Below are positions 1 to 64,000 of a stretch of 64,000 nt of DNA, piece by piece. Numbering within the stretch: the stretch's first letter is position 1; the number at the start of each line of letters is the position of its first letter. Source of the stretch: Anaerolineae bacterium (lineage in GTDB: Bacteria; Chloroflexota; Anaerolineae; Aggregatilineales; Phototrophicaceae); assembly GCA_022841825.1 (NCBI GenBank), contig JALHQT010000002.1, positions 767,276 through 831,275 on the forward strand. Reading direction: 5' to 3'. A program made the translations under genes and the position numbers. The notes beneath the pieces were generated by a model. That model did no database searches and had not been told where the DNA came from. It saw only the letters and a list, made by a program, of their open reading frames with translations.

Positions 1-804
<804 letters not shown>

Positions 805-814
805 AAGCAAGAAA

Positions 815-882
815 CCTCACTCCCTCAATCCCCCTCTCCGTGTACGGAGAGGGGGAAGCGAGCGTAGCGAGCAGGGGTGAGG
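815..882. repeat. C-rich palindromic repeat, copy 1
   Basis: Begins CCTCACTCCCTC and ends GGGGTGAGG, with an inner perfect inverted repeat CCCCCTCTCCG / CGGAGAGGGGG around TGTA. It follows the stop codon of the ABC ATPase by about ten bases, so it could also end or attenuate transcription. A near copy lies at 1771-1839 and related elements lie at 5636-5870 and 21816-21865. Confidence 0.8.
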
Positions 883-918
883 TCTCTGGATAGACAACGT
901 TATTAAGGAGAGTTTTCT

Positions 919-1767
919 ATGCGTTTTGGTGTCAACATGTGGGTGTGGGTTTCGCCCCCGACCACCCATGATCTGCGCGACCTCGCGCCGCGCGTCAAAA
1001 GCATGGGCTTTGATTGGATCGAAGTGCCGCTGGAGAGCCTGACCGATCTCGATCCCGCCGTTGGCGGGCAGATCATCGCCGATCAGGGACTCGGCGTCAG
1101 CACCTGCGCCGCGATGGGTCCCGACCGCGATCTGATCCACCCCGACGCGGCGATCCAGCAGAACGGCATCGCCTACATTCGCGGCTGCATCGAGCACACG
1201 CAGGCGCTCGGCGGCACGAACCTCGTCGGTCCCATCTACTCCGCCGTCGGGCGCGTTTGGCAGCAGACGCCGGACGAACGCGCGCGCGATGTCGATACGC
1301 TGGTGCGCAACCTGCGCACGCTGGCGGAATACGCGGGCGATCATGGCGTCGTCCTCGGCGTCGAGCCGCTCAACCGCTTCGAGACCAGCTTCATCAATAT
1401 CGCTCCGCAGGTGATCGAGGTCATCGACCGCGTGGATCATCCCGCCTGTAAGGTCATGCTCGATACCTTCCATATGAATATCGAAGAGAAGTCGCTCGGC
1501 GATGCCATCCGCGCCGTCGGCTCGCGGCTGTGCCATCTGCACGCCTGCGAAAACGACCGCGGCGCGCCGGGCAGCGGTAATGTCACCTGGGACGCCGTGG
1601 CGCAGGCGATCAAGGACATCGGCTTTGACGGTCCTGTCGTGATCGAGTCGTTCACGGACAAGGTGAAGACCATCGCGCGCGCGGCGGCGATCTGGCGTCC
1701 GTTCGAGGCGAGCCAGGATGCGCTGGCGCAAAATGGCGTGAACTTCCTCAAGAAGCTGTTGGCATAG
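919..1767 (+). CDS. Sugar phosphate isomerase/epimerase (TIM barrel)
   Basis: Xylose-isomerase-like TIM barrel of the D-tagatose/D-psicose 3-epimerase type (282 aa, the usual length). Such enzymes use a divalent metal to epimerise or isomerise ketoses. The four expected metal ligands are visible: Glu in GVEPLNRFE, Asp in VMLDTFHMN, His in CHLHACENDRG and Glu in VVIESF. The start is supported by AAGGAG about 9 bases upstream of the ATG. A second, divergent member lies at 4739-5620 in the same run, which suggests two successive isomerisations or two related substrates in one pathway. The exact sugar cannot be deduced. Confidence 0.88.
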   Translation: MRFGVNMWVWVSPPTTHDLRDLAPRVKSMGFDWIEVPLESLTDLDPAVGGQIIADQGLGVSTCAAMGPDRDLIHPDAAIQQNGIAYIRGCIEHTQALGGTNLVGPIYSAVGRVWQQTPDERARDVDTLVRNLRTLAEYAGDHGVVLGVEPLNRFETSFINIAPQVIEVIDRVDHPACKVMLDTFHMNIEEKSLGDAIRAVGSRLCHLHACENDRGAPGSGNVTWDAVAQAIKDIGFDGPVVIESFTDKVKTIARAAAIWRPFEASQDALAQNGVNFLKKLLA

Positions 1768-1770
1768 AAA

Positions 1771-1839
1771 CCTCACCCCCTCAGTCCCCCTCTCCGTAGA
1801 CGGAGAGGGGGAAGCGAGCGAAGCGAGCAGGGGGTGAGG
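1771..1839. repeat. C-rich palindromic repeat, copy 2
   Basis: Near copy of the element at 815-882: CCTCACCCCCTCAGTCCCCC, an inner inverted repeat CCCCCTCTCCG/CGGAGAGGGGG around TAGA, then GAAGCGAGCG and GGGGGTGAGG. It again starts just after a stop codon. Confidence 0.8.
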
Positions 1840-1860
1840 TCAAGACTAAGGGTGTATTTC

Positions 1861-2568
1861 ATGAGCCGATACATCGGACCTATCAAGTGGCTGGGCGGCA
1901 TCGCGGTTGGGCTGTTCGCCTTCGCCTATCTCTTCAGCCTGGTTATCATGCCCGCGCTGCCGGAAGACATCCGCAACGGTGTCCTGACGCACGCCATTCC
2001 GTTCTTCGCGGCGTTCGTCGGCGTGCTGCTGCTCTTCATCCTGCTGATCGTGCTGGTGGCGCGGCGCTTCGACCGCAAAATCCCCAACCGCACCTACAAG
2101 AGCATCGAAAACCTGATCGTCTTCACGATCATTTTCTCGGTCGTCTGCCTGTTCAATCCCTGGAGCTTCGTGCCCTATCGCTACGGCTTCGGGATGCTGG
2201 TGATCGCGACGCTGTCGTTCATCGTGTGGAGTCATGTCGCGCCGCCGCGCACCGGGCTGGATGAGACGATCAAGCCGTTCACGTCGGTCAATCATCTCGT
2301 CGGCGTCATCGCCGCTGCCATCGTGATGGTGCTCATCATCAGCAGCGCCATCGCCACCAACGAGCCGCGCGCCCCCTTCGGCATCCGCGAGCGCGTCTGG
2401 AACACCTACGACGAGGCGCGCCAGGCGGAGATTGCGACCGCCGCGACCTCGGACTTCAGCCAGGTCGAAATCCCATTCCTGGTCATCTTTTCGCTCATTC
2501 CGGGAGCGATGGTCTATCTGTTGAGCCGGGAACTGGTCGGCGGGCGCGGCAGCGCCCAGGCAGGCTGA
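1861..2568 (+). CDS. Polytopic membrane protein, unknown function
   Basis: I do not recognise a family. The 235-residue product has five or six hydrophobic segments, roughly at residues 10-31, 44-68, 84-102, 105-124, 145-167 and 205-225, and no signal peptide. An upstream in-frame GTG at 1834 lies inside the intergenic repeat, so the ATG at 1861 (after AAGGGTG) is preferred. It sits between an epimerase gene and a Tm-1-like gene, with only 2 bases to the next start, so it is probably co-transcribed with the catabolic genes. A role as an accessory transport or membrane component is possible but is guesswork. Confidence 0.75.
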   Translation: MSRYIGPIKWLGGIAVGLFAFAYLFSLVIMPALPEDIRNGVLTHAIPFFAAFVGVLLLFILLIVLVARRFDRKIPNRTYKSIENLIVFTIIFSVVCLFNPWSFVPYRYGFGMLVIATLSFIVWSHVAPPRTGLDETIKPFTSVNHLVGVIAAAIVMVLIISSAIATNEPRAPFGIRERVWNTYDEARQAEIATAATSDFSQVEIPFLVIFSLIPGAMVYLLSRELVGGRGSAQAG

Positions 2569-2570
2569 CG

Positions 2571-3797
2571 TTGAAGACGGTCGCCATCCTCGGCGCGCTC
2601 GACACCAAAGGGGCGGATTTTGCCTACCTGAAGGCGGAGATCGCGCGGCGCGGCTGCGCGACGCTCGTGATCGATTTCGGCGTCGTCGGCAGTCCGGGCT
2701 TTGCGCCGGACATCACGAGCGCAGAAGTCGCGACGGCGGGCGGCAGCGCGCTGGGCGACCTGATCGCGCACGGCGACCGGGGCGAAGCGATGGCAGCGAT
2801 GGGGCGCGGCGCGGCTGCTCTCGTGCGGCGGCTCCACAGCGAGGGCAGGATCGACGCCATCATCAGCATGGGCGGCGGCGGCGGCACCTCGGTGGCGACT
2901 GCGGCGATGCGCGCGCTGCCCATCGGCTTCCCCAAGCTGATGGTGAGCACGGTCGCGGGCGGCGATGTCAGTGGCTTCGTCGGCATCTCCGACATCGTGA
3001 TGATGCCCGCCATCCTGGATGTGAACGGCGTCAATCGCATCAGCCGCCGCATCTACGCCAACGCCGCCGGCGCGATCTGCGGCATGGCGGGCGTTGAGGT
3101 GCAGCAATCGGGCGATAAACCCGTGATCGCGGTGACAATGTTCGGCAATACGACACGCGCGGTCAATCACGCCAAAGGCGTGCTGGAAGCGGCGGGTTAC
3201 GAAGTGCTGGTCTTCCACGCGACCGGGACAGGCGGGCGGCAGATGGAAGCGCTGATCGCGACCGGCATGATCAGCGCCGTGCTTGACCTGACGACGACCG
3301 AATGGGCGGACGAGCTGCTCGGTGGCGTGCTGAGCGCGGGACCGACGCGCCTGGACGCGGCGGCGGCGGCGGGCATCCCGCAGGTGGTCGCGCCGGGCTG
3401 CCTGGATATGTGCAACTTCTGGGCACAGGAGACGGTGCCGGAGCGTTACGCCGGGCGGTTGTTCTACGAGTGGAATCCGAACGTCACGCTGATGCGCACG
3501 ACGCCGGATGAGTGCGCGCAGCTCGGCGGCATCATCGCCCACAAGCTGAATGCGGCGCACGGGCGCGTGGCGGTCTATATCCCGCGCGGCGGCTGGTCGG
3601 AGATCGACCTGCCAGGCAAACCGTTCCACTCGCCGGAGGCGATTGAGGCGTTCGCGCGTACACTCCACCGCGAGCTGCTGATGACGATCCCGGTCGTCGA
3701 GATGGCGCAGGACATCAACGACCCGGAGTTCGCGGGGGCGGCGGCGAACGCGCTGCTCGATTTGATCAAGGCTGCTGCATCGGAGGCGACATCATGA
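2571..3797 (+). CDS. Tm-1-like ATP-binding domain protein (UPF0261), copy 1
   Basis: Member of the UPF0261/Tm-1 N-terminal family (408 aa). The plant homologue is the N-terminal half of the tomato mosaic virus resistance protein Tm-1; the bacterial reaction is not settled. Recognised by the start [16 protein letters not shown], the glycine-rich [19 protein letters not shown] and [12 protein letters not shown]. The start is a TTG two bases after the previous stop; no better codon is available because the family motif begins at once. It overlaps the next gene by ATGA. That gene encodes the domain fused C-terminally in Tm-1, so the two proteins probably form a complex. A diverged second copy is at 5921. 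Confidence 0.88.
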
Positions 3798-4636
3798 GCT
3801 TCACGCGCGACGAAATCCTACGACGCCTGCACGACCAGCGCGCGGCGGGCAAGCTGATCCTCGGCGTTGGCGCGGGCACGGGCATCTCCGCCAAGTTCGA
3901 GGAGGCGGGCGGCGCTGACCTGATCATCATCTATAACTCCGGGCGCTACCGGATGGCGGGGCGCGGCTCGCTGGCGGGGCTGCTGGCGTATGGCGACGCC
4001 AACGCCATCGTGATGGAGATGGCGGGCGAGGTGCTGCCTGTCGTGCGTGATACGCCCGTGCTGGCGGGCGTCAACGGCACCGACCCCTTCCGCCTGATGC
4101 TGCCGTTTCTGAAGCAGATCAAAGAGATCGGCTTCAGCGGCGTGCAGAACTTTCCGACGGTTGGGCTGTTTGACGGGACATTCCGCGCCAACATCGAGGC
4201 GACCGGGATGGGCTACGACAAAGAAGTGGCGATGATCCAGCAGGCGCGCCAGCTCGACCTGTTCACCTCGCCCTACGTCTTCACGCCGGACGAGGCGCGG
4301 GCGATGGTCGGCGCGGGTGCCGACCTGATCGTCTGCCATGTCGGGCTGACGACGGCGGGCACCATCGGCGCGGCTGTCGCGCTGACGCTCGAAGAGGCGT
4401 GCCAGCGCGTGATGATGCTGGCGGAGACGGTCTGGTCGCTCGACCGCGACAAGCTGGTCATCTGTCACGGCGGTCCGTTCGACGAGCCGGACAATGTGGC
4501 GAGGGCGCTGACGATGCTGCCGGGGATCGCAGGGTTTTACGGCGCATCGAGCGCGGAACGCCTGCCGACCGAACGCGCCATCCGGGCGCAGGTCGCCGCC
4601 TTCAAGAACCTGCCGCCGCCGCCAGGCAGGGGATGA
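3794..4636 (+). CDS. Phosphoenolpyruvate hydrolase-like TIM-barrel protein
   Basis: 280-residue TIM barrel of the phosphoenolpyruvate-hydrolase/Tm-1 C-terminal family. Diagnostic stretches are [45 protein letters not shown] and [13 protein letters not shown]. Start: GGAGG is 7 bases before the ATG, and the ATG overlaps the preceding TGA (ATGA), so translation is coupled. Members are annotated as PEP hydrolase or C-C bond lyase-like by superfamily; a real activity for this branch is not established to my knowledge. In context it probably cleaves or rearranges an intermediate made by the Tm-1-like partner. Confidence 0.87.
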
Positions 4637-4738
4637 TTGGATACAAGGAGGAGTTGCCAACTACAGACGATAACGCCGCATGTCTGGCGCACTGCGAATT
4701 TACGACACACTTTCTATCGATAAGGAGACTGTTTCATC

Positions 4739-5620
4739 ATGAAGATATGTATGCATAACTGGATGCGCCCGGAACCGATTGAGACGACCATTGACCGCAT
4801 GAAGCGCCTGGGTTACGACGGCATTCAGATCATGGGCGAGCCGCGCAAATACGATTGGAAGCATGTGCGCGGGCTGCTGGATAGCAACGGTCTGAAGTGC
4901 TTTGGCTCCGTCAGCATCATGGTGCATGGGCGCGACCTGATCCACGCTGACCCGTACTACCGCGAGATGACCGTCGCCTATCTGAAGGAATGCCTGGATA
5001 TGGTCGCCGCGCTCGGCGGCAGCATCTTCACGCTCGTGCCGAGCGAAGTCGGCAAGATCGTGGCGATGGCGGATGCAGAAACTGAGTGGGCGTGGGCGGT
5101 CGAAGGCGTACGCGAAGTCGCCAAACACGCTGCAAAGCACGGCATCCGCATCGGGCTGGAGCCGCTCAACCGCTTCGAGACGAACTTCCTCAACCGCCAC
5201 GACCAGGCGATTAAGCTGATGCAGGACGCCAACGAGTCGAACCTGGGTGTCTGCCTCGACGCCTTCCACATCAACATCGAAGAGGCAGATCCCTACCAGG
5301 CGATCATGAACACGGGCAAGTACCTGGTCGATTTCCATGTTGCGGATAACAACCGCTTCCCGCCTGGGCAGGGCAACCTGGACTGGGCGACGCTGATCAG
5401 CACGCTCAAGCAGTCGGGTTACAACGAACAGCTCACGGTCGAGTTCGTCGTGCCGATGGATCGTTCGCCGCTGGCGAAGAAGGGCGAAGCCGCCGGGACG
5501 ACCGCGACCGAGGCGGAGCTGAAATTCATCCGCGATCACGGCAGCGACCTGATGAGCGACGCCGAATACAGCAGCTACGTCGAGGCGTCGATCAAGCACC
5601 TGCGCGCAGCGGGGGCGTGA
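4739..5620 (+). CDS. Sugar phosphate isomerase/epimerase (TIM barrel), second
   Basis: 293-residue xylose-isomerase-like barrel. Metal ligands are visible as Glu in IGLEPLNRFE, Asp in VCLDAFHIN, His in VDFHVADNNR and Glu in LTVEFVVP. It shares the EPLNRFET core with the protein encoded at 919 but differs strongly elsewhere, so it probably acts on a different intermediate. AAGGAG lies about 11 bases upstream of the ATG. A gap of about 100 bases separates it from the PEP-hydrolase-like gene, and a 300-base repeat-filled gap follows it. The substrate is unknown; a D-psicose or tagatose epimerase-like activity is the default assignment. Confidence 0.87.
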   Translation: MKICMHNWMRPEPIETTIDRMKRLGYDGIQIMGEPRKYDWKHVRGLLDSNGLKCFGSVSIMVHGRDLIHADPYYREMTVAYLKECLDMVAALGGSIFTLVPSEVGKIVAMADAETEWAWAVEGVREVAKHAAKHGIRIGLEPLNRFETNFLNRHDQAIKLMQDANESNLGVCLDAFHINIEEADPYQAIMNTGKYLVDFHVADNNRFPPGQGNLDWATLISTLKQSGYNEQLTVEFVVPMDRSPLAKKGEAAGTTATEAELKFIRDHGSDLMSDAEYSSYVEASIKHLRAAGA

Positions 5621-5635
5621 TATTTAGCGGTGAAA

Positions 5636-5870
5636 GCCCTCACCCCAAACCCCTCTCCCGAACGGCGAGTACGCCTGGGAGAGGGGCTTCCAGAAGGGAG
5701 AGGACACACATCCGCCCTATGTTCTGGCTCCCCTCCCTCGCAGCCCTGCGCTTGGTCGCCACTGCGCAGGCTGCGCGGAAAGGGGTGTAGGGACGAGGCA
5801 TGCCTCGTCCGTCTGAAAGCCCCTCTCCCAGGTGTACTCGCCGTTCGGGAGAGGGGTTGGGGGTGAGGGC
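5636..5870. repeat. Composite inverted-repeat element (MITE-like), fills the 5621-5920 gap
   Basis: Two 54-base arms (5636-5689 and 5817-5870) are inverted copies differing at about two positions. Each arm is itself a palindrome-rich copy of the C-rich family (CCCCTCTCCCGAACGGCGAG). They enclose about 127 bases that contain the perfect 20-base palindrome GGACGAGGCATGCCTCGTCC at 5791-5810, a member of a second repeat family. There is no convincing gene inside. It looks like a non-autonomous mobile element with another repeat nested in it. Confidence 0.75.
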
Positions 5871-5920
5871 AGTGAGCATATCTGCTGAAGATTCTTTGTG
5901 ATCTACCTGGAAGATTGATC

Positions 5921-7141
5921 ATGGCAACCGTACTCCTGATTGGCACGCTCGATACCAAAGGTCCCGAAACCGCCTACCTGCGTGATGCGGTGCAGGCGAA
6001 TGGCTGCGAGACGCTCGTGCTCGATTCCGGTATCCTCGGCGAGGCGGTTGGCATCACGGCGGATTTCCCGCGCGCGGTCGTGGCAGAGGCGGCGGGTTCG
6101 ACCATTGACGCGCTGCGCAATGCGGGCACGCGCGGCAAAGCGGTCGAGGAGATGCTCAAGGGCGTGCGCAAGATCACGCTCGATCTGCTCGCCGAGGGGC
6201 GCATTCATGGCATGGCGGCGCTCGGCGGGGCGGAGGGCAGCGTGCTGGCGGCAGCGGCGGCGAAGGTGCTGCCCATCGGCTTCCCCAAGCTGATCGTCTC
6301 GCCGATTGCGTCCGGACATCGCAAGTTCGCGCCGTTCGTCGGCACCAAAGATGTGCTCGTCATGCACTCCATCGTGGACATCCTCGGACTGAACGACATC
6401 AGCCGCACGGTGTTCGAGTCGGCGGCAGCCGCCATCGCGGGCATGGCGAAGGGCTACGAAGTGCGCGGCGCGCTCGCGCCCAGCGGCAGGAAAGCGGTCG
6501 CCGCCACCATGCTGGGCAACACGACGCGCCCACTCATGCACATGAAGCCGCAGATCGAAGCGCATGGGCTGGATTTCGTGATCTTCCACGCCAACGGCGT
6601 CGGCGGGCAGGCGATGGAGGAGCTGATCAGCGCGGGGCAGTTCGCCGCAGTGCTGGATTACACGTTGAGCGAAGTCGCGGGGAATATCGCGGGCGGTTTT
6701 CATGTCGGCGGTCCGGCGCGGCTGGATGCGGCGGCGCAGGCGGGCATCCCGCAGGTCGTCGTGCCGGGGTGTCTCGATTTTGTCGTGTGGGGCGCAAAGC
6801 ATGAAGTCCCGCCGCAGTACGCGGGTCGCCCGACCTACTACCACAACCCGGAGTTCACGCTCGTTCGCCTGACGGCGGAGGAGCAGATGGCGGCGACGCG
6901 CTTCGTCGTGGACAAGCTCAATCACGCAGTCGGTCCCGTGACGGTCGTCGTGCCGCTGGGCGGGGGGTCGATCATGGATATCGATGGCGGCGCGTTCTGG
7001 CAGCCCGAACTCAACCGCCGCTGCTGGGATGCGCTGCGTGACGGGCTGAAAAGAGAGATACGTTATGTCGAAGTCCCGGCGCACATCAATGATCCGTCGT
7101 TTGCGGATGCGGCGCTGGCGGAATTAATGCGCTTGATTTGA
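5921..7141 (+). CDS. Tm-1-like ATP-binding domain protein (UPF0261), copy 2
   Basis: Second UPF0261 protein of the cluster (406 aa), starting MATVLLIGTLDTKG. It keeps the family frame ([41 protein letters not shown]). The glycine-rich loop, GGGGGTS in copy 1, is GGAEGSV here, so nucleotide binding or substrate choice may differ. The ATG at 5921 is preferred over an in-frame TTG at 5915 because GGAAGA precedes it at about 6 bases. There is no PEP-hydrolase-like gene next to this copy; it is followed by the creatininase-family gene. The two copies are paralogues rather than a recent duplication. Confidence 0.87.
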   Translation: MATVLLIGTLDTKGPETAYLRDAVQANGCETLVLDSGILGEAVGITADFPRAVVAEAAGSTIDALRNAGTRGKAVEEMLKGVRKITLDLLAEGRIHGMAALGGAEGSVLAAAAAKVLPIGFPKLIVSPIASGHRKFAPFVGTKDVLVMHSIVDILGLNDISRTVFESAAAAIAGMAKGYEVRGALAPSGRKAVAATMLGNTTRPLMHMKPQIEAHGLDFVIFHANGVGGQAMEELISAGQFAAVLDYTLSEVAGNIAGGFHVGGPARLDAAAQAGIPQVVVPGCLDFVVWGAKHEVPPQYAGRPTYYHNPEFTLVRLTAEEQMAATRFVVDKLNHAVGPVTVVVPLGGGSIMDIDGGAFWQPELNRRCWDALRDGLKREIRYVEVPAHINDPSFADAALAELMRLI

Positions 7142-7168
7142 GCGGTCGATCAAATGAAACCGTGTGGC

Positions 7169-7228
7169 GGACGCCATGAATGGCGTCCCTACACCCTTGA
7201 TCCCGTAGGGACGCCATTGATGGCGTCC
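7169..7228. repeat. Inverted pair of hairpin repeats (GACGCC stem)
   Basis: Two 20-base palindromes, GGACGCCATGAATGGCGTCC (7169-7188, followed by CTAC) and GGACGCCATTGATGGCGTCC (7209-7228, preceded by GTAG), point away from each other. They belong to the dispersed hairpin family with a GTAG/CTAC edge described under findings. Confidence 0.8.
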
Positions 7229-7272
7229 GTCGAAAAGTAACGAACGTTGGCACAGTTTAGGAGATGCCGATC

Positions 7273-8166
7273 ATGGCAAGTGTACGCAAGAGCAAATCTA
7301 TGAAAGTTCCATCCTTCTGCCTGGGAGATTGGAGCTATGTCGATGTCCAGGAGTATCTCAAGCATTCCGATACCATCCTGATCCCGAAAGCCAGTCTGGA
7401 GCAGCATGGTCCGCATCTGCCGCTCTACTGCGACACCATTACGGCGACCGAAGTCGCCAGCCGCGCGGGCGAAGAAGCGGGCATTCTCTATACGCCGACG
7501 CTCTGGCTGGGCTATTCGCCGCAGCACATGCGCGAGGCGGGCTGGGGTGCGGGCACGATCACCCTGCGCGCGGATACCTATCTCAACGTGCTCTACGACA
7601 TCGGGCGCAGCCTGATTCATCACGGCTTCAACCGCCTGATCTTCGTCAACGGGCATGGCTCGAATGTCAAGGTGGTCGATCCTGTGCTGCGCCGTTTGCG
7701 TTATGAAACCGGCGCGCTCATCGCCTACTACAAGCCGTATGCCGAGCGCTACATCGGCATGCTCAAGGATGTCCTGGAAGGACCTGTCGAGGAGACGCCC
7801 GGCTGGCACGCCGGCGAGTTGGAGACTTCGCAGGTGCTTGCGCACAATCATGAACTCGTGCGCATCGACCGCGCCAAGACCGACAAAGCGCATGCCCCCA
7901 AGTGGCTGGGTCCCGACTGGGAGAAGCACGATGGCATGCCGGATGCCGAATTCCAGGGTTACCAGTATTTCACCTTCCCCTTCGACCACGAAGAATTCAC
8001 GGATTCGGGGACGATGGGCGTGCCGCAGAAAGGGACTGCCGCCAAAGGCGAAGAAGCGTTCCGCCGCTTCAGCAATCACCTGATCGATGCGGTCGAATCG
8101 CTGGAAAAAGTCGAAGTCAACGTCAAGAACCGCGACTGGACGGAAGGCAAAGCATGGCTACCGTAG
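7273..8166 (+). CDS. Creatininase family protein
   Basis: Creatininase/mycofactocin-MftE-like amidohydrolase fold (297 aa), a cytoplasmic metal-dependent hydrolase family acting on cyclic or linear amides. Metal-site motifs are present: LIPKASLEQHGPHLPLYCDT (Glu, His and Asp ligands), FVNGHGSN (His) and GWHAGELET (catalytic Glu). An AGGAG at 7259-7263 is 9 bases from the ATG at 7273, so that start is preferred over the in-frame ATG at 7264, which is too close. The coding sequence overlaps the next gene by 13 bases. In this cluster it probably opens or hydrolyses a lactam, amide or lactone intermediate; creatinine itself is unlikely. Confidence 0.88.
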   Translation: MASVRKSKSMKVPSFCLGDWSYVDVQEYLKHSDTILIPKASLEQHGPHLPLYCDTITATEVASRAGEEAGILYTPTLWLGYSPQHMREAGWGAGTITLRADTYLNVLYDIGRSLIHHGFNRLIFVNGHGSNVKVVDPVLRRLRYETGALIAYYKPYAERYIGMLKDVLEGPVEETPGWHAGELETSQVLAHNHELVRIDRAKTDKAHAPKWLGPDWEKHDGMPDAEFQGYQYFTFPFDHEEFTDSGTMGVPQKGTAAKGEEAFRRFSNHLIDAVESLEKVEVNVKNRDWTEGKAWLP

Positions 8167-9587
8167 CATCAGACCTCCTGAGCGCGCGGCTGACGGAGAT
8201 CGTCGGCGCTGACCGCGTGATGGGCGCGTCACAAGCGCGGACTCAGTATGCGGGCGATCAATGGTGGTATGCCATCGCGGCGGCGGCGGCGGGGCAGCCC
8301 GTCAGCACGCCGGATGTCGCCGCCCGTCCGGCGACGCCGGAGCAGGTCGCCGCCATCCTCCGCCTCGCCAATGAACTGCTGGTCCCGGTCACGCCCTGGG
8401 GTGGCGGCAGCGGCGTACAGGGCGCGGCGAATGCCGACCGGGGCGGCATCGTGCTCGACCTGCGCGACCTCAACCGCGTGCGCCACATTGACCACAAGTC
8501 GCTCACCTGCGTCGTCGAAGCCGGGGTGTCTGTGCGCGATTTCGAAGCAATGCTGAATGCGCAGGGCTTGTGTTTCACGCACTATCCGGCGTCGGCGGAG
8601 TGGGCGACCATCGGCGGCTCCATCGCGGCGCGCGGCTCTGGCGTGCTTTCGAGCAAGTATGGCAAGATCGAGGATCACATCCTCAATCTGGAGTTCGTCA
8701 CGCCGACAGGCGAATTGGTCACCACGCCGAGCGTGCCGCGTCATGCCGTCGGTCCCGAACTGACGCAGCTTATGGTCGGCGCGGAGGGGACGTTGGGCGT
8801 CATCACGGCGGCGACCGTCAAGCTGCGCCCGCTGCCCAAGCGCCGCGCCTTCCTCGTCGCGGAGTTTGACGACCTCGCTGCCGGGATCGAGGCAGGGCGC
8901 GTCATCATGGTCAATGGGCTGCGCCCGCCCGTCATGCGCCTGTACGATGTCCATGCGGCGTCGCACAGCCTGGCACGCGCGGTCGAGGCGACGCTCGACA
9001 AGGCGACCTTCGTCATCATGTTCGATGGCGAGTATCCGCAACTGGTCGATACCGAAGCGTCGATTGCGCGTGATGTGCTGCTGGCGCACGGTGCGCGGCT
9101 GCTGCCGGAAGCGCTGGGCGAATTGTGGTGGGAACGGCGTTACGTGTTCTACTATCCGCCGTACGCGCCGGAACTGCCGAGCATCTGGGGCACGGTCGAT
9201 GTGGTCGCCGATTTCGAGCACATTGAGGCGGTCTACCATGCCACGACCGAGGCGATGCGCGCGGTCGTCCCGGCGGAGTACAACCTGTCGCTCAATACGC
9301 ACCTGTCGCACTGGTACGAGTGGGGGTCGATGATCTACGCGCGCATGAAAGTGCCGAAGGGACCCGACGACCTGAGCGAGGCGAAGGCGCTGCATGATGC
9401 GATCTTCCGCGCGGGTGTCGAGGCGGCGATGAAGGCGGGCGCGGTCATGAACGATCATCATGGTGTCGGGCTGCGGCTGGCACCCTTCATGGATGCGCAG
9501 TATGGCGCGGGCATGGAGTCGCTGCGCCGCATCAAGCGGGCGCTTGACCCGAACAACATCCTCTGCCCCGGCAAGCTGGGGTTGTGA
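8154..9587 (+). CDS. FAD-binding oxidase/dehydrogenase (GlcD/alkyl-DHAP synthase-like)
   Basis: 477-residue flavoprotein with an N-terminal FAD-binding type 4 (PCMH) domain (PVTPWGGGSGVQGAA, then GGSIAARGSGVLSSKYG) and a C-terminal FAD-oxidase domain ending ALDPNNILCPGKLGL. A HHGVGLR motif near residue 440 supplies the conserved histidines. The family oxidises 2-hydroxy acids such as glycolate or D-lactate, or builds alkyl-DHAP. The start overlaps the creatininase gene, so translation is coupled. In this setting oxidation of a sugar-derived 2-hydroxy acid is the most economical reading. There are no iron-sulfur partner subunits (GlcE/GlcF) beside it. Confidence 0.9.
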   Translation: MATVASDLLSARLTEIVGADRVMGASQARTQYAGDQWWYAIAAAAAGQPVSTPDVAARPATPEQVAAILRLANELLVPVTPWGGGSGVQGAANADRGGIVLDLRDLNRVRHIDHKSLTCVVEAGVSVRDFEAMLNAQGLCFTHYPASAEWATIGGSIAARGSGVLSSKYGKIEDHILNLEFVTPTGELVTTPSVPRHAVGPELTQLMVGAEGTLGVITAATVKLRPLPKRRAFLVAEFDDLAAGIEAGRVIMVNGLRPPVMRLYDVHAASHSLARAVEATLDKATFVIMFDGEYPQLVDTEASIARDVLLAHGARLLPEALGELWWERRYVFYYPPYAPELPSIWGTVDVVADFEHIEAVYHATTEAMRAVVPAEYNLSLNTHLSHWYEWGSMIYARMKVPKGPDDLSEAKALHDAIFRAGVEAAMKAGAVMNDHHGVGLRLAPFMDAQYGAGMESLRRIKRALDPNNILCPGKLGL

Positions 9588-9599
9588 CCAGAGGTGACC

Positions 9600-9986
9600 A
9601 TGACCGATCCCAACGCTCGCAAGACACTCGCGCTGATCGCCCATGATGGCAAGAAGCAGACTATGCTGGAGTTCGCACGCGAGCATCAAGCCGTCCTCGC
9701 GCGCTATGACCTGATCGCGACCAACACGACAGGTCGTGTTCTGCGCGATGAGCTGGGGTTGGCGATCACGCTGATGTTGAGTGGACCGATGGGGGGGGAT
9801 GCCCAGATTGCGGCGCAGGTCGCCGAGGGCAAGATTGAAGCGGTGTTCTTCTTCATCGATCCGCTTGCGGCGCAGCCCCACGACCCCGACATCAACGGGC
9901 TGCTGCGCATCTGCAATGTCCACAACGTCCCGCTGGCGACCAACGCCGCCAGTGCCAGCTACATGATCTCCGGACGGGCGTTGTAG
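9600..9986 (+). CDS. mgsA: Methylglyoxal synthase
   Basis: Converts dihydroxyacetone phosphate to methylglyoxal and phosphate in the cytoplasm. 128 residues, slightly shorter than the roughly 150 of E. coli MgsA, with the shortfall at the C terminus. Conserved features are ALIAHDGKK, TNTTGRVL, SGPMGGDAQI (Asp67, counterpart of the catalytic Asp) and FFIDPLAAQPHDPDI (His94). The ATG at 9600 follows GAGG by 5 bases; an in-frame GTG at 9594 overlaps that site and is rejected. It is 12 bases after the FAD oxidase stop, hence the probable last gene of the run. This hints that the pathway yields DHAP, with the bypass relieving phosphate-sugar stress. Confidence 0.92.
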   Translation: MTDPNARKTLALIAHDGKKQTMLEFAREHQAVLARYDLIATNTTGRVLRDELGLAITLMLSGPMGGDAQIAAQVAEGKIEAVFFFIDPLAAQPHDPDINGLLRICNVHNVPLATNAASASYMISGRAL

Positions 9987-9999
9987 AAGCGTTCATCGG

Positions 10000-11721
10000 C
10001 TAATTGGCTGAGGTCGCCGTCGGTGCATAAAACTGCGCTGGCTCCAGCAATGCCGGTATGCGCAGCGCGAAGGTCGTGCCGCTGCCGAGCTTGCTGGTGA
10101 CGCCGATTGTGCCGGTATGTGCCTCGACGATCATGCGGGTGACGCTCAACCCCAATCCCAGCCCGCCGGTATCAATACTGCGCGATCGATCCACCCGATA
10201 CAGCGGCTCGAAGATGTGCTGAATGTCTTTCTCGTCAATCCCGGCACCTGTATCGCTGATTTCGATGAGCGCGAGTGTGTCCTCGATGTCGCTCCTGATC
10301 CGTATGGTTCCCTGTTCCGGCGTGAACTGCATGGCATTGGTCATGATTTGGCGCAGCGCCTGCATGAACTCCTGCTCACTGATCATGACGCGCACCTGCG
10401 CTTGCGTCAGTTCAAGCTGGAGTTCGATCTTCCGTTCCGCCAGGCGCTCGCGGAATTCTCGTGCGAGCTGTTCCAGAGGGGCATTCAGGGGTTTCGCCTC
10501 GAACTGATAGCGGGCATCATTGTTCTGGAGGCGCGAAAGCGCGGTCAGATTCTCAAGCTGCTTTTCGAGGTGAATGATCTGATTCTGAATCGACTCGACA
10601 TGCGACTCAACCGCCGCAGTATCGTTCGGATTCAGCTTGCGCCTCAGCAGATAGAGGCTGGTGGACATCACCGCGAGCGGTGTTCGCAGATCATGCGAGA
10701 CATCGTTGACGAAACGCTGGAAGAGCTGGAAGCGCTCACGTTGAATCCCCATGTCGAGCCGCTGGGCTTCGGCTTTCTTGCGCTCTGTGATATTGCGTGA
10801 CACGAAGATCAGCCCGGTCGGATGACGATTCTGGTCGCGCACCAGCGAGCTGATCGTCTCAACCCAGATCAGCGGCTTGCCAGGGCGCAGGTAGCGATAT
10901 TGCTGAGGGGTGCCGCTGTGTGAGTCCTTGAGTGTGATGACCTGGCTTTGCAGATCCGCGCGGTCGTCCGGATGGACCTGCTCCAGCCATGTGTCCAGCG
11001 GCGCATTATACAGAACCGATTTCTCTGTCCCAAAGAGCGCGTGTGCCGAGGGCGTCGCGTAGATGATCCGGTTCTGGGTATCGGTCATGAAGATGGCATC
11101 GCGCATCGTTTCCGTGATGGTGCGCAGCCGAAACTCACTGGCGGTTAGTCGAGCACTGCGCACCATCTCGAGCTGCTGCCGCTGCATGGTCAGCAGGAGT
11201 ACTAACGACGAGAGCACGCTGTACAGGAGCAGTGGACCATTCAGGATGTCTATCGGTTTCACGACTGGCGCGGTGTAGGCAAAGATGACAATCCCTATGC
11301 CAAACGCCAGCGCGATATAGAATGCTGTGCGGAGCGCCAGGAAGATTGTGGCGACGACGACCCAGGCGACCAGCATGCCCAGCAGGAAGATATCCTGAGA
11401 ACCTGGCGTGTCCGGGATTGCAGAGCTATATGTCAGGACGCTGCCGACGACCAGCAGCAGCGCACATGCGGGACGAGACCCAACATGTCTGTTGATGATG
11501 GCTGTGAGCAGCAGGAGGACGTAGAATGTCGCAATCGCGGGAAGATCCAGGTTGCTCGCCTGGGTCTCTCGCCTGGAAATCACAGGGAAGACCAACGACA
11601 GCAGAATCGCCACCGCCAGCAGGATCAGGATACGATTGAACAGGATTGACTGACTGCGGTCTTCGATGGCAGTGATCACATCCCGGGATGTAGCAGTCAA
11701 GGATTCTGAAATGTGCTTCAT
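10000..11721 (-). CDS. PAS-domain sensor histidine kinase (orphan)
   Basis: 573-residue membrane kinase. Residues about 28-190 hold five or six transmembrane segments without a large extracytoplasmic loop, then a PAS domain with a PAC tail (about 195-315, ending ISSLVRDQNRHPTGLIFVSR). The HisKA box is SHDLRTPLAVM with the phosphorylatable His near 341, and the HATPase domain has its N-box at MTNAMQFTP, DTGAGID and GLGLGLSVTRM. No response regulator is adjacent; the gene converges on mgsA with only 13 bases between the stops. Signal and target are unknown. The second large kinase at 53533 has the same plan but more PAS domains. Confidence 0.93.
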   Translation of the reverse strand: MKHISESLTATSRDVITAIEDRSQSILFNRILILLAVAILLSLVFPVISRRETQASNLDLPAIATFYVLLLLTAIINRHVGSRPACALLLVVGSVLTYSSAIPDTPGSQDIFLLGMLVAWVVVATIFLALRTAFYIALAFGIGIVIFAYTAPVVKPIDILNGPLLLYSVLSSLVLLLTMQRQQLEMVRSARLTASEFRLRTITETMRDAIFMTDTQNRIIYATPSAHALFGTEKSVLYNAPLDTWLEQVHPDDRADLQSQVITLKDSHSGTPQQYRYLRPGKPLIWVETISSLVRDQNRHPTGLIFVSRNITERKKAEAQRLDMGIQRERFQLFQRFVNDVSHDLRTPLAVMSTSLYLLRRKLNPNDTAAVESHVESIQNQIIHLEKQLENLTALSRLQNNDARYQFEAKPLNAPLEQLAREFRERLAERKIELQLELTQAQVRVMISEQEFMQALRQIMTNAMQFTPEQGTIRIRSDIEDTLALIEISDTGAGIDEKDIQHIFEPLYRVDRSRSIDTGGLGLGLSVTRMIVEAHTGTIGVTSKLGSGTTFALRIPALLEPAQFYAPTATSAN

Positions 11722-11874
11722 GGTGGACCCGGCTTACCCAGCCTGCGAGCCTTGCTGCACCGACGCTCACAGTATACCTTAACAGATATCGCAATTTCGT
11801 GCAGATCGTGACTTCTGGACGTGGTAGCCCGCAGATGCGCTCAGCAGCAGCGGCGAAGGGGTGAGAAGCCGGGG

Positions 11875-12960
11875 ATGAACCGAAGCCTGACATTGCTGCC
11901 GATCTTTTGCCTGCTTCTGGGCGCAGCGGTGCTGACTGGACAATCTGGGCATGCCCAGCCGACGCTGACGTTTCTGTATCGTGCTGCCAGCCGCAGCGAC
12001 ATCGTGCTGATGGATGTGGCGCTCGCTCGCATTCACAACCTGACAAGGCATGACTCCTCCGACCGCGACCCGGTGTGGTCGCCTGATGGCAGACGGTTGG
12101 CATTTGTCTCCGACCGGGGCGGGCAGGCGCAGTTGTATCTTTGGGAGATGGGCGGCAGAGCGGGGCTGCTGCCGCTCGTGCCGAGCCGCATCGCGCCGGG
12201 GTATCGCCCGATCTGGTCGCCCGATGGGCGCTATCTGGCGGTGGAGTTCTTTCGCGGCACGGTCGAAATCTACGTCATCGACACGACCTGCGTGCGCGCC
12301 GACCCACCCTGCCCCATCACCCGTTTGAGCGACAGCCAGACGGACGACCGCTTTCCTGTCTGGTCGCCCGATGGCGAGCGCATCGCCTATGTATCATGGC
12401 TGGATGGCGACGCGGAGATCTACACGGTCGGTCTCGACGGGAGCGATCTGCGAAATCTGACGCGCAGCAGCGGATGGGATGTCTCGCCGAGCTGGTCGCC
12501 CGATGGCAGCCAGATCGCCTTTTTCTCCGACCGTGACCGCTATCGAGAGCTGTACCTGATGGACTCTGATGGTGGCAATCTGCGGATGCTGACGGATGAC
12601 AACAGCCCGGAGAATGCCCAGGCGGCAGGTGCGCCCGCCTGGTCTCCTGATGGGCGCTGGTTGGCGTACAGCTTCACATTTGAAGGCAACATCGACATCA
12701 TGGTCATTCCGGCGGGGTGCGCAGATGGGGAATCGACGGTGAGGCGCTGCCGGGAAGCCGCCATGCGTGTGTCGCCGAGCGCGTCCAACGAGTTTTCGCC
12801 CTTCTGGTCGCCCGACAGTCAGCATCTCAATTTCATCTCGGATCGCAGTGGTCGGCTGGGAATCTTCAGCGCGGATATTGCCTGCCCGCGCTGCGCGCCG
12901 CGTATGCTGACCGACGCCCATTACGACAGCGTACAGGCGTCGTGGCGACCACGCCCGTGA
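11875..12960 (+). CDS. Secreted TolB-like beta-propeller protein
   Basis: 361 residues. It has a Sec signal peptide (MNRSLTLLPIFCLLLGAA, cleavage near GHAQ) followed by six propeller blades marked by WSPDGRRLAFVSDRGG, WSPDGRYLAVE, WSPDGERIAYVS, WSPDGSQIAFFSDRD, WSPDGRWLAYSF and WSPDSQHLNFISDRSG. The blades carry the TolB/PD40 consensus. Cys pairs (TCVRADPPC, GCADGESTVRRC, CPRCAP) may form disulfides outside the cell. The ATG at 11875 is preferred because it begins the signal peptide. A binding or scaffolding role at the cell surface is likely; no enzymatic domain is attached. Confidence 0.85.
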   Translation: MNRSLTLLPIFCLLLGAAVLTGQSGHAQPTLTFLYRAASRSDIVLMDVALARIHNLTRHDSSDRDPVWSPDGRRLAFVSDRGGQAQLYLWEMGGRAGLLPLVPSRIAPGYRPIWSPDGRYLAVEFFRGTVEIYVIDTTCVRADPPCPITRLSDSQTDDRFPVWSPDGERIAYVSWLDGDAEIYTVGLDGSDLRNLTRSSGWDVSPSWSPDGSQIAFFSDRDRYRELYLMDSDGGNLRMLTDDNSPENAQAAGAPAWSPDGRWLAYSFTFEGNIDIMVIPAGCADGESTVRRCREAAMRVSPSASNEFSPFWSPDSQHLNFISDRSGRLGIFSADIACPRCAPRMLTDAHYDSVQASWRPRP

Positions 12961-13085
12961 CATTCGCGCAGGCAGGTCGATATGGCTATACTGTACCCAC
13001 GCGAGGAAGCAATGCGTGATGGGTGATGCGTGGAGCATCCCTATCGGGCTGACTTTGCTCAAGCCACGCATAACTTCGATTCGGG

Positions 13086-14900
13086 ATGTCTTTCATGCGC
13101 ATCTTTATTTCCTACAGCCGAAAAGATGTAGACGCCGCCAACGCTCTCAGCACATGGCTGGAAGCGCGTGGGGCGGATGTCTTCATCGACTACCAAGAGA
13201 TTTTGGGAACCGATCATTTTCCGGAACGGCTTGCGCATGAGATCGAGCAGTGCGATGTGCTGCTGCTGCTCCTCAGCTCAAGCTCGGTGCAGTCGCGTTG
13301 GGTGCGGCGCGAGGTCGAATATGCCGACGAGCTGCAAAAGGCGACGGTGATCGTGCAGCTCGAAAAGGCGGAACTGCCCAAGGCGCTCTTCTATCTGGGG
13401 CGGCATGAGCGCATCGACGGGCGCGATCTGCTGGCGACCAAAGCGGTGCCGCCCGCGCTGGGTGACAAGCTGGCGCGCACGCTGGGGATTGAGGCAGACG
13501 CAGCAGAGGCGGGCGGGGACACAGGCGGGGCACAGGATGGCAATGCGAGAGGTTCATCAACAGGCATGGCAGCGGAGGGCAGGACACGTCCTGCCCCTAC
13601 AGGATCGCCCATGTCCAAGACGCAGGGGCGCAGTCGCTTCATGGCGGGGATCGCCATCGGGCTGCTGCTGGTTGGGGCGCTGGCGGTCGTGCTGCTGCTG
13701 ACGCGGCAGAATGATCCGCAGGATGATTTGTCGCTCACCGTCACTCATCTGGCAGGTGTCAACCAGTCGCTTGCGAACGTAACTGGGACACAGGGACAGG
13801 TTCTGACGAATGCGACTGGGACACTCGCCGTGCTGACGAACCCCACAACGCAGCCGACGCCAACCCCCACACCCACTGCGACACCCACGCCGACCGATGT
13901 GCCGCCCAGCGCAACCCCAACCAACACGTCTACCCCGCAGTTGGTTCTAACGGAAAGCCCGACCGTGGAGACTGCCGGTGGATTTATTGTCTACCGTGTT
14001 CAACAGGGCGACACGTTGCAGAGCATTGCGGAGCAATATGGTCTTGACAACTATGAACTGCTGAACGCAAACCCCGGTTTTGATCTCGACCGTATGGTGG
14101 TGGGACAAGAGGTGATCATCCCCATTCGCCCTGAAGAACTTCCGACAGCGGTTGCGGAGGCTACTCGGCTTGCATCGCTCAATGCGGTGTCTGAAACACA
14201 AGCACGCCTGATGAACTGGGAGCCGCAGTGGGAACCTTACAACGGTGTCGATATGGTCAGGGTGCCCGGCGGCTGCTTTATGATGGGCGGGTCGCTGCTG
14301 CCCAATTCGCCGGACGAAGCGGAAACCTTCCCCGTTTGCCTGGACGAATTCTGGCTGGATATTCAGGAAGTCTGGAACGAGCAGTTCGATACTCAGGGCG
14401 GAAGCGCCCGGGTCGGCAGTTGGGACACCGTGCCCGATCACCCGCGCACCCATGTGACCTGGCAGGAAGCGCTGGAGTTCTGCGCGCGGCGTGGGGCACG
14501 GCTGCCGACCGAAGCGGAATGGGAATACGCGGCGCGCGGACCCTTCAGCAACACCTACCCCTGGGGTGGGGAGTTCATCGGCGATTTCGTCAACGACGAC
14601 GGCGCATCGCCGATCCCGATCTACGAGTATGGCGAAGCGATCTCCTGGGTTGGCGCTTTTCATATGGCGGGCAACGCTGCCGAATGGACGAGTTCGCGCT
14701 TACTGCCCTATCCGTATGCGGCGGATGATGGGCGTGAAGACCTGCCCGCAGATGACTCCGACCAGCGTGTGATACGCGGCGGCGACTTTCTGACGTTCAA
14801 CACGCCGGACTATCTGGCATCGGCGACGCGCCTGTGGGGCATATCCAGCGCTGATGGCGGGTCGGGAACGGTCGGCTTCCGCTGCGCCCGCGACGGATAG
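13086..14900 (+). CDS. TIR - transmembrane - LysM - formylglycine-generating-enzyme-like fusion
   Basis: 604 residues. Residues 4-135 form a TIR domain (RIFISYSRKDVDAANALSTW, then WVRRE with Glu76 at the position of the TIR NADase catalytic Glu). A single membrane span lies near 186-206. A Thr/Pro-rich linker follows at about 255-285, then a LysM domain at about 302-348 (YRVQQGDTLQSIAEQYG) and an FGE-sulfatase-like domain from about 388 to the end (VPGGCFMMGG, LPTEAEWEYAARG, VIRGGDF, GFRC). TIR should be cytoplasmic and LysM/FGE outside. Codons near 13577-13600 derive from an intergenic hairpin repeat inserted in frame. Function unknown; surface sensing coupled to a TIR effector is one reading. 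Confidence 0.85.
   Translation: MSFMRIFISYSRKDVDAANALSTWLEARGADVFIDYQEILGTDHFPERLAHEIEQCDVLLLLLSSSSVQSRWVRREVEYADELQKATVIVQLEKAELPKALFYLGRHERIDGRDLLATKAVPPALGDKLARTLGIEADAAEAGGDTGGAQDGNARGSSTGMAAEGRTRPAPTGSPMSKTQGRSRFMAGIAIGLLLVGALAVVLLLTRQNDPQDDLSLTVTHLAGVNQSLANVTGTQGQVLTNATGTLAVLTNPTTQPTPTPTPTATPTPTDVPPSATPTNTSTPQLVLTESPTVETAGGFIVYRVQQGDTLQSIAEQYGLDNYELLNANPGFDLDRMVVGQEVIIPIRPEELPTAVAEATRLASLNAVSETQARLMNWEPQWEPYNGVDMVRVPGGCFMMGGSLLPNSPDEAETFPVCLDEFWLDIQEVWNEQFDTQGGSARVGSWDTVPDHPRTHVTWQEALEFCARRGARLPTEAEWEYAARGPFSNTYPWGGEFIGDFVNDDGASPIPIYEYGEAISWVGAFHMAGNAAEWTSSRLLPYPYAADDGREDLPADDSDQRVIRGGDFLTFNTPDYLASATRLWGISSADGGSGTVGFRCARDG
13577..13600. repeat. Hairpin repeat inside the TIR fusion gene
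   Basis: A perfect palindrome GGGCAGGACACGTCCTGCCC followed by CTAC. It is the same architecture as the intergenic hairpin family but lies within coding sequence, giving the peptide GRTRPAPTG between the TIR domain and the membrane span. The reading frame is kept. Confidence 0.75.
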
Positions 14901-15211
14901 CAGCGTCGCGTTACCCCCTCGCGCTGCCGCCCGTTCGTTCGCGCGGATCGCGACTTCGCCGTCTCTCTGCGGCGGCGCGGCGCGCGGCACACGCGGCATG
15001 ACCTGCGCAAGCCGGACAGCAGGCAGCGCCGCCGCGACCCGCCGCCTCAGGCTGAGAAGAGCGAACAGGAAGAGCGGGGCTGCGATCTTCATGCAGGGTG
15101 ACCTGTGGCGTGGAATGCTGCGACATGGCAGACCTCCGGCGTAGATGCGATAGACTCACGGTAGACTAAACCGTGCGCGGTCATGTGACGAAGCGAACCC
15201 GAGTTGTGACA
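14901..15211. other. Gap of about 310 bases, no supported gene
   Basis: Between the TIR fusion stop and glycerate kinase. It is very GC-rich with open frames on the minus strand (one from about 15126 to 14911 starting MSQHSTPQ, one from 15092 starting MKIAAPLFLF). These have Arg/Ala-rich composition, no recognisable domain and no good ribosome-binding site, so I do not call them. The glycerate kinase promoter should lie near the right end. Confidence 0.5.
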
Positions 15212-16345
15212 ATGCCGTCAAAAATGCACATCCTGATCGCCCCGACCGCCTTCAAAGGCAGCCTGTCGCCGATGCAGGCGGCGGATGCCATCCTCGCCGG
15301 GCTGCGCGCCTCCGGGCTGGATGCGACCTATGATCGCCTGCCGCTGGCGGATGGCGGCGATGGCACGCTGGAGTCGTTCCTGGCGACCGGCGGGCGCAGG
15401 GTCGAGGCTGAGACGGTCGATGCCCTGCTGCGCCCGCTCCGCGCGCCATTCGCGCTGTTTGACGACGGGACGGCGGTGATCGAGATGGCGCTTGCCTCCG
15501 GGCTGGCGCTGATCGCGCCACGCGAGCGCGATGCGCTGCGCGCGACCAGCACGGGCACCGGGCTGCTGATGCAGGCGGCACTTGACGTGGGCGCGCGGCG
15601 CATCATCGTCGGCTTGGGTGGCAGCGCCACGACCGACGGCGGGGCTGGGGCGCTGGCAGCGCTGGGTGTGCGTCTTCTGGATGGCAGCGGCGACGAGATC
15701 GGGCAAGGCGGCGGTGGGCTGGGCGATGTCGTTCGCATCGATGCCAGCGCGCTCGATCCGCGCTGGTGCACCACGGAAGTCATCTACGCCACCGATGTCG
15801 AGAACCTCGCGCTGGGCGAGCAGGGCGCGGCGCGCGTTTTCGCCCCGCAGAAGGGCGCGTCGCCCGAAAAGGTCGAAACCCTGGAGGCGAACCTGTCACA
15901 CTACTTCGCCGCGATCGCGCGGCAGTCGGGTGTCGATGTCCGTTCTATCCCCGGCGGCGGGGCTGCCGGGGCAATCGCGGCGGGGCTGCTGGCATTCCTC
16001 GGCGGACGGATTGCGTCGGGGGTCGATCTGATCCTCGAACACCACCGGATTGACGACCGTCTGCGCCATACCCAGCTCGTCATCACGGGCGAAGGCAAGC
16101 TCGACTCGCAGACGATGGGCGGCAAGGCACCGCTGGGCATCGCGCGGCGGGCGGCGGCTGCCGGGGTGCGCACGGTCGCGCTGGTCGGCGCGTTCGAGGG
16201 GGATGCGCAGGCTGCGCATGAAGGCGGCTTCTGGTCGGTCATGCCGATCACGCCGCGACCGATGCGTGTCGAGGAGGCGATGGTGGACGCGCCCCGCCTG
16301 CTCGAAGATGCCGCGCTGCGGCTGGGGTATCTGCTGCGACTATGA
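15212..16345 (+). CDS. Glycerate kinase
   Basis: Phosphorylates D-glycerate with ATP (glycerate kinase type I, GarK/GlxK family; usually the 2-phosphoglycerate producers). 377 residues from the ATG at 15212; ATG at 15224 and GTG at 15173 are alternatives and no strong ribosome-binding site decides. Family motifs: IAPTAFKGSLSPMQAADAI, LPLADGGDGTLESF, GLGGSATTDGGAGALAALG, IPGGGAAGAIAAGL and VITGEGKLDSQTMGGKAP. It stands alone on the plus strand. It could feed glycerate from the oxidative branch of the sugar-acid cluster at the start of the window into glycolysis, but they are 5 kb apart and not co-transcribed. Confidence 0.93.
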   Translation: MPSKMHILIAPTAFKGSLSPMQAADAILAGLRASGLDATYDRLPLADGGDGTLESFLATGGRRVEAETVDALLRPLRAPFALFDDGTAVIEMALASGLALIAPRERDALRATSTGTGLLMQAALDVGARRIIVGLGGSATTDGGAGALAALGVRLLDGSGDEIGQGGGGLGDVVRIDASALDPRWCTTEVIYATDVENLALGEQGAARVFAPQKGASPEKVETLEANLSHYFAAIARQSGVDVRSIPGGGAAGAIAAGLLAFLGGRIASGVDLILEHHRIDDRLRHTQLVITGEGKLDSQTMGGKAPLGIARRAAAAGVRTVALVGAFEGDAQAAHEGGFWSVMPITPRPMRVEEAMVDAPRLLEDAALRLGYLLRL

Positions 16346-16392
16346 ACGGGGCTGAACAAAAGTAGGTTCTCGAAAGAAATCCACGAATGCGC

Positions 16393-16458
16393 GGACGAGG
16401 CACGCCTCGTCCCTACGACAAAACCAACGTACCTGTAGGGACAAGGCATGCCTTGTCC
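16393..16458. repeat. Inverted pair of hairpin repeats (GACGAGG and GACAAGG stems)
   Basis: GGACGAGGCACGCCTCGTCC (16393-16412, then CTAC) and GGACAAGGCATGCCTTGTCC (16439-16458, preceded by GTAG). The surrounding 16360-16475 block recurs almost intact at 27140-27265 and in part at 47535-47606. Confidence 0.8.
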
Positions 16459-16523
16459 GTTGACAAGGTACGAGAGCCTACGTAAACCACCAAATCTCCG
16501 CCAAAGGTCGGATCTGCAAAGTA

Positions 16524-16574
16524 TTGACATCTTTATAATTTCGATTACGATCAAATTCGATCATCGTCGAAATT
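16524..16574 (+). promoter_or_regulatory. Promoter and operator of the ArsR/DUF2087 gene
   Basis: TTGACA (16524-16529) and TACGAT (16546-16551) form a -35/-10 pair with 16 bases between. An inverted repeat AATTTCGA (16537-16544) / TCGAAATT (16567-16574) brackets the -10, with a further ATTCGA inside. The region is AT-rich against its surroundings. The strong ribosome-binding site AAGGAGGT at 16575-16582 follows. The arrangement suggests autorepression. Confidence 0.65.
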
Positions 16575-16587
16575 AAGGAGGTGTACG

Positions 16588-17190
16588 ATGACGACGAGAA
16601 TTCAATGGACACTGCCCGACATGCTCAAGACGCTGGCGGACGACAAACGCCTGCTCATGCTGCGGCTGCTGCACGAGCGCGAATACACCGTCGGCGAACT
16701 CGCCGGGCGGGTCGAATTGGGCGAGCCGACGGTTTCGCATCATCTGGCGAAGATGCGCGAGAGCGGTTTCGTCACGCTGCGCATGGCGGGCAATCAGCGC
16801 TTTTATCGCAGCAGTCAGGCAGGGCTGGACGCCTTCAAGCGCTTCGTCAGCGAGATCGAGAAGATGCCGCAGCAGTACGAAAAGCCAGTCTCTGACGAGG
16901 GCTGGATCGACGCGCTCGGTTGGTCGGACGAAGATGCGCAGGTGCTGCGCGATTACACCGTCAACGGTGTGGTGACGGTCTTTCCCGCCAAGCGCAAGAA
17001 GCAGCTCGTCATCCTGCGCTGGCTGGCAACGTTATTCGAGACGGGCAAGCTGTACACAGAGCCGGAGGTCAACACGATCCTCAAGCGCGTCTACGCCGAG
17101 GACTTCGTCATGCTGCGCCGCGACCTGGTCGATATGGGCTATCTGCGGCGTGAGCGCGGCGGTGGGAAGTATTGGGTGAATAACGAGTAA
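16588..17190 (+). CDS. ArsR-family regulator with C-terminal DUF2087
   Basis: 200 residues. An N-terminal winged helix of the ArsR type spans about residues 8-80 (ELAGRVELGEPTVSHHLAKM is the recognition region), followed by a DUF2087 domain (about 110-198: FPAKRKKQLVILRWLATLF, YTEPEVNTILKRVYAEDFVM). The protein contains no cysteine and lacks the ELCVCDL metal box, so it is unlikely to sense thiophilic metals even though it converges on a Zn/Cd-type ATPase gene with one base between the stop codons. The start is fixed by AAGGAGGT 5 bases upstream. It probably represses its own promoter through the inverted repeat at 16537-16574. The ligand is unknown. Confidence 0.9.
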   Translation: MTTRIQWTLPDMLKTLADDKRLLMLRLLHEREYTVGELAGRVELGEPTVSHHLAKMRESGFVTLRMAGNQRFYRSSQAGLDAFKRFVSEIEKMPQQYEKPVSDEGWIDALGWSDEDAQVLRDYTVNGVVTVFPAKRKKQLVILRWLATLFETGKLYTEPEVNTILKRVYAEDFVMLRRDLVDMGYLRRERGGGKYWVNNE

Positions 17191-17191
17191 C

Positions 17192-19369
17192 TCATCCCTT
17201 TTCAAATCCCAACGGTCGCATCCCGTTCAACGTGACGAGCAGTGACATGCCAACATCCGCCAGGATCGCCACCCAGAGCGATGTTAAGCCGAAGAACGCC
17301 AGCACCAGGAAGATCGCCTTGATGCCGAAGCTGAAGCCGACGTTTTGCAGGATGAGGCGGCGGGCGAAGCGCGCCAGCCGCACGGCGAACGGAAGCTGAC
17401 GCAGGTCATCCGCCATCAGGGCGATGTCCGCCGTCTCCAGTGCCTGCGGGCTGCCCGCGCCGCCCATCGCAATGCCGACCGAGGCGGCGGCGAGCGCGGG
17501 GGTATCGTTGATGCCGTCGCCCACCATCGCCACGCGCCCGTACTGCTTTGTCAATGCCTCGACCGCTGCGACTTTGTCCTGCGGCAGGAGTTCCGCCCGC
17601 ACCGCGTCCACCCCAATCTGCTCGCCGACCGCCTGAGCCACCGTGTGATGATCGCCCGTGAGCATGATGGTGGGGAAGCCCGCCGCTTTGAGCGCCTGGA
17701 TGACCGCCTTGCTGCTCTCGCGCGGCGCGTCCGCCAGCGCCAGGAAGCCGCGTACCTGCTCTTCGCGGGCGACCAGCATGGTGGTTTGACCCTGCGCTTC
17801 CGCCTTTTGAACGAGTTGGCACAGGTCATCCGAGTGCGGGAATGCCTCGTCGAAGTAGCGATGACTGCCCAGCGTGACCTGTGCCTGATCGACGAGTCCG
17901 CGCACGCCGCGCCCCGGCAGAACCTCGACCGCGTCCGCGGGCGCATAACGCGCGGTGGCGGGGCGCAGCGCCGCCGCCTGGGTGACAGCTGCCGCCAGCG
18001 GATGCGCGGTACGCTTTTCCACCGCCGCCGCCAGCCCCAGCACATCGTCACAATATTCGCACGGATCGGGCGTCATGCACTGCGTCGTGCGCACCTGCGT
18101 GACAATTGGCTCACCCCGGGTGAGTGTGCCGGTTTTGTCGAAGGCGAAGGCGTTGACCAGACCGAGCGTCTCCAGATGAATGCCGCCCTTGATCAGCACG
18201 CCGCGCCGCGCCGCCGCCGTGATCGCGCTGATGACGGTGACGGGTGTGCTGATGACCAGCGCGCACGGGCAGGCGATCACCAGCATCGAGAGCGCGCGAT
18301 AGAGCCAGCCGTGTTCGGTCGGCGTGTCGTAGAAGGGCGCGCCGAACAGCAGCGGCGGCAGCACGGCAATGCAGAACGCCACGATGGCGACGGCGGGCGT
18401 GTAGGTGTGCGCGAAGCGGTCGATCATGCGCTGGCTGCGTGCGCGCTTGCTCTGCGCCTGCTCGACCATCTGGATGATGCGATTGAGCGTATTGTCCGCC
18501 GCCAGCCGTGTGACGCGCAGGGTGAATGCGCCCTCGCCGTTGATCGACCCGGCATAGACGGCATCACTTTCGCCTTTGGCGACGGGCACGCTCTCGCCCG
18601 TGATCGGTGCCTGATTGATGCTGGTCGTGCCACGCAGGACGATGCCATCCATCGGCACCTGTTCGCCGGGCTTGACGAGCAGGACATCGCCGATGCCAAG
18701 CTGTTCGACGGGCACGACTTCTTCCAGCACGCCAAACACGCGCGTCGCCGTCAGCGGCTTGAGCGCCATCAGCCCGCGAATGCTGTCGCGGGCGCGGTCG
18801 GCGGTGTAGCCTTCCAGCGCCTCGCCGATGGCGAAGAGGAAGATGACCGTCGCGCCTTCCAGGTATTCGCCCAGGACGATGGCACCAAGCGCGGCGATGG
18901 TCATCAACAGGTTGATGTTGAACTCACGGTTGATCCAGAGTGCGCTCAAGCCGCTCCGGGCAATCGGGTAGAGCGTGATGAGCATCGCCACGCTGTAGAT
19001 GGGCGCGGCAAGGGCGGGTGGGATGCCGAAGAGGCTGGCGATCAGGGTGGCAAGGATCAGCGCTGCGCCGACGAGCGCAAGCTGCGAGTCGCGCTTGCCG
19101 CGCAGATATGCCCAGAAGCCGAGCACGCCGCCACGTTGGGCGCGCTGTGGAGCTGGCGGCGCATCGGCAGCCTGGAGCGTTTTACCAAGCGCTTCGACGC
19201 GCGTGCGCAGCATTTCGAGCGGGACATCGCCGACGAGTTCCATCCTGCCGGTGGCAAAATCAACGCTGACCTGCTGCACACCGGGCAGCTTACCGACGCC
19301 CGTTTCGACCTCGTGCGCGCAGTGGGCGCAGTCCATATTGCCGACATGGTAGGCGGTCGTCTTGGGCAT
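17192..19369 (-). CDS. Heavy-metal translocating P-type ATPase (Zn/Cd/Pb type)
   Basis: 725-residue P1B ATPase that exports soft divalent metals across the inner membrane at the cost of ATP. It has an N-terminal heavy-metal-associated domain with GNMDCAHC, a TM region with the metal-binding CPC in ACPCALVIS (near residue 367), phosphorylation Asp in DKTGTLTRG (near 411) and hinge MVGDGINDTPAL. The CPC with downstream features resembles ZntA/CadA rather than a copper pump. An extra TQCMTPDPCEYC cysteine cluster follows the phosphorylation site, unusual and perhaps regulatory. A frame-open extension to 19639 has no family similarity, so the ATG at 19369 is used. Confidence 0.93.
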   Translation of the reverse strand: MPKTTAYHVGNMDCAHCAHEVETGVGKLPGVQQVSVDFATGRMELVGDVPLEMLRTRVEALGKTLQAADAPPAPQRAQRGGVLGFWAYLRGKRDSQLALVGAALILATLIASLFGIPPALAAPIYSVAMLITLYPIARSGLSALWINREFNINLLMTIAALGAIVLGEYLEGATVIFLFAIGEALEGYTADRARDSIRGLMALKPLTATRVFGVLEEVVPVEQLGIGDVLLVKPGEQVPMDGIVLRGTTSINQAPITGESVPVAKGESDAVYAGSINGEGAFTLRVTRLAADNTLNRIIQMVEQAQSKRARSQRMIDRFAHTYTPAVAIVAFCIAVLPPLLFGAPFYDTPTEHGWLYRALSMLVIACPCALVISTPVTVISAITAAARRGVLIKGGIHLETLGLVNAFAFDKTGTLTRGEPIVTQVRTTQCMTPDPCEYCDDVLGLAAAVEKRTAHPLAAAVTQAAALRPATARYAPADAVEVLPGRGVRGLVDQAQVTLGSHRYFDEAFPHSDDLCQLVQKAEAQGQTTMLVAREEQVRGFLALADAPRESSKAVIQALKAAGFPTIMLTGDHHTVAQAVGEQIGVDAVRAELLPQDKVAAVEALTKQYGRVAMVGDGINDTPALAAASVGIAMGGAGSPQALETADIALMADDLRQLPFAVRLARFARRLILQNVGFSFGIKAIFLVLAFFGLTSLWVAILADVGMSLLVTLNGMRPLGFEKG

Positions 19370-19439
19370 CGTGAAGTCCTCGCTCGCTTCGTTCGCATTG
19401 TAACATTCTGGATTGTAAACCCAGTATGCCACTACAGGG

Positions 19440-20060
19440 TCAAGTGGCTTTATGCCTGCAATAGCAGTAGATGAAACGCTGTTCGCTGCCCCAGGGTGTT
19501 TGATGCGTCTCGCGGGCGCTGCTGATCGGCGTGAATGAGGCACCGAATGTGTCGTGAAGCGTTTCGGCGTCATAGCGCACCACCTCCAGCCCGCTGCACT
19601 TTTCGGGTCCATCGCTGGCAAATGTTGCGACGATGACATGCCCGCCGGGCTTTAGCGCGCGCAGCACCTGCTCAATGTAGCGCTTCCGGGCGTCGGCATC
19701 CGTTAAAAAGTGGAAGACAGCGCGGTCGTGCCAGAGCGCATAATGCGCCGCCGGAAGGTTGACGGTTGTCGCATCCCCCTCGATCCACCGCACGCGCTCC
19801 GCGTCTGCACCGAGGCGCTCGCGGGTCTTGCCCAGTGCCTCGCCAGAAATATCCAGCAGCGTGATGTCCGAGTAGCCGCGCTTCAGCAGATGATCGACCA
19901 GGGTGGACGCGCCCGCGCCGACATCGATGATCGGCGCATCGTGGGGGATGCCGCTTGCGGCGATGAAATCGAGCGAGCGTGTCGGCTCGACCTGATACCA
20001 ACTAACGTCTGTCGGCTGTTTAGTGGTATAGATGTTTGACCAATGTGTTTTGATGTCCAT
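19440..20060 (-). CDS. Class I SAM-dependent methyltransferase
   Basis: 206 residues with the Rossmann motif I IIDVGAGASTLVDHLL, motif II LLDISGEAL, and VNLPAAHYALWHDRAVFHFL around motif IV. It resembles the methyltransferase-12/thiopurine-type group found beside metal-resistance genes; the start MDIKTHWSNIYTTKQPTDVSWYQ is typical of that group. The substrate is unknown. It lies upstream of the P-type ATPase on the same strand, 70 bases apart, so they may be co-transcribed and share an inducer. Confidence 0.88.
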   Translation of the reverse strand: MDIKTHWSNIYTTKQPTDVSWYQVEPTRSLDFIAASGIPHDAPIIDVGAGASTLVDHLLKRGYSDITLLDISGEALGKTRERLGADAERVRWIEGDATTVNLPAAHYALWHDRAVFHFLTDADARKRYIEQVLRALKPGGHVIVATFASDGPEKCSGLEVVRYDAETLHDTFGASFTPISSARETHQTPWGSEQRFIYCYCRHKAT

Positions 20061-20079
20061 AGCGTTCCCGTGTCATTTC

Positions 20080-20107
20080 GTAGGGGCGCAATGTATTGCG
20101 CTCCTAC
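20080..20107. repeat. Hairpin repeat (GCGCAAT stem)
   Basis: GTAGGGGCGCAATGTATTGCGCTCCTAC-type element: stem GCGCAAT/ATTGCGC with GTAG and CTAC edges. It lies between the methyltransferase start and the stop of the minus-strand SH3 protein gene. Confidence 0.7.
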
Positions 20108-20113
20108 AACCCA

Positions 20114-21682
20114 TTACCCCGCGAAGACGGGCAGCAGCGTGGCGATGCCATCGACCGACTCGACCACCCAGCCGGTCGTCCCATCCGCCAGCCGAATCCG
20201 CCACCAGACCAAGCCATCGCCGCCGCGTGGTCCTTCAATCAAGGTCACGCGCGTACCGTCGTCCAGTTCGCGGACGATGGCGAAAGTACGCCCGGCACCC
20301 TCGCGCATCCGCAGCTTGTCACCCTCTGTCGTGTTGATGAAGGCGTCCGCGCCGACTGCCAAGCCTGCCGGGACGGCACCAACAGTAGGCGGGGCGAAGG
20401 TCGGCGCGAGCGTGGGCGGGATGAAGACCGCGTCCGCTGTCGGCGACGGCAGCCCCGGCGCTGCGAGCGGCGAGCCGACGACCATCGGCGCTCCGAGCAT
20501 CGCCCAGGGCATAGGCGTACTGGGACCGATCATGAAGTTGTCGCTCGTCCACATGATGCGTGCGAACTCGTCCGGCGGCGAAGTCCAGATCGTCGCGACC
20601 GTACCATCGCCCGCTGTATTCCGTGTGTCTTCGTAGTACAGGTCGGTCGCCGTCAGATCGAGGGGTGACTGCCCGGTGAAGACGAAGCCATCAAACATGC
20701 CCCACAAACTGCTGGGGATGAAGACATAGCTCCCCCACGAACCCCCGTCGCGCCGCAGGATTTCAACCGTTCGCGCTTCCCCCCCATCGCCGTCGGCGAC
20801 TACGGCGGCGATCAGCTCGCCATTCTGGACGAAACGCGCGATGTCGATGATGCGTTCCCCGCTCGCCCAGAAGGGGAAGTATGCCGCTGCGTCCGAGTCG
20901 TAGACGCGCAGGGTGTTGAGGGGGAAGAAGGCTTCGCTGTCCGACGGAAACGCCGCGTCGAGCGCAGGGACGACGGTTTCGCCGGTCATCAGCAGCGTGT
21001 CGCCGAAGATCGTCGGATAGATGTCAGTGCGCCTGAGCGTGTTGGCGACCGTATCCCAGGCGAAGCTGGGACCCACGAACGCCTGTGTGAGCGCCACCAG
21101 CGAAAAATCGATCTGCCCGCCGCGATAGGCGTGGACGATGGGCGCTGCCACCGCGCCGAGCGTCACCGCATCCGCGCCGCCGCTTAACGCCAGCGGGCTG
21201 CCGCTGTCGAGCGCGAACACGTCGCTGGTGACCAGGTCGAGCACGAGCACCTGCCAGACGCCGCTCATCGTGCCGTAGCCAAAGGCGATCTGCGTGTCCA
21301 GTTCGCTGAAGACATACGGGCTTGCGTAGCCCTGCAAGCTGATGTAGGCATCCGCCGGGAATTCGAAGCTGGTCATGATGCTGCTGATGGCCGTGTCGTA
21401 GACCAGCATCTGCTGGACATTATCGCTGACGCGCGTGATGAGGTAGGCGAACAGGTTGCCATCATGGGAGACGGCGACGTAATCCGGGTAACCTGAGGCG
21501 CTGGCTTCGCCCGGCAGGGGAAGCGTGACCTCACGCAGGACGTTGCTGTTGGCGTCGATCTGACGCATCATGCCCGTTTGCTGCGTGTAGACCCAGACTG
21601 ACCATGCGCTGTCCTGCGCGAGGGCGGCGCTTGTGCCTAGCAGCGAAAAGATCAGCAGGAGCCGGAAGAGTGTTCGGCGCAT
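20114..21682 (-). CDS. Secreted protein with C-terminal SH3 domain
   Basis: 522 residues. Signal peptide MRRTLFRLLLIFSLLGTS (cleavage near ALAQ). A central region of about 400 residues (20-420) looks like an irregular beta-propeller with Trp and Asp-Gly turns but no clean repeats. A Pro/Ala/Thr-rich linker follows (PTLAPTFAPPTVGAVP), then a bacterial SH3 (SH3b) domain at about 440-515 (LRMREGAGRTFAIVRELDDG, WWRIRLADGTTGWV). SH3b domains usually bind peptidoglycan or surface ligands. The upstream open extension to 21814 lacks a start and signal, so the ATG at 21682 is used. Confidence 0.85.
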   Translation of the reverse strand: MRRTLFRLLLIFSLLGTSAALAQDSAWSVWVYTQQTGMMRQIDANSNVLREVTLPLPGEASASGYPDYVAVSHDGNLFAYLITRVSDNVQQMLVYDTAISSIMTSFEFPADAYISLQGYASPYVFSELDTQIAFGYGTMSGVWQVLVLDLVTSDVFALDSGSPLALSGGADAVTLGAVAAPIVHAYRGGQIDFSLVALTQAFVGPSFAWDTVANTLRRTDIYPTIFGDTLLMTGETVVPALDAAFPSDSEAFFPLNTLRVYDSDAAAYFPFWASGERIIDIARFVQNGELIAAVVADGDGGEARTVEILRRDGGSWGSYVFIPSSLWGMFDGFVFTGQSPLDLTATDLYYEDTRNTAGDGTVATIWTSPPDEFARIMWTSDNFMIGPSTPMPWAMLGAPMVVGSPLAAPGLPSPTADAVFIPPTLAPTFAPPTVGAVPAGLAVGADAFINTTEGDKLRMREGAGRTFAIVRELDDGTRVTLIEGPRGGDGLVWWRIRLADGTTGWVVESVDGIATLLPVFAG

Positions 21683-21815
21683 CACGATTTGCCTATCCCA
21701 AAATTGGCGCAAGGATAGGTTAACTATGCCCCATCTTGGCGACAGCGTCCATAGACCGAGGTACTGCCTGCAGGGCAATTGCTTCAAAACCGAATCGCTG
21801 GAAAGTAAATGCATA

Positions 21816-21865
21816 ACCCCTCTCTAAATCCCTCCCCACTTCGCACGCTACGTGGAGAGGGACTT
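21816..21865. repeat. C-rich palindromic repeat, partial copy
   Basis: CCCCTCTCTAAATCCCTCCC followed by ACGTGGAGAGGG, a degenerate member of the 815-882 family. The 296-base gap (21683-21978) otherwise holds only the divergent promoters of the SH3 and membrane-protein genes. Confidence 0.6.
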
Positions 21866-21978
21866 CCAGACGAGTCTTCTGGCACTCGCATTCGTCCTGC
21901 TAATTTGTGACATCCTTCACTATAGCTGTGCGCGCTGCTGCTCCATACTTCGCGCCATCGAAACTCGAAGGGGGAACT

Positions 21979-22683
21979 ATGGATCAGCTGCTTTACTCCC
22001 TGTACACAGTCGTCTTCATCGCTCTAGCGGTCTGGAGCGTGATACTCTTCCGCCGCTCACGGCGTATCGGCACGTTGATGATCGTGCTGGTCATGCTGGC
22101 GATGGTCTACGAGAACGGTATTCTGGCACTCGGTGCGCTCATCGGTCATGGTGCGCTGCTGGAAGCGCTGTCGTGGGGGCGCTTCATCGGATACGCGGTT
22201 TTCCCGCCGCTGCTGGTCATTGCCGGCGTTGAACTCGCGCGGCATGTCGGCGTAACGTGGGCGGCGCGCCCTGCCGCACGTTATGGTGTGTGGGTGGTCG
22301 CGTTCGCTTTGGGCGCTTTTGCGCTGTTTGTCGAAGTGCTGGGGCGCGAACTTGAGCCGAGTGTGCTCAACGATGTCGTCCGCTATATGTGGGTGAGCAA
22401 GGGTGTGCCGCCGCTTGCCGTCATCATCATGAATGTCCTGCTCATCGTCTGCGGCTTCGCCATCTGGCGCAGGACTCACAATGCGATCCTGCTGCTGGGC
22501 GCGCTCTTCCTGCTTGCGGGCGATGGTTTGGCTGCGGGGCGCTATGTCCTGGGTTCAGGCATCGAGCTTGTCTTCATGGCGGTGGTCGCGGCTGCCGAAG
22601 CCTGGGCATTGGGCTATCGCGCACAGACTGCCGCGCCAGCCGAACAGCCTCGCCTGCGCGAACGTCACGCCGTTGGCGACTAG
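21979..22683 (+). CDS. Polytopic membrane protein, unknown
   Basis: 234 residues with about seven transmembrane segments (roughly 7-25, 33-51, 65-83, 95-115, 138-158, 164-182 and 190-205). No charged catalytic motif and no family I recognise. GAAGGGGGA lies about 5 bases before the ATG at 21979 and fixes the start. It is followed by the MOSC gene after a 115-base repeat-containing gap. Function cannot be inferred. Confidence 0.75.
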   Translation: MDQLLYSLYTVVFIALAVWSVILFRRSRRIGTLMIVLVMLAMVYENGILALGALIGHGALLEALSWGRFIGYAVFPPLLVIAGVELARHVGVTWAARPAARYGVWVVAFALGAFALFVEVLGRELEPSVLNDVVRYMWVSKGVPPLAVIIMNVLLIVCGFAIWRRTHNAILLLGALFLLAGDGLAAGRYVLGSGIELVFMAVVAAAEAWALGYRAQTAAPAEQPRLRERHAVGD

Positions 22684-22701
22684 GTTATCCCCTGACGCCC
22701 A

Positions 22702-22768
22702 GCCGCGAAGGACTCCCGGCGGTCATGGATGGTCGTTGCGTCCTTCGCGTCTTCGCGGTTCAATCTCC
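22702..22768. repeat. GCGAAGGAC-type repeat
   Basis: GCCGCGAAGGAC on the left and GCGTCCTTCGCG TCTTCGCGG TTCAAT on the right form an imperfect inverted repeat. The right half recurs at 28630-28660 next to a longer inverted repeat. It lies just after the stop of the membrane protein gene. Confidence 0.55.
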
Positions 22769-22798
22769 TGAGTGTTGGTCACCACGAGAGAAACCGCT

Positions 22799-23272
22799 AT
22801 GTCTCACATCCACAGTATCGTCTACACGCCCGCGCATGTCCTGGAGAAGAGCCGCGATGCCTATGATCGCGCGCCGCTGAACGAGGCGAAGCTGATCGCA
22901 GGATACGGCATCGAGGGGGATCGCAAGGGTGGGCATCCCAAACGCCAGCTCAACATCATGTGCCACGAGACTCTGCAAGCGCTGGCGGGCGAAGGCTTTC
23001 ATGTGGCACCGGGCGAAATGGGCGAGCAGCTCGTGATCAGCGGGATGGATCTCATCGATCTTGCGCCGGGGAGCCGCGTGCAGGTTGGCGACAGCGCGCA
23101 GATCGAAATCGTTGAGCCGCGCAATGGCTGTGACAAGTTTGAGCTTGTGCAGGGCAAACCGCGCACGCAAGCGCAGCGTCGCCTGGGGGTGATAGCGCGC
23201 GTGGTGGCGAGCGGGGTCATCCGCGCGGGCGATGCTGTTCGCATCCTCGAGGCGCAGCAGGCAGAGGCGTAA
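22799..23272 (+). CDS. MOSC domain-containing protein
   Basis: 157-residue stand-alone MOSC domain, related to the C-terminal domain of molybdenum cofactor sulfurase; such proteins bind sulfur or Moco and some act on N-hydroxylated compounds. The family pattern is seen as GYGIEGDRKGGHPKRQLNIM, GEMGEQLVISGMDL and the conserved Cys in EPRNGCDKFE. An upstream in-frame TTG/GTG region at 22772 has no support; the ATG at 22799 fits the family start. Substrate unknown. A bidirectional terminator follows. Confidence 0.88.
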   Translation: MSHIHSIVYTPAHVLEKSRDAYDRAPLNEAKLIAGYGIEGDRKGGHPKRQLNIMCHETLQALAGEGFHVAPGEMGEQLVISGMDLIDLAPGSRVQVGDSAQIEIVEPRNGCDKFELVQGKPRTQAQRRLGVIARVVASGVIRAGDAVRILEAQQAEA

Positions 23273-23339
23273 GCACTATCTGCCGGGCGGCGCGCACGTC
23301 CCCCGCACCATGAGGTCTGGGCGAAGCGCGCTGGACATG

Positions 23340-23389
23340 AAAAGACACCTTTCGCCGGAGCTTCTCGACTCTGGTGAAAGGCGTCTTTT
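23340..23389. terminator. Bidirectional intrinsic terminator
   Basis: AAAAGACACCTTTCGCC and GGTGAAAGGCGTCTTTT form an 18-base stem with two or three mismatches, with A-run and T-run ends on both sides. It sits between the converging MOSC (+) and secreted-protein (-) genes, so it can end both transcripts. Confidence 0.8.
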
Positions 23390-23411
23390 CGTAATCGGCG
23401 ATTTGGGTAAG

Positions 23412-23873
23412 TTAGCGCCCGGCGCGGGTGACGGTGATATCGTTATCGGTGATGACGATGCTCTGGGTGCGACCGGGGTTCTGCAAGCGCCAGTAGTTGC
23501 GCCACGAGGTCAGGATGCTGGTGTTCACCTGGTCGATCAGCTCCTGCGATGCGGGCTGACCATTGGCGGTGATGCTGCTCATCTGCCAGACGATGCGCCC
23601 GTTGGTGATGGTCGGCGCAAAGACGGAGACCACATCATAGCTGGCGTTCGGGTAGGTGTGCGTCGAGGTAATGACGACCTGCCCCGGTTGCAAATCGACG
23701 TACACGTTGCTGATGGCGCGGCGGGATGGGTTGGTAACGCGATATGCTTCGTTGATCTGTGCTTCAGTGGTGACGCGGGTGCGGCTGTTGCCCTGCGCTC
23801 CGACGGTCGCCAGCGGCAGCGCCAGCCCTGCGAACAGCATGACGACGAACAGAATGCGGATAACCTTGCTCAT
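23412..23873 (-). CDS. Small secreted protein, unknown
   Basis: 153 residues with a clear Sec signal peptide (MSKVIRILFVVMLFAGLALP, cleavage near VGAQG). The mature part is beta-rich with alternating Val/Thr/Ile (YVDLQPGQVVITSTHTY, SIVITDNDITVT) and no cysteine. No family recognised. A single transcription unit bounded by the terminator at 23340-23389; the 237-base gap upstream contains its promoter and a pair of hairpin repeats at 24027-24084. Confidence 0.78.
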   Translation of the reverse strand: MSKVIRILFVVMLFAGLALPLATVGAQGNSRTRVTTEAQINEAYRVTNPSRRAISNVYVDLQPGQVVITSTHTYPNASYDVVSVFAPTITNGRIVWQMSSITANGQPASQELIDQVNTSILTSWRNYWRLQNPGRTQSIVITDNDITVTRAGR

Positions 23874-24026
23874 GTTCTCTTGCCTCTCTGCATAGTTGGA
23901 TGTATCGGACTACATCTTTATCATATGCGTGAGATGTAAGCAGAGTGTGGTGAGATGTCAACGCTGTGTAAATTGTTTGTAAGGAGAGTGCAGCTTAGGG
24001 GGAGACGAAACCGAACGCAAAGGATC

Positions 24027-24084
24027 GTAGGGGCAGACCCATGGGTCTGCCCGCCAACGGGCGCACACACGGGTGCGCCCCTAC
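24027..24084. repeat. Inverted pair of hairpin repeats (GCAGACCC and GCGCAC stems)
   Basis: GTAG, then a perfect 22-base palindrome centred on CATG (GGGCAGACCC/GGGTCTGCCC, 24031-24052), a 6-base spacer, then a near-palindrome GGGCGCAC...GTGCGCCC (24059-24080) followed by CTAC. It is the clearest head-to-head dimer in the window. Confidence 0.85.
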
Positions 24085-24110
24085 CCATCATGCGAGGTCT
24101 ATTGGGTTCC

Positions 24111-25997
24111 TCATGAGGGCTTTGGCGTCACGGTCAGGACTACCCGCGCAGCATCTCCATCCGCGTACAAGATCATCCGCTGCGCGTCGCCGTCATACTC
24201 ATAGCGCCCGCCGGTGACGCTGACCTGGATGCCCGCCGGATATTGCAGGGTCGGCATGTAGATCTTGGTCGGCTGTGCGATGCTGTGATCCGGCGCGTAT
24301 TCGAATTCGAATGTCCGCGTCGTCAGCTCGAACGCCATGCGCAGCGGTTCGCCCGCCGTCGCCATCGCGTAGGGACGAACGATGCCCGCCAGCGCCCGCC
24401 CGCCGGAGTTGAGGTCGGTCAGGTCGCTCTGCTGGTCGCGGCTGAAGATCGACAGGTCTTCATCATTCCAGAGGTCACCGCGTGCGTTGCTGTTGTCCGC
24501 CGTGTAATTCCAGATCGTTGCGTTCAGAAGATTGGCATCGAGCGCGTCATAGTAATTGTCGAGCGCCTGCGTGTGGAGCGAATAATCGCCTGTCGTGTAC
24601 GCCAGCTTGTCGAACAGATCGTAAGGCAAGCCAAATTCGCCAATCAGCGTCGGGATGCCCTCCATCTTCTCGTCCGCCTCGCGCTTAGAGTGGGCGAGCT
24701 GGTCAATGTAGGTCTGCCGTACCGCGTCCGCGCCGGTGATGAGCTGGTGATTGAAGAAATCGAACGCCATCTCCGGGTTGTACATCTTGGTGAACAAGGT
24801 CAGCGCGTCGTACCAGTGCGCGGCGTTGACGGTACGCGGCGCGTCGTCCGCGCTCCATTCGGGATGTACGCCGCCGGGGATGCCTTCGAGAAAGAGCAGC
24901 GCATCTGGGTGGACATCACGCACCGCCACGATGAAGCGGCGGATGAAGGGCTTGAGGTAGTCGCGGATGAAATCGACCGGATGACCGCCGACACTCTGGA
25001 AGTGATCCGGCTTGAGCAGGGTGGGCGCACCGCCGTCATCTGCCCACACACCCTCACGCTTCCAGGGGCATTCATAGCCCGCGCGGAACAGCGACACACC
25101 AGCGGGATTTAAGACCTGTGTCTCGCCCGCGTTCGAGAAGCCCAAGCCGAGATCGAATATATCGACCGTCTGTGGGTAGCCGGACGCCGCCGCGATTGCC
25201 TGCCAGGGCGTGGGCATCGCGCCGAGCATGATCATCGGGCGTTCGGGATGGCGTGCGAGGTTGGGGATGCCGATCAAGCCGGGAGAAGGCTCGTTCATCG
25301 CATCGTAGCCGACGACATTCGGCAGGTCTTTCAGGCGTTCTGCCACCTGGCGTATGGCGTTGAAGTAGTGCGATTGCAGATAGTCTTGGATGTTGATGCC
25401 GTCGATCTTCAGGTTCGGCGCGAAATCGCGCCCCGCGAAGAAGAGCGTGAAGAGGGTTGACGCGCCGTAGCGGGCGTAATTGGTTGACCAGATCATGCGC
25501 GGGAACGGATCGCCGTGTTCCTGGTGCGTGAATGCCGCGCCCGTCGCATAAAGCTGGCTGACATCCATCCCGAGGAGTTCGAACGTCCAGCCTGGCGCGC
25601 CGTCGCCGCCTGTGAAGCGGCTCCAGACATCCTGATGCGGGTCGATGAACACCGAGATGCCATGCTCACCCGCCTTGATAATGACGGTGCGGACATAATC
25701 GAGGTATGCCCCATCGTAGATGCCAGGACCGTCATGTTCGACTGCCTCCCAGGGGACGATGAAGCGCAGGAAGGTCATGCCCCAGGAGGCGAGACGGCGC
25801 AGGTGCTCGTCGGCTTCCGCCAGCGGGAAGGGACGCCCGACGAACGAGACCTGCCGGTGATCGTAGAAGCCGTCTTTACGCCAGGTCGCGCCATCCGGCG
25901 TCATGGGCAGCTTGCTGCTGCCGCCCAGGTTGGCGCCGCGCAGGATGCGGGTGCGGCGGTGCTCGTCGATGAACTGGTTATCGAATGTGGTGATCAC
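24111..25997 (-). CDS. GH5 family endoglycoceramidase-like glycoside hydrolase
   Basis: 628 residues. Cellulase-superfamily (GH5) retaining hydrolase; the closest type by motif is endoglycoceramidase, which cuts the oligosaccharide from ceramide. Motifs: RGANLGGSSKLP, IDPHQDVWSRFTGGDGAPGW, acid/base Glu in YDAMNEPS (near 233) and nucleophile Glu in LIGEFGLPYD (near 452), then a C-terminal beta domain (about 540-628). The start is GTG at 25997, with AGGAG 8 bases upstream; no signal peptide precedes the catalytic domain, odd for an enzyme whose relatives are secreted. It may act on imported or endogenous glycolipids or other glycosides. Confidence 0.88.
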   Translation of the reverse strand: MITTFDNQFIDEHRRTRILRGANLGGSSKLPMTPDGATWRKDGFYDHRQVSFVGRPFPLAEADEHLRRLASWGMTFLRFIVPWEAVEHDGPGIYDGAYLDYVRTVIIKAGEHGISVFIDPHQDVWSRFTGGDGAPGWTFELLGMDVSQLYATGAAFTHQEHGDPFPRMIWSTNYARYGASTLFTLFFAGRDFAPNLKIDGINIQDYLQSHYFNAIRQVAERLKDLPNVVGYDAMNEPSPGLIGIPNLARHPERPMIMLGAMPTPWQAIAAASGYPQTVDIFDLGLGFSNAGETQVLNPAGVSLFRAGYECPWKREGVWADDGGAPTLLKPDHFQSVGGHPVDFIRDYLKPFIRRFIVAVRDVHPDALLFLEGIPGGVHPEWSADDAPRTVNAAHWYDALTLFTKMYNPEMAFDFFNHQLITGADAVRQTYIDQLAHSKREADEKMEGIPTLIGEFGLPYDLFDKLAYTTGDYSLHTQALDNYYDALDANLLNATIWNYTADNSNARGDLWNDEDLSIFSRDQQSDLTDLNSGGRALAGIVRPYAMATAGEPLRMAFELTTRTFEFEYAPDHSIAQPTKIYMPTLQYPAGIQVSVTGGRYEYDGDAQRMILYADGDAARVVLTVTPKPS

Positions 25998-26133
25998 CGT
26001 CGCTGCTCCTGGAGTCTCATATATTTTGTAATGGGAATTGTAGCGTAGGGCAGCCACCACGTCCTCACAATCTCAAAGCATGTTACCATTTGTTCCTCAA
26101 AGACTCTGCGCAATTAAGAGCCGAGGTAACGAT

Positions 26134-27129
26134 ATGGTGGACGTTCAACAGCTTCTGGCGGAATTGGGCTACAAGCAGAAGTATGAAGTATTAGGGCGAG
26201 AAAATATCGCGGATCTGTTTCCAAAGAAGACCAAGCAATGCGGCATTTACGTGTTGCACTTTGCAGATGGCGAGTATTATGTCGGGCAAAGTGTTGATTT
26301 CGTCAGTCGATTTGGGCAGCATCGTGAAAACTATGATGACATCCAATTCGTTAGCTTTATGCCAATTGACAAAGTCGAATTAAATCGGGTAGAACGGCAA
26401 TTCGTCAAGGCTTTTGAGGACGCAACCCTCCCGCTGCGAAATGTTAATATTGTGACCTTTTCTCACGCCGTGCGCCCTTTCGATGAGATTATGCCAAAGG
26501 ATGTGCAGCGCCGATGGATCGAAGAGATCGATTTCCTCGATCTCGATGGAGATCGGGCGAACGATGAGGAATTACGCCGCAAATACCAGAGGAAGTTTTA
26601 TCGGCTTAAGCAACAACCCATCTTTGAGGAAATCACCGAAGTTCTTGCGCAATATGTTGTCAGCTGCATTCCCTGCCCCAAACGGACTGAACGCGCCTAT
26701 TGGAACGTTAGCTGTGTTGTGGGCAAGGAGCTGCTGGTGCGGATTAATGTCGGACCCCAGGTTGTATTCGATGTTTTCCATGATGAAAACGGAGCTGTTT
26801 ATCGATATGCGCTCTTTCAAGCAGATGCAGAGAAAGTACTGGGTGAGGAGATTCCCTGGGGTGACGATTTAATCTATGAAATCACTGACCAGGAAAATCG
26901 CAGAACTCACTATTCGATTTTTTCATCACAACTGACGAAAGCGGGACCCAATCAAGCATTTATTCTGGCACACTCATTTGCTGATGCCTTGAGTTTGCTA
27001 GATGACGAAGGAGCGGTTAAAAGCATAGCAAAACTGAATATTGGGCTTTGCCAGAAGGGTCCCTGTTTATGGGCACGCAATCACTGCCTCGATCTCGCAG
27101 ATGCTATTTTTGCGCGTATAAAGGGTTAA
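26134..27129 (+). CDS. GIY-YIG nuclease domain protein
   Basis: 331 residues. An N-terminal GIY-YIG domain (about 36-115: CGIYVLHFADGEYYVGQSVD, Arg in FVSRFGQH, RVERQFVKAFE) is followed by about 200 residues I cannot assign, with paired cysteines (SCIPCPKRT, LCQKGPCLWARNHC) that could bind metal. The start at 26134 is supported by GAGGT 6 bases upstream. The gene is clearly more AT-rich than its neighbours and uses codons such as ATT, AAA and TTA freely, suggesting transfer. It is followed at once by a repeat block. A role as a selfish or defence nuclease is possible but unproven. Confidence 0.87.
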   Translation: MVDVQQLLAELGYKQKYEVLGRENIADLFPKKTKQCGIYVLHFADGEYYVGQSVDFVSRFGQHRENYDDIQFVSFMPIDKVELNRVERQFVKAFEDATLPLRNVNIVTFSHAVRPFDEIMPKDVQRRWIEEIDFLDLDGDRANDEELRRKYQRKFYRLKQQPIFEEITEVLAQYVVSCIPCPKRTERAYWNVSCVVGKELLVRINVGPQVVFDVFHDENGAVYRYALFQADAEKVLGEEIPWGDDLIYEITDQENRRTHYSIFSSQLTKAGPNQAFILAHSFADALSLLDDEGAVKSIAKLNIGLCQKGPCLWARNHCLDLADAIFARIKG

Positions 27130-27161
27130 TGTAGGTCGCCGAAACAAAATCACAAATGCGC

Positions 27162-27249
27162 GGACGAGCGAGTGCGAAGCCTCCCTGGGGGATGCCTCGT
27201 CCCTACGGAAAATCCAACGTGCCTGTAGGGACAAGGCATGCCTTGTCCG
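27162..27249. repeat. Inverted pair of hairpin repeats, one with an enlarged loop
   Basis: GGACGAG...CTCGTCC (27162-27203) has its loop enlarged by GCGAAGCCTCCCTGGGGG; GGACAAGGCATGCCTTGTCC follows at 27230-27249 after GTAG. A third, imperfect hairpin GACGCCC/GGGCGTT lies near 27304-27322. The 277-base gap 27130-27406 is mostly repeat. Confidence 0.75.
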
Positions 27250-27406
27250 TTCAAGAAATACGAGAACCAACTTAAGCCAATGGTCGCATAAAAGTGTTTT
27301 ACGGACGCCCTGTAGGGCGTTTATACGAACGCGACATGTGTGAGGGACGGGCAAGTGCGCGTCCGCTGAAACAATACGAACATTGACCTAGAGCGCACAG
27401 AAGTAC

Positions 27407-27589
27407 TCACAACTGACCTCGTGCCCTGCGCAACAGATAGTCTGCAAAGTCGGTTGCCAGGATTTCGCGGCTGCGTTCCGAGATGTTACCCTCTTGCGAT
27501 GAATAACTCAGTTCGTCAGCACCCTCCAAGATTCGCAAGAGGACATCATCGGGATCCTGCGCAAGCTCGCTTGACTCTTCGCTTTTCAT
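27407..27589 (-). CDS. Small acidic protein downstream of the J-domain gene
   Basis: 60 residues (starts MKSEESSELAQDPDD), acidic at the N terminus and basic at the C terminus (LLRRARGQL). No family recognised. Its ATG is 4 bases beyond the stop of the J-domain gene, with a TTG immediately before it, so translation is probably coupled. It may be an accessory partner of the J-domain protein. Confidence 0.6.
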   Translation of the reverse strand: MKSEESSELAQDPDDVLLRILEGADELSYSSQEGNISERSREILATDFADYLLRRARGQL

Positions 27590-27592
27590 CAA

Positions 27593-28414
27593 TCACCACC
27601 CGTTCGTTTGCTTGATGTACCCATACGCCTCGTTGAGGGCGTGGAAGCGCTGCTCCGCCTCGGTTTTTGGCAGGTGGCTGGTATCCGGGTGGCACTCACG
27701 CGCCAGCTTGCGGAACGCCGCTTTCACCTCGTCCGCCGTCGCTGCCTTGCCGACGCCGAGCAGCTTGTATGCCATCTCCAGCTTGGTTTCTTGCAGAAGG
27801 GGCATCGTGCGGTCGGCATACGCGCCGTAGACCTGCTCGCTCGACCAGCCTTTGACGCGCTGTCCGTCGTAGCGCTGGCTATCGACATCGCGATCCACGC
27901 GGAACTTCTGCCCCTTCCAGAACAGCTCATTGCCGAAGTTGGCGACCAGCCAGTCGCCGCGCACGGGAGGCGACTTTGCCCACAGACGATAAAACGGCAG
28001 CGCCATCGGCTCGATGTCTGGTCCGTACCAGATTTCGCGCAGGTTGCCGCCATAAGCGCGCATATGCACCTGCCCGATCAACAGACGACTTCCGTCGAAG
28101 CGATAGGTATACAGGCGGTCGCCGCTCAACTCATGGATGACGTTCAGCCATTCGGCAGGCTCACAGCGTTCGCCATCGGGCGGCACGAGCGGCTGCGCGA
28201 CGATAAAGAGCGCCCCGATGCCCAGGCGCGTCGTCTCGTGGAGGATCTTCTTGATCTGGCGGGTCTTGATCGGCTGGTCGAGGTCATGGACATGCACCGC
28301 CGACCCGCTCCACAGATTCGCCGAGAGCACGCCGTCATTGGTCAGCGAGCAGTACTTGACGCTGTTGAGCTTCTTCAGATGCTGCGCCAGACCGAGTTTG
28401 ACAGGCGAGACCAT
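27593..28414 (-). CDS. Protein with C-terminal DnaJ (J) domain
   Basis: 273 residues. The J domain is at the C terminus (about 205-270: YKLLGVGKAATADEVKAAFR, with the HPD motif in CHPDTSHL), the reverse of DnaJ itself. The first 200 residues are an unrecognised domain (MVSPVKLGLAQHLKKLNSV; WSGSAVHVHDLDQPIKTRQ). J domains stimulate DnaK; here the N-terminal part presumably selects the client. The ATG at 28414 is chosen because the upstream open extension is intergenic in character. Co-transcribed with the small ORF at 27407. Confidence 0.82.
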   Translation of the reverse strand: MVSPVKLGLAQHLKKLNSVKYCSLTNDGVLSANLWSGSAVHVHDLDQPIKTRQIKKILHETTRLGIGALFIVAQPLVPPDGERCEPAEWLNVIHELSGDRLYTYRFDGSRLLIGQVHMRAYGGNLREIWYGPDIEPMALPFYRLWAKSPPVRGDWLVANFGNELFWKGQKFRVDRDVDSQRYDGQRVKGWSSEQVYGAYADRTMPLLQETKLEMAYKLLGVGKAATADEVKAAFRKLARECHPDTSHLPKTEAEQRFHALNEAYGYIKQTNGW

Positions 28415-28526
28415 AATGATTGCTGATGATGTGATCCGTCGGACGAATTGGCGTATTGTAGCATAAACGTTGTATGCCGATCCCACCAAGAAGCCCACTG
28501 GTACAACCGCCAAAGCGCATTAAGAC

Positions 28527-28626
28527 TTTTCAACACGGAGGCGCGGAGAAAACGAAGAAGCACGAAGGATCAGATCACTTCCCTTCTCCGTGTACCTTCG
28601 TTTTCTCCGTCCCTTCGTGTTGAAAA
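28527..28626. repeat. Long inverted repeat (CAACACGGAG type)
   Basis: Arms 28527-28557 and 28596-28626 (31 bases each, three mismatches) start TTTTCAACACGGAGG and end CTTCGTGTTGAAAA. The 38-base loop carries CACGAAGGATC. It lies upstream of the J-domain gene and downstream of the chromate transporter stop, so it may also act as a terminator. A GCGTCCTTCGCG segment shared with 22739-22768 follows. Confidence 0.75.
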
Positions 28627-28659
28627 TGCTTCGCGTCCTTCGCGCCCCTGCGGTTCAAT

Positions 28660-29925
28660 TCATCCCCCGCGCAGCAAGAGCTGATAGAGTACGCCCACTA
28701 CCCCGCCACCGACGATCAGCAGCGTCGAATTAACCTTGTAGCGGATGAGCAGTACCCCGGCGGCGACTGCCAGCGCCACCGTCACCCAATCCACCAGCGC
28801 CGCCCGCGCGATGCCGACCGTCACCACCGCCATCAGCGCGATTGCCGCCGCATTCACGCCGTCGAGCAGCGCGCTCAGGAGCGGCGACTGGCGGATGCGC
28901 GGTACGAGCGGGTGGATGAGCGCGACGAAGGCGAAAGCAGGCAGGAAGATGCCGAGCGTTGCCAGCGCCGCGCCCGGCACACCGCCGAGCGTGTAGCCGA
29001 CGAAGGTCGCCGTCGTGAAGACGGGACCCGGCGTGAACTGCCCGATGGCGACCGCGTCGAGGAGCTGTGTCGGCGTCAGCCAGCCCAGGCGTGTGACGAA
29101 CTCGGTTTCGAGGAAGGCGATCAGCACGTAGCCGCTGCCGTAGATGACGCTGCCGATCTTGAGGAAGGTCAGGAATAACTCACTCAGCGCGAACGGCACC
29201 TGCGCGGCGACGGTCAGCACCTGCGTCGCTTCCGCGGTCGCCAGCACAGTTTGCTGTGCGTTGGCGAGCAGCTCCCGTGCTGAAGCGATCAGCAGGACGA
29301 TAAACCCAACTGCCCCGCCAGCCAGCGGCAGCCGAGCACCCTGCTCGCGCCATTTGCCCGCGTTCATGACCAGCAGCGCCAGCAGCGCGCCGCCGAAGAG
29401 GAGCGGGATCTCGCTCACGCCGCCGAAGAGCGCCAGCACGAAGATCGCCACGCCGAGGACGATGTAGAAGGTCGATTTTGCTGCCTTCCTGCCGAGCGTG
29501 TAGATCGCCTGGGCGATGACGGCGATGATGACGGGCTTGATGCCATAGAGCAGCCAGCCGACCGCCGGGAGCTGGTTGTACGTCACATATGCCCACGACA
29601 GCAGCCCGACGAGCAGCGCAGCGGGCAGGATGAAGCAGGCACCCGCTACGATCAAGCCGCGCCAGCCCGCGCGCACCTGCCCGATGTGCATCGCCATCTC
29701 GGTCGAGTTGGGACCGGGGATCAGGTTGGTCGCGCCGAGCAGGTCGAGAAAGTGCTGATCGGTCAGCCAGCCGCGCCGCTTGACGAACTCGTCCTGAAAC
29801 AGCGCGATATGTGCGGCGGGTCCGCCGAACGCCGTGAAGCCGATGCGGATGAAGATGCGCGCCAGTTCGCCGAGCGAACCGGGGCGGGGAGGTATGTTTG
29901 TGGCGGCGGGGCTGGTCGTGGTCAT
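28660..29925 (-). CDS. chrA: Chromate transporter (two-domain ChrA)
   Basis: 421-residue CHR-superfamily membrane protein exporting chromate. Two homologous halves: FIRIGFTAFGGPAAHIALFQ and LDLLGATNLIPGPNSTEMAM in the first, FLKIGSVIYGSGYVLIAFLE and LDAVAIGQFTPGPVFTTATF in the second, each followed by several transmembrane segments (about 10-12 in all). The second FGG is SGY, as common in the C-terminal half. The start at ATG 29925 matches the family; an upstream open extension to 29997 runs into a hairpin repeat. Adjacent genes do not suggest a resistance operon. Confidence 0.93.
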   Translation of the reverse strand: MTTTSPAATNIPPRPGSLGELARIFIRIGFTAFGGPAAHIALFQDEFVKRRGWLTDQHFLDLLGATNLIPGPNSTEMAMHIGQVRAGWRGLIVAGACFILPAALLVGLLSWAYVTYNQLPAVGWLLYGIKPVIIAVIAQAIYTLGRKAAKSTFYIVLGVAIFVLALFGGVSEIPLLFGGALLALLVMNAGKWREQGARLPLAGGAVGFIVLLIASARELLANAQQTVLATAEATQVLTVAAQVPFALSELFLTFLKIGSVIYGSGYVLIAFLETEFVTRLGWLTPTQLLDAVAIGQFTPGPVFTTATFVGYTLGGVPGAALATLGIFLPAFAFVALIHPLVPRIRQSPLLSALLDGVNAAAIALMAVVTVGIARAALVDWVTVALAVAAGVLLIRYKVNSTLLIVGGGVVGVLYQLLLRGG

Positions 29926-29937
29926 GGGCGAGTCCTT

Positions 29938-29963
29938 GTAGGGGCGATGCCGTGTCATCGCCC
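29938..29963. repeat. Hairpin repeat (GCGATG stem)
   Basis: GTAG followed by GGGCGATG CCGTGT CATCGCCC. Located between chrA and the GNAT gene, in their divergent promoter region. Confidence 0.7.
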
Positions 29964-30031
29964 GCCTGCGTTGCCCGATGTTATACTGCGTTTGCATTAA
30001 ATGTCATGATTCGAGCGAGCGGAGGTTGCGG

Positions 30032-30751
30032 ATGTCTTCTGCGCTGGTGATCGCACATAAGCTGCCGGACATCCCGCGCTACGTCGAAGTTCGCAGCTAT
30101 CTCCAGTCTGACGAGTGCGAGGTGCTGGGCTATACCGAAAAGCCATCGCTCTCGTTTGTGCTGCGTATCGACGAGGAAGACCTCCTCTATTTCGTCGGAC
30201 ACCCCGAAGACGCGGTGATTGTCGAAGCAGCGGCAGCCCTGGGCGACGAGGGGCAGATTATCGCGCCGCAGGATCAGTTCGCGCGTCTTGAGCCGCTGCT
30301 GACAGGATGGACAGCCGAGCGCATCTTCGTCTACACGCTCACGGATGTGGCGCATCTGCCGCATGATGAGAGCGTCGTCGTACGCTACCTCGATCCTGAC
30401 GACCTGGACGACGCCGGTATTGATCCTGAGCTGCTGGAAGAGTTGGAAGACGCGCTGGAGTACACGGCGATAGCGGCAGTCTATTTCGGAGGTCGTCCTG
30501 TGTCATTTTGTTACGCCTCGTCGCAGACGGAGAGGCTTTGGGATGTCGGCGTCGATACATTGGAAGCCCATCAGCATAAAGGTTACGCAGGGCTGTGCTT
30601 CAGCTTTCTGGCGCGGCAGATGGCGGCAAAGGGAAAATCGACCGTGTGGCAGGCATTGGAGAGCAACCCGGCTTCGTGGCGGTTGGCGGAGAAACTCGGC
30701 ATGACCAAGGTCGATGAACTGGCGTATTTCACGCGAGGCGTGAGGAGCTAG
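30032..30751 (+). CDS. GNAT family N-acetyltransferase
   Basis: 239 residues. The C-terminal 100 residues form a GNAT acetyl-CoA-binding domain (AAVYFGGRPVSFCYASSQTE, EAHQHKGYAGLCFSFLARQM with the motif A loop, then ESNPASWRLAEKLGM). The N-terminal half resembles the acceptor-side domain of GNAT-acetyltransferase (PF12746-like) proteins. CGGAGG is 6 bases before the ATG at 30032. Substrate unknown; regulation by the divergent chrA promoter is possible but nothing shows it. Confidence 0.87.
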   Translation: MSSALVIAHKLPDIPRYVEVRSYLQSDECEVLGYTEKPSLSFVLRIDEEDLLYFVGHPEDAVIVEAAAALGDEGQIIAPQDQFARLEPLLTGWTAERIFVYTLTDVAHLPHDESVVVRYLDPDDLDDAGIDPELLEELEDALEYTAIAAVYFGGRPVSFCYASSQTERLWDVGVDTLEAHQHKGYAGLCFSFLARQMAAKGKSTVWQALESNPASWRLAEKLGMTKVDELAYFTRGVRS

Positions 30752-30812
30752 CCGATCATCTCCCGCAAATCTTCGCGCATCTGGGTGGCAAGCGTGTTCA
30801 TCGCCGCCTCAC

Positions 30813-31355
30813 TCATGCAAAGAACGCCGCCACCTGAATGACGACATCGCCGAACAGCGATGACGTAAAGCTGCCGGACTTGTCATGAACGCCAGTGCGG
30901 TCGAACACGCCATCCTTTAGCAGGTAGACCTCGACATACTGATTCGATGGGTCAACCATCCAGTATTCGCGGACGCCGTGCTTTTCGTAGAGATGAAACT
31001 TATCTTCCTTGTCGCGCTTGGCGGTGCTGTTCGAGAAGATCTCGACGATCAGGTCGGGCGCGCCCTCAACATACCGCCCCTTGATCTTGCCCAGATTGTC
31101 CGCACTCAACCAGAAAACATCCGGTTCCGGAATGTTCGCCTCATCGAAGTAAACACCTGTCGGCGCATGGAACAACCTCCCACCAGGAATAATCTTCAGC
31201 AGCAGCGCAATAATGTTCATACTCGAAGACTGATGTTCGACCATCGGTGGTGGTGCCATGTAGACTTCTCCGTCGAGCAGCTCATGGATCGCCGTCGTCT
31301 CCGGCAGCGCCAGGAATTCCTCGGCGGTCATACGTGTGCGGATCATATCGACCAT
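30813..31355 (-). CDS. Uma2 family endonuclease-fold protein, copy A
   Basis: 180 residues of the Uma2/DUF820 family, which has a PD-(D/E)XK-like fold and unknown function, often in many copies in Chloroflexota and cyanobacteria. Visible: MTAEEFLALPETTAIHELLD, EPDVFWLSADNLGKI, and the putative active-site run PDLIVEIFSNSTAKRDKEDK, then HLYEKHGVREYWMVDP. It is a near-identical neighbour of copy B (31417): the first 36 and the last 45 residues are practically the same, while the middle differs. Confidence 0.9.
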   Translation of the reverse strand: MVDMIRTRMTAEEFLALPETTAIHELLDGEVYMAPPPMVEHQSSSMNIIALLLKIIPGGRLFHAPTGVYFDEANIPEPDVFWLSADNLGKIKGRYVEGAPDLIVEIFSNSTAKRDKEDKFHLYEKHGVREYWMVDPSNQYVEVYLLKDGVFDRTGVHDKSGSFTSSLFGDVVIQVAAFFA

Positions 31356-31416
31356 GCGGCGTACCCTCGCGTCTCTACATTATCCAGTATGCCACGAAAC
31401 CGCAGGGACGAGTCTT

Positions 31417-31959
31417 TCAGGCAAAGAACGCCGCCACCTGAATGACGACATCGCCGAACAGCGACGAGGTGAAGCTGCCGGACTTGTCATGAACGCCAGT
31501 GCGGTCGAACACGCCATCCTTTAGCAGGTAGACCTCGACATATTCGTTCGAGGGATCGACCATCCAGTATTCGAGGACGCCGTGCCTTTCGTAGAGATGG
31601 AACTTACTCTCTTTATCGCGCGCCGCCGTACTCTTGGAGAGGATTTCGACAATCAGGTCGGGCGCACCTTCGATGTAACGCGGCTTGATCTTGTCGATGT
31701 GATCCGGTGCCAACCAAAGGATGTCCGGTTCCGGGATGTTCACTTCATCGAGATACACACCCGTCGGCGCAGCAAACCAGCGCCCTTGCTGGATCAGCGT
31801 GCGCAGATAGAAATAGGCGTTTCCACTGACAGACTGGTGACTTGTCATCGGGGGCGGTGCCATGTAAACCTCTCCGTCAAGCAGTTCATGGATCGCCGTT
31901 GTCTCCGGCAGCGCCAGGAACTCCTCGGCGGTCATGCGTGTGCGGATCATATCGACCAT
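31417..31959 (-). CDS. Uma2 family endonuclease-fold protein, copy B
   Basis: 180 residues, 61 bases upstream of copy A on the same strand. Shares MVDMIRTRMTAEEFLALPET, DLIVEI(L/F)SKST and the C-terminal VYLLKDGVFDRTGVHDKSGS with it. Differences cluster at residues 40-120 (EPDILWLAPDHIDKI against EPDVFWLSADNLGKI). The nucleotide identity at both ends points to recent tandem duplication or gene conversion. An in-frame ATG 15 bases upstream exists; alignment with copy A favours the start at 31959. Confidence 0.9.
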   Translation of the reverse strand: MVDMIRTRMTAEEFLALPETTAIHELLDGEVYMAPPPMTSHQSVSGNAYFYLRTLIQQGRWFAAPTGVYLDEVNIPEPDILWLAPDHIDKIKPRYIEGAPDLIVEILSKSTAARDKESKFHLYERHGVLEYWMVDPSNEYVEVYLLKDGVFDRTGVHDKSGSFTSSLFGDVVIQVAAFFA

Positions 31960-32025
31960 CAGGATTGCCCTCACATCCGATTTCCAGTCCAGTATGCCAC
32001 AGGTGGAGGTATGGCGGGTAAAGTT

Positions 32026-32964
32026 TCACCCCAGGGCGTCAATCGCGCCGCGCACGATGCCCGCGCTGCGCGCTAGCGCCGCCTCCTCATCGACGGTCAG
32101 CGCCATCGGCAGCCGCTGGATGACACCGTCCATGCCGAACAAGTGGGGCATGGCGACCGTGACATCTTTGACCCCGGCGATGTCGTCGGCGGGCGCGCAG
32201 ATCGTCAGGATCGAGCGGCGGTCGCCCAGGATGACCTGGATGATGCGCGCCAACGCGCTGCCGATGCCGTAATAGGTCGCGCCCTTCCCTTCGATGATGT
32301 GATACGCTGCCCGGCGGACTCCCTGGTCGATCTCGGCGCGCTTGGTGCTGTCGAGGCTGATCTCGCGTATCGAGCAGAAATCATCCAGCGTATGCCCGCC
32401 AATCATGACTTGCGACCACGCCAGCACCTCGGAATCGCCGTGTTCGCCGACGACATAGGCGTGAATATGGTTCGTATCGACACTGATGGCGCGTGCCAGC
32501 AGCGCCCGGAAGCGCGCGGTATCGAGCGTGGTGCCGCTGCCGAAGACACGCCCCGGCGCGACGCCGTGTTCCTGGGCGATGCGCGCGGCAAGATGTGTCA
32601 TGACATCGACTGGATTGGTGGCGACGACGAGGATCGCGTGCGGCTCGACGCGCAGGATGTTCGGGATGACTTCGCGGAAAACAGCGGCGTTGCGTTCGAG
32701 GAGCTGCAAGCGCGTTTCGCCCGGCTTCTGGTTGACGCCCGCCGCGATCACGACCACCCGGCAGCCTTTGAGCGCGGGATAATCGCCGTCGCCGAGGATC
32801 AGCGGATGTGCGAATGGCACTGCGTGAAAGATGTCGTCCGCTTCGGCAAGTGCGCGTGTTCTGTTCTTGTCGATCAGGACGATTTCGCGCCCAATGCCCC
32901 GCATCACACAGGCATACGCCGCCGCAGATCCAACCATCCCAGTACCGACCACGCCGACTTTCAT
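32026..32964 (-). CDS. ldh: L-lactate dehydrogenase
   Basis: Interconverts pyruvate and L-lactate with NAD. 312 residues. Rossmann start [16 protein letters not shown], Asp for NAD in [10 protein letters not shown], and the substrate loop [17 protein letters not shown], where Gln at the specificity position marks LDH rather than malate dehydrogenase (Arg). Catalytic His is in [13 protein letters not shown] (near 173) and [11 protein letters not shown] is also seen. GGAGAAG upstream of the ATG supports the start. A stand-alone gene facing the propeller gene at 33152. Confidence 0.93.
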
Positions 32965-33151
32965 AATGTGTCTTCTCCGAAATGTTGATGCCCCTCCCTA
33001 AGTGAACGCGATTTGCGCGCTTCCGGCAAGTGACATCCGACCCGCCTTCCCGTGTAAAGCCGCCACAAAAGGGGCTTGCCGCGTTTCGCATGATGTCGCT
33101 CGTTGTTATGATAGGCAGGCAGACGACCCGCGTTGCCGGAAATGCCCGCCG

Positions 33152-34309
33152 ATGACCGATGTCTCCCGTCCGTTCATGCGCCTGGCGCTGCTTGCCTTCA
33201 GCGTGCTGGTCGTCACGCGCGGCTTGGGCGGGCTGCTGCCGGAGCGCGCATGGCTGGCATGGCTTACGCCCGTCGTCCATCTCCAGCAGGGCATCCGCGC
33301 CGAGGAGCCGGACATCTTCGTCTGGGATAGAATGCTGACGGTCAACATAACCGATCACTTCGGCAATGACATCGCGCCGACCTGGTCGCACGATGGTCGT
33401 ATGGCGTGGCTCTCCAACCGCGACGGCGACTTCGATGTGTATGTGCGCCAGGGAGAGCGCACGCTCAATATCAGCCGCAATGATCATGGCGATTTCGAGC
33501 CGATCTGGTCAGGTGACGGGCGACTGGCGTGGATCGGCAGGGAGCGGCAGCGCGGCGAGACGGTCTATGTCTGGGATGGCGAGACGATCATGATTGCCGG
33601 GCGCGCCGCCGCCGTCCAGAATCGCTCGCTGGCATGGGCGTCCGACGGTCGGCTGCGCTGGGTGGGGCTGAACCAACTGAGCGGCGCGATCTACACCTGG
33701 GATGGCGCGGCGACCGAACGTGTGCCGCTGGATGTCACCGCGCTCCTCAGCCTGAGCTGGTCGCCGGAGGGCAGACTGGCGTGGATCACCCGCAACGCCC
33801 GCGACGAGCGCTCGCTCTACCTGCTCGACCCGGAGGCGGACAGTCGCCCGATCCTGCTCCAGCGCGGCGCGTGGATCAGCGACCGCGTGGCGTGGTCGAA
33901 GGATGGACGGTTGGCATGGGGCGAGCTGGCACCCCTACAGGGCTACCGCATCGTGGTCTGGCAGCAGGGCGAGCGGGTGTCCTTTCCGGTACGCGGCTTC
34001 GTCCACAGCCTGATCTGGTCGAGTGATGGGCGCTTGCTGTGGGTTGATACCGCGCGCGCGCCAATCGGGGCGATGCATGTCTGGGATGGTAGAGACGTGA
34101 CGACGCTCGACGACGATGTTCGCAACATGACACAGCCCTTCTGGTCGCCGCACGGTCAGGTCGTCTGGGCATCCAACCAGGTCGGCGAGTGGGGCGTGTA
34201 TTTGTGGGAGGGGCGAGGATCAATCCGCGTTAGCCGGGTGGGGCAGGATGCCTTATCGCCCGTCTGGGTGCAGCGATCACCGCGCCAGATGCATGAAGAC
34301 GGCGCATGA
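33152..34309 (+). CDS. Membrane-anchored beta-propeller protein, sibling 1
   Basis: 385 residues. One N-terminal membrane segment (about 9-30, FMRLALLAFSVLVVTRGL; no clear cleavage site) followed by about eight short repeats built on a WS-DG-R-LAW core: WSHDGRMAWLSNRDGDF, WSGDGRLAWIGRE, WASDGRLRWVG, WSPEGRLAWITRN, WSKDGRLAWGEL, WSSDGRLLWVD, WSPHGQVVWASNQ. It belongs to the PD40-like propellers but with a distinctive Trp after the LA. The protein encoded 66 bases downstream is a paralogue. Probably extracytoplasmic; function unknown. Confidence 0.83.
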   Translation: MTDVSRPFMRLALLAFSVLVVTRGLGGLLPERAWLAWLTPVVHLQQGIRAEEPDIFVWDRMLTVNITDHFGNDIAPTWSHDGRMAWLSNRDGDFDVYVRQGERTLNISRNDHGDFEPIWSGDGRLAWIGRERQRGETVYVWDGETIMIAGRAAAVQNRSLAWASDGRLRWVGLNQLSGAIYTWDGAATERVPLDVTALLSLSWSPEGRLAWITRNARDERSLYLLDPEADSRPILLQRGAWISDRVAWSKDGRLAWGELAPLQGYRIVVWQQGERVSFPVRGFVHSLIWSSDGRLLWVDTARAPIGAMHVWDGRDVTTLDDDVRNMTQPFWSPHGQVVWASNQVGEWGVYLWEGRGSIRVSRVGQDALSPVWVQRSPRQMHEDGA

Positions 34310-34375
34310 TGATCTGGTCTATGTTTCGCTTTCTCCAAAATAAGGAAGCCGCATGATATCCAGGAAGTACTCCCG

Positions 34376-35524
34376 TTGATCTTCTGCCGCCTGCTTCGTA
34401 TTTCTGTTTTCGCGGTCATGATTGCCAGCGCCGCCATCGCGCTGACAAGCCGCGCTGGGTCGCTGCTTTCGCGCGGTGAGTGGTTGGCGTGGACGGGTCC
34501 CGCCTGGCAGCTCCGCGCGGGGCAGATTGTCGAGGACTCGGATGTCTTCCTGTGGGATCGCGGCAGCGTCGTCAACCTGACCAAAGATGGCGCGAACGAT
34601 TCCGTGCCCGCCTGGTCGCGAGCTGGACGGTTGGCATGGGTTTCCAACCGCGATGGAAATCATGATGTCTTCGTGCTGCATGACGGCGCGGCGGTCAACA
34701 TCAGCCAGAGCGATTGGGGGATCGGCGGCTATGTCTGGTCGGATGACGGTCGGCTGGCATGGGTCGCCTGGAACGCGGCGAGCGGCTGGCCCGGCGAGAC
34801 GATCAACATCTGGGACGGCGAAGGTGTCCGGCTCGTCAGCCAGGATTCGTCGGTCGATTGGCCCATCGCCTGGCTCGCGGATGGGCGGCTGCGCTGGTCG
34901 GGCTGGTCGAACGAAGATCCGCCAGGGCGCTACGTCTACACCTGGGCGGGGGCGGAGACGCACGAGTCGGTGCTTGACCTGCCGAGTGTGGGCAATTTCA
35001 GTTGGGCGCGCGATGGCGGGATTGCGTTGGTCGTCCCCGACGGTTTCAGACCCGACTCGGTCTTCGTCAGTCGTTCCGGCGATGCGCCCGCGCTGATCTA
35101 TTCCGAATATGGCATTACGCCCAATGTCACCTGGTCGGGCGATGGGCGGTTGGCATGGGTGGAAGTGCAGGCACCGGGCAGCGTGCGAATCGTCGTCTGG
35201 GATGACGGCGCGACGATTTCTATCCCGGTCAGTGACGCGCCGCGCACGCTCGCCTGGTCGGACGACGGGCGGTTGGCGTGGGCGGATGGCAGCGGCAGCG
35301 GGCGCTGGGGGATCAAGGTGTGGGATGGGGAGACGACGACAGTCGTGCAGCAGGGACTGCTGCTGGCGACTCCGCCGCAGTGGTCGGCGCGTGGGCACCT
35401 GGCGTGGGGTGCGACGAACGGGCGTGAATGGCACATCTCGGTCTGGGATGGCGAACACACCTACCGCGCCAGCCCGCTTGGGTGGAGCGCGAATGAACCT
35501 GTGTGGGGTGGCGCGGGGGCGTGA
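34376..35524 (+). CDS. Membrane-anchored beta-propeller protein, sibling 2
   Basis: 382 residues if the TTG at 34376 is used; ATG at 34418 would shorten it by 14 residues and leave the hydrophobic anchor (VMIASAAIALTSRAG) nearly intact, so the start is uncertain. Repeats: WSRAGRLAWVSNRDGNHD, WSDDGRLAWVAWN, WLADGRLRWSGWS, WARDGGIALVVP, WSGDGRLAWVEVQ, WSDDGRLAWADGSG, WSARGHLAWGATN. Colinear with the gene at 33152, including VFLWDRGSVVNLTKDGANDS against IFVWDRMLTVNITDHFGNDI, so a tandem duplication that has diverged. Confidence 0.8.
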   Translation: MIFCRLLRISVFAVMIASAAIALTSRAGSLLSRGEWLAWTGPAWQLRAGQIVEDSDVFLWDRGSVVNLTKDGANDSVPAWSRAGRLAWVSNRDGNHDVFVLHDGAAVNISQSDWGIGGYVWSDDGRLAWVAWNAASGWPGETINIWDGEGVRLVSQDSSVDWPIAWLADGRLRWSGWSNEDPPGRYVYTWAGAETHESVLDLPSVGNFSWARDGGIALVVPDGFRPDSVFVSRSGDAPALIYSEYGITPNVTWSGDGRLAWVEVQAPGSVRIVVWDDGATISIPVSDAPRTLAWSDDGRLAWADGSGSGRWGIKVWDGETTTVVQQGLLLATPPQWSARGHLAWGATNGREWHISVWDGEHTYRASPLGWSANEPVWGGAGA

Positions 35525-35755
35525 TGAGCTGCGCCTCGGCGACCGGGTAGAGACAGGGACATGGATCATGAACCGCTGCGATTATCTCGACCTGGAGCAT
35601 CGATAGTTCCCTTGTAGAAGTCCTGCCGCACGCGCGCATAACATTCTGTGCCATGATAGCTGCTTCTGCGCTGGCGCTGCAAAACAGCGCCACTGCGTTG
35701 TCGATCCATGCATGATGACGCAGCTCACGTTGCACGACCACCAAGGGGGACTTCT

Positions 35756-36502
35756 ATGTTTCGCAGGATCTTGTTCTGTCTCATGATGATTGCTCTGCTG
35801 GCAGCATCCGCAGCCGCGCAAGACGCCCCGTCCGCTGTGCAAGCGGCAAACATCAGCGACGGTTGTGTCACTGAGTACGACGCGAGCGTTGACTATTTTC
35901 CGCACAAAGCGACCGTCAGCAATGCCGAAGGCTTTGCGATTAGCTACTACAACAACTACAAGGTCATCCTGATTAACCAACCGTATCTCAATGCGGGCAT
36001 CCGATTTGAGTACGTCCTGGTGCAGTGTGGCACACCGCTGCCGGAAGTGATTCAAGGCGTTGAGACGATTGGCTTTCAGGTGATCGAAGTGCCGATTCAG
36101 TCGGTCGTCACCCTGTCGCCTACGCTCTTGTTCAACCTCGAGACGATAGGCGAGCTGGACGCACTGGTGGCGACCGACGATTTCGATTTCGTCCGCAGTG
36201 AAGCGGGGCGCGCGCGCATCGACGCAGGCGAGATGGTGGAAGTGGGTTCTCCAGGCAATCTTGACAGCACGCTGTTACAGGCACTCGATCCCGACCTGAT
36301 CATGCTCACTGCCTTCAGTAATGCCGATCTTGATGCAGTCAGCTTGCTGCGAAATGAGGGCATTGCCTACGTCCCGATTGGGGACTATCTGGAAATTTCG
36401 CCGCTGGGTCGCGCGGAGTGGATCAAGTTTATATCGGCGTTCTTCAATCGAGAGGCAGAGGCAAACGCCTTCTTCAGCGAAATCGAAGGTGTATATCGTT
36501 GA
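35756..36502 (+). pseudogene. Truncated periplasmic substrate-binding protein (Fe-siderophore/B12 type)
   Basis: 248 residues with signal peptide MFRRILFCLMMIALLAASAA. The first lobe of a class III (PF01497-like) binding protein is recognisable: ISYYNNYKVILINQPYLNAG, YVLVQCGTPLPEV, LEALDP-like LLQALDPDLIM, PIGDYLEISPLGRAEWIKF and EANAFFSEIEGVYR. The protein stops at the linker helix where the second lobe should begin, so it is about 100-130 residues short. The stop codon directly abuts a hairpin repeat (36503-36520). AAGGGGGA 5 bases upstream supports the start. No permease or ATPase is near. It may be a broken gene or a shortened protein with another use. Confidence 0.65.
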
Positions 36503-36520
36503 CGCCCATTGAAATGGGCG
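36503..36520. repeat. Hairpin repeat at the truncation point
   Basis: CGCCCATTGAAATGGGCG (8-base stem) starts at the base after the stop codon of the truncated binding protein; followed by GGCTATCG. It could be a repeat insertion that replaced the second lobe, or a terminator. Confidence 0.55.
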
Positions 36521-36695
36521 GGCTATCGAACGACTGCCTCATGAAGGGCGAACTGCTGCGCCGGATGCTCGAATGGCCATTCGCTGCGATGCATGGCTAG
36601 CAGGTGCAGCCGGGCGTGCTGGGTAAGGGGTGGAAAGGGCGTGGTACACCGCCCGACGTGTATAATACGAACACAGCAGGCAGAGGGCTTGAAGA

Positions 36696-36862
36696 ATGTC
36701 GGTGACAGAAATTCTCGAACAGGTGAAGGCGCTTACCCCGGCGGAGCGCAAAGAGGTCGCGAACGCGGATTCGCCTACACCGAAGAGGATCTGTATTTGA
36801 CCGACGAGGACGAGGAAATCGACGAACTGGACGACCTGGACGACGACGAGCCATTGCGCTAA
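36696..36862 (+). pseudogene. Degraded antitoxin-like small gene (frameshifted)
   Basis: An ATG at 36696 opens MSVTEILEQVKALTPAERKE, typical of small addiction-module-type proteins, but this frame stops after 34 codons. The expected acidic tail continues in another frame (EEDLYLTDEDEEIDELDDLD, to the stop at 36862). The joint is near 36760-36780. So an internal deletion or frameshift has broken it. No toxin gene follows. The family name is an inference from sequence flavour. Confidence 0.5.
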
Positions 36863-37464
36863 GTTGTGTTCTTGCGCGCAAGAGCGTTCGCGCCCCCAAG
36901 CGGATGAGTCTGCGCGAGCGTTGCCAGGTTGAAGCCACGCAGTGTCTTCGCCATTAGCGTCAGCGCGTCCCCAAATGCGCCATGTGTGAGCGTCGAACCG
37001 AAGGGCAGCAGCCCTTCGCCTTCGGCGCTTTCTGTGACTTCGATCACGATCACCAAAGTCGCCAGCGACGCCAGATCACTTTCCGCCAGCCCCGTCCACA
37101 CCATGACTGCCGCGCCACGCTCGCGAGCAATGCGCGCGAAGCTGTTGATGTCGGCACTCTTACCCGCTTTCGACATCGCGATCAGCACATCACCCTCCGT
37201 CAGCATCGCCGACTCGCCATGCAGGGCATCGCCGGGCGGGATGTAGAAGGCGGTCATACCGCAGGTCGCCAGCAGGTGCGCCAGCCTACCCGCCATCGCC
37301 CCCGATGTCCCGGCACCCGTCACGATGATCTTGCCCCGACATTCGGCGACCATCCGCACGGCTTCGACGAAGCGGTCATCCAGCCGTTCCGCCAGCGTGA
37401 GCAGCGCCTCGCCCTCGGCGCGGATGAGCGCACGCGCCTCCGCCAACATCGTCTCTTTGTCCAT
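36859..37464 (-). CDS. SIS-domain sugar isomerase-like protein
   Basis: 201 residues forming one sugar-isomerase (SIS) domain, similar in layout to arabinose-5-phosphate isomerase without its CBS pair, or to 6-phospho-3-hexuloisomerase. Visible: [60 protein letters not shown] and the end [13 protein letters not shown], resembling the FA-x-xHPGG segment. AGGGAAG upstream of the ATG. It begins 12 bases after the threonine dehydrogenase gene, so it is the third gene of that operon; how it relates to threonine breakdown is unclear. Confidence 0.85.
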
Positions 37465-37476
37465 GCTGCTTCCCTG

Positions 37477-38520
37477 TCATTTCGCGTAGATTGCCCGCAC
37501 AGTCGGGATCAGATATTCCTCAAAGCTGCGGTCGGCGTCGTACTCCGGCTGCCAGCCCCATTCCGCACGCGCCGCCGCGTCGTCGATGTCGCGGGGCCAG
37601 CTTTCCACGATTGCCGCGCGCGCCGGGTCTGGATCGAACGTGATGTCCGCCCCGGCGAAGCTGGCGCGCACCCGTTCGGCGATCTCTCCCGCCGTCAGAG
37701 AGAAGCTCGATACATTGTAGATATAGTGGTTGAGCATATTCTGCGGCGCGCGCTCCAGCAGCAGCAGTGACTTTATCGCGTCCGGCATGACCATGAACGG
37801 TATCTGCGCCTCCTCGCTCACAAAGCAGGCGTAATGCTTGCCCTGCACTGCCGCATGGAGCATTTCCGGCGCGTAATCGCTGGTGCCACCCGTCGGCATC
37901 GTGTTGGCGCTGATCAAGCCGGGGAAGCGCACACAGCGGAAGTCCACGCCCATCGACGGCATCGCCGAAAGCTGCTGGTAGTACTGCGCGTAGTAGCGCC
38001 CCAGGTGTTCGCAGTACAGCTTATTGCAACCGTACATCGTGATCGGGTAGAGGTACTCCTGCTCCTTGACTGCACCCGCCCGCGCTTTTGTTTCGGCATC
38101 CGGCAGCCCGTAGACGGCAATCGAGCTAGGGAAGATGAACTTGACGGGCGACCCGCGCGATTTGCCTTGCTCAATCGCCAACTTGAGCAGGTTGAGCGTG
38201 CCCTGCACGTTGACGCGATGCGCCGTTTCCGGGTTGAACTCGGAATGTGTCGAGAGCAGCGCCGCCAGATGGATGATCGTCTCGATCTCGTACTCGTTGA
38301 GCAGCAGGTTGATCAGCTCGTTGTCGAGGATGTCGCCGACGATGACGCGGTTGACCTTGCCGCGCATCGCTTCGTCCAAGCCGCGCAGGTCGAGCACGAC
38401 GACATCTGCCGCGCTGCGCGTTGCCGCCAGATGTTCGATCAAGCCGTGACCGACCTCGCCATTCGCTCCTGTGATGAGGGTGATTTTTTCGCGCAGGGGC
38501 GCGCGCCGTCTGGTGAACAT
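37477..38520 (-). CDS. L-threonine 3-dehydrogenase, SDR type
   Basis: 347-residue extended short-chain dehydrogenase oxidising L-threonine to 2-amino-3-ketobutyrate with NAD. Rossmann motif TLITGANGEVGHGLIEHL; catalytic Tyr/Lys in TMYGCNKLYCE; family-specific RFPGLISANTMPTGGTSDYA, IPFMVMPDAIKSLL and IVESWPRDIDDAAARAEWGW, which match animal-type/SDR TDH rather than the zinc-dependent E. coli enzyme. The start overlaps the kbl stop by one base (TGATG), so the two are coupled. The partner reaction is catalysed by the upstream gene product. Confidence 0.92.
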   Translation of the reverse strand: MFTRRRAPLREKITLITGANGEVGHGLIEHLAATRSAADVVVLDLRGLDEAMRGKVNRVIVGDILDNELINLLLNEYEIETIIHLAALLSTHSEFNPETAHRVNVQGTLNLLKLAIEQGKSRGSPVKFIFPSSIAVYGLPDAETKARAGAVKEQEYLYPITMYGCNKLYCEHLGRYYAQYYQQLSAMPSMGVDFRCVRFPGLISANTMPTGGTSDYAPEMLHAAVQGKHYACFVSEEAQIPFMVMPDAIKSLLLLERAPQNMLNHYIYNVSSFSLTAGEIAERVRASFAGADITFDPDPARAAIVESWPRDIDDAAARAEWGWQPEYDADRSFEEYLIPTVRAIYAK

Positions 38521-39710
38521 CAGCGTACTACCCCCAGTCCTGAGCCAACCTGCTGGAAGATCGCCAGTGCTTCTTCCAGGTCGGCGGGGGTATGGGCGGC
38601 GGTGTTCATGACGCGGATGCGCGCCTTGCCCTTGGCGACCGTCGGGAAGCCAATCGCCATCGCGAAGACGTCTGCCTCGAACAGCCTGCGGCTGAACTCG
38701 CGCGCCAGCCCCACATCGCCCAGCATGAGCGGGATAATCGGCGTCGTACTGCTGCCGATGTCGAAGCCGAGCGCGCGCAGCCCCGCCTTCATCGTCTCGG
38801 CATTCGACCATAGACGGCTGACGAGGTCGTCGCTGCTCTCCAGCAGATCGACCGCCTCCAGGCACGCCGCCACATCTGGCACGGTCATGGCGCTGCTGAA
38901 GAGGAAGGGACGCCCGCGCTGCTTGATCCAGTCGATGATGACCTGCTTGCCCGCCACGATGCCGCCGACCACGCCGAACGCCTTGCTCATCGTGCCGACC
39001 TCGACATCGACCCGCCCGTGCAGCCCGAAGTGATCGACAATCCCGCGTCCGCCGCGACCGAGGACGCCTTCGCCGTGTGCGTCATCGACCATCAGCAGGA
39101 TGCCATGCTCCTCGGCAACCGCCACCAGCTCTGGCAGCGGGGCGATGTCGCCATCCATGCTGAAGACGCCATCGCTGATGATCAGGCGGCGGGTGTACTC
39201 GGTCGTGTCGGCGATCTTGCGGCGCAGGTCGTCCACGTCGTTGTGCTCGTAGGCGACGATGGTCGCGCGGCTCAGGCGGCAGCCGTCGATGATGCTGGCG
39301 TGATTGAGTCGGTCGGAGAAGATGACATCGCCCTGTCCGACCAGCGCGGGGATCGCCGCCAGGTTCGCGGTGAAGCCACTTTGCAGCGTCACGACCGCCT
39401 CGGCGTGTTTGAATTCCGCCAGGCGCTTTTCGAGCTGTTCGTGCAGCGTCATCGTCCCGGCGATGGTGCGCACTGCGCCGGGTCCGATGCCATACTGGTC
39501 GATGGCGCGTTTGGCGGCATCTTTCAGGCGCGGATGGTTGGCAAGACCGAGGTAGTTGTTGGCGCAGAAGTTGAGCACGCGCCGCCCATCGACCACGATA
39601 TGCCCGTCCATCGGACTGTCGATGGTGCGGATGTGGTTGAAGAGGTTTTCGCGCTTGAGATCTTCGAGCTGATCGGCAATGTAGTCGAGCGTGGGTGGGT
39701 GGGGAGACAT
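38520..39710 (-). CDS. kbl: Glycine C-acetyltransferase (2-amino-3-ketobutyrate CoA ligase)
   Basis: PLP enzyme of the alpha-oxoamine synthase family (396 aa) that splits 2-amino-3-ketobutyrate with CoA into glycine and acetyl-CoA. Motifs: NFCANNYLGLANHPRLKDAA, DRLNHASIIDGCRLS, MVDDAHGEGVLGRGGRG and the PLP Lys in GTMSKAFGVVGG (near 242). GGAGGAG lies 5 bases before the ATG at 39710; an in-frame GTG six bases upstream overlaps that site. First gene of the kbl-tdh-SIS operon. Confidence 0.95.
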   Translation of the reverse strand: MSPHPPTLDYIADQLEDLKRENLFNHIRTIDSPMDGHIVVDGRRVLNFCANNYLGLANHPRLKDAAKRAIDQYGIGPGAVRTIAGTMTLHEQLEKRLAEFKHAEAVVTLQSGFTANLAAIPALVGQGDVIFSDRLNHASIIDGCRLSRATIVAYEHNDVDDLRRKIADTTEYTRRLIISDGVFSMDGDIAPLPELVAVAEEHGILLMVDDAHGEGVLGRGGRGIVDHFGLHGRVDVEVGTMSKAFGVVGGIVAGKQVIIDWIKQRGRPFLFSSAMTVPDVAACLEAVDLLESSDDLVSRLWSNAETMKAGLRALGFDIGSSTTPIIPLMLGDVGLAREFSRRLFEADVFAMAIGFPTVAKGKARIRVMNTAAHTPADLEEALAIFQQVGSGLGVVR

Positions 39711-39798
39711 GCGCACTCCTCCGAGTGTGGGCGTGAACGCACGAGAAGCGTATTTTCATGCAGTATCGCGCAGATGGGCGGCGTTTGCCACTGGCGCT

Positions 39799-40188
39799 CT
39801 ACTTCTCCATCGCCTGGAAGAGCGTGATCTGCAAGCCCTCCGGCGAGCGGAGGCGGGCGTTGAGGTCGTTCCAGGGCGTTAGGACAGGCTCATGCACCAG
39901 GACAGCACCGTAGGCGAGCGCCCGTGCCAGCGCGGCGTGGACATCCGCCACCTGGAAGGCGAAGCGGATCTGCCCGCTGACGCGCGTGCCGACTTCGAGC
40001 TGATCGACGGCGCTGGCGTGCACGGGGTCAAATACCTCCAATGTCGCGCGTCCGGCGTAGAAGAGCTGCCCCTTGCCGTGATCCGTCCATAAGTCGCCGG
40101 GGTCGAGACCCAGCCCATCACGATAGAAGGCGGTGACCGCCTCGAAATCTTCAACCGTCAGCGCGACGCGCATTTCCATGACAGACAT
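39799..40188 (-). CDS. VOC family (glyoxalase-like) protein
   Basis: 129 residues; one vicinal-oxygen-chelate domain of two beta-alpha-beta-beta-beta units (VALTVEDFEAVTAFYRDGLG, FAFQVADVHAALARALAYGA, LRSPEGLQITLFQAME). AAGGAG is 6 bases before the ATG at 40188. It has few of the metal-binding His/Glu expected for glyoxalase I, and the type is often annotated as dioxygenase or bleomycin-resistance-like. It precedes kbl by 88 bases on the same strand. Function open. Confidence 0.83.
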   Translation of the reverse strand: MSVMEMRVALTVEDFEAVTAFYRDGLGLDPGDLWTDHGKGQLFYAGRATLEVFDPVHASAVDQLEVGTRVSGQIRFAFQVADVHAALARALAYGAVLVHEPVLTPWNDLNARLRSPEGLQITLFQAMEK

Positions 40189-40248
40189 TGAACACTCCTT
40201 GAATGCAGTCAATTCTGCCGGACATGCGACGTTGGCGCAAAACAGCAA

Positions 40249-40269
40249 GGGGCGCAGCGTGTGCGCCCC
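40249..40269. terminator. Hairpin below the Ig-repeat gene, copy 1
   Basis: GGGGCGCA GCGTG TGCGCCCC, an 8-base perfect stem. It is followed by AGGAGTATCGATGATGTTAC, and the whole block is repeated at 42355-42375 below the sibling gene. Without a clear T-run on the minus strand, so termination is only probable. Confidence 0.55.
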
Positions 40270-40305
40270 AGCCAGGAGTATCGATGATGTTACAAGTGCC
40301 TGCGG

Positions 40306-42174
40306 TTACTTGTCGCCGCCTGCCGCGCCTGCGCTGCTCGCGCCCACCTCGCCGACCAGCACGACGGTGCCGGGCGACCAGATGGTCGTGCAGGTGAAGC
40401 CGGGGAAGGCGTCGGTCGTCCAGGCATTCCATTCGCGTGGGATGCGCGGCGCGTCGGCTGCGGAGAGGAAGATCATCCTGCCGCTGCCCTGCAGGCAGAT
40501 GTTGACGCCCGCCACGAAGCTGCTGCCACCATTGAAGACATCGACCGCGCCGATGACGCCCATGCCGAGGGTCGTCGTGTCGCCGATGTTCTCTTCCTGG
40601 GTGAGCTGTCCACCGAGCCAGGTCATGTAGTCGCCCTGTGCGGCGAGCATACGGCAGCTCACGGCGGAGCGGTCGGCTTCGTGCTCGAAGTTGCTGCGCA
40701 GCAGGTCATTGCCCGCGCCGTTCATGTCGCCGCACAAGCCGGGCGGCGGCGGGGTCGGGACTGCGGCGACCGCGACGGGCACGGCGGTGACGACGAGGTC
40801 GAAGGTTTGCGTCGCATCGGGCGCGACGCCGTTGCTGGCGGTGGCGATGAGCCCCGCGCTGGTGCCGACGGTGGTCGGCGTGCCGCTGAGGGTGGCGGTG
40901 CCTGCGTCGAAGGTCAGCCCGGCGGGGAGCGTGCCCGTCAGGGTGATGGTCGGGGCAGGGTTACCGATGGCGGTGAAGGTGTGACTGTAGGGCACGCCGA
41001 GGGTCGCGGCAGGCGGCGCGGCGCTGGTGAAGGTGGGCGCAGCGGGTGCGGGATTGATGAGGAGGTCGAACGACTGCGTCGCATCCGGGTTGACGCCGTT
41101 GGCGGCTGTGAAGAGCAGCCCTGTGCTGGTGCCCGCGGCGGTCGGCGTGCCGCTGATGGTGGCGGTGCCCGGGTCGAAGGTCAGCCCGGCGGGCAGCGTG
41201 CCCGTCAGGGATGCGGTTGGGGCGGGGTAGCCCGTAAATGTGAAGGTGTGGCTGTAGGGCACGCCGACGACACCAGACCCTGGCGCGCCGCTGGTGATAG
41301 CGGGGGCGACTGATGGGTCAATGACGGTGAGGTCGAAGTTCTGCGTCGCATTCGGGTTGACGCCGTTGTTGGCGGTGGCGATGAGACCCATGCTGGTGAC
41401 CGCGGCAGTCGGCGTGCCGCTGATGGTGGCGGTGCCCGCGTTGAAGGTCAGCCCGGCAGGGAGCGTGCCTGTCAGGGAGAAGGTCGGGGCGGGGTCGCCG
41501 CTGGCGGTGAAGGTGTGGCTGTAGGGCACGCCGAGGGTCGCGGCGGGCGGCGCGGCGCTGGTGAAGGCGGGCGCGGTGACGGTCGTCACAGTGATCGACC
41601 AACCCGTGAAAGTGCCGATGTCAGTGGCTTGGTCGTCCCAGACATAGAGTGACCAGGTACCGTTGGGGTCCAACCCATTGAAGACGGAGAGCGTCGTCCC
41701 ATAAGGTGCCGTGGGCGACGGTGCCAAATTAAAGTCGGTTCCACCATCATTGCCGGAGTAGTTTGACGGGCGAAACGTCCCCGTTGTCAGGATTAGGGAG
41801 TTCGGAAGCGTCCCTGCTGCCGCGTCGCTGATGGTCAGGTTCACACCGCTGACGTCAGGGCAGCCGCCCGAGTCGGACATGAGCAGGACATCCGCGCCGG
41901 TCGGTCCGACCAGCACAATGTCCAGGTCGTCCGGACAGGTGTGGGTCAAGCCGGACAAGGTCGCCGTGACCTGGGTGACGATACCGGTTAGCCCGGAGAC
42001 GCTGATGGTCGAAGGGTAGGGGTTGGCGATCCCTGCCGTTCCAGTTGCCGGGGTGGTGATGCCACCGCCGTTAAAGGTGTTGGTCGCGGCGAATGCCGGT
42101 GCGCTCATGAGGAGCAGCCCAGCCAGCAGGACGAGTATGAGCGATAAGGACTTGATCAAGCTGCGCGAAATCAT
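40306..42174 (-). CDS. Secreted protein: proprotein-convertase-P-like domain, Ig repeats, Cys-rich C-terminal domain (copy 1)
   Basis: 622 residues. Signal peptide MISRSLIKSLSLILVLLAGL (cleavage near AFAA); a P-domain-like region at about 35-195 (HTCPDDLDIVLVGPTGADVL, LDPNGTWSLYVWDD, GTFTGWSITVTT). Three tandem putative Ig-like (He_PIG) repeats of about 90 residues follow (ATLGVPYSHTFTASGDPAPT, LPAGLTF, ATISGTPT). The last 150 residues are a cysteine-containing domain I do not recognise (MNGAGNDLLRSNFEHEADRS, CTTIWSPGTVVLVGEV). It is an exported adhesin-like protein. A close paralogue lies directly upstream. Confidence 0.88.
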   Translation of the reverse strand: MISRSLIKSLSLILVLLAGLLLMSAPAFAATNTFNGGGITTPATGTAGIANPYPSTISVSGLTGIVTQVTATLSGLTHTCPDDLDIVLVGPTGADVLLMSDSGGCPDVSGVNLTISDAAAGTLPNSLILTTGTFRPSNYSGNDGGTDFNLAPSPTAPYGTTLSVFNGLDPNGTWSLYVWDDQATDIGTFTGWSITVTTVTAPAFTSAAPPAATLGVPYSHTFTASGDPAPTFSLTGTLPAGLTFNAGTATISGTPTAAVTSMGLIATANNGVNPNATQNFDLTVIDPSVAPAITSGAPGSGVVGVPYSHTFTFTGYPAPTASLTGTLPAGLTFDPGTATISGTPTAAGTSTGLLFTAANGVNPDATQSFDLLINPAPAAPTFTSAAPPAATLGVPYSHTFTAIGNPAPTITLTGTLPAGLTFDAGTATLSGTPTTVGTSAGLIATASNGVAPDATQTFDLVVTAVPVAVAAVPTPPPPGLCGDMNGAGNDLLRSNFEHEADRSAVSCRMLAAQGDYMTWLGGQLTQEENIGDTTTLGMGVIGAVDVFNGGSSFVAGVNICLQGSGRMIFLSAADAPRIPREWNAWTTDAFPGFTCTTIWSPGTVVLVGEVGASSAGAAGGDK

Positions 42175-42354
42175 ATGGGGTTCGACCTCCGTGCAATAAA
42201 CAGATGTGAATCACAAAACAGCCATCTGTATATCGCTGATCGTCAGGCGAAACGGCGCGCGCGAAAATTAAGAACTATGAATTAATCGTGAATTATTCCC
42301 GCACTGGAACCTAGGAAGCGTGCGGCAAATCTGCCCTATGCCATTAAACAGCAT

Positions 42355-42375
42355 GGGGCGCAGCATGTGCGCCCC
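42355..42375. terminator. Hairpin below the Ig-repeat gene, copy 2
   Basis: GGGGCGCA GCATG TGCGCCCC, then the same GGAGTATCGATGATGTTACA tail as at 40249. Its duplication together with the gene shows that the duplicated unit includes the 3' flank. Confidence 0.55.
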
Positions 42376-42411
42376 AGCCCGGAGTATCGATGATGTTACA
42401 AGTGCCCCTGC

Positions 42412-44256
42412 TTACTCCTCGCTCACCTCGCCGACCAGCACGACGGTGCCGGGCGACCAGATGGTCGTGCAGGTGAAGCCGGGGAAGGCGTCGGTCGTCC
42501 AGGCATTCCACTCACGGGGGATGCGCGGCGCGTCCGCTGCGGAGAGGAAGATCATCCTGCCGCTGCCTTGGAGGCAGATGTTGACGCCCGCCACGAAGCT
42601 GCTGCCGCCGTTGAAGACATCGACCGCGCCGATGACGCCCATGCCGAGGGTGGTCGTGTCGCCGATGTTCTCTTCCTGGGTGAGCTGTCCACCGAGCCAG
42701 GTCATGTAATCGCCCTGTGCGGCGAGCATACGGCAGCTCACGGCGGAGCGGTCGGCTTCGTGCTCGAAGTTGCTGCGCAGCAGGTCATTGCCCGCGCCGT
42801 TCATGTCGGCGCAAAGACCGGGCGGCGGCGGGGTCGGGGCAGCGGCGACTGCTGTAGGTGTCACAGGTACCGCGCTGATCACCAGGTCGAAGGTTTGCGT
42901 CGCATCCGGCGAGACGCCGTTGCTGGCGGTGGCGATGAGACCCGCGCTGGTGCCCGCGGTGGTCGGCGTGCCGCTGATGGTGGCGGTGCCTGGGTCGAAG
43001 GTCAGCCCGGCGGGGAGCGTGCCCGCCAGAGAGAAGGTCGGGGCGGGGCTGCCGATGGCGGTGAAGGTGTGGCTGTACGCTGTACCGACGATACCCGACG
43101 CTGGCGCGGCGCTCGTGATAGTGGGCGCGCCGGGCGCGGCGGCGATGAGAAGGTCGAACGACTGCGTCGCATCCGGCGAGACGCCGTTGGCGGCTGTGAA
43201 GAGCAGCCCGCTGCTGGTGCCCGCGGTGGTCGGCGTGCCGCTGATGGTGGCGGTGCCCGCGTCGAAGGTCAGCCCGGCGGGCAGCGTGCCCGTGAGAGAT
43301 GCGGTTGGCACGGGATTGCCCGTAAAGGTGAAGGTGTGGGTGTAGGGCACGCCGACGACACCCGATGCTGGCGCTCCGCTGGTGATAGCGGGGGCGACTG
43401 ACGCAGGGTTGACGACGAGGCTGAAATTCTGGGTCGCATTCGGCGCGACGCCGTTGTTGGCGGTGGCGCTCAAGCCTGCGCTGGTGCCTGCGGCGGTTGG
43501 CGTGCCGCTGATGGTGGCGGTGCCTGGGTTGAAGGTCAGCCCGGCGGGGAGTGCGCCCGTCAGGGAGAAGGTCGGGGCGGGGTCGCCGCTGGCGGTGAAG
43601 GTATGGCTGTAGGGCACGCCGACAGTCGCGGCGGGTGGCGCGGCGCTGGTGAAGGCGGGCGCGGTGACGGTCGTAATGGTGATCGACCAGCCGGTGAAGA
43701 TGCCGCTGTTATTTGTGGTATCGTCCCACACAAAGAGCGACCAGGTGCCGTTAGCATTCAGCGTATTGAAGACGGAGAGCGCCGTCCCATAGGGCCCGGC
43801 GGGCGCTGGCGGAATAAGAGCGTCGCTGTCAGCGCCCGTATAGTTGGCTGGGCTATATGTCCCTGTCGTCAGCATCGTTGAGTTCGGAAGCGGGGACGCC
43901 GCTGAGTCGCTGATGGTCAGGTTCACACCGCTGACGTCTGGGCAGCCGCCCGCGTCCGACATGAGCAGGACATTCGCGTTGGTCGGTCCGACGAGCACAA
44001 TGTCCAGGTCGTCCGGACAGTTGTGGGTCAAACCGAACAGAGTCACCGTCACCTGGGAGATTGTGCCTGCCATCCCGGAGACGCTGATCGTCGAGGGGTA
44101 GGGGTTGGCAACGCCCAGCGTACCAGATGTCGGGGTTGTGATACCACCGCCGGTGAAGGTGCTGGTCGCGGCGAATGCCGGGGCGCTCATGAGGAGCAGC
44201 CCAGCTACCAGCACGAGCATGAGCGATAAGGATTTGACAAAGCTGCGCAAAAGCAT
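42412..44256 (-). CDS. Secreted protein: P-like domain, Ig repeats, Cys-rich C-terminal domain (copy 2)
   Basis: 614 residues from the ATG at 44256 (GGAGG 11 bases upstream; a TTG 21 bases earlier would overlap that site). Same order as copy 1: signal peptide, P-domain-like region (HNCPDDLDIVLVGPTNANVL), three Ig-like repeats (ATVGVPYSHTFTASGDPAPT and variants), then the C-terminal domain, which is nearly identical to that of copy 1 over about 150 residues while the N-terminal part is more diverged. The gradient suggests gene conversion at the 3' ends. Confidence 0.88.
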   Translation of the reverse strand: MLLRSFVKSLSLMLVLVAGLLLMSAPAFAATSTFTGGGITTPTSGTLGVANPYPSTISVSGMAGTISQVTVTLFGLTHNCPDDLDIVLVGPTNANVLLMSDAGGCPDVSGVNLTISDSAASPLPNSTMLTTGTYSPANYTGADSDALIPPAPAGPYGTALSVFNTLNANGTWSLFVWDDTTNNSGIFTGWSITITTVTAPAFTSAAPPAATVGVPYSHTFTASGDPAPTFSLTGALPAGLTFNPGTATISGTPTAAGTSAGLSATANNGVAPNATQNFSLVVNPASVAPAITSGAPASGVVGVPYTHTFTFTGNPVPTASLTGTLPAGLTFDAGTATISGTPTTAGTSSGLLFTAANGVSPDATQSFDLLIAAAPGAPTITSAAPASGIVGTAYSHTFTAIGSPAPTFSLAGTLPAGLTFDPGTATISGTPTTAGTSAGLIATASNGVSPDATQTFDLVISAVPVTPTAVAAAPTPPPPGLCADMNGAGNDLLRSNFEHEADRSAVSCRMLAAQGDYMTWLGGQLTQEENIGDTTTLGMGVIGAVDVFNGGSSFVAGVNICLQGSGRMIFLSAADAPRIPREWNAWTTDAFPGFTCTTIWSPGTVVLVGEVSEE

Positions 44257-44439
44257 GATGGGAGAGTCCTCCGTCAATAATCTATCTGGACTGAATGCGC
44301 ATACGTGTCCTTATCTTTTTATCAAGGGCATTGCATCTTCCTAACGCTGCACATTGCAAAGTATGAATTTTGTAAAACTATGAGCGACCTCGCCTTTTTC
44401 AACCCCATAAAGAAAATATAAATCGTTCATCGAGAACCA

Positions 44440-44464
44440 GGGCGACACATGGGTCGCCCCCTAC
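44440..44464. repeat. Hairpin repeat (GCGAC stem)
   Basis: GGGCGACACATGGGTCGCCC, a perfect palindrome apart from the centre, then C and CTAC. It lies in the 296-base gap between the divergent Ig-repeat and maeB genes; the rest of the gap is AT-rich promoter-like sequence. Confidence 0.75.
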
Positions 44465-44552
44465 AAAATGACAAACGTCATGCGCGCGCTCCGCCGCACC
44501 GCGCTACAATCGCGCACTATTCATATGCCGCGCCGTGCAAGAGGGGGACGTC

Positions 44553-46805
44553 ATGGCAATCACCAAGCAGGATGTATTCGACTATCATCGTCAGGGGCGA
44601 CCGGGCAAGATCGAAGTCACGCCGACCAAGCCGCTCGCCACCCAGCGCGATCTCTCGCTCGCGTACTCGCCCGGCGTCGCCGAGGCGGTGCTGGAAGTCG
44701 AGCGCGATCCATTGACCGCCTATGAGCTGACCGCCAAGTCCAACCTGGTCGCCGTCATCAGCAACGGCACGGCGATCCTCGGTCTGGGAGATCGGGGACC
44801 GCTCGCCTCCAAGCCGGTCATGGAGGGCAAGGGTGTCCTCTTCAAGAAGTTCGCGGATATCGACGTGTTCGACATCGAGATCGATGCCAAGACGCCCGCC
44901 GAGATGATCGCCGTCATCAAGGCGATGGCTCCCACCTTTGGCGGCATCAACCTGGAGGACATCAAAGCGCCGGAATGCTTCGAGGTCGAACGCACGCTGC
45001 GCGAACTCTTGCCGATCCCGGTCTTCCACGACGACCAGCACGGCACGGCGATCATCAGCGGGGCGGCGCTGCTCAACGCCTGCGAGGTGCTGGGCAAGCG
45101 GCTGGATACCCTGCGCGTCGTCATCAACGGCGCGGGTGCCAGCGCGATTGCGTCGGGCGAGTTCTACGTCAACCTCGGCATCCGCCGCGAAAACATCCTG
45201 ATGGTCGATAGCAAGGGTGTGCTCTACGCCGGGCGCGAGGAGAACATCAACGAGTACAAGGCGCGCTTCCTCAATTACACCCATGCGCGCACACTCGAAG
45301 AGGCGCTGGTCGGCGCGGATGTCATGCTGGGTCTATCGGTCGCCGGGTCGGTTACACAGGCGATGGTCGAACGGATGGCACCCAATCCCATCATCTTCGC
45401 GCTGGCGAATCCGACGCCGGAGATCATGCCGGAAGAGGTGCTCGCCGTCCGGTCGGACGCGATCATCGGCACGGGGCGAAGCGATTACGCCAACCAGGTC
45501 AACAACGTCCTTGGCTTCCCGTTCATCTTCCGCGGCGCGCTTGATGTGTACGCGACGACCATCAACGAGGAGATGAAGCTGGCGGCGGCGCGCGGGCTGG
45601 CGGCGCTGGCGCACGAGGATGTGCCGGACAGCGTGCTTTCGGCGTATGGGCTGACCTCGCTCAAGTTCGGGCGCGATTATCTGATCCCCAAGCCGCTCGA
45701 CCCGCGTGTGCTCTTATGGCTCGCGCCCGCCGTCGCCGAAGCCGCCATGCGCACCGGCGTGGCGCGGCGCAGCATCGATCTTGACGCCTATCGTGAGGAG
45801 CTGATCCAGCGCCAGGGCGCGGGGCAGCAGGTGCGCAACCAGATCATCAGCAAGGCGAAGCTGGGCGACAAGAAGCGCATCGTCTTCCCCGAAGGCGACG
45901 ACCCCAAGATCATCCGCGCGGCGGCGCAGGTACAGGAGGAAGGCATCGGCATCCCGATTTTGCTCGGTCGCCCGGAGGACGTGCGCGCGCAGATTGCGGA
46001 ACTAGGGCTGACGTTCGACCCGCAGATCTACGAACCAAGCGTCGAGATCGACAAGCGTCGCGAGTATGCGGATATCTATTACGCGATGCGCCAGCGCAAG
46101 GGCATCAGCAAGACGACCGCCGACCGCCTGGCGGGCAGCCGCATGACCTACGGTTTGATGATGCTGCAAAACGGCGACGCCGACGCCTATCTGAACGGGC
46201 GCTCGCACGAATACCCGGACGTGATCCGCCCGGCGCTGCAAATCTTCCACACCCGCCCCGGCGCGCACATCGCCAGCGGCTTGTACATCATGGTCATCAA
46301 ACGGCGCGTCTACTTCTTCACCGATGCGACCGTCAACATCGACCCCGACGCCGAAACACTGTCCGAGATCGCCATCCTGGCGGCAGATTTCGCGCGCACG
46401 CTGGGCATCGAGCCGCGCGTCGCCATGCTGTCGTTCTCGAATTTCGGCTCCGCGCCGCATCCGTTCTCGAACAAGGTGCGCGATGCCGCCCACCTCGTGC
46501 AGACCAAGCGCCCGGACATCGCCTGCGATGGCGAGATGCAGGCGGATACCGCTGTCATCCCCGACATTGTCGAGAACCGCTTCCCGTTCAGCCAGGTGCG
46601 CGACGCCAACATCCTGGTCTTCCCCGATCTGCAAAGCGCCAATGTCTCGTACAAGCTGCTCTCGCGGCTGACGGACGCCGAGGCGATTGGACCGATCCTC
46701 CTGGGCGTCGGCGCACCGATCCACGTCTTGCAGGCGGGCGACGATGTGGAGGACATCGTGGCGATGGCAGCCGTCGCGGCGGTCGATGCGCAGAGCCGAG
46801 GGTGA
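44553..46805 (+). CDS. maeB: NADP-dependent malic enzyme with phosphotransacetylase-like domain
   Basis: 750 residues. Decarboxylates malate to pyruvate with NADP. The N-terminal malic domain ([53 protein letters not shown]) and NAD-binding domain ([30 protein letters not shown]) are followed from about residue 430 by a phosphate acetyl/butyryltransferase-like domain ([26 protein letters not shown]-like [13 protein letters not shown]), the usual MaeB fusion, where the tail is regulatory. GAGGGGG upstream supports the ATG at 44553. The next gene starts one base after the stop. Confidence 0.94.
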
Positions 46806-46806
46806 T

Positions 46807-47535
46807 ATGTATTTTTCTCACATTGGGTCCCTGCTTGCCCGCGCCGAAACCGTCAACGCCGCCACCATCCACGAATGCGCGGGCGTCATCGCCGGGTCGC
46901 TGGCGGCGGGCGGCGTCCTCCACGCCTTCGGCACCGGGCACAGCCACTGCCTGGCGGAAGAACTCTTCCATCGCGCGGGCGGGCTGGTCCCCGTCAACGC
47001 GCTGCTCGACTCGCGGACGATGCTGCACGAGGGCACGATGGCGGCGACGCTGACCGAGCGGCTGCCGGGCTACGCCGAGGCGATCCTCTCACGCTACTCG
47101 CTGCAAGCGGGCGAGGTGATGATCGTCGCGTCGAATTCCGGGCGCAACGCCGTGCCGGTTGAGATGGCGCTGGCGGCGCAGGCGCGCGGTCTGAAGGTGA
47201 TCGCGCTCACATCGGTGGCGCATTCGTCATCGCAAAGCCCGCGTCATGCCAGCGGCAAGCGGTTGTTCGAGGTGGCGGATTATGTGCTGGATAACTGCGG
47301 CGAGGTCGGGGACGCAGCGCTGACGCTGCTGGGCATCGAGGCGAAGATCTGCGCAACTTCGACGGTCGTCGGCGCGGCGCTGCTGGGCGCGCTCGTTCAC
47401 GCGACGTGTGAGGCGCTTTTGGCGCACGGCGTCGAGCCGCCCGTGTTCGTCAGCTCCAACCTGGGTGCTGGTGAGGCGGACGCGCGCAACCAGGCGCTGC
47501 TGGATCGTTATCCGGGGCGGATCGGGCATCTATAA
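46807..47535 (+). CDS. SIS-domain protein (UPF0309-like)
   Basis: 242 residues; one SIS domain with VLHAFGTGHSHCLAEELFHR, LTERLPGYAEAILSRYSLQA, VASNSGRNAVPVEMALAAQA and VIALTSVAHSSSQSPRHASG. This matches the UPF0309 group of phosphosugar-binding proteins of unknown reaction, often found with sugar or amino-sugar kinases. It starts one base after the maeB stop, so co-transcription is near certain, but the metabolic link is not obvious. Distinct from the other SIS protein at 36859. Confidence 0.87.
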   Translation: MYFSHIGSLLARAETVNAATIHECAGVIAGSLAAGGVLHAFGTGHSHCLAEELFHRAGGLVPVNALLDSRTMLHEGTMAATLTERLPGYAEAILSRYSLQAGEVMIVASNSGRNAVPVEMALAAQARGLKVIALTSVAHSSSQSPRHASGKRLFEVADYVLDNCGEVGDAALTLLGIEAKICATSTVVGAALLGALVHATCEALLAHGVEPPVFVSSNLGAGEADARNQALLDRYPGRIGHL

Positions 47536-47565
47536 AAGTAGGTGGTCGAAGGAAATCGTGGGCGT

Positions 47566-47606
47566 GGACGAGTCAGTGCGAAGCCTCCCTGTGGGACGCC
47601 TCGTCC
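47566..47606. repeat. Hairpin repeat with enlarged loop (GACGAG stem)
   Basis: GGACGAG...CTCGTCC with the loop insertion GTGCGAAGCCTCCCT also seen at 27162-27203. The 30 bases before it (AAAAGTAGGT, TCGAAGGAAATC) match the flank of the 16393 copy. Confidence 0.7.
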
Positions 47607-47628
47607 GCCAACTTCGTAATGTAAAGTG

Positions 47629-47696
47629 AACCGCCAGGACGCCAATGACGCCAGGAATATGTTTTCTTCCCTGGCGTGGTTGGCGTCCTGGCGGTT
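47629..47696. repeat. Inverted repeat (AACCGCCAGGACGCC type)
   Basis: Left arm 47629-47657 begins AACCGCCAGGACGCCAATGA, right arm 47667-47696 ends TTGGCGTCCTGGCGGTT; about 28 paired bases with one unpaired. It may serve as terminator for the SIS (+) and secreted-protein (-) genes. A related copy is at 60403-60458. Confidence 0.75.
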
Positions 47697-47730
47697 TCAT
47701 CCGCGACCGAACACTTGCCGGATAAGGCGT

Positions 47731-48480
47731 TTAGTAGCTGCCCGTCTGGAAAAGGATGGGTGATGCAAAGACCGGGTCGCCAGTGTATGCCTCGTAGGTC
47801 CCATGCGGGCATCCGTTGTAGGCGAAGATGTAGTCCTTGCCATCCGGGAAGGGCGCGGTAAACATCATGCGTCCGTCGCTGATGATTTCGATGCGTGCAT
47901 TGCCGCTGCTGCCTTCTTCGCCATTCTCGACGCGGAAGACTTCCTGCCCAGCAGCCGAGTAAACGACCGTTGTGGTCTTGTCACAATAGAGGGCGTATGG
48001 GGCAGCCTGCTGTGGATTGATGCGCCCGTCGGTGAAGGGATTGCCACTGTCAGCACCCACGGTGAGTGTATAGGGACCAGTCGAGCTGCCGAAGCCATCG
48101 GCACGGAAGGTGTAAGTCCCTGCCACCGGGGTCGAAAAGCGCACCCTGGAACTGTCGAATGCGTTGCACTCTACGCCATTGGGATCGTCGTCAGTCCCAA
48201 AGCCATCATCGTTGTAAACATCTGCGAAACTGGTGTCCGAAGGGTTACCGCCTGGGAAAAAGACGGAAAGCACCGGATCGAGTGGGCGGTCACCGGGTGC
48301 CACTGGGTCACAGACGAGCGTGGCGACGACCGTGATGTTGGCAGGCAGATCGACCGTATAAAGGTCATACTGCGCACCGCTGGCGATGACGCCGCTGAAC
48401 GACTGCGCAAAGACGGCGGAAACGACGGTCAGTATCGATACGACCGTCAGAGCGAGCACAAAGAATCGAAACCGTTTCAT
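47731..48480 (-). CDS. Secreted protein with pre-peptidase-like domain
   Basis: 249 residues. Signal peptide MKRFRFFVLALTVVSILTVV (cleavage near VFAQS). Residues about 27-140 look like a bacterial pre-peptidase C-terminal (PPC) beta domain (YDLYTVDLPANITVVATL, LDPVLSVFFPGG, STPVAGTYTFRADGFGS). The remaining 100 residues are unassigned with two or three cysteines. PPC domains are usually extensions of exported enzymes; here none is attached. AAGGTGGGG upstream of the ATG. Confidence 0.8.
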   Translation of the reverse strand: MKRFRFFVLALTVVSILTVVSAVFAQSFSGVIASGAQYDLYTVDLPANITVVATLVCDPVAPGDRPLDPVLSVFFPGGNPSDTSFADVYNDDGFGTDDDPNGVECNAFDSSRVRFSTPVAGTYTFRADGFGSSTGPYTLTVGADSGNPFTDGRINPQQAAPYALYCDKTTTVVYSAAGQEVFRVENGEEGSSGNARIEIISDGRMMFTAPFPDGKDYIFAYNGCPHGTYEAYTGDPVFASPILFQTGSY

Positions 48481-48607
48481 ATCCCCACCTTTGGATTGAA
48501 AGCTGCGCCGATATTCGAAATTGAGGGTGGCGCACTTTCATCATACCCCTGTGTGGCTTGCGGAAGGGTAAATATTTGCGATATTCATACTTGATGTGGA
48601 GGTGAGT

Positions 48608-48633
48608 CTGGGACGCCCCCCAAGGCGTCCCAG
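48608..48633. terminator. Probable terminator hairpin of the S41 protease gene
   Basis: CTGGGACGCC CCCCAA GGCGTCCCAG, a 10-base perfect stem 28 bases beyond the stop of the minus-strand protease gene. No strong T-run on the minus strand, so it may be a member of the hairpin repeat family instead. Confidence 0.5.
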
Positions 48634-48661
48634 TGAAACAAGCGAGGAGGGGTATCCGTTA

Positions 48662-51019
48662 CTATTCGGAAGCTGTCACGGTCAGCGTGTAATCACCCTC
48701 GCTGGCATCGTCGTAGGTGCCAACTTCGATGATGAGTACATCCCCTTCCGATACCACGATTCCGGTGACTGCCGAATTGATTTCGTCGCCCAGGACGACA
48801 TCATCATTTTCGGTCAGCAGCACCTCGTCACCATCATAAACGCGCAGGTAGGTATCGAGGTCTTCCTCGCTGCCTGCTACGGCGATGTCCAGCGCGCCGT
48901 CGGCTGCCGCCGTCAATGTGTAGCGAATGCGTGCGCCCTGTCCCACGAAGCCCGTGACTTCGTCGCCGACCGCGATTTCTCCGGCGTCCTCGAAGGTCAC
49001 CGCGACGTTTGAGCCGCCCACTTGCCCGGTGATTTCGTCGAGCGCCCGGACGCCGTAAGCCAGCACGACATCATCCGCTGCGAATGCCGTCTCTTCATCG
49101 ACGGGCACATCAATCGTCGGCACTGCGCCGATGCCTTCGAGATGAATGTTTTCTTCGGAATCGACCGCGCGCCCAATCGTCATGCGGATCGAAATGCCGT
49201 CCGGCATATAGAAGTCTTGGATGCTGCCACCCAACCCTGCCGATGGGTACATGCCGACGATTTCAGCACGGTCATCGAGCGTCATGTTATAGGAGAAGAA
49301 CTCGCAGGCGCTGGCACAGGAAGGTCCAACCAGGACGACGACCGGTGACAGGTAGCGCAAGGGGGCAGGCGCGGCATACATCCGGTCGGGGCGTTCGAGG
49401 TCGGTGACGAATTCGTCGGTGTCCGGATCGTAGTAGGCGGTATAGCCCGTCACCTGGTCTTCGGTGAAGAAGTAGCCCGCCATCTGCTCGGCGAGGAAGC
49501 CGCTGCCGCCGCCATTCTGACGCATGTCGATGATGATCCCCGGCACGCCGAACTGGTTGGCGAGCGATAGGAACGTTTCCCAGATCTGGATCGTGAGCAC
49601 TTCGTTTTCGAAGAACGAGTTGATCTGGACGTAGCCGTAACCGCTTTCCAGGAAGCGGAACTGCACGGGCAGGTTCGGCGGCTGCCCGACGCCGTAGACG
49701 TAATTGCGGGTGAAGAGGCGGCTTCCACTCTCTTCGATAGCGGTCATGGTGGCGGTCTGCGCTTCGGTCTCGCCGGGGTTCATGAACGTGACGGAGACCT
49801 CATCGCCGACATCAAAGCGGGTCACCTCGCGCACCTGGTCAAGTCGCCGCACCACAGGGCTGCTGTAGGGCGGGTTCAAGCCCTGGCGCGCACTGATGGC
49901 ATCGTCAATCGCCACGCCGTTGATTTCGGTGATTTCAGCTCTGATTTCGATGCCTGCTTCGGCAGCGGGGGTGCCGTCTCCGACATAAACGGCGATCACT
50001 CGCCCATCATCCAGCTCGCGCAAGCCCAGCCCCAAGCCGCCTGCCTGAGGCGGAAGTGAACTGAGGAAGAAGGAGTTTGCGGAGACATGCCCATCAGGAA
50101 TGGAATTGGTGAACCCCTGAATTGCCAGCGCGAAGGCTTCTCCGTCGCCGTCTGCTTCTGCCGCTTCAACCGCTGGGCGGAATTCATCGGAGAGGGCGTT
50201 CCAATCCACTCCCTTGTAGTCTGTGAAGGCGTACTCCGAGCGGAACTTCTCGACCATGGCGTCGAACGCCTCGGTATACGAAAGCGCCGAGAAGTCGTCC
50301 AGCGCCGTCTCTTCTGGCTCGCTGGTGTCGATGACGACTTCGCGCGAGCGGTCGAAGGTGAACGGGTCGGCATCGAGATCGACGACTGTGTAACCGCGCG
50401 GGACGATCACAATGGGGTCATCTTCGGTGAAGAGCAGCCCATCATCGCCAAAGCCGGATGAGAATCCTTGCCCCGCCTCAGGCGCGTAGATCAACAGCTT
50501 GCCGCCTTCGACTTCCGATGTTGAGCTGTCGACGCGGGTTGAGGCGTACGCAGTGGACCAACCACCGCCGCCTTGGTCGCGCTGCTCCAGGAACGGATCG
50601 CCGTAAGTGTTCGACCAGAAGGCGATGGCGAAGATTTGCACGCCGGGGTCGTCTGCGCCGTCGTTATCGACATCGTTCAGCGCGCCCTGCGGTTCAATCG
50701 GCAGTGCGATGCTGTAGGAGACCGGCGACGTGAAGAAATCGGACGTGAACTGTCCCAGCGTCTGCGACTCCTGTGGGAAAACGTACTGCCTGTCGCGGCG
50801 GACGAAACCCGTCTGATCTTCAAGGATGATCAGCGGTTGGGCGATGCCAGCAGTCAGCAGCGGGTTGGTATACACCATCGACCCGGTGATCAGGACTGCT
50901 CCCCCTTCGTCATTAACAATTTCGGCATCGGGCGTGTCTTCCTGCCCGGCGACAGCACCGACTGCCATCAGGCAGGCTGCGATGAGCGCGAGCAGCAGCA
51001 GCGATTTGAATCTCAACAT
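48662..51019 (-). CDS. S41-family peptidase with PDZ and PPC domains, secreted
   Basis: 785 residues. Signal peptide MLRFKSLLLLALIAACLMAV (cleavage near VAGQ). An N-terminal beta region is followed by a tail-specific-protease N-terminal helix region (about 245-320: ALSYTEAFDAMVEKFRSEYA), a PDZ-like domain (about 330-420), and the S41 catalytic core (GYVQINSFFENEV, GIIIDMRQNGGGSGFLAEQM, then VLVGPSCASACEFFSYNM with the nucleophile Ser near 568). A C-terminal PPC-type domain closes the protein (ARIRYTLTAAADGALDIAVA). Degrades or trims proteins outside the membrane. Single-gene unit. Confidence 0.9.
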   Translation of the reverse strand: MLRFKSLLLLALIAACLMAVGAVAGQEDTPDAEIVNDEGGAVLITGSMVYTNPLLTAGIAQPLIILEDQTGFVRRDRQYVFPQESQTLGQFTSDFFTSPVSYSIALPIEPQGALNDVDNDGADDPGVQIFAIAFWSNTYGDPFLEQRDQGGGGWSTAYASTRVDSSTSEVEGGKLLIYAPEAGQGFSSGFGDDGLLFTEDDPIVIVPRGYTVVDLDADPFTFDRSREVVIDTSEPEETALDDFSALSYTEAFDAMVEKFRSEYAFTDYKGVDWNALSDEFRPAVEAAEADGDGEAFALAIQGFTNSIPDGHVSANSFFLSSLPPQAGGLGLGLRELDDGRVIAVYVGDGTPAAEAGIEIRAEITEINGVAIDDAISARQGLNPPYSSPVVRRLDQVREVTRFDVGDEVSVTFMNPGETEAQTATMTAIEESGSRLFTRNYVYGVGQPPNLPVQFRFLESGYGYVQINSFFENEVLTIQIWETFLSLANQFGVPGIIIDMRQNGGGSGFLAEQMAGYFFTEDQVTGYTAYYDPDTDEFVTDLERPDRMYAAPAPLRYLSPVVVLVGPSCASACEFFSYNMTLDDRAEIVGMYPSAGLGGSIQDFYMPDGISIRMTIGRAVDSEENIHLEGIGAVPTIDVPVDEETAFAADDVVLAYGVRALDEITGQVGGSNVAVTFEDAGEIAVGDEVTGFVGQGARIRYTLTAAADGALDIAVAGSEEDLDTYLRVYDGDEVLLTENDDVVLGDEINSAVTGIVVSEGDVLIIEVGTYDDASEGDYTLTVTASE

Positions 51020-51105
51020 AGACTATCTGACCTGTATGTATGCGGACACTCCCATTCTAGTCCGAATGAGGATCGCCGCAACGTGACATTTGGTGGGCGC
51101 GCGGG

Positions 51106-52083
51106 TCAGCGCGTCATCAGATCAATCTCGGTGCGCACCGTCTCCAGCAGAGTTTCCGCCTTGAGCTGTGCCAGCGTATAGCAGGGACCACCGAGCGCTT
51201 CCGCCAGCTTTGACGCCAGTCCCTGATCGAACGCCGCATGTTCCATGTTGATGGTGACGGTGCGAATCTTCTCGTGGCGGATCTGGTCAGCGATCATCCC
51301 CGCTTCTTCCTGCGGTGACTTATTGCCAAGCGAGACATTGCCCGCGCCGTCCGTCAGCAGGATGATCAGCGGCTGCACATCGGGATGAAGCGATTTTTCG
51401 CGTTTGATGGTTTCGTAGGAGAGCAGCAGCCCGGCAGAGAGCGGCGTCTTGCCACCGACCGGGATGTTCGCCAGCGCGGTCTTCGCCAGGACGACCGAGT
51501 TGGTCGGCGGGAGCACGACCTGCGCGCGGTCTTTCTGGAAGACGATCAGCCCGACGCGGTCACGGCGCTGGTAGGCATCGGTCAGGAGCGACATGATCGC
51601 GCCTTTGGTCGCCTGCATCCGCTCGCTGACCGCCATGCTCCACGAAGCGTCCACGACGAAAAGGATGAGATTTGCCATGCGGCGGACTCGAACCTTTTGC
51701 TGAAGGTCGCCGCGCCGAAGGGCATATGCCATGCCGCTCGCCTGCTTCTGTTCGGCGCGGGCGCGCTGATACGGCGCGGCGGCGCGCAGCGTGGCGTCAA
51801 ACGCGATGTCGGTCGCCTTCGTACCTCGGCGGAGGGGGCGCGCCTGGATGTAGCGCCCGCGCTTGCGGTCGGTGCGCGTGCGCGAACGGCGTCCCGCCTG
51901 GCGGCGCGTCAGTTTGTCGAGCTGGGTTTGCAGCTTACGGGGCGAAAACTCCGCACCGCTCTTGACCTTTTGCCCACCTTCCCACCAATAGGCGTCGGTG
52001 CTCTGGAAGACGCCCTGCGGCGCGGCTTCGGTCTGACCGAGGTCTACCTGTTCTTCACGGGTAGGGCTGTCTACTGCGGGACT
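51106..52083 (-). CDS. chlD: Chelatase VWA half, reached by -1 frameshift from the AAA half
   Basis: Von Willebrand A domain of the magnesium/cobalt-chelatase D type, about 325 residues in the -1 frame relative to the upstream ATPase. After a basic linker (RRGTKATDIAFDATLRAAAP) comes the MIDAS motif in VVDASWSMAVS, then SLLTDAYQRRDRVGLIVFQK, GKTPLSAGL and LTDGAGN. There is no plausible start of its own: codons before 52083 in this frame lie inside the ATPase gene and give a nonsense Arg-rich stretch. A -1 slip on the A9 run gives a continuous protein of about 692 residues, the normal size of ChlD-type subunits. Confidence 0.8.
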   Translation of the reverse strand, partial: SPAVDSPTREEQVDLGQTEAAPQGVFQSTDAYWWEGGQKVKSGAEFSPRKLQTQLDKLTRRQAGRRSRTRTDRKRGRYIQARPLRRGTKATDIAFDATLRAAAPYQRARAEQKQASGMAYALRRGDLQQKVRVRRMANLILFVVDASWSMAVSERMQATKGAIMSLLTDAYQRRDRVGLIVFQKDRAQVVLPPTNSVVLAKTALANIPVGGKTPLSAGLLLSYETIKREKSLHPDVQPLIILLTDGAGNVSLGNKSPQEEAGMIADQIRHEKIRTVTINMEHAAFDQGLASKLAEALGGPCYTLAQLKAETLLETVRTEIDLMTR

Positions 52084-53183
52084 TTTTTTTTGACCGCACT
52101 CTCGTCGCCCGCATCCGACATCTCGGCTTCGTCGCCTTCGCCCCACTCGGACTGCGCCTGCTCGATCTGACTCTCCATCGTCCCCATATTCATCTGCACA
52201 TCCGCCATCGGACCGCGCTTGAGGCGGTGCGGGATGGCAAGCTCGGCGGCGAGCAGGATGTCCTGATTGCTGATCTCGGTGCGCCCATCGTAGGCTGCCT
52301 GCGCGCGCGCTGCCTTGAGGATGACGAGGTCGGCGCGGTGACCATCAATCTTCAGCGCGGCGGTCAGCGAGGCGATGGTGTAGAGGTCGCGTTTGCTGTA
52401 GCGCACCGCGTCCACCAGGGCGCGGGCGGCGGCGATGCGTCCGCTCAGTTCGTCTTCGGTCGGCTGCCAGACGTGGCGGAATGCTTCGGCATCCTGCTCA
52501 TAGTCGATGTGCCGCGCGACGATCTCCATGCGCTGACCGGGGTCGCGGATGCCTTCGACTTCGACCGACAGCGCGAAGCGGTCGAGGAGCTGCGGGCGCA
52601 GGTCGCCTTCTTCCGGGTTCATCGTGCCGATGAGGATGAAGCGCGCGGGATGGCTGAAGCTGATGCCTTCGCGTTCGACCACGTTGACGCCCATCGCCGC
52701 ACTGTCCAGCAGCAGATCGACGACGTGATCGTCGAGCAGGTTGACCTCATCGACATACAGGATGCCGCGATTGGCGGCGGCGAGGACGCCCGCGTCGAAG
52801 TGGCGTTCGCCCTTCTGGATGGCTTTTTCGATGTCGAGCGTGCCGACAACGCGGTCTTCGGTCGCGCTGACGGGCAGGTCTATGAAGCGGATGCGGCGGC
52901 GTTCGGTTTTAATCGGTTCACCGCGTTCGGTGCGCTCGCGAACCTCGGTTGACCATGTTTCGGGATGCTGTGGGTCGTCGTTATAGGGCGAATCGGCGAT
53001 CACGTCGATTTCAGGAAGCAGCGCCGCCAGCGCGCGCGCAGCCGTCGATTTACCCGTACCACGCTCGCCGCGAATCAACACGCCGCCAATACGCATATCA
53101 ATCGCATTCAGCACCAGCGCGCGCTTCATGCGTTCCTGACCCACAATTGCCGTGAATGGATAAACCGGGGGACGCTTTGCCAT
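52071..53183 (-). CDS. chlD: Chelatase AAA+ ATPase (ChlI/BchI-type small subunit)
   Basis: 370 residues in the zero frame. AAA+ module of the Mg/Co-chelatase family: AIVGQERMKRALVLNAID, Walker A GERGTGKST, insertion VRERTERGEPIKTERRR, Walker B ILYVDEVNLLD and sensor 1 ILIGTMNPEEGDLRPQLLDR. The frame ends VKKKVPQ and a TAG just after an A9 run, so it can be made alone as a small (I-type) subunit. A ribosome slipping back one base would instead enter the VWA domain and make a full D-type subunit. No cobN, bchH or porphyrin genes are nearby, so magnesium against cobalt cannot be decided; cobalt insertion for B12 is the likelier role in a non-phototroph. Confidence 0.9.
   Translation of the reverse strand: MAKRPPVYPFTAIVGQERMKRALVLNAIDMRIGGVLIRGERGTGKSTAARALAALLPEIDVIADSPYNDDPQHPETWSTEVRERTERGEPIKTERRRIRFIDLPVSATEDRVVGTLDIEKAIQKGERHFDAGVLAAANRGILYVDEVNLLDDHVVDLLLDSAAMGVNVVEREGISFSHPARFILIGTMNPEEGDLRPQLLDRFALSVEVEGIRDPGQRMEIVARHIDYEQDAEAFRHVWQPTEDELSGRIAAARALVDAVRYSKRDLYTIASLTAALKIDGHRADLVILKAARAQAAYDGRTEISNQDILLAAELAIPHRLKRGPMADVQMNMGTMESQIEQAQSEWGEGDEAEMSDAGDESAVKKKVPQ
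52083..52091 (-). promoter_or_regulatory. Putative -1 programmed frameshift site (A9)
   Basis: On the coding strand: GTC, nine A, GTCCCG. Zero frame reads GTC AAA AAA AAA GTC CCG CAG TAG; -1 frame reads through as AGT CCC GCA GTA GAC. A stop follows in the zero frame four codons later. A weak 5-base-stem hairpin CTACC/GGTAG lies 18 bases downstream (52044-52064). The A-run is exactly where the two halves of one conserved protein family change frame. Confidence 0.75.
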
Positions 53184-53532
53184 GAGTGAATGTTCCGCCT
53201 GTCACGAAGTATAGAGCGATTATAGCCGAGAGCGAGGACGATGGGGAGGCGGAATGCAGACCAGATGACAGGCATTGTCTTCGTGTACGTGTCCCTGTAT
53301 GGGTTCATGAGCATCCCCTTACGCAGCAATGAGAGTATTGCCGATAGGCATCATGAGGATGTTATAGTGCACTTGTAAAGCAACATTACGAAATGTCGGC
53401 GCTTCACCGAAACCAGTTTCGCCTCGCGGCAACGGTGACCTGCAACTACAAGGTTTAATTATTGTAACGCAACATTACGAGCAAATTTGAGTCGGAGTGT
53501 GCATACCATTTGCACACGGAGGCACTTTCTGT
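53184..53532 (+). promoter_or_regulatory. 349-base gap with paired 19-base direct repeats upstream of the kinase
   Basis: Divergent regulatory region between the chelatase gene (-) and the sensor kinase (+). It contains TTGTAAAGCAACATTACGA (53373-53391) and TTGTAACGCAACATTACGA (53462-53480), two copies with one mismatch, 89 bases apart, each with an inner GTAA-N7-TTAC palindrome. The second is about 50 bases before the kinase ATG. This looks like a paired activator or repressor site. No gene is visible in the gap. Confidence 0.6.
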
Positions 53533-56172
53533 ATGAGTTTGCTGCACAATTTCGAACGAGTTCTGGTGGAAAACTGCCAGGCTCTCATTCAGCCCAATGC
53601 GGCTGTCGTTGACTCAGTGCAGCGAAATCGTAGTCAGCGGGCGAGCGCTTTCCTGCTGACGGTCGCCGGTGGCAGCACCATCGCCACGCTTGCCTATCTG
53701 ATCGTGGCGGGGCAGATCACAGCAACGCTGTCACCGGCGCAGTGGGGGCTGCTCATCATTCCAGGGGGCACCTTCTTCGAATACTGGTTGGCGCGCCAGG
53801 GGCGTCATAATCTGGCGGGCATGATCTTTGTCCTGCTGGCAACACCTGCCATAATCGGCTCCGTTCTTTCTGCGCCGCATCTGTTTTCCCCCTTGAATGG
53901 ATTGTACTTTACGTCTTCGACGGTCCTGTTCGCCCGGTTGGTCTATGGCTGGAAGATTGGTGCGCTGGCGCTGCTCTACAACTCCGCCGCGATGGTGAGT
54001 GCCTATTGGTTTGTTGAGGGGCTTCGCCTTGACGAAATCCTCCTGGGTCCTGTTTTCTTCCAGTTGACCCTGTTTCTGGTGCTTATAGCCATATTGTTTG
54101 TCGAGCGGCGCGCTCCGGCCAACCGCTGTGAGGATGACCCCCAGCCTGTCGCAACCGACGAGTCTCTTGTGCGCAACGCACACATCACTGCGTCATCGCA
54201 GGCAGTGCAGAATGAAGCGGGTGACTCCACGTTTGCTCAGGAACGGCAGCAGCTCCTTGAGCAGATTCAATTGCAGCATGAGGCAATCTCATTGCTCCGA
54301 CAGAAGCTGGATACCCAATACCAGATCCTGGATCAGCTTCCATTGGGCGTCTTCGCAAAAGATGCGCAGGGCAAACACCTGCTAATCAATCGCGGCGGCG
54401 CACAGCGGATCGGGCGCGAGCCACGCGAGATCATTGGACTGCGCGATGATCAGCTTTCAAGCGTCGAAGTCGCGCGCATCTATCGTGCGGAAGATGACCA
54501 ACTACTCTCCGGCTTGAAGACGACGGTGAGGAGCGAGACCAACGTTCCCGCACGCGATGGCACGAGTCGACTCCTGCGCTCGCAGAAGTGGCCGCTGCGG
54601 GATGAAAGCGGACAAATCACCGGGGTCATCGGGGTCTCTGAAGACATCACCGAAGAACGCCAGCAGCAGAATGCCCTGGCGATTTCTCAGAACCAGATTG
54701 CGCTGCTGTTCGAGAACTCGCCGCTGGCGATCATCGAATGGAACCTCGATGGCGATATCACCAACTGGAATCCAGCGGCAGAGAAGATGTTTGGCGTCGA
54801 GCGCCAAGCCGCGATTGGACGACCTCTGTCCGAACTTGTGCTGACGCCGGAAGCTCGCGACCATGCCGAGCGCCTGCGCACGCTGTTCCGCCGCGAGCGT
54901 GCGCTGGTCGCGCTGGGGGGAGCATCGTCAACAGTGCTGCGCAGCCATCATAAGGGGCAGGATGGGCGTGTCATCGCGCGCGACTGGACATTCACGATCC
55001 TGACGCAGACCCAGGACGTCGTCGTCGGCTTCGGCGCTATCGTCGCAGACGTAACCGCGCAGGTTCGGGCGCAGCAGCAGCTCGAAAGCGCATTAAATCG
55101 TTTGGGCATGTTCATTGAACAGGTGCCGGTCGCCATCATCGAGTGGGATGCCCAGCGCATCATTCAGGGCTGGAATGCGGCGGCACAGACGATCTTCGGT
55201 TGGTCTCCCGAAGAGGCGCTAGGCAAAGAGGCGCTTGATCTGATGGTTCCGCAGTCGCAGCGCGAGCATATCGCGGATGTGTTTACACGCATGATTAATG
55301 GCTCGGCACCCGTTTACAGCGAGAATGAAAATGTCACGCGTGATGGGCGGACCATCCTTTGCCAGTGGATCAACATTCCGCTGATCGACGACCTGGGGCA
55401 GCGTGTCGGTCTGATTTCTGTGGCGCAGGACGTCACGGAGTCGCGGCGGAACCAGCAGCAGGCGCTGACGCTGGTGGCGACGCAGGCACGGATGGCGACG
55501 CTGAAGCAGTTCGTGCAAAGGGTGTCGCACTATTTCCGCAATCACCTCGCTCAAATCGAGATCAACCGTCATCTGATGCAGCGCATGGCAAGCAAGGCGG
55601 AGGACGTTCGATTTTCCGAGCGCCTGTCGCTGCTGCACAACGGCATCCGACGGATGGCGGAACAGTTGGATAATCTGGCGATGATCTCTTCGATAGTCGT
55701 CATCGAAGAGTCGCTGATCGACGTGTCGACGGTTGCGCAGGAAGCCTTCAACAGCCTGCGGCGTGACGCCGAGGCAAGATCATTGAACTACACCTTTATC
55801 GCAGGCAGCGACACCATTGCCGTGATGGCGGATGAACGCGCGCTGCGCGATGCCTTCAAACGCCTGCTGCAGAACGCGGTCAACTACACGCGAGAAGGCG
55901 GTTCTGTCACGATGCAGGTGCGCCGTGAAGGTTCGGATGCGGTGATCGAAATCCTCGACACAGGCATCGGCATGAGCGAAGAACAAGTCGCGCGCGCGTT
56001 CGAGCTGTTTTATCGGGCGGACGAGGCGAGTTCGTTAGAATCGGGCGGATTGGGTTTGGGCTTGAATGTCGCGCGGATGGTCGTCGAAAACCACAAGGGC
56101 AGCATTGATGTGGAAAGCCAACTGGGCAAGGGCAGCCTCTTCAGCGTAAGGCTGCCCCTGGCATCTGAGTGA
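53533..56172 (+). CDS. Multi-PAS sensor histidine kinase (orphan)
   Basis: 879 residues from the ATG at 53533. N-terminal membrane domain of about six segments (residues 38-190), a coiled stretch (about 235-265, ERQQLLEQIQLQHEAISLLR), then three PAS domains with PAC tails (about 270-380, 388-510 and 515-640; ENSPLAIIEWNLDGDITNWN and EQVPVAIIEWDAQRIIQGWN are two starts). The HisKA-like box is QRVSHYFRNHLAQIE with His near 667, an unusual box lacking the LRTP sequence. The HATPase has LLQNAVNYT, DTGIGMSEEQ and GGLGLGLNVARM. No response regulator is adjacent. The signal is unknown; several PAS domains suggest redox or small-ligand input. Confidence 0.92.
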   Translation: MSLLHNFERVLVENCQALIQPNAAVVDSVQRNRSQRASAFLLTVAGGSTIATLAYLIVAGQITATLSPAQWGLLIIPGGTFFEYWLARQGRHNLAGMIFVLLATPAIIGSVLSAPHLFSPLNGLYFTSSTVLFARLVYGWKIGALALLYNSAAMVSAYWFVEGLRLDEILLGPVFFQLTLFLVLIAILFVERRAPANRCEDDPQPVATDESLVRNAHITASSQAVQNEAGDSTFAQERQQLLEQIQLQHEAISLLRQKLDTQYQILDQLPLGVFAKDAQGKHLLINRGGAQRIGREPREIIGLRDDQLSSVEVARIYRAEDDQLLSGLKTTVRSETNVPARDGTSRLLRSQKWPLRDESGQITGVIGVSEDITEERQQQNALAISQNQIALLFENSPLAIIEWNLDGDITNWNPAAEKMFGVERQAAIGRPLSELVLTPEARDHAERLRTLFRRERALVALGGASSTVLRSHHKGQDGRVIARDWTFTILTQTQDVVVGFGAIVADVTAQVRAQQQLESALNRLGMFIEQVPVAIIEWDAQRIIQGWNAAAQTIFGWSPEEALGKEALDLMVPQSQREHIADVFTRMINGSAPVYSENENVTRDGRTILCQWINIPLIDDLGQRVGLISVAQDVTESRRNQQQALTLVATQARMATLKQFVQRVSHYFRNHLAQIEINRHLMQRMASKAEDVRFSERLSLLHNGIRRMAEQLDNLAMISSIVVIEESLIDVSTVAQEAFNSLRRDAEARSLNYTFIAGSDTIAVMADERALRDAFKRLLQNAVNYTREGGSVTMQVRREGSDAVIEILDTGIGMSEEQVARAFELFYRADEASSLESGGLGLGLNVARMVVENHKGSIDVESQLGKGSLFSVRLPLASE

Positions 56173-56178
56173 GTCGGG

Positions 56179-56619
56179 TTACGCGCGTGCCCGCGTTACC
56201 AGCAGATAGATGGCGACGATACCGGCGACGAGGTGCATGATCTCCAGCACGATGACCGTGTTCAAGCCTGCGGTCGGCATCCCGCCCATGCCTGTCAAGA
56301 GCAGCAGGGGTTGCAGGAACGACAGCACCAACGCGACGATAGCGACCGTGCGCCAGGTGCTGATCGGGCGCTGGCTGAAGCGCGGCATGAGCGTGAGGAC
56401 AAACGTGCCGATGAGGATGAAGACGATGGAGATGAGCACGACCATCAGCGGGAACGGCGGTGCCGGGAGATCCGGCGGCGCGATATTGAACGCTACGCCC
56501 AGCGCATTGGCGATGAAATAGATCACAAGGTTGGCAATCCCGGCGATGACTCCGGCGAGCAGTCCGGTCATCCAGATGCGCCCGGCGGGGGCGAGGGTTT
56601 CAGTGGTTGCAGAATTCAT
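56179..56619 (-). CDS. DUF6069-like membrane protein
   Basis: 146 residues with four transmembrane segments (about 16-38, 56-78, 91-111 and 120-140). The sequence GLLAGVIAGIANLVIYFIAN followed by a Pro-rich loop and PMPMV-like segment fits the DUF6069 family. GGAGG is 6 bases before the ATG at 56619. Last gene of the MarR-PPOX-DUF6069 set on the minus strand. Function unknown. It converges on the kinase gene with 6 bases between the stops. Confidence 0.78.
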   Translation of the reverse strand: MNSATTETLAPAGRIWMTGLLAGVIAGIANLVIYFIANALGVAFNIAPPDLPAPPFPLMVVLISIVFILIGTFVLTLMPRFSQRPISTWRTVAIVALVLSFLQPLLLLTGMGGMPTAGLNTVIVLEIMHLVAGIVAIYLLVTRARA

Positions 56620-56706
56620 AAAAGTCCTCCAAATCAGATAGAAACTTGCGGCGGTTGTGCTGTACTGCTTCGTTGGCGATGGCATTCTGAGGCGCTGACG
56701 TACTCC

Positions 56707-57126
56707 TTACTCAATGCCCTGACTGATGATGTGATCCACCGTCAGGCGAACGCCAACGCGCTCACGCGACATCAGCTCGGCGGATTTTGCGGATGGGGCG
56801 GGCGGGCGACTGGGCATCGCGCCCGCGTACCGTGCACCCATGCCGAGGTACTCTGCCCGGACGATGCTCTGGTCTTCTTCGAGCGATACGGAACCGCTCA
56901 GGCTGACATAGCGAAAGCCGTCCTCCATGCAGATCGACATGCGGGCGTCCCGTGCCAGGTTGCGATGTTTCATGGTGCCTTTTGGCACACTAAAAACGAT
57001 GTCATCCCCATCAACGGCATACCAGACAACCGTCTGATGCGGGACACCGTCGTTTGCGATGGTGGCGATGACGGCGAAGTGCGGCGCTTCGAGGAATTCC
57101 CGAATGGGGGGCGATAGCTTTGACAT
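56707..57126 (-). CDS. Pyridoxamine 5'-phosphate oxidase-like (F420/FMN-dependent) protein
   Basis: 139-residue split-barrel flavin or F420-binding protein (PPOX class, TIGR03618-like): FLEAPHFAVIATIANDGVPH, VVWYAVDGDDIVFSVPKGTM, KHRNLARDARMSICMEDG, FRYVSLSGSVSLEED. Such proteins reduce or oxidise small substrates with a deazaflavin or FMN. It lies under a TTAGTCGGCAAA site that matches the one at the MarR promoter, so it is probably in the MarR regulon. Confidence 0.87.
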   Translation of the reverse strand: MSKLSPPIREFLEAPHFAVIATIANDGVPHQTVVWYAVDGDDIVFSVPKGTMKHRNLARDARMSICMEDGFRYVSLSGSVSLEEDQSIVRAEYLGMGARYAGAMPSRPPAPSAKSAELMSRERVGVRLTVDHIISQGIE

Positions 57127-57156
57127 GGCTGAACCTTTCGTGCGAGTCTCGTTTTA

Positions 57157-57168
57157 TTAGTCGGCAAA
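57157..57168. promoter_or_regulatory. Putative MarR operator upstream of the PPOX gene
   Basis: TTAGTCGGCAAA, matching TTAGTTGGCTAA at 57660-57671 in 10 of 12 positions. It is 31 bases before the PPOX start, in the 88-base gap after the marR gene. Confidence 0.6.
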
Positions 57169-57214
57169 GTAATTCCGCGAAAATAATGCCCATCAAACAT
57201 TGGGCACGGCATCG

Positions 57215-57643
57215 TCAGTCTGTGAGGTTGCTGTAGAGCTGCACCAGCAGCCGGCGCAGCAGCGCCTGCTCCATGTCCGAAAGCCCGGCGGTCGTCTGCA
57301 TCTCCAGTTCCTGCCAGATGCTGCGCAGCTCAACCTCGACGGCTTCTCCGTGCGGCGTCAGATACACGCGGGAAACGCGCGCATCCTCGCTGTCCTGGCG
57401 GCGTTCCACCAGCCCGACGCTCTCCATGCGCTGAAGCATTTTCGTCACCGTTGGCGGCTCGACACACAAGTCATCGACCAACTGCGACTGCGTGACGCCC
57501 TGCTCCTGGCACAAGCGCATCAGGATCATTTCCTGCCCTGCGTACAGCCCGATTTCGGACAGCCGCGCCTGGACGCGATTGCGGTGCGCCTTGCAGACCT
57601 GGACGAGCAGGTAACCGAGCGCATCGTCCTGCTTGTGTTCCAT
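57215..57643 (-). CDS. MarR family transcriptional regulator
   Basis: 142 residues; MarR winged helix at about 35-110 (GLYAGQEMILMRLCQEQGVT, SQLVDDLCVEPPTVTKMLQR, VERRQDSEDARVSRVYLTPH) with dimerising ends. One Cys at the start of the winged helix and another at VDDLC could make it redox-responsive. CAGGTGG upstream of the ATG at 57643. A perfect TTAGTTGGCTAA palindrome lies 17 bases upstream of the start. First gene of the minus-strand set; it probably represses itself and the PPOX and DUF6069 genes. Confidence 0.9.
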   Translation of the reverse strand: MEHKQDDALGYLLVQVCKAHRNRVQARLSEIGLYAGQEMILMRLCQEQGVTQSQLVDDLCVEPPTVTKMLQRMESVGLVERRQDSEDARVSRVYLTPHGEAVEVELRSIWQELEMQTTAGLSDMEQALLRRLLVQLYSNLTD

Positions 57644-57659
57644 CGATCCACCTGATCAC

Positions 57660-57671
57660 TTAGTTGGCTAA
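57660..57671. promoter_or_regulatory. Putative MarR operator at its own promoter
   Basis: TTAGTTGGCTAA, a palindrome TTAG-TTGG-CTAA. Located 17 bases upstream of the marR start, within AT-rich promoter sequence. Confidence 0.65.
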
Positions 57672-57742
57672 ATAATAACGCCTTTCTGTTCGCCTGTCAA
57701 GTCGGATGCGACGTTCAGGATACATTTCAAGATTTCGGCAGC

Positions 57743-57766
57743 GGGCTTGATACGTCAAGCCCCTAC
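57743..57766. repeat. Hairpin repeat (GCTTGA stem)
   Basis: GGGCTTGATACGTCAAGCCC followed by CTAC; perfect stem GGGCTTGA/TCAAGCCC. Located upstream of truB. Confidence 0.75.
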
Positions 57767-57840
57767 GAGGAATGCTGTAGGGGTTTGGTGTGGTATGATG
57801 AATGTAATTCTGTAGTCTTAGGGAGCGTATCGATTTCGCC

Positions 57841-58725
57841 GTGTCGTATGAGTCGCCGTTTGGCTTCCTGAATATCGATAAGCCGCTGGGCATGACCAGC
57901 CACGATGTTGTCGCCCGTACCCGGCGTGTCTTTGGCGTGCGCAAGGTCGGGCACGCTGGCACGCTTGATCCGCTGGCGACGGGCGTTCTGGTGATCTGCC
58001 TGGGTGGGGCGACGCGCCTGAGCGAATATGTCATGCACGCGCAAAAGCGTTACACCGCGCGCGTCCTGTTCGGCGTCACGACGACGACCTACGATGCCGA
58101 GGGCGAGGTCACGCAAACGCGCGACGCGGCAGATCTGACTGCCGACAAGGTCTTGGCGCATCTGCCCACATTCACCGGTGAATATCTGCAAACGCCGCCG
58201 ATCTACAGCGCCATCAAGCAGGACGGGCGCAAGCTCTACGACATCGCGCGGGCGGGCGGGACGGTCGAGCTTCAACCGCGTCCGGTGCGCATCGACTCCA
58301 TCACACTATTGGATTGGAACGCGCCCATCGCTACGCTGGATGTCTCGTGCAGCTCAGGCACGTATATTCGCAGCCTGGCGTATGACCTGGGCGAAGCGTT
58401 GGGTGTGGGCGCGCACCTGGCGGGACTGATCCGCACGCAGAGTGGCAGCTTCCGCATCGAGGACGCCATGACGCCGGAAGCCGCCTTTGCCGATCCGAAC
58501 TGGCGTGACCGCCTCGTCTCGCCCGACCGCGCGCTGCACGGTTGGCGCAGAATCACGCTGGACGCGGCGCAGGTGGAAATCGTGGCGCATGGCGGAGCGG
58601 TGGCGGATGCGGCGGTGCCGGAGGGGACGTTATCGCTGGCATATAAGGATGACGGCGGACTGCTGGCGGTTGTTCGTGCCGAGTCCGGGTTAGCGGTTCC
58701 GCAGAAGGTCTTTTGGAAGGGCTAA
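57841..58725 (+). CDS. truB: tRNA pseudouridine(55) synthase TruB
   Basis: 294 residues. Makes pseudouridine 55 in the T-loop of tRNAs. Family marks: GFLNIDKPLGMTSHDVVART, catalytic Asp near 43 in GHAGTLDPLATGVLVICLG, KRYTARVLFGVTTTTYDAEG, PPIYSAIKQDGRKLYDIARA and SCSSGTYIRSLAYDLGEALG. The start is GTG at 57841, as no ATG precedes the conserved N terminus. It is followed by murE after 67 bases. Not in its usual place beside infB, rbfA or ribF. Confidence 0.95.
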   Translation: MSYESPFGFLNIDKPLGMTSHDVVARTRRVFGVRKVGHAGTLDPLATGVLVICLGGATRLSEYVMHAQKRYTARVLFGVTTTTYDAEGEVTQTRDAADLTADKVLAHLPTFTGEYLQTPPIYSAIKQDGRKLYDIARAGGTVELQPRPVRIDSITLLDWNAPIATLDVSCSSGTYIRSLAYDLGEALGVGAHLAGLIRTQSGSFRIEDAMTPEAAFADPNWRDRLVSPDRALHGWRRITLDAAQVEIVAHGGAVADAAVPEGTLSLAYKDDGGLLAVVRAESGLAVPQKVFWKG

Positions 58726-58792
58726 AATTCTTGCAGCCTGCTCCTTAAGCCGCCATACTTGGACTGTAAGTTTACTTTTCTAACCCAAGCAG

Positions 58793-60403
58793 ATGACAGA
58801 AATCCGAGTTGAGATGCCCAAAACGCTCTTCAATCTGCTCTCCGCACTTCCGCAGCCGCAAGTCGCTTCCGCAACTGGCGATCTGAACATTCCGATCACC
58901 GCTCCCGTCGTCGAGACGGATGCCGAGGTCATGCCGGGTGGCGTGTTCGTGGCACGCCCTGGTCGCATCGTTGATGGGCATGATTTCATCGATAAGGCGC
59001 TCCAGCATGGGGCGGCGGCAGTCGTCGGCGAACACGAAATCACGGGTTTGCCCGTGCCCTACGTGCGCGTGCGGGATGCGCAGTCGGCGACGGGTTATCT
59101 TGCCGCCGCTTACCATGACTTTCCCTCGCGCAAGCTGATCGTGATCGGCGTGACCGGGACGGACGGCAAGACGACGACCAGCACGCTCATCCACGCTATC
59201 CTCAAACGGGCGACCGAGGGCAAAGCCGGGTTGATCAGCACCATCAGCGCCGACCTGGGCGGTGTGGTCGCCGAGACCGGGCTGCATGTGACGACTCCGA
59301 GCGCGCCGCAGGTGCAGGCGCTGCTGGCGGAGATGGTCAGCAACGGGCTTCAGTACGCCGTGATCGAGATGACCAGTCACGGGCTGGCGCAGGGACGCCT
59401 GAACGGAGTCGATGTCGATATCGCAGTCCTGACGAACCTGACACATGAGCATCTCGATTTTCACGGCTCATTCGAGAACTATCGCGCGGCGAAGGGGCTG
59501 CTGTGGGGGATGCTGGGCGCGTCGTACCGCAAACAGTTCGGGCGCTATGCCGTGCCCAAGATCAGCGTGATCAACGCCGACGACCCCAACGCCGATTACT
59601 TCGCCATGTTCCACGCCGACCGGCAAATCCTGTACGGATTGGGTGAGCAGGCGCATTTCCGGGCAGTCGAAATCGAGTACAAGCCGCTGGGGACGTATTT
59701 TCACATCGAGTATCCCGATGATCAGACCTTCGGGACGACCATCTCCGGCGAGCAGTTCATGACACCGCTGCTGGGTGAATTCAACCTCTACAATGCGCTG
59801 GCGGCGGTTGAGGTGTGCATCGGGCTGCCGCTGCAAATGAATGACATCATCGCCGGGCTGCAGGATGTCGAAAACATCTCCGGGCGCTTGGAGCGCATCA
59901 TGGTCAGGCAGCCGTACATTGCACTGGTCGATTTTGCGCATACGCCTAACGCGCTCCGGAATGCGCTGACGACCTGCAAGAAGATGACCGAACAGGATGG
60001 ACGGCTGATCGCGGTATTCGGCAGCGCCGGGCTGCGCGACCGCGAAAAGCGCGTGCTGATGGCGGAGATCGGCACGGAGATCGCGGATGTGGTTATCCTG
60101 ACGGCGGAAGACCCGCGCACCGAATCGCTGGATGAGATTCTGGCGACGATGGCGGCGGCGTGTGTGGAAAAGGGTGGTATCGAAGGCGAGACGTTCTTTC
60201 GGGTTCCCGACCGGGGGGAAGCGCTCTACCGCGCCTGCCAGATGGCAGCACCCGCCGATGTCGTCATCGCCTGCGGCAAGGGGCACGAGCAGAGTATGTG
60301 TTTTGGGACGACGGAGTACCCCTGGGACGACCGGGAGGCGCTGCGCGCAGCTATCCAGGGCGCGCCGCTCAAGACGCTGCCGACGGCGTCTTCAGGAAAG
60401 TGA
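58793..60403 (+). CDS. murE: UDP-N-acetylmuramyl-tripeptide synthetase (MurE)
   Basis: 536 residues. Adds the third amino acid to UDP-MurNAc-L-Ala-D-Glu in peptidoglycan synthesis. Mur ligase N-terminal domain (PGGVFVARPGRIVDGHDFID), central ATP domain with IGVTGTDGKTTTSTLIHAIL (P-loop near 122-130), the NLTHEHLDFHGSFENY segment with the carbamylated-Lys region (AAKGLL), and C-terminal domain VDFAHTPNALRNALTTCKKM, CGKGHEQSM. The amino-acid specificity motif is EDPRTE rather than the DNPR of diaminopimelate enzymes, so the third residue may be other than meso-DAP. Not clustered with other mur genes. Confidence 0.93.
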   Translation: MTEIRVEMPKTLFNLLSALPQPQVASATGDLNIPITAPVVETDAEVMPGGVFVARPGRIVDGHDFIDKALQHGAAAVVGEHEITGLPVPYVRVRDAQSATGYLAAAYHDFPSRKLIVIGVTGTDGKTTTSTLIHAILKRATEGKAGLISTISADLGGVVAETGLHVTTPSAPQVQALLAEMVSNGLQYAVIEMTSHGLAQGRLNGVDVDIAVLTNLTHEHLDFHGSFENYRAAKGLLWGMLGASYRKQFGRYAVPKISVINADDPNADYFAMFHADRQILYGLGEQAHFRAVEIEYKPLGTYFHIEYPDDQTFGTTISGEQFMTPLLGEFNLYNALAAVEVCIGLPLQMNDIIAGLQDVENISGRLERIMVRQPYIALVDFAHTPNALRNALTTCKKMTEQDGRLIAVFGSAGLRDREKRVLMAEIGTEIADVVILTAEDPRTESLDEILATMAAACVEKGGIEGETFFRVPDRGEALYRACQMAAPADVVIACGKGHEQSMCFGTTEYPWDDREALRAAIQGAPLKTLPTASSGK

Positions 60404-60458
60404 ACCGCCGCGACGCCAGGAGCGCAAAAGACCCGATCCTGGCGTGGTCGTGGCGGGT
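60403..60458. repeat. Inverted repeat (AACCGCC type), second copy
   Basis: Begins AACCGCCGCGACGCCAGGAG at the last base of the murE stop; right arm ATCCTGGCGTGGTCGTGGCGG. It shares GAAAGTGAACCGCC-type flank with the 47629 copy (AAAGTGAACCGCC). It probably doubles as a terminator between murE and the convergent J-protein gene. Confidence 0.65.
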
Positions 60459-60474
60459 CTGTGGCTTGCAGTGA

Positions 60475-61350
60475 TTAGAAGCTGGCTTTGAGCTGTTCGA
60501 CCAGCGCCACCTGTTGTTCGGTCAGGTGTTCAGGCACGGTGATGAGGATGCGCGCGTACAGATCGCCCGACTCGGCATGACGCTTCAGGCTGGGCATCCC
60601 CTTGCCGCTCAGGCGGAACTTGCGCCCGCTCTGCGTGCCTGCCGGGATGCGCAGCTTGATCGGACGCCCCATCGTTGGGACTTCGACCTCGCCGCCCAGC
60701 AGCGCCGTGAAGACATCGACTTTGACTTCAGTCGTCAGGTCGTCGCCATCACGCTTGAAGGCGTCCTGCGGCTCGACGTTGACGACCAGGTAAAGATCGC
60801 CGGGCTGACCGCCGCCGAAGCCCGCCTCGCCTTCGCCCGCGACGCGCACGCGTGTGCCATCGGTCGCGCCTGCCGGGATGTTGACGCGGATGGTGCGGGT
60901 TCCCTTCGTCACCAGGCGGACGGTGCCCGTATATGCCTCTTGCAGCGTCAGCGTGACTCCCTGCTCCAGATCCTGCCCTGGCATCCCGCCGAAACCGCCA
61001 AAGCCGACGTTTGCGCCGGACTGCCCGCGCGTGCGTGAGCTGGCTGCCGTATCGAAGATCGAACCAAAGAGATCATTCAGGTCGATGTTCGGGCGGGCAC
61101 CCGCGCCTGCTCCAGTGGAGAAACCGCCGAACGGGCTGCCATTCGGGAAGCGATCATAGTCGGCGCGCTTCTTTGGATCGCCGAGGGTTTCGTTCGCTTC
61201 GTTGATCTCTTTGAAGCGCTCCGCCAACTGAGGATCGTTCTTGGTGACATCCGGATGGTATTTCTTGGCGAGTTTGCGATAGGCGTTGCGGATTTCGTCC
61301 TGCGTCGCCGTGCGCGAGACGCCGAGAATCTTATAGTAGTCCTTCGCCAT
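60475..61350 (-). CDS. CbpA-like J-domain co-chaperone
   Basis: 291 residues. J domain at 1-68 ([20 protein letters not shown], with HPD in [11 protein letters not shown]), a Gly/Phe-rich linker ([29 protein letters not shown]), then the two-part C-terminal peptide-binding domain ([60 protein letters not shown]). The DnaJ zinc finger is absent, so it is a CbpA/class II J protein acting with DnaK. GAGG upstream, ATG at 61350 preferred over the GTG before it. Confidence 0.92.
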
Positions 61351-61499
61351 CACCCTACCTCAATCGTGAACTCAGAATCCTGGATTGATCGCTGTTCTCT
61401 CAAGCCTATCGTATGACCGCGTCAAGAGAGAGTCAACGTCTCACGGTATTTCTAACGCAAGATTTACGGCGTGGCGACTGGCGATTCAGTCAGGTGGGG

Positions 61500-61973
61500 T
61501 TACCCCATCCACCACAAGACCTGATCGGGAATGGGCTTGCCCATTGCCCGCAGATAGCAAATCAACTTTGCGCCGAAGATCAGGAAGCACTCGCGGTAGG
61601 TGTGATACATCACCGTGACGGATGCCTCCCAGTGTGGACGCACGATGGTCTTGGACTGGATGTCGTCCTCTGATAGCCCCGTAATGGCTGCTGTCATGTC
61701 GGCGTCGAGCGCCTTGAACCACTCGCCGAGCCGCGCTGTGCTGCCGGCAATCGTCGGGTCGGGGTGGCGATAGGCGAAATCCTGCTTGAAGGTCCTGAAG
61801 CCTTCCGCATAGATATGCTGTGTTTCGCCCAGTTCGCGGAACAGCTCGCCCAGCGATGGGTTTGCGCCGGGAAGCTTATAGGCGAGGTCGGCATCGGTAA
61901 GTGTACTCAGCACCATGTCTCGCAGGTTCAGGGTCATACGCAGGTGGTCGAGTTGTGGGGTCAGGCTGTTCAA
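61500..61973 (-). CDS. DinB family protein
   Basis: 157 residues if the TTG at 61973 is used; that codon lies 8 bases after GGAGG, which itself lies within the first codons of a longer frame starting at TTG 61988. DinB/YfiT-like four-helix bundle: NLRDMVLSTLTDADLAYKLP, LGELFRELGETQHIYAEGFR and RPHWEASVTVMYHTYRECFL. A metal-binding His triad is partly present (QHIY, HWEA, YHTY). Members bind divalent metals and some are thiol-dependent transferases. Function open. Confidence 0.8.
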   Translation of the reverse strand: MNSLTPQLDHLRMTLNLRDMVLSTLTDADLAYKLPGANPSLGELFRELGETQHIYAEGFRTFKQDFAYRHPDPTIAGSTARLGEWFKALDADMTAAITGLSEDDIQSKTIVRPHWEASVTVMYHTYRECFLIFGAKLICYLRAMGKPIPDQVLWWMG

Positions 61974-62096
61974 GGGGGTTTCCTCCAAAGGCTAACGCGT
62001 GTACCGCTTTATGCATGGAGGATGAGCAGGTGAGAAAAAGCCAACCGCAGAGTGTCGATGATCTTCATTCACACCCGTGTATGAAAGACGACCAGC

Positions 62097-62162
62097 GGGC
62101 GCACACACGGGTGCGCGGGCATTTCCTGTTGCCATCACGGACGGACCCATGTGTCCGCCCGC
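62097..62162. repeat. Pair of diverged hairpin repeats
   Basis: GGGCGCACACACGGGTGCGC, like the 24059 copy, and GGACCCATGTGTCC-type hairpin ending CCGCCCGCG. They lie in the gap between the DinB and metallo-hydrolase genes, so partly degenerate members of the hairpin family. Confidence 0.6.
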
Positions 62163-62175
62163 GTGGGGTGACGGA

Positions 62176-63087
62176 TTACGACGGCTGGATGAACAAACCC
62201 CAGAACTGAAGGATGCCCTCGACCTCGTAGCCGGGGTATTCCGCCGTCAGCCCAGCGATCACGTCGTCGGCGCTCGTGGTATTGGCTGCAAGCTCGTCCG
62301 CCAGCGATAAGTATTGGATCATCTGCGTGATTTCGCCGGGCGAGGTCGGCATTCCGTGCCCACTCAGCAGGGTGTCGAAGTCGCCCGCTGACTGCAATTC
62401 GCTCAGGATGCTGATCCAGTTCTGGCGATCTGTGCCGGGGAAGGCGTGCCCGTTGGTATAGACCAGATCCTGTGCCACGACGATGCCGTGATCGGGCAGG
62501 CGCAGGACGATTTGCTGCGGTGCCTCGGCATTGTCGTAGACCTGCGCGTCAAACGTCACACCATCGACCTCGAACGTCCCCGCCTCGAAACTGGCTTCTG
62601 GCACGCGCGGTTCGGCGGGCACTTCGCTTTCGCCGACCAGCCCGGCACGCTGCTGCACGCCGCCTGCGTCAAGGTCTGCCTGGACGCCCTCGGCGATGGC
62701 TGGCGTGGTCACGAACGGGATACCTGCGAAAATGTTGCCCCCGGAGCTGTGGTCGGGGTGCTGATGGCTGAGGATGACGCGCTCGATGGGCTTACCCAGG
62801 CTTTCGGCGTATGCCAGCACATCGCGCGCTGCCGTCTGGAGGAACTGCGTATCGACGATGACGAGCTGGTTGGGCGTCTCGACGATGTGCGAGGTGACCA
62901 GGAAGGACGTGGGTGGTGCGATGTAGGTGTGAACGGTGACATCTCCCTTGAGCGTCTGAACGATACGTCCGATCATGCTGGACTGTGCGCGTGCGCGGCG
63001 CGTCAGGTTGGGCATCCCGCCCAAGGCAGCGACTGCGCCCGCAGCGCCCATCATGCGTAACACTGCTCGACGTGAAAGTGCGTTCAT
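62176..63087 (-). CDS. Tat-exported metallo-beta-lactamase-fold hydrolase
   Basis: 303 residues. Twin-arginine signal MNALSRRAVLRMMGAAGAVA, then an MBL-fold domain with the metal motif LSHQHPDHSSGGNIF, Asp in VVAQDLVYTNGHAFPG and a later His in LSGHGMPTS. The fold-type cofactor is folded before export, consistent with Tat. The second His in HxHxDH is HQHPDHSSG, normal. Relatives include alkyl sulfatase-like and unassigned hydrolases. The ATG at 63087 begins the Tat signal. Divergent from the HxlR gene, and possibly controlled by it. Confidence 0.87.
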   Translation of the reverse strand: MNALSRRAVLRMMGAAGAVAALGGMPNLTRRARAQSSMIGRIVQTLKGDVTVHTYIAPPTSFLVTSHIVETPNQLVIVDTQFLQTAARDVLAYAESLGKPIERVILSHQHPDHSSGGNIFAGIPFVTTPAIAEGVQADLDAGGVQQRAGLVGESEVPAEPRVPEASFEAGTFEVDGVTFDAQVYDNAEAPQQIVLRLPDHGIVVAQDLVYTNGHAFPGTDRQNWISILSELQSAGDFDTLLSGHGMPTSPGEITQMIQYLSLADELAANTTSADDVIAGLTAEYPGYEVEGILQFWGLFIQPS

Positions 63088-63147
63088 GCGGTGGTATCTC
63101 CTCTTGTCTGTACACCGCAGACATCCTATACTCGCTGTATCCAGCTG

Positions 63148-63191
63148 TATAGTACGCACTATAAAGTGCTGTAGTTACCTTTTGGTAACTA
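63148..63191. promoter_or_regulatory. Putative HxlR operator(s) in the divergent promoter
   Basis: Two palindromes: TATAGT-ACGC-ACTATA (63148-63163) and TAGTTACC-TTTT-GGTAACTA (63172-63191, 8-base perfect arms). The second ends 10 bases before the HxlR gene start. They sit between the metallo-hydrolase (-) and HxlR (+) starts. Confidence 0.65.
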
Positions 63192-63201
63192 TGGAGGCAT
63201 C

Positions 63202-63597
63202 ATGGAACCGCTCGCTCAAATGCAGATCAGCATCTTCAACCCAGTGTGCCCGTCGCGTTACACGCTGTCGCTGCTCGCCGACAAATGGACGATGCTGATC
63301 GTCGTGGCGCTGAAGCATGCACCGATGCGGAATGGCGAACTGAAACGCAAACTTGGCGATGTCTCGCAGAAGATGCTGACGCAGACACTGCGAGAACTTG
63401 AAGCAAACGGAATCGTCCAGCGGACGATTTACGAAGTCGTTCCGCCGCATGTCGAGTATAGTCTGACGCCGCTGGGCATGTCGCTGGAGGAACCGATCAA
63501 GGCGATGGCGAAATGGGCGGAAGCGAACTGGGCGCAGGTGCTGGCTGCGCGGGAGAGCTGTTCCGCGATTGGTGATTTAACCGCCGATGAAGGATGA
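63202..63597 (+). CDS. HxlR family transcriptional regulator
   Basis: 131 residues with the HxlR winged helix (NPVCPSRYTLSLLADKWTML, RNGELKRKLGDVSQKMLTQT, LRELEANGIVQRTIYEVVPP, VEYSLTPLGMSLEEPIKAMA). The Cys in NPVCPSR matches the redox or aldehyde-sensing cysteine of this family. GGAGGC precedes the ATG at 63202 (a possible start). It probably binds the TAGTTACC palindrome just upstream and controls the metallo-hydrolase gene and its own operon. It overlaps the next gene by ATGA. Confidence 0.9.
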   Translation: MEPLAQMQISIFNPVCPSRYTLSLLADKWTMLIVVALKHAPMRNGELKRKLGDVSQKMLTQTLRELEANGIVQRTIYEVVPPHVEYSLTPLGMSLEEPIKAMAKWAEANWAQVLAARESCSAIGDLTADEG

Positions 63598-63956
63598 CGA
63601 GGACGAACATCTTGCAAACCCCTGCCGATCTCATCTATGTGCTGGCATTGTGTTTTCTCATCGCCCATGAACTGGACGCCATCGATCAACAGGAGTGGCG
63701 GTTCTTCTTCCGCTTCCTGGATGACCGTGCCGCTTACCGCCTCTTCGCAGCCCTGCACGTCCCGCTTCTGGCGGTCATCCTGTGGAACCTCCAGTCCCGT
63801 TCATTCCAGATCGGCATGGATATATTCCTGCTGATCCACCTGGGGCTGCACATCCTACTGCGCAATCACCGACTGATTGCCTTCAAGTCATGGTATTCGT
63901 GGTTGTGGATCGTGGGCGCTGCGCTGTTTGGCGCGGCGCATCTGGTGATGAGCTGA
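63594..63956 (+). CDS. DUF6713-like small membrane protein
   Basis: 120 residues with four hydrophobic helices (about 12-27, 50-68, 70-88 and 98-117). The motif FLIAHELDAIDQQEWRFFF is typical of the DUF6713 family. The start ATG overlaps the HxlR stop (ATGA), so translation is coupled. The family often sits beside HxlR or MarR regulators. Function unknown. The final 44 bases of the window hold nothing I can identify. Confidence 0.82.
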   Translation: MTRTNILQTPADLIYVLALCFLIAHELDAIDQQEWRFFFRFLDDRAAYRLFAALHVPLLAVILWNLQSRSFQIGMDIFLLIHLGLHILLRNHRLIAFKSWYSWLWIVGAALFGAAHLVMS

Positions 63957-64000
63957 CGGCAGTGGATGCAGCGTAAGCAGTTGCTCCCTCAGAGCTTGTC

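Follow-up and report, generated by a model that had tools for sequence, protein, structure and literature searches.

A tandem gene pair and its 3′ elements

The window, a 64,000-nt stretch of an Anaerolineae bacterium contig, contains two tandem genes, A and B, each followed by a 3′ hairpin (Table 1). Protein A consists, in order, of a signal peptide, a P-domain, three He_PIG Ig repeats, a proline-rich linker and a C-terminal tail domain; protein B has the same architecture and differs from A in its last residues. We took the ATG at 44256 as the start of gene B, which has an RBS-like GACGGAGG upstream; the listed open reading frame begins further upstream, at the TTG at 44277. P_proprotein (PF01483) and He_PIG (PF05345) scored above curated cut-offs in both genes. 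These two families form the fronts of both proteins and leave the tail unexplained; other proteins carrying the tail domain have other fronts.

Table 1. Features of the gene pair, in window coordinates.
Feature	Position	Strand	Details
Gene A	40306..42174	–	622 aa; ORF; PF05345 E 1.2e-16, PF01483 E 1.3e-7
Gene B	42412..44256	–	614 aa from ATG; ORF; PF05345 E 1.1e-18, PF01483 E 7.1e-6
Tail domain of A	40345..40740	–	Residues 479–610, 4 cysteines
Tail domain of B	42424..42819	–	128 residues identical to A; 10 synonymous nucleotide differences
P-domain region of A	41581..42084	–	PF01483; limits approximate
Three He_PIG Ig repeats of A	40786..41580	–	267-nt period
Three He_PIG Ig repeats of B	42874..43668	–	267-nt period; limits approximate
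3′ hairpin of A	40249..40269	–	8-bp stem, intrinsic-terminator-like
3′ hairpin of B	42355..42375	–	8-bp stem, intrinsic-terminator-like

An earlier, sequence-only reading of this locus held that gene and 3′ hairpin had both been duplicated. This was borne out by the tandem genes themselves and by the two hairpins, both perfect matches to the hairpin pattern. With up to three mismatches, the pattern GGGGCGCA-N5-TGCGCCCC was found at least twice in 54 of 100 shuffles and hence is not rare by itself; the evidence for duplication is therefore the longer stretch shared between the two 3′ elements, a 77-nt match. When an 81-nt query covering the 3′ element was searched against the 5.9-Mb genome, only the two long copies were recovered; after them came a match of 24 nt (E 0.009). 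The 5′ flanks of A and B are unrelated except for the ribosome-binding site, and thus the duplicated unit comprises the gene and its 3′ hairpin. A structured RNA in the 3′ element was considered and rejected: the Rfam match lay elsewhere and at chance level, and the folds of the two elements are ordinary compared with shuffles (z –1.3 and –1.8).

Conservation of the tail: constraint and possible gene conversion

The tails of A and B share 128 consecutive identical residues (A residues 483–610), so that the reported near-identity of the C termini holds over this stretch; it fails for the residues after GEV, which are wholly different. Four or five cysteines had been claimed from MNGAG onwards, while we count three, or four with that of the preceding ‘LC’. 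The N-terminal domains were correctly described as the more diverged part, yet they are far from dissimilar: outside the tail the proteins are still 79% identical (dN 0.12). Synonymous sites across the tail are unsaturated, with a dS of 0.14 versus 0.35 in the body (Fisher test, P = 0.002).

The same reading attributed the near-identity of the tails to gene conversion or strong constraint. Constraint is supported by comparisons reaching beyond this locus, and accounts for most of the conservation. Conservation is higher in the tail than in the front in all 13 other tandem pairs, from five other loci, and also, synonymous sites included, in the cross-species pairs for which both values were computable. 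Tail and body dS in such pairs were 0.16 vs 0.29, 0.59 vs 1.36 and 0.43 vs 1.27; several cross-species values are saturated or rest on an uncertain body alignment, three pairs lack a tail or a body dS, and L019/L021 is the sole clean close pair having a body. Since the tail has the lower dS in comparisons of genes from other species as well, conversion is not required. It is nevertheless possible at the A/B tails because the 3′ untranslated stretch is nearly unchanged, the final 61 nt of a 66-nt stretch common to both genes containing three differences. A recent tract overwriting the tail and the 3′ hairpin, with conversion rather than constraint as the main source of the likeness, would fit this observation, the drop in dS from body to tail, and the position of the longest run of identical codons (32), which falls inside the tail (permutation test, P = 0.0009). 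However, dS is also uneven within the body (0.19–0.48), terminator function may hold the 3′ stretch, and the lower tail dS recurs across species, which together make conversion as the main cause a rather doubtful explanation. The gene pair itself is absent from the genomes compared, where the best tail identity is 50%. Genome-wide concerted evolution of the tails was rejected, as the other copies of the same genome scatter over the tree and near-identity is confined to A and B.

The tail as a domain: distribution, residues and predicted fold

The tail alone, searched as the sequence-only reading had proposed, matched no known domain in Pfam, NCBIfam (0 families at E ≤ 1), PHROGs or PDB sequences, and a profile search gave the same result; no description of it was found in the open-access literature. 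Judging from its sequence relatives, the tail is a real domain of about 130 aa for which the databases tested hold no family name. Of 154 genomes from the order to which the window belongs (Chloroflexota, Anaerolineae; Aggregatilineales), 96 contain it, with up to 22 copies per genome. In a sample of the class, 14 of 346 genomes were positive, every one of them in this order, and in a sample of the phylum the only positive among 301 was the genome of the window; phyla beyond Chloroflexota were covered by a pattern scan only. As far as tested, the domain thus appears restricted to one order of Anaerolineae. The sequence-only reading had also proposed looking for it on other exported proteins, and many different surface proteins of the order carry it. 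The definition of this unnamed and presumably extracellular domain can be turned directly into a search profile, with which hundreds of surface proteins would be annotated in a Chloroflexota order known mostly from metagenomes. A mobile or viral origin was rejected: plasmids, phages and viral contigs gave no tail match, and a viral fold library gave none at E ≤ 0.001.

Two cysteines, C3 and C4, and a glycine before the last strand are present in all 102 domains aligned. C1 and C2 occur together: in a first set 39 domains had both, nine had neither and none of the 48 was discordant, and in a second set 21 had both and one was discordant (domains gapped at either position were left out of these counts). 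We infer two disulfides, C1–C2 and C3–C4. Beyond cysteines, glycines, prolines, one Asp, one Thr pair and a few Arg, the set of conserved polar residues is small.

Two models of the tail were predicted (pLDDT 81.5 and 92.5), both built on the same 20 sequences. Ankyrin ZU5 (3f59) ranked first in the fold lists of both (Z 7.4, rmsd 3.2, 111 aligned residues; Z 7.2, rmsd 3.1, 112 aligned residues). The GAIN domains of CD97 (9mqr, Z 7.0 and 6.9) and BAI3 appeared in both lists, that of CELSR1 in the first, and that of BAI2 in the second together with the NLRP1 FIIND (rNLRP1, 7crw, Z 6.2). The predicted fold is mostly beta and may well be a ZU5/GAIN-like beta-sandwich, the ZU5/GAIN-B/FIIND superfamily giving the best matches. 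At Z 6–8 the likeness may reflect a mere common arrangement, and in Foldseek neither model reached E ≤ 0.001. Unlike ZU5, GAIN and FIIND, the tail has two predicted disulfides and no match (E ≤ 1) to the ZU5 profile PF00791; among 61 genomes of the order this profile gave no hit over its cut-off, and none of 23 sub-threshold places was a tail locus. The CxH motif is likewise missing, with no His two residues after C4 in any of 56 domains. With a ZU5/GAIN-like fold, if real, a superfamily known above all from animal receptors would gain a branch in bacteria. One report (PMC3482391) describes ZU5 domains in bacterial surface proteins carrying adhesion modules.

Protein architecture and possible function

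Of 38 ORFs whose N ends are complete, 34 have a hydrophobic, export-signal-like stretch within their first 150 aa. The fronts include P-domain, He_PIG, cadherin-like, Calx-beta, PKD, fn3, beta-helix and cohesin types; among 56 domain-carrying proteins, Calx-beta was found in nine, P_proprotein in eight, Big_9 in five, He_PIG in four and Beta_helix in four. At the other end, the domain lies within 24 aa of the C terminus in 32 of 55 ORFs with complete C ends and is followed by at least 81 aa more in the other 23. A second set was similarly bimodal (within 27 aa in 17 of 45, at least 71 aa more in 28), and neither set contained intermediate lengths. On the tail tree this terminal extension was gained or lost about seven times, at least three of them forced by supported branches. 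SH3_3 (PF08239) occurs in 20 of the 56 proteins and LysM (PF01476) in two, in the same C-terminal zone and often directly downstream of the tail domain; neither profile matches the tail itself. SH3_3 and LysM domains are often wall-binding.

C-terminal sorting or anchoring signals of the LPxTG, T9SS and PEP-CTERM types are likewise found on diverse exported proteins, with one tail common per lineage and many copies per genome. In contrast to these, the tail is a folded 130-aa domain, and no LPxTG or TM-like segment follows it in any of the 56 proteins, protein A included (one C end was cut by a contig end; that of protein B was also read). No T9SS/PEP-CTERM-type sorting-domain model of NCBIfam matched the tail. 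The genome of the window has 11 transpeptidase-domain matches (peptidoglycan machinery) and three sortase matches, the latter indicating that other anchoring routes exist.

Our favored reading, which we hold at a little short of an even chance, is that this apparently order-restricted beta domain, stapled by disulfides, docks front-variable proteins at the cell surface. The domain would lie outside the cell on Sec-exported proteins with interchangeable stalk or binding fronts, at the C terminus or just ahead of a terminal extension in which SH3b or LysM is frequent. As a non-catalytic end it would tether a secreted stalk to the envelope, or else pair with an SH3b anchor. For A and B, tandem duplication of gene and 3′ hairpin would then have freed the front to diverge (dN/dS 0.36), with the docking end kept fixed (dN/dS 0.05). 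If the domain docks proteins, the lineage would possess its own adhesin display, which bears on the building of aggregates and biofilms.

The near-minimal proteins L005 and L034 (282 and 275 aa), made of signal peptide, domain and SH3b, bear on this reading: if SH3b is their anchor, the domain would be the business end and not a dock, and it may do more than serve as the sorting domain that the sequence-only reading had thought possible. An adhesin head, lectin-like or protein-binding, that forms the working end of Ig stalks and is anchored by SH3b or another contact would also suit the many divergent copies per genome, as expected for a diversifying recognition module, and the matches to CBM29 and carbohydrate-active enzymes among the folds listed. 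These matches are weak and of a generic beta-sandwich kind, however, long binding-type fronts are already present on many proteins, and tandem arrays keep the domain and vary the front, the reverse of what a diversifying head should do; we consider an adhesin head unlikely. A purely structural cap, stable, disulfide-locked and partnerless, which ends the stalk and shields it from proteases, is improbable to a greater degree. The small conserved polar set, and strong purifying selection in the absence of an obvious set of catalytic residues, would suit a cap, but the domain is frequently non-terminal and its expansion within this one order suggests that it has a partner there.

The fold ranking, the position between front and terminal extension in 23 of 55 proteins and a last strand opening with Gly-Thr could together point to a self-cleaving GAIN/ZU5-like module, placed between ectodomain and wall anchor, that sheds the ectodomain. 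SEA domains cleave at a G/S site, which the Gly-(Thr/Ser) turn before the last strand recalls. We find this highly improbable: the better model's Z is below 8, cleavage of roughly every second protein would release no more than a short peptide, 10 of 102 domains have Ile, Leu or Met at the Thr/Ser position, and the H-[hydrophobic]-[S/T] motif (HF/HL-S/T) is missing at the last hairpin in all 56 domains examined, HxT occurring in two of them well before the hairpin. For the whole family, cleavage of the HxS/T type was accordingly rejected. The specific version in which a ZU5/GAIN-fold module between adhesive stalks and SH3b/LysM ends cleaves at the invariant-Gly-(Thr/Ser) turn and frees the ectodomain under load is a long shot; if true, bacteria would have their own equivalent of the adhesion-GPCR release switch.

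Sequence variation among members also counts against the docking reading: in an alignment of 30 sequences the window tail is 31–49% identical to distant members, which allows different ligands.

Gene pair A and B and the anatomy of the tail

Genes A and B encode proteins of the same layout: a signal peptide (AFA-A, read from sequence), a P-domain (PF01483), three He_PIG repeats (PF05345) with a period of 267 nt, a short proline-rich linker and a tail of ~130 residues, as assigned from profiles and sequence. The sequence-only reading of a duplicated gene and 3′ hairpin with near-identical tails is sound: both hairpins were located, and 128 tail residues (483–610 of A) are identical in B, with 10 synonymous changes between the tails. 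Past GEV the terminal residues are wholly different; the 5′ flanks are alike only at the ribosome-binding site and otherwise unrelated, and a search of the same genome found no third copy of the 3′ element. Adjoining genes code for epimerase-family, aminotransferase-family, glyoxalase-like and SIS-domain proteins and for a malic enzyme/phosphotransacetylase fusion, and have no visible link to A and B. In gene A, the opening 30 nt of Ig repeats 3 and 1 (taken from the start of the unit as cut, plus-strand-reversed) agree at 29/30 positions, above any gene B repeat, and recombination between repeats within gene A is suggested.

Coordinates of features in the window and in relatives
Feature	Position	Strand	Description
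Gene A	42174->40306	minus	ORF, 622 aa
Gene B	44256->42412	minus	ORF, 614 aa; tandem with A
3′ hairpin of A	40249-40269		downstream of gene A
3′ hairpin of B	42355-42375		downstream of gene B
Ig repeat 3 of A	40742-41041		
Ig repeat 1 of A	41276-41575		
Fusion ORF	44535-46805		single 756-aa ORF joining malic enzyme to a phosphate acetyltransferase-like domain
Adjacent relatives	L069:8754-9482, L069:9577-10818		
Large relative	L053:1-6402		2134 aa

Of the tail's four cysteine positions (C1–C4), C3 and C4, together with the last-turn Gly, are invariant in 102/102 domains. C1 and C2 are both present or both absent in 48/48 alignable domains of a first set and 21/22 of a second (rows with gaps excluded); two second-set proteins (L112, L116) carry C1- and C2-like cysteines, read by eye, that the profile alignment overlooked. 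This invariance and co-occurrence support disulfides C1–C2 and C3–C4 at the sequence level. The tail is either terminal or trailed by one extra region: the remainder is ≤24 aa in 32/55 and ≥81 aa in 23/55 proteins of the first set, and ≤27 aa in 17/45 and ≥71 aa in 28/45 of the second. On a tail tree of 57 rows this extension changes about seven times, at least three of them forced by supported branches, and the tail copies of the window's genome are dispersed over the tree.

Distribution of the tail domain

The window's genome holds six tail copies. A profile from a 30-sequence alignment (A1) was positive in 96/154 genomes of its order (families f1, f3 and f7), with up to at least 22 matches in one genome; at most 26 candidates per genome were scored, and per-genome counts are lower bounds. 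In a class sample, 14/346 genomes were positive, all 14 from this order, as was 1/301 of a phylum sample, the window's own genome. When 84,980 species genomes were scanned with a pattern for one tail subfamily, 21 stretches came up, of which 18 are relatives; the records bear the titles Anaerolineae, Anaerolinea, Aggregatilineales or Chloroflexi, with two further contigs under the title Pleurocapsa. Plasmids, phages and viral contigs gave no tail match. The earlier observation of a possible new surface domain is sound and is widened here: judged from sequence and across the samples scanned, the tail is an unnamed, order-specific surface domain present on many proteins. The two contigs titled Pleurocapsa minor, a cyanobacterium (L038, JAHHHY010000009.1; L042, JAHHHY010000011.1), correspond to places in G012, which belongs to the same Chloroflexota genus as the window, and are probably a mislabelled MAG.

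Probable constraint and possible conversion in the tails

Near-identity of the A and B tails had been taken to suggest gene conversion or strong constraint. Between A and B the tail has dS 0.14 and dN 0.007, the body (the rest of the protein) dS 0.35 and dN 0.12; tail and body differ in synonymous (Fisher p = 0.002) and nonsynonymous changes (p = 1e-11), and the longest identical run has p = 0.0009 by permutation. Taken alone, this contrast would fit either cause. Among cross-species pairs with tails >75% identical, dS is lower in the tail than in the body in every case where the two values were computable (L019/L021, 0.16 and 0.285; L025/L022, 0.59 and 1.36; L022/L026, 0.43 and 1.27; L012/L010, 0.79 and 1.11), the remaining pairs being saturated or missing a body for comparison. 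The tail is also more alike than the body in 13/13 tandem pairs from five other loci (in L070, 0.70 versus 0.48). Because of these cross-species and tandem pairs, constraint is favoured over conversion as the general cause. Conversion is not required, but stays an option for A and B themselves, since their tail dN/dS of 0.05 lies below that of cross-species pairs (0.09–0.25) and their shared 3′ stretch has just 3 differences in its last 61 nt, a stretch that terminator function may constrain. In another pair of adjacent relatives (L069), the SH3b-type C ends are 90% identical, the tails 57% and the fronts 40%; local conversion of the anchor end is possible there.

Predicted fold, architectures and proposed role

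AlphaFold2 models of the window tail (pLDDT 81.5, pTM 0.79) and of a relative 33% identical to it (pLDDT 92.5, pTM 0.87), built from the same 20 sequences, are mostly beta with short helices. Foldseek found no match for either at E≤0.001. VIA-align ranked ankyrin ZU5 entries top for both (3f59: Z 7.4, rmsd 3.2, 111 aligned, and Z 7.2, rmsd 3.1, 112 aligned), with CD97 GAIN (7.0 and 6.9), BAI3 (6.7 and 6.1), CELSR1 (5.8, first model), BAI2 and NLRP1 FIIND (6.2 each, second model) following and glycosidase beta-sandwiches mixed in at Z 5–7. FIIND is a member of the ZU5/GPS/Nup98 superfamily. One account (PMC3482391) unites ZU5, GPS and Nup98 in a superfamily with a C-terminal CxH motif and reports its occurrence in bacterial surface proteins too. 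Although the models resemble this superfamily in fold ranking, the tail domains lack its self-cleavage motif, and a ZU5 profile run over 61 genomes found no tail. Convergence of the two models is suggestive, and Z under 8 may reflect a common arrangement and no more. Because of these Z scores, the single sequence set, the missing motif and the absent profile match, we consider a ZU5/GAIN-like fold likely and do not name the tail a ZU5 domain.

SH3_3 occurs in 20/56 tail proteins and LysM in 2/56, positioned in the extension after the tail in the individually scanned proteins with a match. Fronts include Calx-beta, P-domain, cadherin-like/Big_9, He_PIG, PKD, fn3, beta-helix and cohesin. TM-like or LPxTG sequence C-terminal to the tail was found in 0/56. 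Searches of the window's genome gave 11 matches to transpeptidase domains and 3 to sortases, and a peptidoglycan wall is therefore likely. In the simplest reading, we infer a sorting or docking end: the signal peptide would carry the protein out, the profile-based Ig-like repeats would form a stalk, and the fixed, disulfide-stapled tail would stand beside the wall-binding zone, holding secreted stalks at the envelope by itself or together with SH3b. Across the tandem arrays, the end has been retained in evolution and the front changed. The main doubt over docking comes from minimal proteins (L005, L034) composed almost wholly of signal peptide, tail domain and SH3b, in which the tail could be the recognising part.

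In genus g17, three loci (L112, L116, L118) carry tandem arrays of three small genes, each encoding signal peptide, variable front, tail and SH3b, and its listed genomes, one excepted, have from 6 to at least 22 tail copies each; by their layout, these arrays are a system with fixed tail and variable front. The large relative at L053 has an N-terminal PP2C-type phosphatase domain, followed by PKD and cadherin-like repeats and the tail; it also has a TM-like stretch around residues 293–319 and is possibly an inside-outside signalling protein.
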